Below, piece after piece: positions 1 through 34,848 of a DNA stretch of 34,848 nt. Each line of letters begins with the position of its first letter. Within the stretch, counting starts at the first letter, position 1. The stretch lies in the NCBI GenBank assembly GCA_013697735.1, contig JACCWH010000186.1, positions 1-34,848 on the forward strand, written 5' to 3'. The stretch comes from Trueperaceae bacterium (GTDB lineage Bacteria > Deinococcota > Deinococci > Deinococcales > Trueperaceae). A model generated the notes under the pieces. The model saw only the letters and a list, made by a program, of their open reading frames with translations. It was not told the DNA's origin and did not search any database. Made by a program: the position numbers and the translations under genes.

Positions 1-13
1 CCCCGGGAGCGTC

Positions 14-250
14 GTGACGGGCGCCGCTCCCGGGGCCCCGGAGCCGCCCGAACACGCCGAGCCCAGGACGCAGGTGACGGTGCGATGCGAGGTCGTCACG
101 GCGCGCTTCCAGGTCTGGCACTCCACCGATACGGGGCGGGCGTACGAGGTCCCGGTCGAGCGCGGACTAGCGGGAGCCGCTCCCGGTTCCATCGGTACGC
201 TCACCTTCGACCGTGGCCGAGCGCGCGTCGTGCGCCGGACGGTGAATTAG
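14..250 (+). CDS. small hypothetical protein, possibly 5'-truncated by the window edge
   Basis: A 78-aa reading frame starts at a GTG, and the frame stays open to the left edge, so the true start may lie outside the window. The first 20 residues are Pro/Ala/Glu-rich. The rest (TVRCEVVTARFQVWHS... to the end) alternates hydrophobic and polar residues like a small all-beta fold, with a 'DTGRAYEVPVERG' turn and a basic C-terminus. There is no signal peptide or membrane segment. I do not recognise the family. It is convergent with the MFS gene, 30 bp downstream. It could be the C-terminus of a longer protein. Confidence 0.45.
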   Translation: MTGAAPGAPEPPEHAEPRTQVTVRCEVVTARFQVWHSTDTGRAYEVPVERGLAGAAPGSIGTLTFDRGRARVVRRTVN

Positions 251-280
251 ACCACCGACCCGAGCCGGCGTCGAGGGGCG

Positions 281-1858
281 TCAGCGCAGGGAAGGACCGT
301 TTCGACCTGGCGCCTCGGACCCGTCGCCGAGCCGGAGCGATGGCAGGCCGACCGCGGCGACGAGGCCGGCGAGCGCCAGCAGCGCCGTGCATGCGAACAT
401 CACGCTCAATGCGTCCCCGAGTGCGCCTCGAACCGCGAGCAACGCGACCGGCACCGCCGCCTCGCCCATGTCGCGGGCGAGCAGCGCGCTCGCCTCGGCG
501 AGGCGCACGGGATCGGTGAGCGTGTTCGGTGACGTCACCAGCGCGCGCGTCTCCGGCGTGGCCCCCGCGAGCACCTCGTTGGCGCGCTCGAGGCCGAGGG
601 CCAAGCGGGCGGCGATCACGCTGCCGAAGACCGCTACGGCGAGCATGCCACCCACCTGGCGGAAGAACTGGACGGCGCTCGTGACGGTGCCGAGGAGGGC
701 GGGCGCGGTCGCGTTCTGAGACGCGAGCACGTAGAGCGAGAGGGGGGGCCCGAGGCCGAGCCCGAGCAGGAAGCTCGCCAGCACCACGACGGGGACGGGC
801 GTGGCGCCATCCATCGTGGCGACGAGCCCGAATGCGAGGGTCGTCAGGACGCCGGCGCCCACGATCCAACGCTTGTAGTGGCCCGAGCGCGACACCCCCT
901 GACCACTCACGATGCCAGCGACCACGAAGCCGCCCATCAGGGGCGCGAGCGCGAAACCCGATGCGGCAGCCGAACCGCCGGCGACGCCCTGGACGTACAG
1001 CGGGAGGTAGATGATGGCGACGAAGAGGGTGCCACCGCTGAGGAACGTGCCGAGTCCCGAGATGGCCACCGTACGATCGCGGAAGATGCCGAACGGGATG
1101 ATCGGCGCCTGGGCGCGGAGCTCCCACCAGACGAAGGCCGCACCTGCGAGCGCGCCTCCCGCGAGGAGCGCGAGCACGAGCGGCGACGCCCAGGCGACGC
1201 TCACTCCACCCCACGAGAGTGCCAGCAGCAGCGGCACGGTGCAGAGCGTCAGGAGCACCACACCGGCGACGTCGATGCTGGCGTCGGCGCCTCGCCGCCC
1301 GACGGGGACGTAGCGCTGCACCACCGCGAAGGCGACGATCGCGATCGGCACGTTCACGAAGAAGACCCAGCGCCAGCCGATCGTGTCGGTGATGACCCCG
1401 CCGATGATGGGACCGATCACGGACGAGAGTCCGAAGACGCCGCTCGTGAAGCCCTGGTAGGCGCCACGTTGGCGCGGTGTGAAGAGGTCGCCCAAGGAGG
1501 CCCACGTCATCGCCATCAGTGCGCCGCCGCCGAGGCCCTGCACCGCGCGGAGCACGACGAGTTGTCCCATCGTCTGCGCGAAGCCGGCCGCCGCCGAGGC
1601 GACGGAGAAGAGGACGATGCCGAAGAGCAGCAGGCGCTTGCGGCCGTACGTGTCGGAGAGTCGACCGAACACCGGGAGCGAGATGGTCGATGTGAGAATG
1701 AAGGCGGTGAACGCCCAGGCGTAGAGGTGGAAGCCGTCGAGTTCGGCGATGATGCGGGGGAGCGCGGTGCCGACGACGGTCAGGTTCGTCGATACCAGGA
1801 AGAGCACCACCAGGATTCCTCCGAATGCGAGGAGGGTGGTGCGGTCGGGGCGCGTCAC
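281..1858 (-). CDS. MFS drug exporter, DHA2 / EmrB-QacA family (14 TM)
   Basis: A 525-aa proton-driven multidrug exporter of the inner membrane, by family. Visible landmarks are motif A after TM2 (GRLSDTYGRKR, about residues 66-76), 'RAVQGLGGGALMA' in TM4, and motif C in TM5 followed by the 'GWRWVFFVNVP' loop typical of DHA2 proteins. The length and about 14 hydrophobic segments fit DHA2. In TM1 the usual acidic motif LDxTIVxxALP reads STNLTVVGTALP, so the conserved Asp is Asn25; this may change proton coupling. The start is a GTG with no clear ribosome site, and I chose it because TM1 begins about 8 residues later. A perfect inverted repeat lies 58-93 bp upstream. The substrate cannot be read from sequence. 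Confidence 0.9.
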   Translation of the reverse strand: MTRPDRTTLLAFGGILVVLFLVSTNLTVVGTALPRIIAELDGFHLYAWAFTAFILTSTISLPVFGRLSDTYGRKRLLLFGIVLFSVASAAAGFAQTMGQLVVLRAVQGLGGGALMAMTWASLGDLFTPRQRGAYQGFTSGVFGLSSVIGPIIGGVITDTIGWRWVFFVNVPIAIVAFAVVQRYVPVGRRGADASIDVAGVVLLTLCTVPLLLALSWGGVSVAWASPLVLALLAGGALAGAAFVWWELRAQAPIIPFGIFRDRTVAISGLGTFLSGGTLFVAIIYLPLYVQGVAGGSAAASGFALAPLMGGFVVAGIVSGQGVSRSGHYKRWIVGAGVLTTLAFGLVATMDGATPVPVVVLASFLLGLGLGPPLSLYVLASQNATAPALLGTVTSAVQFFRQVGGMLAVAVFGSVIAARLALGLERANEVLAGATPETRALVTSPNTLTDPVRLAEASALLARDMGEAAVPVALLAVRGALGDALSVMFACTALLALAGLVAAVGLPSLRLGDGSEAPGRNGPSLR

Positions 1859-1915
1859 GCCGTTGGTGGAGTGCTCACGGCGTCGAAAGACTCGGGAGCG
1901 GGAGGCGACGAGGCG

Positions 1916-1951
1916 CGCGCGGTACGTGCATGAACGCCACCGTACCGCGCG
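1916..1951 (-). promoter_or_regulatory. 10-bp perfect inverted repeat over a candidate -10 box of the exporter gene
   Basis: CGCGCGGTAC (1916-1925) and GTACCGCGCG (1942-1951) are exact reverse complements with 16 bp between them. On the minus strand a TACGGT -10-like hexamer (1939-1944) overlaps the upstream arm, so the repeat would straddle the transcription start. This is the layout of a dimeric repressor operator for a drug exporter. It could instead be a hairpin ending the upstream pepA transcript, but no T-run follows. Confidence 0.4.
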
Positions 1952-2016
1952 TTCGGTGTGCCGCCTCCCTCCGCTGCGTCAGGCGGGGACGGCCTCGCTC
2001 GGTCTGGTCGTCGCCG

Positions 2017-3489
2017 TCAAGCGCGCGTGATCCAGTCGACCAGCAGCCGAACGCCGAAGCCCGTCGGCCCCTTCACCCTGTAGCCCTCGGTCCGCTCGAC
2101 CGAACGGACGCCGGCGATGTCGAGGTGGACCCATGGGTACGTGGTGAAGCGTTCGAGGAAGGCGGCGGCCACGCACGCTCCGCCGCCCCCCTTGCCACTC
2201 GAGTTCTTGAGATCGGCGACGTCGCTCGTGAGCCTATCGCGGTACCCGGCCCAGAGCGGGAGGCGCCAGGCCCGCTCGTGCGTCCGTTCACCCGAAGCGA
2301 TCAGGGCCGCGGCCAACGCGTCGTCGTTGGAGAAGAGGCCACAGGCGAGGCTGCCCAGTGCGGTCTCGACCGCCCCCGTCAGCGTCGCTACGTCCACCAC
2401 CGCACGCGGCTCGTACGTGGCTGCGTGGACGAGCGCGTCGGCGAGCAGGAGCCGCCCCTCTGCATCCGTCGAGATGATCTCGATCGTGGTGCCGTTCCCG
2501 GCCCGCACTACGTCCGACGGTCGGTACGCGAGCGCGTCGATGACGTTCTCCGTCGCCGGTACCAGCGCGATCACGCGGCGCGGCGATCGCAGGCGACCGA
2601 TCGCGCCCATGGCACCGAGCACCGCGGCGGCGCCCGCCATGTCTTCCTTCATCCCAGCGAGCCCTTGGCGCCCCTTGATCGAGAGTCCGCCAGAATCGAA
2701 CGTGACGCCCTTACCGACCAACACGATCGGTGCGTCGCGCCCCGCGGTCGGGTCGTGCTCGAGCACGAGGAACCGCGGTTCGAAGCCGGCGCCCTGCGCC
2801 ACCGCCAGGAAGGCCCCCATACCTCGCTCCTCCGCCCACGCCCGGTCACCGACGGTGAGTGTGAAGCCGTGGTCGGTCGCGAGGCCACGCGCGACGTCGG
2901 CGAGATGCTCGGGCGTGGCGACGTTCGCGGGGCGTCGCACCAGGTCACGAGCGAGTCGAACCCCCTCCGCCACCGCCTCGCCCCACCGCACCCCGTCCTC
3001 GACCGCTTCGACTCGAGCCTCGTCGCGCTCCACGAGGCTGAAGGCTTCGAAGGCGTCATCGCGGTCGAAATCGTAGAGACCGAGCCGCATCCCTTCGACG
3101 GTGGCCTGCGCGGCGCTGCCCACGTCGAGCCCGCCGACGCCGGCACCGAGAACGACGCTCGCTACCGAGCGCGCACCGAGCTCCCGGCCGCGCCGCGCCG
3201 CTCCCGCGCTGGCGCACCGCACGGCCTCGGCGTCGAAGCCTTGTGTCGGGCCGAGCCCGACGAGCACGACGCGTTCGGCCGAAACGGCGCCGCGGGGGTA
3301 GAGGACCGTGGTACTGCCGAGGGCGCCGCCGGCGTCGCCGGACGCGATCACGTCGGCGATGGCGCCGCGGAGGGCGCTGTCGAGCGCCCCCGTGGCGCCA
3401 CTCGGCGCAGCTTCGCCCACGAAGTGCTGCACGATCACGGTGTCGACGTCGCTCGTCTCGATGGTCCCGTTCACGACGGATATTCTCAT
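2017..3489 (-). CDS. pepA: leucyl aminopeptidase (M17, cytosol aminopeptidase)
   Basis: A 490-aa M17 metallopeptidase that releases N-terminal residues from peptides in the cytoplasm using two metal ions. The C-terminal catalytic domain shows GKGVTFDSGGLSIK (Lys260, Asp265), MKEDMAGAAAV, and STDAEGRLLLADAL (Asp342, Glu344, catalytic Arg346). The PROSITE signature for the family is NTDAEGRL; here its first residue is Ser340, not Asn. The N-terminal macrodomain-like half is divergent, as is usual. Frames reaching up to 3738 exist, but the leaderless promoter TATGGT (3497-3502) seven bases before ATG 3489 fixes the start and gives the standard family length. It is divergent from the PLP enzyme. 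Confidence 0.93.
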   Translation of the reverse strand: MRISVVNGTIETSDVDTVIVQHFVGEAAPSGATGALDSALRGAIADVIASGDAGGALGSTTVLYPRGAVSAERVVLVGLGPTQGFDAEAVRCASAGAARRGRELGARSVASVVLGAGVGGLDVGSAAQATVEGMRLGLYDFDRDDAFEAFSLVERDEARVEAVEDGVRWGEAVAEGVRLARDLVRRPANVATPEHLADVARGLATDHGFTLTVGDRAWAEERGMGAFLAVAQGAGFEPRFLVLEHDPTAGRDAPIVLVGKGVTFDSGGLSIKGRQGLAGMKEDMAGAAAVLGAMGAIGRLRSPRRVIALVPATENVIDALAYRPSDVVRAGNGTTIEIISTDAEGRLLLADALVHAATYEPRAVVDVATLTGAVETALGSLACGLFSNDDALAAALIASGERTHERAWRLPLWAGYRDRLTSDVADLKNSSGKGGGGACVAAAFLERFTTYPWVHLDIAGVRSVERTEGYRVKGPTGFGVRLLVDWITRA

Positions 3490-3502
3490 GACATCCACCA
3501 TA
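3490..3502 (-). promoter_or_regulatory. leaderless promoter of pepA
   Basis: TATGGT at 3497-3502, read on the minus strand, with a 7-nt spacer to ATG 3489. It fits the TAnnnT-N5-7-start pattern seen across the window. No good -35 is visible. Confidence 0.55.
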
Positions 3503-3537
3503 CCCACGGCGGCGGGCGACCGACCGAGTGACCTTGG

Positions 3538-3550
3538 TACGATGGGAACC
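3538..3550 (+). promoter_or_regulatory. leaderless promoter of the PLP-enzyme gene
   Basis: TACGAT at 3538-3543, with an extended TGG just before it, is seven bases from GTG 3551. The hexamer overlaps the alternative ATG at 3542, which argues that the GTG is the true start. Confidence 0.55.
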
Positions 3551-4531
3551 GTGAGCCCCACCAGGATCCGTCTCGACCGGATCGAGGCCGCGGCGGCCGC
3601 CATCGATCCCGTGTTCCTCCGCACGCCGCAGTTCGAGTGCGAGGCACTCGGAGACGTGCTCGGCGGGCGCGTGACGCTCAAGGTCGAGACACTGAATCCG
3701 ATCCGCTCCTTCAAGGGGCGAGGCGCCTCGCTGTTCATCGCGCGGGAGGCGCCCGACGGCCCCCTGGTCTGTGCGAGCGCCGGGAACTTCGGTCAGGCGA
3801 TGGCGTACGCCTGCGCCCGACGCGACGTACGGCTCATCGTCTACGCGAGCGAAAGGGCGAACGCCCTCAAGGTCGAGCGCATGCGGGCGCTCGGTGCCGA
3901 GGTCCGCCTCGAAGGGGACGACTTCGACGCGGCGAAGATCGCGGCGAAGCGTTTCGCGGCCGAGCGGGGCGTCCGGATGGTCGAGGATGCGCTCGAGCCC
4001 GCGACCGCCGAAGGGGCCGGCACCATCGCGCTGGAGCTCATCGCCGGCGCCAGCGACTTCGACGCCGTGCTGGTTCCCCTCGGCAACGGTGCGCTGCTCG
4101 CGGGGATCGCGACGGTGCTGGCGGCGCACCGGCCGGACGTTCGCGTCGTGGCCGTGCAGAGCCGCGGAGCCCCCGCCATGATCGAGTCGTTGCGGAGTGG
4201 CCGCCTCGTCGTCGGCGAGCGTATCGACACCATCGCCGACGGGATCGGTGTACGAATCCCGATCCCCGAGGCACTCGCCGATCTCGACGGCCTCGTCGAC
4301 GAGACGATCCTGGTCGAGGAGTCCTCGATCGTGGCCGGCATGCAGCTCATCCACCGCCACGCCGGCGTCGTCGCCGAGCCCTCGGCGGCCGTCGGCGTTG
4401 CGGCCCTACTCGAGGCGCCGCAGCGCTATGCGGGTGCGCACGTGGTCACGATCATCTGCGGCGGCAACCTGACGCACGACCAGGCGCGCGAGTGGCTGTT
4501 CGATCCGCACGAGGCGGTCGCGAGCGCCTGA
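3551..4531 (+). CDS. threonine dehydratase-like PLP-dependent enzyme (fold type II)
   Basis: A 326-aa cytoplasmic enzyme related to threonine/serine ammonia-lyases and serine racemase. The PLP Schiff-base lysine is Lys55 in SFKGRGA, the substrate loop reads ASAGNFGQA (SAGNHAQG in classical enzymes), the phosphate-binding loop is GNGALLAG in place of GGGGLxAG, and the end carries IICGGNL. It lacks the C-terminal ACT regulatory domain, so it resembles the short catabolic or racemase type. The divergent loops make the substrate uncertain: Thr/Ser dehydratase, serine racemase, or a diamine or hydroxy-amino-acid lyase. The start was chosen by the leaderless promoter; ATG 3542 would add three residues. 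Its TGA abuts the next gene's stop. Confidence 0.85.
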   Translation: MSPTRIRLDRIEAAAAAIDPVFLRTPQFECEALGDVLGGRVTLKVETLNPIRSFKGRGASLFIAREAPDGPLVCASAGNFGQAMAYACARRDVRLIVYASERANALKVERMRALGAEVRLEGDDFDAAKIAAKRFAAERGVRMVEDALEPATAEGAGTIALELIAGASDFDAVLVPLGNGALLAGIATVLAAHRPDVRVVAVQSRGAPAMIESLRSGRLVVGERIDTIADGIGVRIPIPEALADLDGLVDETILVEESSIVAGMQLIHRHAGVVAEPSAAVGVAALLEAPQRYAGAHVVTIICGGNLTHDQAREWLFDPHEAVASA

Positions 4532-4996
4532 TCAGTTCGGCGAGAGGACGTGCCCCAGGCAGTGCCGATAGTCGACGCCGGCAGCGACGTCGCGCACGAG
4601 ATCGGCGACGGTGGCGTGCGACAGGGCCTCGAGCATCACGTCGCGTAGCCGGAGGTAGATCGACGACCGAGCGTGGCACCGCGTCTCCTCCGGGCACGGT
4701 TCGTGCCACTTCAGGCTCACGCAGGAGAGCGGGGCGATCGGACCGTCGATGGCGCGCATGACGTCGCGGAGGTTGATCTCCTCGGCCGGCCGCGCGAGCG
4801 CATACCCGCCACCCGCACCCTTCTTCGACGCCACCAGTCCACTGGCGACGAGCGTAGCGAGGACCCGTACGAGGTACGGCCGGGCCACGCCCGTCGCCTC
4901 GCTGATCTCTTCGCTCCGCGTGATGGAGGAGGGTTCCCGGGTTCCGAGGTAGCCCAACGCGTGGAAGGCGTAGACGTCCGTGCTCGAGAGCCGCAT
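4532..4996 (-). CDS. Rrf2 family transcriptional regulator, probable Fe-S sensor
   Basis: A 154-aa DNA-binding repressor/sensor of the IscR-NsrR-RsrR family. The winged helix-turn-helix covers about residues 1-70 ([20 protein letters not shown], then the [11 protein letters not shown] wing). Three cysteines follow with spacing C-x8-C-x5-C (PLSC, EPC and TRCH), the place where Rrf2 proteins bind an iron-sulfur cluster, so it probably senses redox state, NO or Fe-S status. A longer frame reaches 5224, but TACACT (5003-5008) six bases before ATG 4996 marks the start. Its stop and the upstream gene's stop share a TGATCA palindrome with no gap. It is divergent, with 46 bp between start codons, from the BTAD activator, which it may control. 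Confidence 0.88.
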
Positions 4997-5008
4997 GCGG
5001 CGAGTGTA
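4997..5008 (-). promoter_or_regulatory. leaderless extended -10 promoter of the Rrf2 gene
   Basis: TGC-TACACT: the hexamer lies at 5003-5008 on the minus strand with a 6-nt spacer to ATG 4996. Its -35 zone would fall on the -10 box of the divergent activator gene. Confidence 0.6.
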
Positions 5009-5030
5009 GCAACGGCGTCCACACCGCGCG

Positions 5031-5042
5031 TACGATGGAGCG
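5031..5042 (+). promoter_or_regulatory. leaderless promoter of the BTAD activator
   Basis: TACGAT at 5031-5036 with a 6-nt spacer to ATG 5043. The -10 box is only 22 bp from the divergent Rrf2 -10 box, so the two promoters overlap. Confidence 0.6.
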
Positions 5043-8000
5043 ATGCCGGTTCGGGCCTTGTTGCTCGGTACGCCTAGGATCGCTTGCGGCGCAGAGGTCA
5101 CGCTGCTGCCCGCGACGCGGCCCGCGCTCCTCCTCGCGTACCTCGCCTGCCGCACGACCTGGGCCACGCGCGACGACCTCGCCCTCCTCTTCCGCCCCGA
5201 TGCCGGGGACGCCGAAGCGCGCATCTACCTTCGCAAGTTGATCTTCCGCGCCCGAGCCCTGCCGTTCGCGCACGCCTTGGAAGTCACGGAACATCGCGTC
5301 CGCTGGCCGGTTCCGAGCGACCTGGGAGACCTCCGTCGCGCGCTGGCCGAGGGGGCGTGGGCGGAGGCGGCTCGCTGCGATGGTGGCGTGCTGCTCGAGG
5401 GCCTACGGGCGGACGGGGCGCCCGGTCTCGAAGCCTGGCTGGAGGTCGAACGAGAGGCCGTCGCGCGTTCGTGGCGCCGCGCCGCCATCGCGCACGCAGC
5501 CGCGCTCGACGCCCGAGGGGCGGCATCCGAAGCCGTCGTCTGGCGCCAACGCCTCCTGGAGCACGATCCGCTCGACGAGCCGGTGCTCCAGGACCTCCTG
5601 CGCACGTACGCGGCGATCGGCTCGCGCGCACAGGGACTCACGGCCTTCGACACGTTCGCCCGACACCTCGAACGCGAGGTCGGTAGCGAGCCCGCCGAGG
5701 TGACGTACGCCATCGCCGACGCGCTCCGTGCCCTCCCAGCCGCTGAAAGCGGGCGAGGTTCGTGGGCGCCCCCGGCCCGGAGCGCCGTTCCGCGTCCAGC
5801 AACGCCGTTCGTCGGTCGCCACGACGAGGTCGAGCGAATCGTGACGCTCCTTCGCGCGGAGGAATCGCGACTCGTCAGCCTCGTTGGCCTCGGCGGTGTG
5901 GGCAAGACGCGCCTCGCCATCGAGGTCGCTCGGCGCGCCTCGGACGACGTCGACGGGGGCGCGAGCTTCGTGCCATTGGCGGCGGCGGAGCCGCGCGGTC
6001 TCTTGGGGGCAGTCGCCACCGCCCTAGGGACCGACGACGACGAAGCTCGCGTGCACGCCGCACTGAACGAACGGGCCTCGCTCCTCGTCCTCGACAACGG
6101 TGAGACGATGGACGCCGACGGCGGGCCGACCATCGCCCGCATGCTCGAGGCCGCCCCGCGACTGCGGGTGCTGGTGACGTCGCGCACGCCGATCGGCTTA
6201 GCGGCCGAACACACGGTCACTCTCGGCGGCCTGGCGGTCCCGGATCCCTCCGCGTCGGTTGACTCGGACGCCGGCGCGCTCCGCGACTCCGACGCCGTCA
6301 CGCTCTTCGTCCGCCGCGCGTCGCGCGTCAGCCCCGATGTCCTCGATGGTGACGAGGCACTCCGGACGGTCGCGCAGATATGCCGCGAAGTGGGAGGTCT
6401 CCCGCTCGCGATCGAACTCGCGGCCTCGTGGACCCGCACGATGTCGGTCGACGCCCTACTGGCGGAGATCCGTCGGGGCTCGGACCTCCTTCGGACCGAC
6501 GCCGTCGACGTTCCGGAGCGCCACCGGAGCGTGCGCGGCGTCGTCGAGCAGGCGTGGCTGGGGCTCGCCGCGGAGCACCGTGCTGCACTCGTGCGCATGA
6601 CGGTCTTTCGCGGTCCCTGGTCGCTGGCCGCTGCGCGCGAGGTCGCGGGGGCCGATCTCGACACGATGGTCGCTCTCCTGTCTGCGTCGCTGGTGCGGCG
6701 CATCGACGACGATCGCTTCGAGATGCACGAGCTGATCCGTCGCGCCGCGCCCAGTGAGCCGGATGCGGCCACCCGCAGGGCGCACGCGCGCCACACACTC
6801 GCCTGGCTTGCCGCCTGGACGCACGAACTCACCGCCGGCGATCAGCCGGCAGCGCTCGCTGTGGTCACTGCGTCGCTGTTCGACGTACTGGCTGCCTGGC
6901 ACCACGCCACGCGGCACGGCATGGTCGACGAGATCGATGGCGCGCTCCTGGCGATCGATCAGACGGTGCACGCTCGCAGCCTCTGGAACGTCGGGCTCGA
7001 CGCCTATGGCGCGGCCTTGACGAATCTCCCGTTGGGACCGGCGACCGACCTCGTCCGCGGTCGCCTGCTGGTGCGCCACGCAAACGTGCAACGCAACGTG
7101 GGCGACACCGACGGGTCTCGCGACACGCTTCGAGACGCGCTCCGGGTCGGAAGCCGCCTCGGGGGCCGAACGATGCTCGAGGCGCGGCTCGAGCACGCCA
7201 AGCTCGAGGAGGCGGTCCACGCCTACGACGCGGCGGCGTTCGGCTACCGGCAGGTCCTCCTCGACGCCACGAGCGGTGTCGACGACCTCCGCAGCATGGC
7301 GCACTGCGGGCTCGGGAACGTCCTGTTCATGGGGGAGGGCGACGCCTCGGAGGCGATGCGGCATTACGAGGACGCGCTCGCCGCCGCGCGACGGTGCGGC
7401 GATCAAGAGATCGTGACGATCGCGCTCATCAACCTGGGTGCCGGACACTACGACCTCGGCCACGCCGGAGCCGCGCGCCGCAGTTGGCGCGAGGCGGCGA
7501 CCATCGCCCACCGGCTCGGCAATGCCTCGCGTGAAGCCGTGATCCTCAGCAACTTGGCGGCACTCGCCGAGGGCGAGGGCGATCCAGAGGGTGCTCGTGA
7601 CGCCTACGAGCGGAGCCTGTCCGTTCGACAGACGCTCGGCGATCACCGCGGCGTCGCACGGATCCTCTTGAATCTCGGGCGCCTCGCGCACGCTCGAGGA
7701 GCGATCGATGAGGCCGACGCATACGCGGAAGCGTCGGTCGCCACGTACGAGTCGGTCGACGTGCCAGGTGATCTCGCGTACGCCCTCGCCACCCGAGCGC
7801 GCTTCCGTGTGGCTTTGGACGACGTGCCGGGAGCGATCCGCATGACGGAGCGAGCGTTGCGGCTCGGTCGCGCAGCCTCCGACCGGAAGGCGATGCTCGT
7901 GGGGCTCCTCGGAGTCGCGACGATCGACCTGCACGATGGCCGCAGCGCCGCTGCTGGACGCCGTGCCCGCGGAGTCGCGGAGCTCGCAGCGGGACGAGAG

Positions 8001-8159
8001 GAGGGCGTGCGCGCGTCGGCGCTCGCGTTGGCGACCGAGGCCGACGAGCGACTTGCGGCCGACGCTGCGAACGGCACTCCGACGGGCGAGACGCTCGTCG
8101 CCGCCGCCGCCGCCGTCTCGCTGTTGGCTGAGGTCGAACGCGCGCTGCGGCGCGCCTGA
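5043..8159 (+). CDS. BTAD / NB-ARC ATPase / TPR transcriptional activator (AfsR-SARP-like)
   Basis: A 1038-aa STAND-type regulator. Residues 1-95 form an OmpR-like winged helix ([21 protein letters not shown]), followed by the bacterial transcriptional activation (BTAD) helical domain to about residue 235. An AAA/NB-ARC ATPase follows, with P-loop GLGGVGKT at 282-289, Walker B SLLVLDN near 345 and the sensor 'LVTSRTP'. The last 400 residues are helical TPR-like repeats ([38 protein letters not shown]). Such proteins are held off until a ligand or partner lets ATP drive assembly. The downstream genes (companion protein, cupredoxin, flavoenzyme, cytochrome) run the same way and are candidate targets. 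The effector is unknown. Confidence 0.9.
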
Positions 8160-8213
8160 GTTCGAGCGCGACCGCGCTGCGAGCCGTGGAACGGTCTTGG
8201 AACGCCCCCTCCG

Positions 8214-8225
8214 TAGGCTCGTCCC
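8214..8225 (+). promoter_or_regulatory. leaderless promoter of the 70-aa companion gene
   Basis: TAGGCT at 8214-8219 with a 6-nt spacer to GTG 8226. The same hexamer and spacing precede the YczE gene at 33409. It supports the small frame as a real gene with its own transcript. Confidence 0.6.
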
Positions 8226-8438
8226 GTGCCCACCGATCGCCTCCTCGGAAGCTTCCTTCTCCGCGTCGCCGTACGCGAGGGCGCGAGGAGCATCTCGCTC
8301 CACAGCGTCCTCACGGGCGATTCGCAGCGATTCACGAGCTTCGCGGAGTTGGCCACGCATCTCGATCGGGCGACCGGGAGCACACACGAGGGAGTCGGAT
8401 CGATCGACCCCGATCGGACCGGAACCGCCGAGCCGTAG
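8226..8438 (+). CDS. 70-aa companion protein of the BTAD activator
   Basis: A short protein starting at a GTG with its own leaderless promoter. Predicted layout: beta strand (LLGSFLLRVAVRE), second beta strand and turn (RSISLHSVLTGDSQRF), then a helix (SFAELATHLDRA), then a disordered acidic tail of about 22 residues (GSTHEGVGSIDPDRTGTAEP). It has no signal peptide and no cysteine. From memory, short proteins with an 'FLLR...LxxxxTGExxxFxSxxxLxxxL' pattern sit next to BTAD regulators in other Deinococcota and Chloroflexota; I cannot check this here. Its place 66 bp after the activator suggests a partner or modulator. The function is unknown. Confidence 0.7.
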   Translation: MPTDRLLGSFLLRVAVREGARSISLHSVLTGDSQRFTSFAELATHLDRATGSTHEGVGSIDPDRTGTAEP

Positions 8439-8491
8439 AGCGGCGTTCCAATGGGCGCGCCTCCACCCGCGCGCCCACACGGGAGGTACGG

Positions 8492-9058
8492 ATGAAGCAC
8501 GTCACGCACGCACTCTTCGCAGCACTCTTCACCCTCATGTTGGGGATCGGCGCCGCGCTCGCGCAGACCACCCACGAAGTGATGATGGTGACCGAGATGA
8601 TCGAAGGGCGCCCCATCCCGGCGTTCTACTTCGAGCCCGTCGGCCTCCTCATCCAACCGGGGGACACGGTCCGATTCGTGGCCGCTGGACCGCACCACAC
8701 GGCGACCGCCTACCACGGCCAGCACGTCAAGTCGCACAGGGTGCCCGAGGGCGTCGGACCCTTCTCCTCGCCCGTCGTGCCGGTCGGTGACGTGTGGGAG
8801 CACACGTTCGATGGTGCGGGGACGTACGACCTCTGGTGCGCACCGCACGAGCACTACGGCATGGCGATGCGCATCGTGGTGGGCGAGCCGGGCGGACCCG
8901 CCATGGCGCCCATCGACGACCGCAGTCCCGTGGGCGTGTACGCCAATGCGGCGCTCGTGCTGAGCGACCCTGCACTCGATCCGGCGCACATCCTCTCGAA
9001 CGGGAGCGTCTCCTGGGCGGAGATCTCGAGCGACGCCAAGGAACTGCCCGGGCAATAG
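8492..9058 (+). CDS. exported type-1 copper protein (plastocyanin/halocyanin-like cupredoxin)
   Basis: A 188-aa small blue-copper electron carrier. The signal peptide spans residues 1-24 with the ALA|Q cleavage site and no lipobox. The cupredoxin fold (about residues 28-135) has the copper ligands His69 (in GPHHTA), Cys116, His119 and Met124; the CAPHEHYGM spacing C-x2-H-x4-M is that of plastocyanin. About 55 further residues follow with no recognised domain. The start ATG has a good ribosome site, GGGAGG, at 8481-8486. It lies just before a Tat-exported flavoenzyme and a cytochrome c, so it probably carries electrons outside the membrane. Electron donor and acceptor are inferred only. Confidence 0.85.
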   Translation: MKHVTHALFAALFTLMLGIGAALAQTTHEVMMVTEMIEGRPIPAFYFEPVGLLIQPGDTVRFVAAGPHHTATAYHGQHVKSHRVPEGVGPFSSPVVPVGDVWEHTFDGAGTYDLWCAPHEHYGMAMRIVVGEPGGPAMAPIDDRSPVGVYANAALVLSDPALDPAHILSNGSVSWAEISSDAKELPGQ

Positions 9059-9067
9059 CAGCCGCTC

Positions 9068-9079
9068 GTTCGTACGAAC
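9068..9079. repeat. 12-bp perfect palindrome
   Basis: GTTCGTACGAAC, ten bases after the cupredoxin stop codon. It is identical on both strands. It may be a protein-binding site or part of the transcript end; see the adjacent strong hairpin. Confidence 0.5.
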
Positions 9080-9080
9080 C

Positions 9081-9117
9081 CTCGCCCCCCGGGAGCCAGC
9101 TGGTCCCGGGGGGCGAG
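9081..9117 (+). terminator. strong stem-loop after the cupredoxin gene
   Basis: A perfect 14-bp GC-rich stem: CTCGCCCCCCGGGA (9081-9094) pairs with TCCCGGGGGGCGAG (9104-9117) across a 9-nt loop that itself contains the palindrome CCAGCTGG. No clear T-run follows, as in many high-GC terminators. The rest of the gap to the next gene (9118-9271) holds only a TGC-TAGCGT extended -10-like element at 9217-9225. Confidence 0.65.
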
Positions 9118-9271
9118 GTCGTGTGGTGCGACGCGTCCGATACGAGGGGGCGCGCGCCCTACGCGGCCCCTGCCGACACTGGGGGTCAACGCTCACGGCG
9201 CGCCGCTGCCGAGCGGTGCTAGCGTCGAGGACGAGGCTCCTGAACGCCGTTTCGGGCCGGAGAGGGACATG

Positions 9272-10897
9272 ATGGGACGCGATGAAGGGACGACACGAGG
9301 CATCGACCGCCGCCACTTCCTACGCTTGCTCGGTGCCACCGGAGGGACCGCGGCGGTCTTCGGCGCCATGGACGCCTGGGGGATGATCGCGGCGTCGGCC
9401 GCCGAGGCGCCCCCCGACCTCGAGGGGAGCGCCGACGGGCGCCGTGTGATCATCCTCGGCGCCGGCCTGGCGGGCATGACCGCAGCGTACGAACTGGCGA
9501 AGCTCGGCTACGAGACGCCGATCATCGAGGCGCGTGACTTCGCCGGCGGACGCTGTCAGACGGCGCGCCGTGGCTTCGTCCAGACCGAGGTGACGGGACG
9601 GACCCAGCGTGCGCTCTTCGACGAGGGCCAGCACTTCAACCACGGTCCGTGGCGCATCCCGTACCACCACCGTTCGACGCTGCACTACACACGAGAGTTC
9701 GACGTGCCGCTCGAGATCATGGTGAACGACAACCCCAACGCCTGGGCGTACCGCGAGGAAGAAGACGGCAATCCGTTCTCCGGCGAGCGTGTCCGCATCC
9801 GCGAGCTGCGCGCCGACATCGGCGGCTACACGGCCGAATTGCTCGCCAAGGCGGTCGACCAGTCTCGCCTCGACGACGAGCTGACTGAAGAGGACCGCGA
9901 GCGGCTCATCGATTACCTCGTGTCGTTCGGTCAGCTCGACAGGAGCGCACTCGAGTATCGCGGAACGGGTGGTCGCGGGTACGAGGAGGATCCCGGCGCC
10001 GGCTTGAACCCCGGGGTGCCATCGGATCCGCACGCTTTTCGAGACGTCCTCAGCCATGGGGCGATCAACTCGTTCCGCGCGATCGATTCGCACACGCAGA
10101 AGAACACGATGTTCCAACCAGTCGGCGGCATGGATCAGCTGGCGCGCGGTTTCGAGCGCGCCGTGGGCCACATGATCGACTACGGCCAGGAGGTCGTGGA
10201 GATCCGTCAGAACGACGACGGTGTCCGGATCGTGGTCGAGGACCGCGGCACGGGGGAGACACGCGAGGTCGAGGGCGACTACTGCCTCTGCACCATTCCA
10301 CTCTCGGTTCTGAACCAGATCCCGTCCGACCTGTCGCCAGAGTTCAGCCAGGCGATGAACCAGGTCACGTACGCCTCCACGGGCAAGATCGGTCTGCAGT
10401 TCGGCCGCCGCTTCTGGGAGCTCGACGACCACATCTATGGTGGCCACACGATCACGAATCTGCAGGGTATCGGCAACATCACCTACCCCTCCTACGGTTG
10501 GCAGGAGCAGAAGGGGGTCTTGCAGGGCTACTACAACTTCGGTAGCGATGCGATCGAGGTGAGCGCGATGACGAGCGCCGAGCGGACCCGCTTCGCGCTC
10601 GAGGCGGGGAGCAAGATTCACGGAGAGGCGTACGAACGGGAATTCGAGACGGCCTTCTCAGTTGCGTGGCATCTGATCCCCTACAGCCTGGGCGGCTGGG
10701 CGAGCTGGTCGTCCGATGCGCGCCAGAACGCCTACCCGATCCTCAACGAGCCCGACGGGCGAATACTCCTCGCGGGCGAGCACCTCAGCTACATGACGGG
10801 TTGGATGTCCGGGGCGATCGAATCGGCGTGGATCCAAATGGAGAAGATCCATCAGCATGCCCAGGCCACCGCTACCCGTGTGCAGGAGGCGGCATGA
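9272..10897 (+). CDS. Tat-exported flavin amine oxidase/dehydrogenase family protein
   Basis: A 541-aa FAD enzyme of the monoamine oxidase / L-amino-acid oxidase family. The Tat signal is DRRHFLRLLG (residues 12-21) followed by an Ala/Gly-rich segment ending near SAAEA. FAD binding: GAGLAG (63-68), Glu86 in IIEAR, GGRC (92-95), and the C-terminal AGEHLSYMTGWMSGAIESAW. It should oxidise an amine or amino acid to the imine outside the cytoplasm. The next gene, overlapping by ATGA, is a cytochrome c. This recalls NicA2 of Pseudomonas putida, a Tat-exported member of this family that hands electrons to the cytochrome CycN rather than to oxygen. The substrate is unknown. ATG 9269 is an alternative start; ATG 9272 fits the AGAGGGA site better. 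Confidence 0.87.
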   Translation: MGRDEGTTRGIDRRHFLRLLGATGGTAAVFGAMDAWGMIAASAAEAPPDLEGSADGRRVIILGAGLAGMTAAYELAKLGYETPIIEARDFAGGRCQTARRGFVQTEVTGRTQRALFDEGQHFNHGPWRIPYHHRSTLHYTREFDVPLEIMVNDNPNAWAYREEEDGNPFSGERVRIRELRADIGGYTAELLAKAVDQSRLDDELTEEDRERLIDYLVSFGQLDRSALEYRGTGGRGYEEDPGAGLNPGVPSDPHAFRDVLSHGAINSFRAIDSHTQKNTMFQPVGGMDQLARGFERAVGHMIDYGQEVVEIRQNDDGVRIVVEDRGTGETREVEGDYCLCTIPLSVLNQIPSDLSPEFSQAMNQVTYASTGKIGLQFGRRFWELDDHIYGGHTITNLQGIGNITYPSYGWQEQKGVLQGYYNFGSDAIEVSAMTSAERTRFALEAGSKIHGEAYEREFETAFSVAWHLIPYSLGGWASWSSDARQNAYPILNEPDGRILLAGEHLSYMTGWMSGAIESAWIQMEKIHQHAQATATRVQEAA

Positions 10898-11424
10898 CGA
10901 ACCATCGGAAGCACCCCATCCGGCGGCGCGCGCGGGCCGTGATCGGCAGAGGCTCGCTGGCGGCGCTGTTGGTCGCGCTCGCCGCCGGCCTCATGCTCGC
11001 TTATGGCGCCGCCGAGGCCGAGGATACGGTCGAGCCGGAGCCCGCCGAGCAGGAGACCGTCGACGTCGACCTCCCGGAGGATTGGTTCGAGCAGGGCGAG
11101 ACCCTCTACCTCCAGAACTGCTCCGCCTGCCACCAGAGCGCGGGCGACGGGATCCCGGGAGCCTTCCCTGCGCTGGCCGGTAACCCGTTCGTGACGGGGC
11201 ACCCGCAGGGGATCGTTCACCTCCTCCTCAACGGCCGGGCGGGCATGCCCGCCTTCGGCGGACTCCCCGACGAGGAGCTCGCGCTCATCACCTCCTACGT
11301 CCGGAACGCATGGGAGAACGAGGCCCACCCGGTCGACGCCGACATGATCGCGACCGTTCGCGATGGCGACGAGCTCGATCTGGAGTCGGGCGGTCCGATG
11401 GAGCGTCCTGGAGCCGGCCAGTAG
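10894..11424 (+). CDS. exported c-type cytochrome, single haem
   Basis: A 176-aa class I cytochrome c. The N-terminus is basic (RRRAR) with a hydrophobic segment, residues 18-40, that is either a signal peptide or a membrane anchor. A Glu/Pro-rich linker of about 20 residues follows, then the haem site CSACH (76-80), a 'GDGIPGAFPALAGNPF' loop and the distal ligand Met118 in GRAGMPAF. The start overlaps the flavoenzyme stop (ATGA) and has an AGGAGGC ribosome site, so the two are translationally coupled. It is the likely electron acceptor of the flavoenzyme and may pass electrons to the cupredoxin or a terminal oxidase. Its stop is 45 bp from that of the convergent HD-GYP gene. Confidence 0.9.
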   Translation: MTNHRKHPIRRRARAVIGRGSLAALLVALAAGLMLAYGAAEAEDTVEPEPAEQETVDVDLPEDWFEQGETLYLQNCSACHQSAGDGIPGAFPALAGNPFVTGHPQGIVHLLLNGRAGMPAFGGLPDEELALITSYVRNAWENEAHPVDADMIATVRDGDELDLESGGPMERPGAGQ

Positions 11425-11469
11425 GATCCGGCACATCGTCCGCCTGGGCGGGCGCGGGAGTGCGTCGAC

Positions 11470-12867
11470 TCAGCTCGTCGCGAGGAACGCGCGCAAGGCT
11501 TCGCAGAGCGCGGCGTCGACGCGCGTTCCCTCGCCCGCCGCCAGGATCGCCAGCACCTCGCTGCGCGTCATGGTCGCTCGATACGGGCGGTCGGCAGAGA
11601 GTGCCTCGAATTGATCCGCGAGGGCGAGCACGCGCGCGTCTTGCGGCAGCTGCGCCGCAACGAGTCCTCGGTGGTACCCGAGGCCGTCGAGGCGCTCGTG
11701 ATGCATGGCCGCGAGCTCGGCGAGATCTCGGAACGACGCCACGCGCTCGAGGATGCGCAGGGTATAGGCCGGATGGCGGCGCACCTCTGACATTTCGAGG
11801 TCGCTGAGACGACCGGGTTTGTCGAGGATGAGGCTCGAGACGCCGAGCTTGCCGATGTCGTGGAGGAGCGCGGCGCGTCGGAGTCGGTCGATCGCTGCCG
11901 GCGCGTAGCCGAGCACCCCGGCGATGCCAGCGGCGTAGCGCGCAACCTCGGTGGAGTGGCGGTAGGTCCACGGCGACTTGGCGTCGATGACGTCGGCGAA
12001 GGCGTGCGCGACGCGGTCGAGTTGCGCGTCGTCGGTGAGCAGGATGCGCTCGTCGGGTTCGAGGGCCGCGACGCGCGCTCTCGCCCCCTCCCCCCGGAGC
12101 GCCTGCCAGAACGACGCGTCGGCGGCCGAGCGCACGAAGACGTCGACGAGCGCCGGATCGAACCACGTCCCTCGGCGCTGCAGCGCCACAGCCACGGCCG
12201 CCTCGGGTCCGTGGGCGCTGGCGTAGACCTCCGTCGTCTGGGCGATCTGGAGTATGCGAGCCAGGATCGGGATCGCTTCGCCGGCCAGGCCGAGTGGTTC
12301 ACCGTTCCCGTCCCAGTGCTCGTCGAGGCCACGGATGGCGTCGCTCGTCGCCGCCGAGAAGCCGATGTCGGCCGCGATGCGCGCGCCGCGGTCGCAGCGC
12401 ACCGCGATGAGTTCCTTGGTGCCGCCGTGGTGACCGAGCGCGATCTCGACCACGCGCTTCGTGCGTGCCAGGGCGCTGCCGTGGGGCAGGGCGTTCCGCC
12501 GGACGTACGCGAGGCCGGCGAGTGGTTCCGTCCACGCCGTCGTCTTGTGATCACGCTTCACCACGCGGTCGTCGGCCTGGAAGAGTTGCGCGATCTTCGC
12601 GGCGTTGCTCGAACAGCCGAGGTCCTTCAGCAGGAGCGCATAGAAGAGCGCCGAGCGGTCTTCGGCCGGGAGCCCGATCGCCTCCGCGAGCTGCATGCCG
12701 ATGAGACAGGAGCGGACCGCATGTCCCTCCGGTTGCCCCTCGGTGATGTCGAGCGCGTACGAGAGCGACGCCACGACTTCGGAGAGGCGGATCGACCCCA
12801 CCGTCGGGTCGTCACGGAGCGGCGGCGGTCGCGTGCCGGCCGATCGTGCAGCTGCGGAGAGGCCCAT
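11470..12867 (-). CDS. HD-GYP phosphohydrolase with degenerate N-terminal HD half
   Basis: A 465-aa protein with two HD-type halves. The first (residues 30-245) keeps helical landmarks such as ALLLKDLGCSSN (Lys-Asp in place of His-Asp, about residue 81) and LDEHWDGNGEPLGL, but has lost the metal set. The second (about 290-460) has HSTEVARYA, LLHDIGKLGV (about 335), RHPAYTLRIL and MHHERLDGLGYHRG; the GYP tripeptide is GYH. The family hydrolyses c-di-GMP. The second half may be active; the first is probably regulatory. There is no receiver, PAS or HTH domain. TAGCCT six bases before ATG 12867 sets the start. The signal it reads is unknown. Confidence 0.85.
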   Translation of the reverse strand: MGLSAAARSAGTRPPPLRDDPTVGSIRLSEVVASLSYALDITEGQPEGHAVRSCLIGMQLAEAIGLPAEDRSALFYALLLKDLGCSSNAAKIAQLFQADDRVVKRDHKTTAWTEPLAGLAYVRRNALPHGSALARTKRVVEIALGHHGGTKELIAVRCDRGARIAADIGFSAATSDAIRGLDEHWDGNGEPLGLAGEAIPILARILQIAQTTEVYASAHGPEAAVAVALQRRGTWFDPALVDVFVRSAADASFWQALRGEGARARVAALEPDERILLTDDAQLDRVAHAFADVIDAKSPWTYRHSTEVARYAAGIAGVLGYAPAAIDRLRRAALLHDIGKLGVSSLILDKPGRLSDLEMSEVRRHPAYTLRILERVASFRDLAELAAMHHERLDGLGYHRGLVAAQLPQDARVLALADQFEALSADRPYRATMTRSEVLAILAAGEGTRVDAALCEALRAFLATS

Positions 12868-12879
12868 GGCGTGAGGCTA
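12868..12879 (-). promoter_or_regulatory. leaderless promoter of the HD-GYP gene
   Basis: TAGCCT on the minus strand (12874-12879) with a 6-nt spacer to ATG 12867. Confidence 0.6.
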
Positions 12880-12914
12880 CGCGCGACGGGCTTACGGCAT
12901 CGTCACGCCGCTCG

Positions 12915-14084
12915 TTAGGGGCGCGTCAGTTCCAGGACGCTCAGCGTCAGGGCTTCGACGGCGATCGGGAGCGACGCTTCGTCGATGTCGAAACGGGCAT
13001 GGTGGTGTGGGTACGCCGTGGCGGCGCCGCCGTTGGCGCCGACGAAGAAGTAGCAGCCGGGTGCGCGTTCGAGCCAGAGCGCCATGTCGTCGCCCCCCAT
13101 GCTGAGGGGCATCTCGAGGACGTGCTCGTCGCCGACGACTTCGGCCGCCACGCGCCGAATGCGCTCGGTGATGGCGCCGTCGTTGACGACGGCGGGGGAG
13201 CCGTCCGTCCACGTCACCTCGAGGGTGCCGCGATGGGCTTCGGCCACGGCCGTCGCCAGGGCGATGATGCGCTCCCGCAAGCGGTCGCGTGTCGAGGAGG
13301 CGAACGTGCGGAGCGTCCCTTTGATGTGGACCTCGTCGGGGATGACGTTGTACGCGGTCCCGCCCGCGATGCTCGTGAGGGAGACGACCGCTTGATCGAC
13401 GGGATCGCATTCGCGCGACACGAGCGACTGGAGTGCGATCACCACGTGCGCGGCGATCACCACCGGGTCGACCGTCTCTTGGGGCTTCGCCGCGTGGCCG
13501 CCGCTCCCCCGGACGACGAGATCGAAGCGATCCGCAGCTGCCATCGCCGGCCCCGTCCGCACCGCGATCACGCCCGTCGGTTGCATCGAGGTGAGGTGGA
13601 GCCCGACGGCGTGGTCGACGTCGATGCCCTCGAGGGCGCCGTCCTCGAGCATGGCGTGGGCGCCGCGAACGATCTCCTCGGCGGGTTGGAAGACGAATAC
13701 CACGCGGCCGTGCAACTCGCTCCGGTGGCGTGTCAGGACGTCTGCGACGGAGAGGAGAATGGCCGTGTGCCCGTCGTGGCCGCAGGCGTGCATTCGGCCC
13801 GGGACCGTCGAGCGGTAGTCGACGTCCTTCTCCTCGGTGATCGGAAGTGCGTCGATGTCGGCGCGCGCGATGACGGTCTTACCGGCATGCGCGCCGTCGA
13901 GGATGGCGACCACGCCGGTGCCGCCGAGTCCCGTGCGGGGCTCGAGGCCGAGGATTCGAAGTCGCTCCGCGATGATGCCGCTCGTGCGGACCTCTTCGAA
14001 CGCGATCTCCGGGTGTGCGTGGAGGTCGCGCCTGGTCGCGACGGTGGCGGGATCGATGGTGCGGGCTGCGGATCGGACGTCCAT
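12915..14084 (-). CDS. M20 family metallo-amidohydrolase (HipO/AbgB-like aminoacylase/carboxypeptidase)
   Basis: A 389-aa dinuclear metal hydrolase of N-acyl-amino acids or related amides. Visible residues: DLHAHPE near the N-terminus, MHACGHDGHTA (metal Cys and His), VFVFQPAEE (catalytic and metal Glu), GLHLTSMQPTG, the dimerisation domain with GSGGHAAKPQETVDP, MGGDDMALWLE, and the final HHHARFDIDE. It is probably cytoplasmic, as no signal is seen. ATG 14084 has a good GAGGAG ribosome site. An in-frame ATG at 14126 overlaps the phosphatase stop as ATGA and would add 14 residues without a ribosome site. It forms an operon with the phosphatase. The exact substrate (hippurate, indole-acyl-amino acid, N-acetyl-diaminopimelate) is not decidable. 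Confidence 0.9.
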   Translation of the reverse strand: MDVRSAARTIDPATVATRRDLHAHPEIAFEEVRTSGIIAERLRILGLEPRTGLGGTGVVAILDGAHAGKTVIARADIDALPITEEKDVDYRSTVPGRMHACGHDGHTAILLSVADVLTRHRSELHGRVVFVFQPAEEIVRGAHAMLEDGALEGIDVDHAVGLHLTSMQPTGVIAVRTGPAMAAADRFDLVVRGSGGHAAKPQETVDPVVIAAHVVIALQSLVSRECDPVDQAVVSLTSIAGGTAYNVIPDEVHIKGTLRTFASSTRDRLRERIIALATAVAEAHRGTLEVTWTDGSPAVVNDGAITERIRRVAAEVVGDEHVLEMPLSMGGDDMALWLERAPGCYFFVGANGGAATAYPHHHARFDIDEASLPIAVEALTLSVLELTRP

Positions 14085-14122
14085 GGCTGCTCCTCGGCGG
14101 TCGCTGGGTGATGGTGTTGGGG

Positions 14123-14872
14123 TCATGGCGTGAGGCGCTCGGCGAGCCGTGGCAGCGAGCCCGGGTCGGCGCCCGCGCGGAGCAGGTAGGACTCGGCGCC
14201 GCTGAAGCGGTCGTCGACGTGCCGAAGCGCCTGCATGAGCACCTCGGGCGTTGCACCGAGTACGCGGAGGTAGTCCTCGCGACGGACCCCGTGGCGTTCA
14301 CCGCGCGCGAGGAGGCGTGCACGCACGCCGTCGATGCGGTCGTGGGTGAGCGCATAGTCTTGCACGACGGCTGAGCGCGGTACGCCCAGCGCCTCGAGCA
14401 GCAGCGCCGCCACGAGTCCGGTCCGATCCTTGCCGACGGTGCAGTGGAAGAGGACGGCCCCCTCCGCGGCGGCCAGCAGGTCGACGGCGCGCGCGAACGC
14501 CGCTCCGGCATGATCGATGGCCGCGACGTACATCGACGGAAGATCCCATGGGTCGAAGGGAGGTGTGCGGGCGGCCCGCATCGGTCCCCAGACGTCGACG
14601 CCGTGGACCGAGATCCCCTCGACCGCGGCGAGGGCGTTCGGTTCGAGCGCGATCTCTTCGGGCTCGCGGAGGTCGATGACCGTCGTGATGCCGAGCTGGC
14701 GCAGCGCCACGAGGTCGCCGTCCTCGCGCCGCAGCGGCGCGTCCGCGCGAAAGATGCGGCCCCGCGCCGTCTCGCCCCCGCGCGCGAGCGGCAGACCACC
14801 GAGATCGCGCGCGTTGCAGGTCCCGCACAGCGGCACGAAGCGGCCTCGGGGTATCGCTTGGAGCGTGGACAT
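14123..14872 (-). CDS. tyrosine-protein phosphatase (Y_phosphatase3 type)
   Basis: A 249-aa cysteine phosphatase. The P-loop is HCTVGKDRTG with nucleophile Cys144 and Arg150. The N-terminus has the family's 'NARDLGGLPLARGG' and 'GRIFRADAPL' motifs and 'TVIDLREPEE'. The HCxxGKDRTG loop with Lys and Asp is shared by Mycobacterium PtpB and Listeria LipA type enzymes, which act on phosphotyrosine and sometimes phosphoinositides. No signal peptide is seen. It is first in a two-gene operon with the M20 enzyme. TACGCT six bases before ATG 14872 sets the start. The biological substrate is unknown; tyrosine kinases are not in the window. Confidence 0.9.
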   Translation of the reverse strand: MSTLQAIPRGRFVPLCGTCNARDLGGLPLARGGETARGRIFRADAPLRREDGDLVALRQLGITTVIDLREPEEIALEPNALAAVEGISVHGVDVWGPMRAARTPPFDPWDLPSMYVAAIDHAGAAFARAVDLLAAAEGAVLFHCTVGKDRTGLVAALLLEALGVPRSAVVQDYALTHDRIDGVRARLLARGERHGVRREDYLRVLGATPEVLMQALRHVDDRFSGAESYLLRAGADPGSLPRLAERLTP

Positions 14873-14884
14873 GACACGAGCGTA
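14873..14884 (-). promoter_or_regulatory. leaderless promoter of the phosphatase operon
   Basis: TACGCT (14879-14884, minus strand) with a 6-nt spacer to ATG 14872. The surrounding GCGCGG-TAsGCT-CG core matches that of the YczE promoter at 33391-33404 at all but one position. Confidence 0.6.
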
Positions 14885-15017
14885 CCGCGCTCGTGCAGGG
14901 CGCTATGGTTCGTCGCGCCCATGAGGGACGCGGCCGCCCCGAACGCGCGCGCGACCGCCTTCCGACGGGAGCTTCTCATGTGCGCCGGCTCGTGCTCATA
15001 CGCATGCCAGGGCGCTC

Positions 15018-15037
15018 ACGTACGACGTCGGTACGGT
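15018..15037 (+). promoter_or_regulatory. candidate promoter and operator of the SurA-like gene
   Basis: A TACGGT -10-like box at 15032-15037 would give a leader of about 31 nt carrying the AGAGGAGG ribosome site (15063-15070). A short inverted repeat, CGTAC-N7-GTACG (about 15019-15035), overlaps it. No convincing -35 is visible. Confidence 0.3.
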
Positions 15038-15074
15038 GCTCGGTCTGTCCCGTGTGGGCAGTAGAGGAGGCATC

Positions 15075-15854
15075 ATGCCGAACGATGCGTACACCGACAC
15101 GGCGTACACCGACACGGCCCTCGCAGGTGCGGGGCGCCGTCCCAGATCGACCCGAGCGCGCGCGCTCCTGATCTCGCTCACGCTCGCCACCGGTCTCCTC
15201 GTCGGGGTCCCGGCGGGAGCCGTGCTGGCGGCCGAAACCGCGCCCGCTCCCGTGGCCTCCCAGGGCGATCCCGACGACGTTCTGCTGCAGCTTGGCGACG
15301 AGACCCTCACGCGCGCGCAGTTCGATGCCGAGTTCGAGGTTGCGGCCCGCTCGACCGCGATGCAGCAGGGCATGGAGCCCACGCCCGAGGTGATGGCGGA
15401 GTTCGCCGCGTTCCGCCCGACGTTCCTCGAGCAGCTCGGAACGCAACTCGTCCTGGTCGAGCATGCGCGCGAGATCGGTGTCGACGTCGACGCCGCCCGT
15501 GTCGACGAGGTCGTCGAGCAGGTCCGTGCGGCCCAGGGCGACGCCGAAGGCTTCGCCCGCTACCTCGAGCTCTCGGGCTTCGCCGACGAGGACGCCTTGC
15601 GTGCGACCATCCTCCGGTCGATGACGGTGCAGGGTGTCGTCGAGCGTCTCGGCGCCGACATCGAAGTCGATGACGCCGAGATCGAGGCCTGGTACGAGGC
15701 GAATCAGGAGCAGGTCCAGACCCCCGAGGGGCCACTGCCGCTCGACGCGATCCGCGACGAGATCGCGAGCATCGTGGTGCAGGAACGCGTCGGCGAGCGC
15801 GTCCAGGAGATCGTGGCGCAGGCGCCGCTCGAGGTCTTCCTCGACCGACTCTGA
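15075..15854 (+). CDS. SurA-like periplasmic chaperone without a parvulin domain
   Basis: A 259-aa exported or membrane-anchored protein. A basic N-terminus of about 33 residues contains AYTDT twice, encoded by an exact 15-bp tandem repeat (15087-15116). One hydrophobic segment (ALLISLTLATGLLVGVPAGA) ends near 'VLAAE'. Residues 65-215 match the SurA N-terminal chaperone fold (LGDETLTRAQFDAEFE, FLEQLGTQLVLVEHAREIGV, DEDALRATILRSMTVQGVVERL, DAEIEAWYEANQEQV). After 'EQVQTPEG' the usual PpiC/parvulin isomerase domain is absent, and only the C-terminal helix (LDAIRDEIASIVVQERV) remains. It probably binds unfolded outer-membrane or secreted proteins. The start has AGAGGAGG five bases upstream. Confidence 0.82.
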   Translation: MPNDAYTDTAYTDTALAGAGRRPRSTRARALLISLTLATGLLVGVPAGAVLAAETAPAPVASQGDPDDVLLQLGDETLTRAQFDAEFEVAARSTAMQQGMEPTPEVMAEFAAFRPTFLEQLGTQLVLVEHAREIGVDVDAARVDEVVEQVRAAQGDAEGFARYLELSGFADEDALRATILRSMTVQGVVERLGADIEVDDAEIEAWYEANQEQVQTPEGPLPLDAIRDEIASIVVQERVGERVQEIVAQAPLEVFLDRL

Positions 15855-15856
15855 TC

Positions 15857-15872
15857 CGAGCCGCTTGGCTCG
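15857..15872 (+). terminator. short stem-loop after the SurA-like gene
   Basis: CGAGCC-gctt-GGCTCG begins three bases after the TGA. A second stem, CGCCGC-TGC-GCGGCG (15889-15903), follows six bases before the stop codon of the convergent permease gene. There is no T-run; together they may work in both directions. Confidence 0.35.
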
Positions 15873-15908
15873 TCATGGAGATCTCGACCGCCGCTGCGCG
15901 GCGTCGCA

Positions 15909-16748
15909 TCAATCCGCGGCGCCGCGCAGTGCTGGGTCGACGATGTCGCGCAGGCCGTCGCCGAAGAGGTTGAAGCCGAGCGACGCCAGCAAGATCGCCA
16001 GCCCCGAGAAGATCGAGGCCCACGGCGAGAGGAGCATGAAGTCGCGACTCTCGGAGAGCATGAGGCCCAGCGACGGCGTCGGCGGCTGCGTCCCGAGGCC
16101 GAGGAACGACAGCGAGGCTTCGACCAGGATGGCGGTCGACAACGACAGCGTCAACTGGACGAGCAGGGGTGCGAGGATGTTCGGGAGCACGTGGCGCGTC
16201 ATGATGCGCACCCCGGACGCGCCGAGGGCGCGCGCCGCGGAGACGTACTCCCACGACAGCACGGTCAATGCGGGTCCGCGGGCGAGTCGCGCGAACATCG
16301 GCAGGTAGACGATTCCGATCGCGAGGGCGGTGTTGCCGCTGCCGGGCCCGAGCACGGCTAGGACCGCGATCGCGAGCAAGATGATCGGGAAGGCCAGGAG
16401 GACGTCCATCATGCGCATGAGCACGCGGTCCACGACACCGCCGTAGAAGGCGGCGGCGAGACCCGCGGTCACACCGAGCACGGCAGCGAAACCGACGGCG
16501 GCGAAGGCCACCGCGAGGCTCGTCCGGAACCCATAGAGGATCCTCGTGTAGAGGTCGCGACCGAAGTTGTCCGTGCCCAGGAGGTGTGCCGTGCTCGGCC
16601 CCTGGAAGCGCGCGACCACCTGCTGTTCTCGTGGTCCGTGGGTGGCGAGGAGCGGAGCGAGCGCAGCAGCGAACGTGACGATGATGCAGAGCACGAAGCC
16701 GGCCACGCCGATGTGGTTGCGCAGGAGCCGACGCCCGAGATCGCGCAT
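15909..16748 (-). CDS. ABC transporter permease, DppC/OppC family
   Basis: A 279-aa inner-membrane subunit of a dipeptide/oligopeptide importer. It starts MRDLGRRLLRNHIGVAGFVL, the usual OppC_N helix, followed by 'HLLGTDNFGRDLYTRILYGFRTSL', about six TM segments, and the EAA loop 'YVSAARALGASGVRIMTRHVLPN' that docks the ATPase. Its end 'EASLSFLGLGTQPPTPSLG' is typical. ATG 16748 overlaps the upstream permease stop by one base (TGATG), so the two are coupled. It is the last gene of the operon. No ATP-binding (DppD/DppF) gene follows; the next gene is convergent. Confidence 0.92.
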   Translation of the reverse strand: MRDLGRRLLRNHIGVAGFVLCIIVTFAAALAPLLATHGPREQQVVARFQGPSTAHLLGTDNFGRDLYTRILYGFRTSLAVAFAAVGFAAVLGVTAGLAAAFYGGVVDRVLMRMMDVLLAFPIILLAIAVLAVLGPGSGNTALAIGIVYLPMFARLARGPALTVLSWEYVSAARALGASGVRIMTRHVLPNILAPLLVQLTLSLSTAILVEASLSFLGLGTQPPTPSLGLMLSESRDFMLLSPWASIFSGLAILLASLGFNLFGDGLRDIVDPALRGAAD

Positions 16749-17698
16749 CAGCCGTACTCCACGCGCGGATCGATCCACGCGTAGGCGAGGTCGACGAGCA
16801 GATTGATGAACACGAACACGACCGTCGCGGTGAGGATGACGCCCTGCGCGAGCGGATAGTTCCGTTCGTTGATCGCACCGATCACGAGGCGTCCGAGCCC
16901 CGGGATCGCGAACACTTGCTCGATGACGATGACGCCCGAGAGGAGGTGCCCGGCTTGGACGCCGATCACGGTCACGACTGGGATGAGGGCGTTGCGCAGG
17001 GCGTGCTTGTAGAAGAGCGAACGTGGGGCGAGCCCCTTGGCGCGCCCGGTTCGGATGTAGTCGAGGCTGAGGACGTCGAGGAGACTCGACCGGAGGATGC
17101 GGGTGAGCGCTGCGATCATCGGCAGGGAGACGGCGATCACGGGCAGCACCATGCGTGCGAGGTTTCCGAGCGGGTCGTCGCCGAAGGGTACGTAGCCGAT
17201 CGACGGCCACGTCGGCAGGTAGATCGAGAAGACGTAGAGCATGAGCACGCCCACCCAGAACGGTGGGAGCGTGAGTCCGACGATCGAGGAGACGCGCATC
17301 CAAGCGTCGGCGCGGGTGCCGCGTGTGCGAGCGGCGGCCATCCCGAGTGGGAAGGAGACGGCGATTGCGGTGACGAGCGCCATGCCCGACAGTTGCAACG
17401 TGACCGGTAACCGGCCGAGGATCTCGTCGGCCACGGGTCGGCCCGTCCAGACGCTGCGGCCCAGGTCCCCGCGGAGGACGTCGGTGAGCCAGCGTAGGTA
17501 CTGTTCGTGTATCGGGAGATGGAGTCCGAGCTGTCGTCGGAGCGCATCCACGCGCTCGGGTGTGATGTCGACGTTCGCGCCGAGCATGATCGCGACGGCG
17601 TCCCCCGGGATCGCTCGCAGCATCATGAAGATGAGGACCGACACGCCGAAGAGGACGAAGACGAGGTCGAGCAGGCGGCGGACGACGTACGTGGTCAT
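16748..17698 (-). CDS. ABC transporter permease, DppB/OppB family
   Basis: A 316-aa partner permease. The N-terminus MTTYVVRRLLDLVFVLFGVS and 'FMMLRAIPGDAV' are the DppB hallmarks. The EAA loop reads 'YIRTGRAKGLAPRSLFYKHALRN', followed by 'GVIVIEQVFAIPGLGRL' and the C-terminal 'AYAWIDPRVEYG'. With the OppC-type subunit it forms the membrane channel for peptides delivered by the upstream binding protein. The gap of 94 bp to that gene carries a strong stem-loop, which usually keeps the binding protein more abundant than the channel. Confidence 0.93.
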   Translation of the reverse strand: MTTYVVRRLLDLVFVLFGVSVLIFMMLRAIPGDAVAIMLGANVDITPERVDALRRQLGLHLPIHEQYLRWLTDVLRGDLGRSVWTGRPVADEILGRLPVTLQLSGMALVTAIAVSFPLGMAAARTRGTRADAWMRVSSIVGLTLPPFWVGVLMLYVFSIYLPTWPSIGYVPFGDDPLGNLARMVLPVIAVSLPMIAALTRILRSSLLDVLSLDYIRTGRAKGLAPRSLFYKHALRNALIPVVTVIGVQAGHLLSGVIVIEQVFAIPGLGRLVIGAINERNYPLAQGVILTATVVFVFINLLVDLAYAWIDPRVEYG

Positions 17699-17752
17699 GG
17701 GGGCGGCCTTCGCGGAGGTCGTGCCGCGGCGTGGCGCGGCCCCGAACGTGCA

Positions 17753-17779
17753 CCGGGCGGGGCGCCGTGCCCCGCCCGG
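17753..17779 (-). terminator. intra-operon stem-loop between binding protein and permease genes
   Basis: CCGGGCGGGGC (17753-17763) pairs perfectly with GCCCCGCCCGG (17769-17779) across a 5-nt loop. It sits 14 bp past the binding-protein stop. It is probably a partial terminator or an RNA-end stabiliser that sets the protein ratio. Confidence 0.6.
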
Positions 17780-17792
17780 CGAGCGTGCTCGT

Positions 17793-19283
17793 CTAGCGGT
17801 TCAGCGTGACGTTCCGGAGGTAGCGCAGGTTCCGTGTCGGCATCTGCACGAACCCCTCGACGGCGGCCGTGTGGGCGCTGAAGAGCGTGCCGTACGCGAT
17901 GTGCGCGATCGGCCCCTCGCAGGCGAGCAGCATCTGCGCCTCGCGGTAGGCCTCCTGCCGCGCGTCGACGTCGGCGGTGGTGCGGCCGCGTACGAGCAGC
18001 GCGTCGAGCTCCGGATCGCTGTGCTGGAAGACGTTCGTCGAGCCGTCCGTGATGAAGGTGCGGTGGAGGTAGCCGTCGGGGTCGATGTTGCCCCCGTTGA
18101 GGCTCACGAACGCGTCGAAGTTCGAGTTCTGCCAGTCCTGCACGAAGGTGCCGAATTCGGCGACGTTGACCTCGACGTCGAGACCAGCCCGCTCGAGCTG
18201 CGCCTGAAGGACCTGCGCCGTGTCGGCGACGACGCGGTTGGTGCCGAAGGTCAAGATGGTGAAGGCGAAGCCGTCGGGGTAGCCGGCGTCGGCGAGGGCA
18301 GAGCGCGCCGCGTCGGTGTCTTGCGCGTAGCACGGGTAGGCGTCGGTGTCGAGCGCCCAGTCGGTGAGCGCGGGGCTCAACGGTCCCGCGGGGACGGCGT
18401 TGCCGAGGTGGACGGCCTGCACGACCTCGTCGCGGTCTATGGCGGCACCGATCGCTGCGCGGACGCGGGGATCGTCGAACGGCGCTCGCGTGGTGTTGAA
18501 GCCGAGGAGCGTGTAGGCGAGGTCCTGGGTACCGAGCACGGTGACGTTCGGTGCGCGGCGGAGCGTCTCCGCGCTCGTGGGGTCGACGTCGGGCAGGAGA
18601 TGGTAGGTGCCGGTGCGCAGACCGGCCGCGCGAGTCGAGGCCTCGGGCACGATGTTGAAGCGCAGTTCGGCCACGCCCGGTTCACCGGAGCGGTAGTAGG
18701 CGGGGTTCGCGTCGAGTCGCACGAAGGTGTCGGGCACGATCTCGCCGAGCATGAAGGGGCCGGTGCCGACCGCGACCTGCTGGAGGTCACCATGCTCTTC
18801 GACCACCTCGCGCGGTACGACGTAGAGATTGGGCATGTTCGCGAGGAAGGGCGCGAAGGGTTCGCTCAGCGTGAAGACGACCGTGCGATCGTCGGGCGCC
18901 TCCGTCTGCGCGACCTGGGTGAAGCGGCTCGCCTGCGGGGAACCGGTCTCGGGATCGAGGATTCGCTCGAGGGAGTAGACGACGTCGTCGCTCGTCACGG
19001 CGCGGCCGTTGTGGAACTCGAGCCCTTCGCGGAGCGTGAAGGTATAGGTGAGGCCGTCGTCGGAGATCTCGTACGACTCGGCGAGGGCTCCCTCGAGTTG
19101 CAGGTCGGCGTTGATCTCGAGGAGGCCGTCGTAGATCAGGTTGATGATCGTGAAGCTCGAGAACGCGGTCACTTTGTGGGGATCGAGTCCGGCGGGGGAG
19201 CCGTCGACGGCGAGTTCGAGCGTGCCGCTCTGGGCGAGGACGACACCGAACGCCATCAGGGCGAGGAATGCGAGTCTCTTCAT
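17793..19283 (-). CDS. peptide/dipeptide ABC transporter substrate-binding protein (SBP_bac_5)
   Basis: A 496-aa secreted binding protein. The signal peptide is MKRLAFLALMAFGVVLA with cleavage before QSG; there is no lipobox Cys, so it is soluble in the periplasm of a diderm rather than lipid-anchored. Family motifs: 'LDPHKVTAFSSFTIINLIYDGLLEIN', 'TYTFTLREGLEFHNGRAVTSDDVVYSLERI', 'GTGPFMLGEIVPD' and 'DDPRVRAAIGAAIDRDEVV'. It delivers peptides to the two permeases. The neighbouring divergent anmK-murQ genes suggest cell-wall (muro)peptides, as for MppA, but sequence alone cannot show this. The ATG has an AGGAG ribosome site. Confidence 0.92.
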   Translation of the reverse strand: MKRLAFLALMAFGVVLAQSGTLELAVDGSPAGLDPHKVTAFSSFTIINLIYDGLLEINADLQLEGALAESYEISDDGLTYTFTLREGLEFHNGRAVTSDDVVYSLERILDPETGSPQASRFTQVAQTEAPDDRTVVFTLSEPFAPFLANMPNLYVVPREVVEEHGDLQQVAVGTGPFMLGEIVPDTFVRLDANPAYYRSGEPGVAELRFNIVPEASTRAAGLRTGTYHLLPDVDPTSAETLRRAPNVTVLGTQDLAYTLLGFNTTRAPFDDPRVRAAIGAAIDRDEVVQAVHLGNAVPAGPLSPALTDWALDTDAYPCYAQDTDAARSALADAGYPDGFAFTILTFGTNRVVADTAQVLQAQLERAGLDVEVNVAEFGTFVQDWQNSNFDAFVSLNGGNIDPDGYLHRTFITDGSTNVFQHSDPELDALLVRGRTTADVDARQEAYREAQMLLACEGPIAHIAYGTLFSAHTAAVEGFVQMPTRNLRYLRNVTLNR

Positions 19284-19312
19284 GTGCGTCTCCTGTGCGA
19301 CGGTCTCGGGCG

Positions 19313-19331
19313 CCCGTCCTGCCTGGACGGG
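19313..19331 (-). other. stem-loop in the 5' leader of the binding-protein gene
   Basis: CCCGTCC-tgcct-GGACGGG, a perfect 7-bp stem. It lies between the predicted promoter and the ribosome site of the transport operon, so it would be in the mRNA leader (about 70 nt). Its role is unknown: stability, or a protein or ligand site. Confidence 0.4.
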
Positions 19332-19362
19332 ACCTCGAGCGCCTTCCGTTCGCGTGGCGTGG

Positions 19363-19392
19363 ACCGTACCATTCCTAGACCACCTCGGTCAA
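19363..19392 (-). promoter_or_regulatory. promoter of the peptide-transport operon
   Basis: -35 TTGACC (19387-19392) and -10 TACGGT (19363-19368) with an 18-bp spacer and an extended TGG before the -10. This is the best canonical sigma-70 type promoter in the window, and it gives a leader with a ribosome site. It is interleaved with the divergent serine hydrolase promoter. Confidence 0.65.
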
Positions 19393-19411
19393 TCGTGCTA
19401 CATTCCGCCGC
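19376..19411 (+). promoter_or_regulatory. leaderless promoter of the serine hydrolase-anmK-murQ operon
   Basis: -35-like TAGACC (19376-19381), a 17-bp spacer, then TGC-TACATT (-10 at 19399-19404) and a 7-nt spacer to ATG 19412. The -35 of the divergent promoter lies inside this spacer, so polymerase cannot occupy both at once. Confidence 0.6.
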
Positions 19412-20458
19412 ATGACCTCGCCACCCCACCCCGAAGCAGCGTACGAGGTCCTCTCACGCGGCGTCGCCGACGGCGTCGTGCCGGGGGGCGTCGCCGTCGT
19501 CGTCGATGCCTCCGGACCCGGGACCGTCGCCGTCGCCGGCGTCCGCCGAGAGGGAGGACCTTCGGTCACGGCCGACACTCGCTACGACGTCGCTTCGCTC
19601 ACGAAGGTGATGGCCACGCTGCCGTCGGTCCTGCGGCTCGTCGCCGACGGCAGGCTCGACCTCGACGAACCCCTCGCGGCGCACTTCTCGAACGCTGGCT
19701 GGTTCCAGACGCCCAGCCTCGGCGACGCCACGTCCCGTCAGCTGCTCGCCCACACGTCCGGTATCTCGAACTGGACGCCGCTCTTCGCCCAGGTGAGTAC
19801 CCGCGCCACCGCCCTGGCGAACGTCCTACAGGCACGCGTCGAAGCGCCCGGCCGGGCGCGCTACACCGATCTCGGCTTCATGCTCCTCGGTGCGCTCGTC
19901 GAGCGCCTTGCGAAGTGCCGGCTCGACCAGTTCGCTCGGAAGGCCGTCTTCGAACCGCTCGGGCTCTTCGATACGAGGTTCGGTCCGGTGCAGGGGGTTC
20001 CGGTGGCGGCCACGGAGGAGTGTGGTTGGCGTGGACGGCTACTCGAAGGCGAGGTGCACGACGAGAACGCGAGCGTGTGGGAGGGCGTCGCCGGCCACGC
20101 TGGACTCTTCTCGACCGCCCACGACGTCGCTGCCTATGCGAGCGCGTGGCTCCGCCTCGACGATCGGCTCGGCCCAGCCACGCTCCTCCGGGAGACGTGG
20201 GGGCTCGCCTCGGAGGGCGAGGGCGGCGTTCGACGGGGGCTCGGCTGGCTCCTCGCCCACCCTGGTGTCTTCTCTGGTGCCGCTTCGAGCGGTTTCGGCC
20301 ACACCGGATTCACCGGAACGTCGCTCTGGATCGATCCGAGTGCTGGCCGCGCAAGCGTGCTGCTCACCAACCGCGTCCATCCGCACCGTTCGCGTGGTGG
20401 TGGGATCGCCGAGCTGCGGCGGCGCTTCCATGGTGCCGCGCACGGGTGGGCGTCGTGA
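19412..20458 (+). CDS. serine hydrolase, beta-lactamase/DD-peptidase class C fold
   Basis: A 348-aa penicillin-binding-protein-like enzyme. The active-site motifs are S62-L-T-K65 (SxxK), Y151-T-D153 (YxN position, here Asp) and H297-T-G299 (KTG position). This set (YxD/N, HTG) is common in AmpH/EstB-like peptidases and esterases rather than in true lactamases. No signal peptide is visible, so it may act in the cytoplasm, which would fit a role on imported muropeptides. It is first in an operon with anmK (stop overlaps a GTG there) and murQ. An esterase or D-amino-acid amidase role remains possible. Confidence 0.85.
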   Translation: MTSPPHPEAAYEVLSRGVADGVVPGGVAVVVDASGPGTVAVAGVRREGGPSVTADTRYDVASLTKVMATLPSVLRLVADGRLDLDEPLAAHFSNAGWFQTPSLGDATSRQLLAHTSGISNWTPLFAQVSTRATALANVLQARVEAPGRARYTDLGFMLLGALVERLAKCRLDQFARKAVFEPLGLFDTRFGPVQGVPVAATEECGWRGRLLEGEVHDENASVWEGVAGHAGLFSTAHDVAAYASAWLRLDDRLGPATLLRETWGLASEGEGGVRRGLGWLLAHPGVFSGAASSGFGHTGFTGTSLWIDPSAGRASVLLTNRVHPHRSRGGGIAELRRRFHGAAHGWAS

Positions 20459-20520
20459 CGCGGCCGACCGTGATGGGGCCGAGGTGGCCGGGGTCGGCGC
20501 GTGGCGCCTCGTCGCGACCG

Positions 20521-21663
20521 ATGACGGTGCTGTCGCTCATGAGCGGCACGTCGCTCGACGGCATGGACGTCGTGGTCGCGAGGTTCGAGGACGACGGAAC
20601 GCGACTCGATTGGGAGGTGCTCGAGCGGGCGGAGGCGCCCTACCCGGTCGACCTGCGCGAGCGCTTGATCGCGGCGCTGCACGGCGGCGCCAGCGACGTC
20701 GCGGCCATCACGCAACTGCACGCGGAGATCGGCCATGCCTACGCCGCACTCTGCGGCCCGGTCTGCGACCGCCGCAGCGTCGATCTCGTGGCGCTGTCTG
20801 GGCAGAACGTGTACCACGTGCCGCGAATCGACGCCGATCGCGGTTGGCGCGTTCCCTCGACGCTCCAACTCGGCGAAGGCGCACTCGTGCTCGAGCGCTG
20901 CCGCGTGCCGGTCGCGTGTGACTTCCGCCAATCCGACCGGGCCGCCGGCGGGCAAGGCGCACCCATGGTCTCGTACGGCGATCTCCGACTCCACCACGTA
21001 CCGGGCGTGGCGCGCGCCATCCACAATCTCGGTGGCATCTCGAACGTCACCTGGCTGCCACCCGACGGAGCGCCGGGGGATGTGGTGGCGTTCGACACCG
21101 GACCCGGGAACTGCCTGATCGACGAAGCGGTCGAACGGACGACGGGTGCCCCATTCGACGCGGCAGGCGCGATGGCGGGGCGTGGCCGCGTCGACGAGGG
21201 GGCGCTCTCCGCGCTCATGCGGCACCCCTACCTCCGCCTGCCCTTTCCCAAGACGACCGGGCGGGAGGTCTTCGAGCTCGAGCGAACCCTTCGCGAGTCG
21301 GGACTCGATCCCGACGCGTTCGCGCCCGAGGATCTCGTAGCGACGCTGACCGCGTTCACGGCCGCCTCCATCGCGCACGCGTACGAGGCGATCCGGGCAG
21401 AGCGCGACCTGCACGAGGTCCTCCTCGCCGGCGGCGGCGCAGCCAATCCCACGCTCGTAGGCATGCTCCGGGAACGACTCGCGGCCCCAGTCCGCACCTT
21501 CGAGGACGTCGGTATGGTGTCCAAGGATCGCGAGGCGCTCGCATTCGGGGTCATGGCGTACGACGGTTTCCATGGCCGCGGTACGACGCTCCCGAACGCC
21601 ACGGGTGCGTCGCGCTCGGTGGTGGCGGGCAAGTTCATGTGGCCGGACGCGGTGACGTGGTGA
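20521..21663 (+). CDS. anmK: anhydro-N-acetylmuramic acid kinase
   Basis: A 380-aa kinase that cleaves the 1,6-anhydro ring of anhydroMurNAc and phosphorylates it to MurNAc-6-phosphate, the MurQ substrate. Visible: MSGTSLDGMD (ATP binding, residues 7-16), DFRQSDRAAGGQGAP, NLGGISNV, FDTGPGNCLID with the catalytic base Asp192 (Asp182 in E. coli), PKTTGREVF and GGGAANPTLV. The usual SHGQT motif reads LSGQN, losing the His. The start was chosen by family fit; GTG 20455, overlapping the upstream stop (GTGA), and ATG 20473 are in frame and would add 22 or 16 residues. The coupled overlap shows the operon. Confidence 0.92.
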   Translation: MTVLSLMSGTSLDGMDVVVARFEDDGTRLDWEVLERAEAPYPVDLRERLIAALHGGASDVAAITQLHAEIGHAYAALCGPVCDRRSVDLVALSGQNVYHVPRIDADRGWRVPSTLQLGEGALVLERCRVPVACDFRQSDRAAGGQGAPMVSYGDLRLHHVPGVARAIHNLGGISNVTWLPPDGAPGDVVAFDTGPGNCLIDEAVERTTGAPFDAAGAMAGRGRVDEGALSALMRHPYLRLPFPKTTGREVFELERTLRESGLDPDAFAPEDLVATLTAFTAASIAHAYEAIRAERDLHEVLLAGGGAANPTLVGMLRERLAAPVRTFEDVGMVSKDREALAFGVMAYDGFHGRGTTLPNATGASRSVVAGKFMWPDAVTW

Positions 21664-21712
21664 CGCGGGGTTCCCGGCGCCACGAGCCGACGCGAGCCGA
21701 GGAGTCCACCCC

Positions 21713-22594
21713 GTGACCGAAGCGATCGATCCGACGTTCGACGGGTTCGACGGTTGGAGCATGGCACGGCGGCTCGAAGTGTTGGTGCTGGCGAATTCGC
21801 GTGCAGTGGCGGCGGTTGCGGCCGCGCTCCCCGACCTCACGCGTGCGGCCGACGGCCTGGCGGCGCGACTGCTGCGCGGCGGGCGCATCGTCTACGTGGG
21901 CGCCGGCACGTCGGGTCGGCTCGCACTCCAGGACGCTGCCGAACTTCCGCCCACGTTCGATTTCGATGCCACGGTCGTCCTGCTCGCGGGGGGGGCGGAG
22001 GCGGGAGAGACGGCGAGCGAGGGTGCGGAGGACGACGCGCTCGCGGCGTCGCGCGCCGTCGACGAGGCGGACGTCGGCCCACTCGACGCCCTCATCGCCC
22101 TCGCCGCCAGTGGGCGTACCCCGTATACCGTGGCCGCCGTTGAGCACGCCCGTGCGCGCGGCGCGTTCACGATCGGGATCGCCAACAATCCCGGCACGCC
22201 GCTCCTAGCGGCGGCGCACGTGGGCGTGCTCCTCGATACGGGTCCCGAGGTCGTCGCAGGGTCGACGCGCCTCGTCGCCGGGACGGCGCAGAAGATCGCG
22301 CTGAACGCGCTCTCGACGGCGCCCATGGCCGAACTCGGCGCCGTGCACGGCAACCTCATGGTGGCGATGCGCCCGAAGAACGAGAAGCTGCGTCGGCGCG
22401 CCGTGCAGATCGTGCAGAGCGCCACCGGCGCAGCGGAGGAGACGGCGCGCGCGGCGCTCGAAGACGGAGCATGGGACCTGCGGGTGGCGATCGTGATGCT
22501 CGACGCGCGCGTCCCGTCGGACCTTGCCCGGCGTCTCCTCACGGCGCACGGAGGGCGCGTGCGCGCGGCGATCGCAGGGGCCGCCGACGGCTGA
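21713..22594 (+). CDS. murQ: N-acetylmuramic acid 6-phosphate etherase
   Basis: A 293-aa SIS-domain lyase that removes D-lactate from MurNAc-6-phosphate, giving GlcNAc-6-phosphate for reuse. Landmarks are GAGTSGRLALQDAAELPPTF with the catalytic Glu77 (Glu83 in E. coli), 'GAEDDA', 'SGRTPY', 'GPEVVAGSTRLVAGTAQK', 'VHGNLMVAM' and 'NEKLRRRAVQIV'. It is the third gene after the serine hydrolase and anmK, so the operon holds two consecutive steps of peptidoglycan recycling. The GTG start has GAGGAG eight bases upstream. Its stop is eight bases from the stop of the convergent transporter gene. Confidence 0.95.
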   Translation: MTEAIDPTFDGFDGWSMARRLEVLVLANSRAVAAVAAALPDLTRAADGLAARLLRGGRIVYVGAGTSGRLALQDAAELPPTFDFDATVVLLAGGAEAGETASEGAEDDALAASRAVDEADVGPLDALIALAASGRTPYTVAAVEHARARGAFTIGIANNPGTPLLAAAHVGVLLDTGPEVVAGSTRLVAGTAQKIALNALSTAPMAELGAVHGNLMVAMRPKNEKLRRRAVQIVQSATGAAEETARAALEDGAWDLRVAIVMLDARVPSDLARRLLTAHGGRVRAAIAGAADG

Positions 22595-22602
22595 CGCGCC
22601 TG

Positions 22603-23454
22603 TCATGTGGTGCCGCCGAGTGAGAGTGCGGCGATGCCGGCCAGCATCAGCGCGGCGGCTGCGAGCTTCCTCGCGAGGCGGTCTCGTTCGCCCATGACCG
22701 CGATCCCGACCGCCATCAGCACGAGCAGTCGAGCCTGCGCCACGAGGATGACGTTGCCGGCCGATCCCCCGGTTGCAAAGGCGAGGATGATGCAGAGTTG
22801 CGTGAGGGCGAACGTGGCTGCGACGATCCACGCCTCCAGACGCCAGAGACCGGGCGCCAGCAGTTCGATCCGTGTCGGACGGGCGACCGCGAGCATACCG
22901 ATGCCGGTCAACGTCAGGTTCAAGGCCGTGTAGCCGAGTGGGTCGAACGGCGCGCTGATCGCCTTGTCGATCACGTTGCCCGCGCCGAACAGCACTGCGG
23001 CGCCGAGCGCCGTCAATTGTGGCGCGGTGAAGCGGACCCGTCCCGGGGCACGAGCGAGCAACGTGACCGAGACCATGATCAGAAGCGTTCCGAGCAGACT
23101 CGGAAGTCCGAACGGTTCGCCGAGAAATGCCACACCACCGACGACGGTCCACAGCGCCGACGACCTCAGCAGGAGATCGATCTCGGAGAGCTGCGTGGCG
23201 TGGAGCGCGCGGAAGTAGAGCAGGTTGGCAACGACGTAGACCATCGCCATGAGCGCCAGTTCCACCGCTCGCTCGCGCGCGGGCGCAAGATCACCACCGA
23301 GCGCCCACAGGAACAGGAGAGAGAGGAGGCCCCCGGTGAGATGGACCGTGCCTCCGAGTACCGACGGGCGCACGCGGGCGACGAGGAGCTTCGAGGCCCA
23401 CACGTTGATGGCGCTCGCGAACGCGGCACCGAGCGCGAAGAAGAGCCACGTCAC
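22603..23454 (-). CDS. EamA/DMT superfamily transporter, 10 TM
   Basis: A 283-aa inner-membrane protein with two EamA repeats of five TM segments each. The first ends near 'GTLLIMVSVTLLARAPGRVRF', the second near 'AAALMLAGIAALSLGGTT'. EamA proteins export amino acids or other metabolites, or act as permeases; the substrate is not visible. 'GEPFGLPSLLGTLLI' and 'VMGERDRLARKLAAAALM' are the usual pre-TM10 and pre-TM5 signatures. The frame is open to 23643, but TATGCT (23461-23466) six bases before GTG 23454 and the standard family length decide the start. It is convergent with murQ. Confidence 0.87.
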   Translation of the reverse strand: MTWLFFALGAAFASAINVWASKLLVARVRPSVLGGTVHLTGGLLSLLFLWALGGDLAPARERAVELALMAMVYVVANLLYFRALHATQLSEIDLLLRSSALWTVVGGVAFLGEPFGLPSLLGTLLIMVSVTLLARAPGRVRFTAPQLTALGAAVLFGAGNVIDKAISAPFDPLGYTALNLTLTGIGMLAVARPTRIELLAPGLWRLEAWIVAATFALTQLCIILAFATGGSAGNVILVAQARLLVLMAVGIAVMGERDRLARKLAAAALMLAGIAALSLGGTT

Positions 23455-23466
23455 ACTCGAAGCATA
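23455..23466 (-). promoter_or_regulatory. leaderless promoter of the EamA gene
   Basis: TATGCT (23461-23466, minus strand) with a 6-nt spacer to GTG 23454. The rest of the gap (23467-23690) holds a small stem, CAGGCT-gacc-AGCCTG (23553-23568), and no gene that I can support. Confidence 0.6.
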
Positions 23467-23690
23467 CGTCCCACTCCGCAGCGTGCCGTTGGTTCCGCGA
23501 TGCGCCAGATCTCTCAGACGTGGGAGGAACCCGACGTTCGTAGCGACGCCGGCAGGCTGACCAGCCTGTCGTTCAGCGAGAAGCTCCTCGACTCCTCGCT
23601 CAGGTAGGTCGGCCCGATCGAGTTCGGGGCGGCGTACACTCAAACGCAGGCAATGCCGAGGCAGGCAGCGGACGGTTCACCCTTCCCGAA

Positions 23691-23702
23691 TAAGATTGGC
23701 CA
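23691..23702 (+). promoter_or_regulatory. leaderless promoter of the ferric-reductase-like gene
   Basis: TAAGAT at 23691-23696 with a 6-nt spacer to ATG 23703; no ribosome site. The promoter follows the local rule although the gene itself has foreign base composition. Confidence 0.6.
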
Positions 23703-24446
23703 ATGAACAGAGCTGAGCACGCACAAAAAGAGCCGACCCGCCTCACCTCGATCCGAGGTCGGACGGCCACGCGACACGTCGTTGTCGTTATCACCGCTGC
23801 CATACTCGTATATGTCTTCGCCCTGGTGCATGGCCAGTGGAGTCCGATGCACCGGTGGAACCGAGCGTTCGCGGATGCGTCGGTCCTACTGCTCGGCTTG
23901 ACGATGACACTCGGCGCTGCGCCGCGCTTGTTCCGAGCAACTGCAAAGTTGCTTCCGTGGCGGCGGGAGCTGGGAATCTACTCCGTTCTCCTGGCAGTGG
24001 TGCACACCGTAATCATTCTTGACGGTTGGGTAGAGTGGAACTTGGTCCGACTGTTCGGCTTCGAGTTTCATCCGAATGATTTGGAATACGTCATGGTGCA
24101 ACACGGTTTCGGTTTTGCGAACGCAATTGGCATCCTTGCACTTGGGATCGGTCTCATCCTATTGCTCACGTCGAGCGACCGGGCGGTGCGAGCTCTCGGC
24201 TCGGCGTCCTGGAAAGCTGTTCAGATGACGGCACGTGTGTTCTGGGCGTTGGTTGTCGCTCATACCGCCTACTTTCTGTACGCACATTTCCTGAGCTTTC
24301 ATCGCGCAACGCCTGATCCAAACCCATTGCAACTCCCCTTCGCAATCATGGTCGTTGCGGTACTCGCGGTACGAACTGCCGCACTCGTCACGACGATCGG
24401 GCGGCGCTCAGGGGAAGGCGACAAGAGGAGCGGTGCTCGAATGTGA
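23703..24446 (+). CDS. ferric reductase-like transmembrane protein (MsrQ/YedZ-like), probably acquired
   Basis: A 247-aa protein with about six TM segments. 'RRELGIYSVLLAVVHTVIIL', 'LTSSDRAVRALGSASW' and 'FWALVVAHTAYFLYAHFLSFH' match the ferric-reductase-like domain, where paired His on two helices hold b-type haem; candidate ligands are the His of VVHTV, VQHGF, VAHTA and YAHF. MsrQ supplies electrons to the periplasmic methionine sulfoxide reductase MsrP, but no msrP is here, so a specific MsrQ role is not supported. Its base composition is clearly less GC-rich (about half G+C, many AAT, ATT, CAA and TTG codons) than its neighbours, which suggests transfer. The tail is basic and polar. Confidence 0.75.
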   Translation: MNRAEHAQKEPTRLTSIRGRTATRHVVVVITAAILVYVFALVHGQWSPMHRWNRAFADASVLLLGLTMTLGAAPRLFRATAKLLPWRRELGIYSVLLAVVHTVIILDGWVEWNLVRLFGFEFHPNDLEYVMVQHGFGFANAIGILALGIGLILLLTSSDRAVRALGSASWKAVQMTARVFWALVVAHTAYFLYAHFLSFHRATPDPNPLQLPFAIMVVAVLAVRTAALVTTIGRRSGEGDKRSGARM

Positions 24447-24593
24447 GCGCGACGGTGTTGCCCGCCGAGGCGGCGAGGCTTGACGGTGCGTCCGCAACCT
24501 CGCCGTATTCGGAGCCTGGATATGGTTCGCCCAAGGCCCTCGGCTGTTGCGCCGTATGACCATTGATCTCACGCTTACTGTGTCGGCACCTTC
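24447..24593. other. noncoding stretch
   Basis: 147 bases of mixed composition between the ferric-reductase-like gene and the small lipoprotein gene. Only a weak stem around 24461-24476 is seen. I find no gene, tRNA or known element. With the adjacent short lipoprotein copy it looks like a rearranged spot. Confidence 0.4.
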
Positions 24594-24770
24594 CTAGTTC
24601 AATGGCGTCGTGGGCGCTGGATCGGCCGGCGCCAGCGGATCCGCCGGCGCCGCGGGCGCGACCGGATCGGTCGTGGCTGGCGGTGCGGTCACCGGATCGG
24701 TCGCAGGGTCACCCGGATCGCATGCGGCAAGCACGAACACCGTGAGCATCGACCCGAGGCCACAGCACAT
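24594..24770 (-). CDS. 58-aa lipoprotein, shortened copy of the 25907-26521 lipoprotein
   Basis: An ORF of 58 codons starting ATG TGC TGT and ending TAG. It reads MCCGLGSMLTVFVLAAC, a short hydrophobic stretch with lipobox LAAC (Cys17), then a Pro/Ala/Asp-rich tail with DPATDP and APADPLAPADPAP. The 204-aa lipoprotein nearby has ITLAAC, DPATDP and GPADPLAPADPAT in the same order, and the DNA is similar too (24612-24650 against 26339-26377). The coiled-coil part is missing. The n-region has no Lys/Arg, unusual for a signal peptide; ATG 24749 is an alternative start. No promoter or ribosome site is clear. It may be a decaying duplicate or a small surface lipoprotein. Confidence 0.5.
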   Translation of the reverse strand: MCCGLGSMLTVFVLAACDPGDPATDPVTAPPATTDPVAPAAPADPLAPADPAPTTPLN

Positions 24771-24835
24771 GAGGCACGCGAAAGTTCTATGAGAGGTCGA
24801 TCACCCGAGCGGCTCCTCGACGGGCCAGCGGAGTC

Positions 24836-25810
24836 TCAGGCCACCCGCTCCTCGTACTGTGGCCCCTTCTCGTCCCCTTTCCCCCGTGCGGAGTGGTCGC
24901 TCGGGTTCTCGTAGTCGCGGGCCGCGATGACCGCGAGCGCTCCCGGGGCGACCTCGCCCTGCAGCGGCGTCGAACCGACGACGTCGCCGTCTACGTGGAC
25001 GAGCATCGGGGGTTGAGCGACGATCTTGAACGACCGGGCGCGACGCGTGGAGGCGGCAGTGTCGGCCTGACCGCTCGCGAGGCGGAGGACCGCCGCGAGC
25101 GAATGCCAGAAGTTCGCCGAGCGCATGATCGTGATGTCGAGATACCCGTCGTGTGGATCGACCGACGGGCCCACGTCGAGGCCCGCGAGTTCGAACTTAC
25201 CGGCGTTGAAGATCGTCACCGTGTGCGCGGCGAGCGTTTCGGTGTGCACGTCGGTCGTCAATTCGATGCTGTGGTTGCGCCTACCGACGAGATTCCGCAC
25301 CGTGGCCCCGAGGTAGGCGAGGAATCCGAAGCGCGCCTTGGCAGCCGCGTCGGCGTCGCGATTGATCTCGGCGTCGAGACCGGCACCGAGGAAGAAGAGC
25401 GCGATGCAGCGTGGCGTTTCGACCCGGACGACGTCGAGATTCTCCTCGCGTCCCTCGTGCATGGCGAGGATCGCCTTCTTGGCATCCATCGGGATACGCA
25501 AGACGCGCGCGAGGCCGTTCCCCGTTCCCATCGGTACGATACCGAGGGGAACCGGGTGTTCCGAGGCGAGCATGCCGGTTGCGGCCGCCGTAACGGTCCC
25601 GTCTCCGCCCGCCGCGAGCACGTACGCGAAGCCTTCGCCGCCGGCATCTCGCGCCCAGTCACCGGGGTGATCCGCGTGGCTCGTGACCCGCAACTCGGCC
25701 ACGGCGCCGACCGATTCGAGCGCGGCAGCGATCGCCGCCTCGGCGACCTCGGGTCGCGCCTTGCCCGACGCGGGATTGATGATGACGAGTACGCGTTGAC
25801 CGGTGAACAC
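24836..25810 (-). CDS. diacylglycerol/lipid kinase family protein (DagK/YegS/LCB5)
   Basis: A 324-aa ATP-dependent lipid kinase. The N-terminal domain has VLVIINPASGK and the nucleotide-binding GGDGT (68-72), then 'GTGNGLARVLRIP', the usual family motif (GTxNxxAR). The C-terminal beta domain has 'FFLGAGLDAEI' and 'HVDGDVVG'. It phosphorylates diacylglycerol or a related lipid at the inner face of the membrane. TTG 25837 would give a longer frame, but TAGGAT (25816-25821) five bases before GTG 25810 fits better. The C-terminal 25 residues are polar and charged. It is downstream of the lipoprotein gene across a stem-loop. Confidence 0.9.
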   Translation of the reverse strand: MFTGQRVLVIINPASGKARPEVAEAAIAAALESVGAVAELRVTSHADHPGDWARDAGGEGFAYVLAAGGDGTVTAAATGMLASEHPVPLGIVPMGTGNGLARVLRIPMDAKKAILAMHEGREENLDVVRVETPRCIALFFLGAGLDAEINRDADAAAKARFGFLAYLGATVRNLVGRRNHSIELTTDVHTETLAAHTVTIFNAGKFELAGLDVGPSVDPHDGYLDITIMRSANFWHSLAAVLRLASGQADTAASTRRARSFKIVAQPPMLVHVDGDVVGSTPLQGEVAPGALAVIAARDYENPSDHSARGKGDEKGPQYEERVA

Positions 25811-25821
25811 ACGCCATCCTA
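25811..25821 (-). promoter_or_regulatory. leaderless promoter of the lipid kinase gene
   Basis: TAGGAT (25816-25821, minus strand) with a 5-nt spacer to GTG 25810, slightly shorter than the 6-7 nt elsewhere. Confidence 0.5.
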
Positions 25822-25849
25822 CGCTGGAGCGAACCAACTACACGACGAA

Positions 25850-25875
25850 GGGCCCGATGTGATCGCATCGGGCCC
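25850..25875 (-). terminator. stem-loop after the coiled-coil lipoprotein gene
   Basis: GGGCCCGATG (25850-25859) pairs perfectly with CATCGGGCCC (25866-25875) across a 6-nt loop. On the minus strand it is followed by CTTCGTCGTG, a weak T-rich tail. It separates the lipoprotein transcript from the lipid kinase. Confidence 0.65.
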
Positions 25876-25906
25876 GTGTGGAGCGTGTCCGCTCAGGTGG
25901 AAGGGG

Positions 25907-26521
25907 TCAATCGGTGGCAGGCGCCGGGTCGGCCGGACCGATCGGCTCGGTGGGTTCTTCTTCGTCCATTTCGTCCGAATCCTCGGCGTCAGGATCCGTC
26001 TCGTCGGGATCCGCCGTTTCGGTCCCGGCAGCGGGTGCGATCGCTGGGTCGGCGCCATTCGTGGCCGCGCCGTTGGTCGCGGCGCCATTCGCCGCGCTAT
26101 CGAGCTGTTGGCGTGCCTGCGCCAGGATCGTCATCGCCTCATCGACGTCTTGACGAGCCTCGTTGGCAAGCTCTTCGGTCTCTTCCGTGTCAGCCATCGT
26201 CGCGAGTCTCTGCTCCACCGCGTCGAGTCGCTGGCTCACTTCGTCGAGCTGATCGCGCACCGCTGCGGCGTCCATGGCGCTGAGGGCGCCATCGACGGGC
26301 TGGCCCGGTGCGGTCGCTGCCGGGCCGGCTGGACCCGTGGTGGCCGGATCAGCCGGAGCCAACGGATCGGCCGGGCCCGTGGGCGCCGTGGCGGGCGAAA
26401 CGGCTCCCGGGTCGGTCGCAGGATCGGCGGGGTTGCACGCTGCCAGCGTGATTGCGGTCGCGAAGGCGAGTGCGAGCGCCCAGGGGCGACGGTTCGTGAT
26501 GTGGGTGGAACTACGGAACAT
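25907..26521 (-). CDS. coiled-coil lipoprotein with acidic C-terminus
   Basis: A 204-aa lipoprotein. The signal peptide has a basic n-region (TNRRPW), hydrophobic ALALAFATAITLAAC and the lipobox LAAC (Cys29). Next is a Pro/Ala/Thr-rich linker (ADPATDP, GPADPLAPADPA), then a heptad-rich coiled coil of about 60 residues (RDQLDEVSQRLDAVEQRL to ILAQARQQLDSA). A low-complexity AATNGAATNGAD repeat and a strongly acidic end (DPDETDPDAEDSDEMDEEE) follow. I do not recognise the family; the layout resembles Lpp-like or envelope spacer proteins that could bridge membrane and wall, which is only inference. The ATG has AGGAG upstream. Confidence 0.8.
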   Translation of the reverse strand: MFRSSTHITNRRPWALALAFATAITLAACNPADPATDPGAVSPATAPTGPADPLAPADPATTGPAGPAATAPGQPVDGALSAMDAAAVRDQLDEVSQRLDAVEQRLATMADTEETEELANEARQDVDEAMTILAQARQQLDSAANGAATNGAATNGADPAIAPAAGTETADPDETDPDAEDSDEMDEEEPTEPIGPADPAPATD

Positions 26522-26560
26522 GGAGTTCTCCTCTCGAGGGGGCGTCAGGAATGGTGCTCG

Positions 26561-26566
26561 AGTGTA
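26561..26566 (-). promoter_or_regulatory. candidate -10 box of the lipoprotein gene
   Basis: TACACT on the minus strand inside GTATTTACACT, an AT-rich patch for this genome. It would give a leader of about 33 nt with the AGGAG site. The rest of 26567-26738 holds no gene that I can support. Confidence 0.4.
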
Positions 26567-26738
26567 AATACGCTACGCGTGTGAACGTGAGATGGCCGGT
26601 CGTTCAATGAGGCTCGTGACGTGCGACGGCGTATTGAAGGCGCTCGAGTCCTGTCCACCACGTAACGCGGGTGATCGAGCGAGCACTCATCCGCGCGCAG
26701 CGATGCAGCGGGCGGCTCCCGCGGCACGTGGGCAGGCG

Positions 26739-29513
26739 TCAGGTCGTCGAGATCATCGACACGAACGCCGCCGCCACGGCGGGATCGAAGTGGCGCCCTG
26801 ATTCGTCGACGACGTAGGCGAGTGCACGCTCCTTCGACCATGCCGGCCAGTAGGGGCGCTCCGACGTCAACGCGTCGTAGACGTCCGCAACGGCGAAGAT
26901 GCGCGCGGCGAGCGGAATCTCCTCGCCTGCGAGCGCGTTCGGATATCCGCTCCCGTCCCAGCGCTCATGGTGCGCGTACGGGATGGCGATGGCGTTACGA
27001 AGGAACTCGATCGGCGAGAGGAGTTCGTAGGCCGTGACCGGGTGGCTCCGCATCACTTCCCACTCCTCCGGACTCAGTTCCCCCGCCTTGAGCAGAATGC
27101 GATCGGGAATACCCATCTTGCCGATGTCGTGCAGGAGCGCGCCGCGCTTGAAGTCGATCAACGCGTCGCCGCTCACGCCCATGCGCTCGGCGAGGCGGAT
27201 CGTGAGCTCGGTGACGCGGCGACTGTGCCCCACCGTCTGGTGGTCCTTGAGCTCCAACGCGCGCGCCCACCCTTCGATGGTTGCGTCGTAGGCGTGTCGC
27301 AACTTGAGGTTGGAGACCTGCAGGGTGTTGAAGAGGCGCGCGTTGTTGAGTGCCAGCGCCGTCTGCGTCGCGAGCGTGTCGAGGAACTCGTACCAGCCGG
27401 GCTCACGTTCGTCGTGCGCTCTGTGGTAGAGCTCGAGCACGCCTTCGAGCTCCCCCTTCACGATGAGCGGGACGCCCCAATAGCTGCGGAAGTCCTCTTG
27501 CGTGAGGAGGTCGCGTCGCACGAAGCGACCCTCGCCCGCCTGCAGATCGCGCTCGTGGACCATGTGCCGATCCATTGACGCGCTCCCGAGGAGGCCCTCG
27601 CCGAGGTCGAGTTCCGACTCCCTGATCAGGGTCGTCCGGAAGCCGGCACCGGCCGCGAAGCGAAGCGTCTGCAGATCACCGCGGAACGTGAACACCGCCG
27701 CCGCGTCGACGCCGAGTTGCTCGCGCACATGACCGATGATCGTCCGCAGCACGATCGTCACGTCGGTCCCTTCGGCCATGGCCGTGTCGATCAGATGGAG
27801 GGCGTCGAGGCGTCGGACACGCGTTTCGAGCGCAGCCTCCGTCCGCCGGCGCTTCACCGCCTCCGCCAGCAGGTTGGAGACTGCCTGGACGAAGTCCGCG
27901 TCGGCGTCGTCGAACGTTCGCCCCTCGTCGCACGAGTAGACCGCGAGGACGCCATACGGACGCTCGGCCCCGTGGATCACCACGTTGATGCCACCGCGTA
28001 CGCCTGCTTCACGCAGCATGGGTGAGGGCCTGACGTCGCCGCCGACCCGCGTAAGATCCTCGACGATGAGCCTGCCACTCGTGCGGAGCGTGATGCCACT
28101 CGGTGTCGCGTCGTCGAGAGGCACGATGGTGCCGATCAACCCTTCCGGCAGTCCGCTGGCGGCTTCGAGCACGAAACCGTCTCCACCCGCGGCGTCGTCA
28201 CTGGAGCGGAGGATCTTACAGACGTCCAACGACAACACCTCGCAGAGACGTTCGATGGCGCTCTGCATGAGTTCGGCGACGTCGGTCGAACGGAGCGCTT
28301 CGATCCCGAGCTGGGCCACGGCCGCCTGCTGTGTGCTCCGGCGCTCGAGGTCGAGCGCCGCCACCTTGTGGTCGTGGACGTCGGTGGAGGTTCCGAACCA
28401 CGTGGTCACGCGGCCGGTCGAATCCGTCATCGGCAGTGCCCGACTGAAGTGCCAACGAAAGGCGCCGTCGTGCCGCTCGAGTCGGTGCTGGGAGGTATAG
28501 GGCGTGCCGTTCGCCACGGCGTGCGCCCAACGGGCGGCCGCCTCCGGTCGGTCGTCTGGGTGGATCACGGCGAGCCACCCCACGGCGTCGTCCCCGTTCG
28601 TGGGTCGTCCGGTGAATTCCTGCCAGCGGAGATTGTAGTACCGGACGACGCCGTCGGCTCCGGTCGTCCAGACGATCTGCGGCAGCGAATTCGCCAGCGT
28701 GCGGAAGTTCGTTTCGCTCTGTCGGGTGCGTTCCTCGGCCTCGACACGCTCCGTGACGTCGGTATCGATCCCGACGAGGCGCTCGGCCGCTCCCGTTGCG
28801 CCGTAGATCAGCCGACCGTGACTCCGGATCCAGCGCACGCCGCGCTCCGGGTGGACGATCCGATGCACGGTCTCGAAGGTCTCGAGGCGCTCCTCCAAGA
28901 GCCGCTGCATGAGCGCCGTGTCGGCTGCGAGGTCGTCGGGATGGAGCCTGCTCCGCCAGAGATCGAGCGAGGGTTCGGCCGCCGGCTCGAGGCCGTAGAA
29001 GTCGTGGGCAGCTTCGGGCCAACGTCCGGTACCGTCGAGGAGGTCGAGCTCCCACCAGACCGCGTCGCTCCGTTCGAAGGCTTCGCGGAGCCGCGCATCT
29101 CGTTCGCGGAGCTCCGTCTCGACCTCCTCCTGCTTGGTGACGTCGCGCCCGGTGAGGAGCACGTGCGTGACGACGCCGTGCTCGTCGCGAAGATGGGTGC
29201 CGTGCCACGACACCACGAACGTGCCGTCAGACCCGCCGGTGAGCTCGAGGCGCATCGGCTTCAGTGGCTGGCCGCTGCCGAGGACTTCGAGGCGCCTCAC
29301 CACCTCGTCACGGACCGGCTGCACCTCCGGGAGGTCCCAGAGCAAGCGACCGACCGGATCTTCCGTGGTGCTCGCGTAGGCGAGTGCCGCAGCATTCGCC
29401 ATGACGATCCTGCCGTCGAGCCCGACGACGATGACGGCGCCGTCGAGGTGCTCGATCACGCTGCGCCACGCCGGCGGAGCGAGGGCTGGGTCGTGATCCG
29501 TGGAGGAAGACAC
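26739..29513 (-). CDS. PAS-PAS-PAS-GAF-GAF-HD-GYP c-di-GMP phosphodiesterase
   Basis: A 924-aa cytoplasmic signalling protein. PAS1 (about residues 17-125; 'HLDGAVIVVGLDGRIVMANAAAL'), PAS2 (135-265; 'WWELDLLDGTGRWPEAAHDFYGL'), PAS3 (280-400; 'LPQIVWTTGADGVVRYYN'), two GAF domains (about 430-570 and 600-740) and a C-terminal HD-GYP domain. The HD-GYP motifs are intact: HSRRV, LLHDIGKMGI, RSHPVTAYELL, HHERWDGSGYPNAL. It should hydrolyse c-di-GMP when the sensor domains signal. There are no membrane helices, so the signal is internal (redox, small molecule or cyclic nucleotide). GTG 29513 is the likely start (TACCAT nine bases before); upstream in-frame starts would run into the divergent cysE gene. 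Confidence 0.9.
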   Translation of the reverse strand: MSSSTDHDPALAPPAWRSVIEHLDGAVIVVGLDGRIVMANAAALAYASTTEDPVGRLLWDLPEVQPVRDEVVRRLEVLGSGQPLKPMRLELTGGSDGTFVVSWHGTHLRDEHGVVTHVLLTGRDVTKQEEVETELRERDARLREAFERSDAVWWELDLLDGTGRWPEAAHDFYGLEPAAEPSLDLWRSRLHPDDLAADTALMQRLLEERLETFETVHRIVHPERGVRWIRSHGRLIYGATGAAERLVGIDTDVTERVEAEERTRQSETNFRTLANSLPQIVWTTGADGVVRYYNLRWQEFTGRPTNGDDAVGWLAVIHPDDRPEAAARWAHAVANGTPYTSQHRLERHDGAFRWHFSRALPMTDSTGRVTTWFGTSTDVHDHKVAALDLERRSTQQAAVAQLGIEALRSTDVAELMQSAIERLCEVLSLDVCKILRSSDDAAGGDGFVLEAASGLPEGLIGTIVPLDDATPSGITLRTSGRLIVEDLTRVGGDVRPSPMLREAGVRGGINVVIHGAERPYGVLAVYSCDEGRTFDDADADFVQAVSNLLAEAVKRRRTEAALETRVRRLDALHLIDTAMAEGTDVTIVLRTIIGHVREQLGVDAAAVFTFRGDLQTLRFAAGAGFRTTLIRESELDLGEGLLGSASMDRHMVHERDLQAGEGRFVRRDLLTQEDFRSYWGVPLIVKGELEGVLELYHRAHDEREPGWYEFLDTLATQTALALNNARLFNTLQVSNLKLRHAYDATIEGWARALELKDHQTVGHSRRVTELTIRLAERMGVSGDALIDFKRGALLHDIGKMGIPDRILLKAGELSPEEWEVMRSHPVTAYELLSPIEFLRNAIAIPYAHHERWDGSGYPNALAGEEIPLAARIFAVADVYDALTSERPYWPAWSKERALAYVVDESGRHFDPAVAAAFVSMISTT

Positions 29514-29617
29514 GCTCGGCGGATGGTATCCGGTCGCGTGCGTCGCGACCCGGATGCTCGTCACATCGACGCGTGGCGCGACGGGTGGGGCAGCCGCCAT
29601 GCGCGATGATGCGACGC

Positions 29618-30472
29618 ATGACGACGCTCCGAGGTTCGGACTTCTTGCGCGAACGATTCGAGGCCCATCGGTCCTGTTCCGGGTGCCCGTCCCCCGAGCG
29701 CGTCGCACGGTGGTTCGACGGCCTCCTCACGCTCCTCTTCCCGGACCTCGCGAGTCGGTCTTTCGAGTCGCTCGCGGAGCTCGAAGTCGAGGCGGAGCGT
29801 CTGGAAGGCGAACTGGCGGGTGTGGTCGCGCGCATTCCAGAGCCGATCGAGGCTCGCGACGCCATGGTGCCTGCGTTCTTTCGGACGCTCCCCAGCATCG
29901 TCGCCCACCTCGAGGAAGACGTGAGCGCCACCTTCGAAGGGGATCCGGCCGCAGTGAGCCGATCGGAGGTCGTGCGGTCGTACCCGGGCTTCCATGCGAT
30001 CGCCGCGTATCGCGTCGCGCACGCGCTCCATCGCCTCGGGCTGCCGATCGTGCCGCGCATGATCACGGAGCTCGCGCACGGCCGCACGGGCATCGACATC
30101 CACCCCGCCGCGTTGATCGGCCGGTACTTCTGCATCGATCACGGCACCGGCGTCGTGATCGGCGAGACCGCCGAGATCGGCGACCGCGTCAAGCTCTACC
30201 AGGGTGTCACGCTCGGTGCCATGAGCGTACGCAAGGGCGACGCGCGCACCAAGCGCCATCCGACCATCGAATCCGACGTCGTCGTCTACGCCGGCGCCAC
30301 GATCCTCGGTGGTGCGACGCGGATCGGGCAGGGAAGCACGATCGGCGGGAACGTCTGGCTCACGCGGAGCGTGCCAGCGAACACGACGCTCCACTACCAG
30401 GAGCGCCTGCTCGACGCCGGGGTGGGGGAGACGGCTACCCCCCTCAAACCGCGAGGTGCGGCGTGCGATTGA
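29618..30472 (+). CDS. cysE: serine O-acetyltransferase
   Basis: A 284-aa enzyme that makes O-acetylserine from serine and acetyl-CoA, the first step of cysteine synthesis. The N-terminal helical region (about 150 residues) is long, like the EpsC type. The left-handed beta-helix has GIDIHPAALIGRYFCIDHGTGVVIGET with the catalytic His, 'VKLYQGVTLGA', 'KRHPTIESDVVVYAGATILG' and 'IGGNVWLTRSVP'. The C-terminus likely binds the partner synthase. The start ATG follows a GATGAT -10-like box with a 7-nt spacer, a weaker leaderless-type promoter. It overlaps cysM by 10 bases and is divergent from the PAS-HD-GYP gene. Confidence 0.93.
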   Translation: MTTLRGSDFLRERFEAHRSCSGCPSPERVARWFDGLLTLLFPDLASRSFESLAELEVEAERLEGELAGVVARIPEPIEARDAMVPAFFRTLPSIVAHLEEDVSATFEGDPAAVSRSEVVRSYPGFHAIAAYRVAHALHRLGLPIVPRMITELAHGRTGIDIHPAALIGRYFCIDHGTGVVIGETAEIGDRVKLYQGVTLGAMSVRKGDARTKRHPTIESDVVVYAGATILGGATRIGQGSTIGGNVWLTRSVPANTTLHYQERLLDAGVGETATPLKPRGAACD

Positions 30473-31341
30473 CCGATCTGGTGGGGAACACGCCGCTGGT
30501 TCGCCTCCGACGTATGGCGCCCTCGGTGGGCGTCGAGATCTACGCCAAGCTCGAGGGGCAGAATCCCGGTGGGAGCGTGAAGGACCGAGCTGCGCTCAGC
30601 ATGATCCGCGGCGCCTTGGCGCGCGGCGAGGTGGCGCCCGGAGACCGGCTCGTGGAGGCGACCAGCGGCAATACCGGTATCGCGCTCGCGATGATCGCGC
30701 GCGTCGAGGGGCTGCGGCTGGCGCTCGTCATGCCGGAGGGTTCGACGCGCGAACGCGTCGAGGCGATGCGCGCCTATGGGGCCGAGGTGATCCTCACGCC
30801 CGCCGAGGAGACGATAGAGGGCTCACGGGCGAAGGCGGAAGCGATGGCCGCGCACGACGGCTACCGGATCCTGAACCAGTTCGCGAACGTCGACAACTAC
30901 CTCGCTCACGAGCGCACGACCGGGCCCGAGATCTGGCGCGACACGCGCGGGCGGGTCACCCACTTCGTCTCGGCCATGGGGACGACCGGCACCATCATGG
31001 GTGTGTCGCGGGCGCTCAAGCGTGTCGATCCGAGCGTGCGCATCATCGGAACGCAGCCGACGGAGGGCTCGACCATCCCGGGCATCCGGCGCTGGTCTCC
31101 GGCGTACGTACCGGCGATCTTCGACCCCGCACGCGTGGATCGTGTGATCGACGTGAGCGAGGCAGAGGCTCGCCACACGACTCGACGCCTCGCCCGCGAG
31201 GAGGGGGTGCTGGCGGGCATGAGCAGCGGTGGCGCCCTGGCGGCCGCCCTCGAGGTCGCCTCGGAGATCGAGGCTGGGGTGATCGTGTTCATCGCCTGCG
31301 ATAGGGGGGACAGGTACCTCAGCACCGATCTGTTCTCGTGA
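30463..31341 (+). CDS. cysM: cysteine synthase B (O-acetylserine sulfhydrylase)
   Basis: A 292-aa PLP enzyme joining O-acetylserine with sulfide (or thiosulfate) to give cysteine. The PLP lysine is Lys40 in NPGGSVKDRAA, the substrate loop is EATSGNTGIALAM, and the phosphate loop is GTTGTIMGVSRAL. 'EGSTIPGIRRW' and 'MSSGGALAAALEVA' mark the CysM rather than CysK branch, and the short length also fits CysM. The GTG start has a GAGGTG ribosome site and lies inside the end of cysE, so the two are translationally coupled and can form the cysteine synthase pair. Confidence 0.93.
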   Translation: MRLTDLVGNTPLVRLRRMAPSVGVEIYAKLEGQNPGGSVKDRAALSMIRGALARGEVAPGDRLVEATSGNTGIALAMIARVEGLRLALVMPEGSTRERVEAMRAYGAEVILTPAEETIEGSRAKAEAMAAHDGYRILNQFANVDNYLAHERTTGPEIWRDTRGRVTHFVSAMGTTGTIMGVSRALKRVDPSVRIIGTQPTEGSTIPGIRRWSPAYVPAIFDPARVDRVIDVSEAEARHTTRRLAREEGVLAGMSSGGALAAALEVASEIEAGVIVFIACDRGDRYLSTDLFS

Positions 31342-31378
31342 TCGATCGGGACGACTCGCCGACGTCAGCCGGTCGCGG

Positions 31379-31456
31379 TAGACTGAGGTAGTTGCGGTGC
31401 AACGCTCGACCGACGTGTCGGGCCGGGCGCGACCTCGGGGGAGAATCGTTTAGTGT
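31379..31456 (+). promoter_or_regulatory. candidate promoter region of the PAS-GGDEF-EAL gene
   Basis: Two -10-like boxes are seen: TAGACT (31379-31384) and TAGTGT (31451-31456). The second lies 35 bp before the likely ATG and is the better fit. A small inverted repeat, TTGC-GGT-GCAA (about 31392-31402), lies between. No clear -35. Confidence 0.3.
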
Positions 31457-31486
31457 TCCAGGGGGAGGTTCGTGTACAAGGAGCAT

Positions 31487-33274
31487 ATGGCTGACGAGTC
31501 ATCGGTCGATGCCGCGGCGTCCGTCGTGGTCGAACCCGACCTCGTACCCGGACTGCGAGCGCCGACGTTCCTGGCGGACACGTTGCCACAGATCGTCTGG
31601 ACCGCGGATGCGGCGGGCGACGTCACGTACTTCAACCGCTCCTGGTACGAGTACACGGGGTTGAGCCCGATGCAATCGGTCGGTTCGGGATTCCTCCAGG
31701 TCCTCCATCCGTCCGACGTCGAACGGACCGCGGCGCGCTGGGAGCGTGCCTGGCGCGACGGGGAGCCGTACGAGATAGAGTATCGCTTGCGCTCTGGAGT
31801 CGACGGTGAACATCGCTGGTTCTTGGCACGCGCGAATGCCGTCCGCGATGAATGCGGCCGGATCGTGCAGTGGTCGGGCACGTCGACGGACATCGACGAG
31901 CAGAAGCGGTTCGAGGAGCAGGTTCGTCGATACGCGGCGGAGTTGAAGGAGAGTCGGGCGGAGCTGACGCGCCTCGCGCGTCACGATGCGCTCACTGGAC
32001 TCCCGAACCGGATGCTCTTCGAAGATCGACTGCAGCAGGCGCTCGTGAGCGCCGACCGGCACGGGCAGATGGTCGGTGTCTTCTTCATCGACCTCGACGG
32101 CTTCAAGCGAGTGAACGATACGCTCGGCCACCACACCGGGGACGCGTTGCTGTGCGAGGTCGCTCGTCGCCTCGCGACCGGACTGCGCGCGACCGATACG
32201 CTCGCACGACTCGGTGGCGACGAGTTCGTGGTGCTCGCATTGGAGATCGAGCGGCCCCACGACGCCATAGCGCTCGCGCGCAAGCTGCTCGCGCACGTCG
32301 CCGAGCCGTTCGAACTCGAGGGGGGTCGGGTCCGCATGTCGGCATCGATAGGGGTGAGCATCTATCCCCGCGACGCCGACGGCGCATCCACACTGCTGCG
32401 GCATGCCGACGTCGCGATGTACCGGGCGAAACAGAGTGGCAAGAACGACGCTCGCTTCTACGCCCCCGAGATGAACGCGAGTGCCCAGGAGCGGATGTCG
32501 ATCGCCACGCGCCTCGACGGCGCGCTCGAGCGTGGCGAGATGTCGTTGCGCTTTCAGCCGCAGTGGGACACGCGCTCCCGGAGCGTCGACTCCTTCGAGG
32601 CGCTGCTCCGCTGGAACAACCCGGAGCTCGGTGAGGTGGCCCCCGAGCGATTCGTGCCCGTGGCCGAAGACAACGGCATGATCCTAGCGCTCTGTGAGTG
32701 GGTGCTCGACGGCAGCTGTCGCGAGGCCGTTCGCTGGTCGAAGGCCTCGGGACGCGCCGTGCGCGTGGCGATGAACGTCTCGCTCGTCCAGCTCGACCGT
32801 GACGATTTCGTGCCGATGGTGTCGCGCGCGCTCGACCGACACGCATTGCCGCCGCAGCAACTCGAGCTCGAGCTCACTGCGCGCATGGGAACCTACGACG
32901 TGCTCGCGGCCCACGGCAAGATGGCGGCGCTCCGCGAGCTCGGGGTGCGACTCACGATGGACGACTTCGGCACGCCGTACTCGACGATCGACCACGTCCT
33001 GCGTCTGCCGCTCGACGCTCTCAAGGTCGACCAGCGGATCGTGCACGATCTCGAAGACGCACCGCGCGAAGGGTCCGAACGCGTGATGCGGGCTCTGGTG
33101 GGCCTGGCGCACTCGCTCGGTCTGGACGTGGTGGCCGACGGCATCGAAACGGACGCGCAACGCCGTTCGGTGATCGAACTCGGTTGCGGCCGGCTCCAGG
33201 GCTACCTCCTCGGTGAGCCGATGCTCGCTGAAGAGGCAGGCGTGCTGCTGGGGGCAGAACCGGCCGGGGAGTGA
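31487..33274 (+). CDS. PAS-GGDEF-EAL protein; active-looking cyclase, altered EAL domain
   Basis: A 595-aa c-di-GMP protein. PAS at about residues 30-145 (LPQIVWTADAAGDVTYFN), a linker helix, GGDEF at about 160-325 with intact LGGDEF (243-247) and the feedback I-site RATD exactly five residues before it. EAL at about 340-590: EALLR (371-375) and NVS are kept, but ExTE is ELTA (462-465), DDFGTGYSS is DDFGTPYST (492-500) and AEGVE is ADGIE (550-554). The cyclase should work; phosphodiesterase activity is doubtful and the EAL may bind c-di-GMP instead. The ATG has AAGGAG; GTG 31472 is an alternative start. There are no membrane segments. Confidence 0.88.
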   Translation: MADESSVDAAASVVVEPDLVPGLRAPTFLADTLPQIVWTADAAGDVTYFNRSWYEYTGLSPMQSVGSGFLQVLHPSDVERTAARWERAWRDGEPYEIEYRLRSGVDGEHRWFLARANAVRDECGRIVQWSGTSTDIDEQKRFEEQVRRYAAELKESRAELTRLARHDALTGLPNRMLFEDRLQQALVSADRHGQMVGVFFIDLDGFKRVNDTLGHHTGDALLCEVARRLATGLRATDTLARLGGDEFVVLALEIERPHDAIALARKLLAHVAEPFELEGGRVRMSASIGVSIYPRDADGASTLLRHADVAMYRAKQSGKNDARFYAPEMNASAQERMSIATRLDGALERGEMSLRFQPQWDTRSRSVDSFEALLRWNNPELGEVAPERFVPVAEDNGMILALCEWVLDGSCREAVRWSKASGRAVRVAMNVSLVQLDRDDFVPMVSRALDRHALPPQQLELELTARMGTYDVLAAHGKMAALRELGVRLTMDDFGTPYSTIDHVLRLPLDALKVDQRIVHDLEDAPREGSERVMRALVGLAHSLGLDVVADGIETDAQRRSVIELGCGRLQGYLLGEPMLAEEAGVLLGAEPAGE

Positions 33275-33308
33275 TCACGGTGGGTCCGAGTTCGACGTTC
33301 GTTTCGGA

Positions 33309-33339
33309 TGTTTGGTGTGATAAGTCGTCCTATCAAACA
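33309..33339 (+). other. bulged stem-loop in the AT-richer gap before the YczE gene
   Basis: TGTT (33309-33312) and TGATA (33318-33322) pair with TATCA-AACA (33331-33339), leaving a 5-nt bulge and an 8-nt loop. It could end the upstream transcript or be a binding site; there is no T-run. Confidence 0.3.
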
Positions 33340-33396
33340 CGGCGAACGGGGTAGACGATCGCACCCCAAGAGCCCCAACGAGCCGTGTCCGCGCGG

Positions 33397-33408
33397 TAGG
33401 CTCGCGCG
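33397..33408 (+). promoter_or_regulatory. leaderless promoter of the YczE gene
   Basis: TAGGCT at 33397-33402 with a 6-nt spacer to GTG 33409. No ribosome site is present. Confidence 0.6.
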
Positions 33409-34107
33409 GTGAAGCGCCTCCAGTTCCGCCGGCCCGACTCGTGGCGCATCATGCTCGCGCGACTCGTGCATCTGAACGTCGGCCTCGCGCTCTTCGGCGT
33501 GAGCATCTCGATGATGTTGCGCGCGCACGTCGGCGTCGGACCGTGGGACGTGTTCCACCAGGGGCTCGCGCTCAGGACGCCGATCACGATCGGGCAAGCG
33601 ATGATCCTGGCTGGCCTTTCGCTGCTGGCGTTATCGATGCTCGTGGCGCGCGTCAAGCCCGGTATCGGCACGGTGGCGAACATGACGCTCGTCGGCATCT
33701 GGGTCGACGTGTTCATGGCGATGCCGCGGTTTCCCGAAGCGAGCGGCATCCTCGATGGCGCGGCCCTGTTCGGCCTCGGCCTCGTCCTGAACGGCGCCGC
33801 CACCGGCCTCTACCTCACCGCCGGACTCGGCGCAGGACCACGCGACGGTTTCGCCCTGGCGCTCTCGAAGCTGGCGAAGATTCCGGTACGCCGCGCCCGT
33901 ACGCTGGTCGAGATCGTCGTCTGCACCACCGGTTGGCTGCTCGGCGGGACGGTGGGACTCGGCACCGTGGCGTTCGCACTCGCGATCGGCCCGCTCATGC
34001 AGACGAGCATGCGCCTCTTCGGCACGATCGAGGCTCGGTACGCCCGAACCGGTGAGAGCGTCGCCGCGCGGCGCGCCTTCACGCGCGTCGATGGGGTTCG
34101 TCGCTGA
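33409..34107 (+). CDS. YczE/YyaS/YitT-family integral membrane protein
   Basis: A 232-aa protein with about five to six TM helices. The N-terminal 'HLNVGLALFGVSISMMLRAHVGVGPWDVFHQGL' and the later 'TGLYLTAGLGAGPRDGFALALSK' repeat the GxGPxD motif characteristic of YczE proteins. The molecular function is unknown; Bacillus YczE is linked to surfactin-type synthesis and other members are uncharacterised. The end is basic and polar. The GTG start is fixed by the leaderless promoter. It stands alone: the next gene is convergent. Confidence 0.87.
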   Translation: MKRLQFRRPDSWRIMLARLVHLNVGLALFGVSISMMLRAHVGVGPWDVFHQGLALRTPITIGQAMILAGLSLLALSMLVARVKPGIGTVANMTLVGIWVDVFMAMPRFPEASGILDGAALFGLGLVLNGAATGLYLTAGLGAGPRDGFALALSKLAKIPVRRARTLVEIVVCTTGWLLGGTVGLGTVAFALAIGPLMQTSMRLFGTIEARYARTGESVAARRAFTRVDGVRR

Positions 34108-34176
34108 CGCGACGGTCCCAGCGAATCCTCCTCGAGTACGACGTTCAATACGTCAGCTCGATCAGGCCGTTGCGCG

Positions 34177-34722
34177 TCACGCGGCCCGCTTCACCCACCG
34201 CAGCAGCCGCCCCTCGTCGTCCTCTCGTTCGTCGAGCGGCTCGAAGCCCGTCTTCTCCAGGACGCGGACCGAGGCGGCGTTGGTGACGAGGCACTCCGCC
34301 ACCACCGACTCGACCTCGGGCCGCTCGAGGAGCCAGTCGACGAAGGCCGCCCCCGCCTCCGTGGCATAGCCCCGGTCGCGATCACCGAGGTTCGTCGCGT
34401 AGCGCACTTCGACGGCGCGCGCGGCGTCGGGGACGTCGAGGCAACCGATCTGGCCGACCGCCTCGCGGCGAGCACGATCGATCACGGTGCCGGTCCACGG
34501 TCGGGGCGCCTGCGGGTTGGCCCGCCGTCGCTCGAGTACGGCGCGGAGGTCGTCGAGGTCGCCGGGGAGCCATTCGGGTGGAAAGCGAACGGGTACGACG
34601 GCGGCATCGATCTCGAGATCGAGGAAGAAGTCGTCGAGGTCGATGCGACTCTCGAGTGCGGCGACGGGCGTCGCCACGATCCAGGTCCGATCGGTTGCGA
34701 TCACGAAGTCGGGTCGACTCAC
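34177..34722 (-). CDS. GNAT family N-acetyltransferase (RimJ/RimL-like)
   Basis: A 181-aa acetyl-CoA-dependent transferase. The fold is visible as 'VGQIGCLDVPDAARAVEVRYATNLGDRDRGYATEA' (beta4 and the acetyl-CoA loop, here RDRGYATEA in place of RGRGYATEA) and 'VVAECLVTNAASVRVLEKTGFEPLDE', typical of the Acetyltransf_3 group that modifies protein N-termini or small amines. The N-terminal half has 'DLDDFFLDLEIDAAVVPVRFPPEWLPGDL'. GTG 34722 with a strong GAGAGGAG ribosome site six bases upstream sets the start; the frame runs further up to 34815 without support. The substrate is unknown. Confidence 0.88.
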   Translation of the reverse strand: MSRPDFVIATDRTWIVATPVAALESRIDLDDFFLDLEIDAAVVPVRFPPEWLPGDLDDLRAVLERRRANPQAPRPWTGTVIDRARREAVGQIGCLDVPDAARAVEVRYATNLGDRDRGYATEAGAAFVDWLLERPEVESVVAECLVTNAASVRVLEKTGFEPLDEREDDEGRLLRWVKRAA

Positions 34723-34848
34723 GGCGGCTCCTCTCCCCTTCGCGCGAACGACGGCGCGGAGGTTCCTTCGGCGCCTACGGTACCCTCTCCTCCCCCACCC
34801 CGCGTCGACTCGCAACGCGGGGCACCACTCGCTGCCACCACGCGACGC

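Follow-up and report, generated by a model that had tools for sequence, protein, structure and literature searches.

What does a protein of 70 residues do beside a large transcriptional activator, and what does the promoter in front of its gene reveal about that role? These questions are raised by a 34,848-nt contig of a Trueperaceae bacterium (hereafter the window), in which 66 bp separate the stop codon of an ORF encoding 1038 residues from a short ORF on the same strand (Table 1). An initial annotation had read the short product as a conserved partner of the activator, such as a ligand-binding or inhibitory subunit of the NB-ARC regulator.

Table 1. Features of the activator and small-gene locus, in window coordinates
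Feature	Position	Strand	Remarks
Predicted SARP-type STAND activator, 1038 aa	5043..8159	+	Winged helix and BTAD (~1-235), NB-ARC/AAA_16 (~255-570), TPR C terminus
Upstream heptamer TGGAACG of putative SARP-type operator	8187..8193	+	Exact pattern match
Downstream heptamer TGGAACG	8198..8204	+	Offset of 11 bp from the first; gap of 9 nt to the -10 (8 nt in the register GGAACGC)
-10-like hexamer TAGGCT	8214..8219	+	At a constant distance from the start codon in relatives
Small BTAD-associated protein gene	8226..8438	+	70 aa; leaderless, with the GTG at the inferred transcription start
Predicted secreted plastocyanin-like cupredoxin	8492..9058	+	Copper-bind domain; 53-bp gap with GGGAGG Shine-Dalgarno

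The pattern of substitution indicates that the short ORF is a real gene, because its homologue at the same position in another genome of the genus (60-65% identity) differs from it with a dN of 0.22 and a dS of 0.75 (dN/dS ~0.3), and the two other reading frames are not conserved. AlphaFold2, run with 47 natural relatives, predicts strands at residues 10-17, 20-27, and 33-36 and a helix at residues 39-55, with a pLDDT of ~90 or more over residues 10-50 and ~50 in the tail. The core proposed in the initial annotation is therefore predicted with confidence, although as β-β-β-α and not as β-β-α; the tail is disordered and mildly acidic, as had been described, and is unconserved. Searches of Pfam, NCBIfam, PHROGs, PDB sequences, and PDB folds gave no significant match to the small protein, which is a member of a family absent from Pfam and NCBIfam and so points to a gap in Pfam. 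The viral contigs searched hold no relative, and the plasmids searched hold no small relative. Two Pfam candidates, zf-C2H2_FBX41 and TniQ, were set aside as below the cut-off and seen with one member only. Matches on contigs C31 and C142 of the same genome lie within unrelated long ORFs and are attributed to chance; a match on C56 is weaker still.

The large neighbor has the features of a SARP (winged helix plus BTAD) equipped with an NB-ARC switch and a TPR sensor. Pfam recognizes BTAD at 39.6 bits (cut-off 22.1), NB-ARC at 25.7 (cut-off 23.5), and TPR_12 at 56.2. An AlphaFold2 model of residues 1-245 (pLDDT 94) shows a winged helix and BTAD fold, for which Foldseek returned AfsR on the afsS promoter as the best match (8k60/8hvr, E ~1e-8) followed by EmbR (E ~1e-7), and a sequence profile of the N-terminal region (A6) found AfsR 8hvr at 1.6e-9. 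Three features of an AfsR-type SARP are thus present: winged helix with BTAD, NB-ARC with TPR, and the geometry of the operator repeat. Activators of the SARP/STAND class abound, and for most of them little is understood of how they are turned on or held in check.

The promoter of the small gene reads TGGAACG-gtct-TGGAACG-ccccctccg-TAGGCT-cgtccc-GTG. The -10-like TAGGCT ends 6 nt before the GTG, which agrees with the leaderless start proposed earlier. That annotation had also called the promoter strong; the -10-like element is there, but a σ70 promoter scan found no -35 box, and a SARP-type direct repeat (8187-8204) is present instead. With the repeat standing in place of a σ70 -35 element, the promoter is most likely activator-dependent. 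Terminator and Rfam scans returned nothing. SARP sites follow a rule of direct repeats 11 bp apart with the 3' repeat 8 bp from the -10, and the AfsR box on afsS, a promoter with poor -35 and -10 elements, extends from -40 to -19, centered at -29.5 (PMC10936776). Taking 8226 as the start, the 22-bp box at 8186-8207 likewise spans -40 to -19. Because the geometry follows the SARP rule, the fold is that of a SARP, and the activator is homologous to AfsR, we consider with high confidence that the small gene is a direct target of its neighbor.

The spacing of the repeat is shared by relatives. Among 50 distinct upstream regions, heptamer pairs with a period of 11 placed anywhere in 75 nt were perfect in 24 and matched at 6/7 or better in 39, as against 0-3 and 0-8, respectively, at other periods. 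At a fixed distance from the start codon, the operator was found in 36/50 relatives at period 11 and in 0-3/50 at ten other periods; the control periods were run by the identical procedure, because some start codons had been chosen partly with the operator in view. Held-out promoters gave 13/33 at the fixed position, compared with 0-2 at other periods. The commonest layout among relatives is heptamer-4-heptamer-9-(-10)-6-start codon. The heptamer itself varies by locus (TGGAACG, TGCAACG, TGAAACG, CGTAACG, and TGTGACG; common form YGNNACG), whereas the two copies within one locus match each other, as expected of a dimer site. In 39 genomes of the family, the pattern of repeat plus -10 occurs 19 times and the reversed pattern never, which indicates that the exact repeat before the small gene does not reflect chance. 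Residue 65 of the activator's recognition helix has the highest mutual information with repeat bases 3-4 over the first 30 loci. A one-residue recognition code pairing K65 with TGG was tried and failed on held-out regulators, in which Q65 stands beside TGGAACG sites. As a motif, heptamer-4-heptamer-9-TANNNT offers a simple tool for regulon mapping, and a small partner whose promoter carries the operator provides a regulator-target pair ready for in vitro testing.

A profile built from nine relatives of the small protein matched in 34 of 111 Deinococcota genomes, and the surroundings of 51 matches were searched for homologues of the window's regulator and then with a wider profile. A BTAD gene adjoins 43/51 relatives: 35 have the regulator directly upstream (same strand, within 300 bp), 6 have it directly downstream, and 2 have it divergently oriented. 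In a held-out set of 35 further loci of the phylum, previously unused and drawn from a second profile, 23 are adjacent to a BTAD gene (the small gene directly downstream in 20) and about a third are not. Since the genome of the window has 9 BTAD matches in 3.5 Mb, we estimate the chance adjacency of a random gene at ~1%; the small family lies beside BTAD genes far more often than that. The profile search and adjacency count called for by the initial annotation hence bear out its conserved, BTAD-linked family and contradict the alternative of a protein with no homologues or no such link. The presence of a BTAD gene does not by itself predict the small gene or the operator, as most of 23 usable BTAD-centered loci have neither; some loci are interrupted by contig ends.

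Regulator and small protein appear to diverge together. They share the same nearest neighbor in 18/35 loci, and the correlation between them was reached by 0/2000 permutations in a test that retains shared ancestry. Paralogous activators within one genome (G018) each have their own diverged copy of the small protein. Two subgroups deserve separate mention. Small genes whose products start with VTLAFIVR (L098, L101, L105, L106) directly precede the BTAD gene, have a Shine-Dalgarno sequence and no operator, and are for these reasons probably co-transcribed with the regulator. In another subgroup (L091, L097, L109-L112, L114, L117, L120), many small proteins end in a near-identical tripeptide (GLR, GVR, GLK, or ELR), and these adjoin one subfamily of BTAD regulators.

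The contig scan returned Deinococcota only; other phyla surfaced in a separate genome search, in which five of ~280 genomes outside the phylum gave weak matches. The occurrence of similar proteins beside BTAD genes in other phyla, which the initial annotation had raised, was thereby found in two further phyla, with most of the small genes adjacent to a BTAD gene. In G208 the small gene lies 146 bp downstream of a gene for a 1145-aa regulator, an arrangement repeated in two further genomes of that phylum, and the regulators there carry BTAD at the C terminus, following a MalT-like NTPase-TPR part. Of 15 loci in the phylum of G194, ~9 adjoin regulators of ~1100 aa, often divergently, and at eight loci the small domain continues in frame into the N terminus of a short-chain dehydrogenase (SDR). 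Loci with this fusion (L261-L267, L270, L274) are often beside, and divergent from, a BTAD gene. Pfam detects BTAD in 8/8 of the partner regulators that were tested, which come from several loci and phyla. Because some partners (L215, L239) have no NTPase domain recognizable in Pfam, the BTAD/SARP part, and not the NB-ARC part, appears to be the constant partner of the small protein.

What follows the small gene gives a view of the regulon. The cupredoxin gene is probably co-transcribed with it, and the order is kept in G001, G012, G021, and G026. The last three of these genomes have the small gene with the cupredoxin, and the closest homologue of the window's regulator lies elsewhere. In G016 and G023 the operator directly precedes the cupredoxin gene with no small gene between them and overlaps the 3' end of the regulator gene. 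A search of 39 family genomes with TGGAACG-N4-TGGAACG-N7..10-TANNNT placed the motif before the small gene with cupredoxin, cupredoxin alone, c-type cytochromes (G000 C10, G032 C6), and a secreted 225-aa protein; in G032 the operator sits between a divergent regulator gene and the cytochrome gene. Since the same site precedes cupredoxin, c-type cytochromes, and the secreted protein, the activator's predicted regulon extends beyond the small gene, and the Trueperaceae module predicts an electron-transfer regulon (cupredoxin, c-type cytochromes). At other loci the small gene is followed by different genes, including those for a WD40 propeller, an M28 peptidase, GGDEF, DinB, AcrB, and TMEM175 proteins, and others.

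Several further loci were observed along the way. The sole other full TGGAACG operator with a -10 in the genome of the window (C10:21673-21705, minus strand; L021, L145) lies before a di-haem c-type cytochrome gene and suggests that the window's activator governs a redox regulon. A secreted, internally duplicated protein of ~225 aa (GIHWGAPGPHVTLGV ... IGWYPWFDQPEGEPMEL), for which Pfam gave no match, recurs behind TGGAACG operators in several Trueperaceae (L163, L148, L162, and others). On C12 of the same genome (L140 1631, minus strand), a second BTAD regulator gene precedes an 11-bp repeat with a TAGGAT -10, beyond which lies the gene of a berberine-bridge-type FAD oxidase. Plasmid pMESIL01 of Allomeiothermus silvanus (L195 6600-9085), reached through the BTAD search, has a BTAD gene, an 11-bp repeat with a -10, and then an operon of monooxygenase, GYD, SRPBCC, DUF5602, and cytochrome c genes, which ends in the last two. 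Elsewhere in the window, a PAS/GAF/HD sensor (HD_5, HD-GYP-like; 26742-29708, minus strand) lies near a PAS-GGDEF-EAL protein (31472-33271, plus strand), and the pair is likely a cyclic-di-GMP cluster.

With the small gene beside the regulator and a SARP operator in its own promoter, the layout is that of afsR-afsS, and the neighboring SARP/STAND activator very probably has the small gene as its first target, in a module of this kind outside Actinobacteria. We further propose, with about an even chance of being right, that the two genes form a regulatory module in which the small protein is a feedback modulator. A ligand would trigger the STAND switch of the activator, which would then dimerize side by side on the two heptamers and replace -35 recognition. 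The leaderless mRNA would start at the GTG of the small gene and run on into the cupredoxin gene, and the β-β-β-α protein, as the first product of the activator, would act back on the SARP part of that same activator and not in the output pathway. Feedback on its own activator is favored because the small protein is the constant neighbor of BTAD regulators, whereas the other targets vary; co-divergence, variable downstream genes, and separate copies for paralogues together favor feedback, since they make a role connected with the regulator more likely than a role in a pathway. The six loci with the small gene immediately upstream of a BTAD gene also count in its favor. Counted against it are the genomes that have regulator, site, and cupredoxin without the small gene (G016, G023), those with the small gene apart from the closest regulator homologue (G012, G021, G026), the small genes of the upstream set that lack an operator (such as L098, L105, and L106), and the held-out relatives, about a third of that set, that are not adjacent to a BTAD gene. 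The feedback step is plausible on the genomic association, as is the binding or inhibition of the activator by the small protein.

The same architecture could serve a different end. AfsS, a protein of 63 aa, is a direct AfsR target and acts downstream (PMC6988585, PMC10972967), and the small protein could likewise be a downstream effector that passes the signal on, perhaps through contact with RNA polymerase or other promoters, instead of acting on the activator. The small gene stays with target operons in G012, G021, and G026, and the fusion to the SDR N terminus beside BTAD genes in another phylum fits output at least as well as feedback. We nonetheless hold this role to be rather unlikely, as the other targets change between loci while the small protein stays, and the paralogous activators of G018 each keep their own diverged copy. 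The subunit reading of the initial annotation could appeal to the strong adjacency and co-divergence and to the precedent of MalT, a STAND activator held inactive by partner proteins. It is improbable, however, because the small gene does not always accompany the regulator: G016 and G023 retain regulator, site, and cupredoxin in its absence, and most BTAD genes of the same genomes have no small gene adjacent (in the genome of the window, 2/9 do). Some partner regulators have no recognizable NTPase, and activator-controlled expression fits feedback better than a stoichiometric subunit. Its absence beside a regulator that has the site, together with its position away from the closest regulator homologue in three genomes, indicates that the small protein is not an obligate subunit.

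The short ORF might instead be a passive leader that mainly allows a leaderless mRNA to start and feeds ribosomes into the cupredoxin gene. The leaderless start and the short gap fit such a role, and the operator drives cupredoxin directly in the two genomes without the small gene. Yet conservation of sequence (dN/dS ~0.3), of fold, and across phyla exceeds the needs of a leader, and the downstream genes differ between loci, which makes this explanation very improbable. Finally, STAND NTPases with TPRs also serve in phage defense, where the small protein could be a toxin, an antitoxin, or an accessory. This we find scarcely credible, given that a PADLOC scan matched the regulator by a generic TPR entry only and did not match the small protein, PHROGs gave no match for the window protein, and the regulon consists of redox and secreted proteins.

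Returning to feedback modulation, we suggest as a tentative generalization that a widespread, undescribed family of small proteins provides SARP/BTAD regulators in at least three phyla with private feedback partners, each regulator having its own 11-bp repeat and its own copy, and that afsR-afsS is one variant of this scheme. A literature search of open-licence papers found no description of a BTAD regulator paired with such a protein, and the pair has probably not been described by others.

Among known systems, EmbR of Mycobacterium tuberculosis has the same winged helix and BTAD fold, with an FHA domain instead of NB-ARC/TPR, and we know of no small partner of the present family for it. The SARP-LAL regulators PimR, SanG, and PolR combine a SARP domain with a STAND-type ATPase and use heptameric direct repeats with 4-nt spacers, but their targets are biosynthetic or regulator genes and not a gene for a small protein. 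MalT with its protein inhibitors resembles the subunit reading, as a STAND activator held in check by partner proteins; it differs in having a DNA-binding domain of the LuxR type and inhibitors that are not small proteins encoded alongside it. MalT is a typical STAND protein (PMC4381067). The closest likeness is to AfsR-afsS of Streptomyces coelicolor: N-terminal SARP, NOD, and TPR in a protein of 993 aa, compared with 1038 aa here; an adjacent small gene of 63 codons (AfsS), compared with 70; and a pair of direct repeats with a period of 11 bp right before the -10, with a poor -35. The mode of action of AfsS is still an open question. The two systems are likened by layout, with no homology claimed; AfsS is described as σ factor-like, and the present protein has a conserved β-β-β-α fold. 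The module in Deinococcota also differs in lying outside any antibiotic cluster, in a repeat of the form YGNNACG and not CGTT(T/C)ATCG, in the leaderless small gene, and in the private copy of that gene that each of many paralogous activators has.
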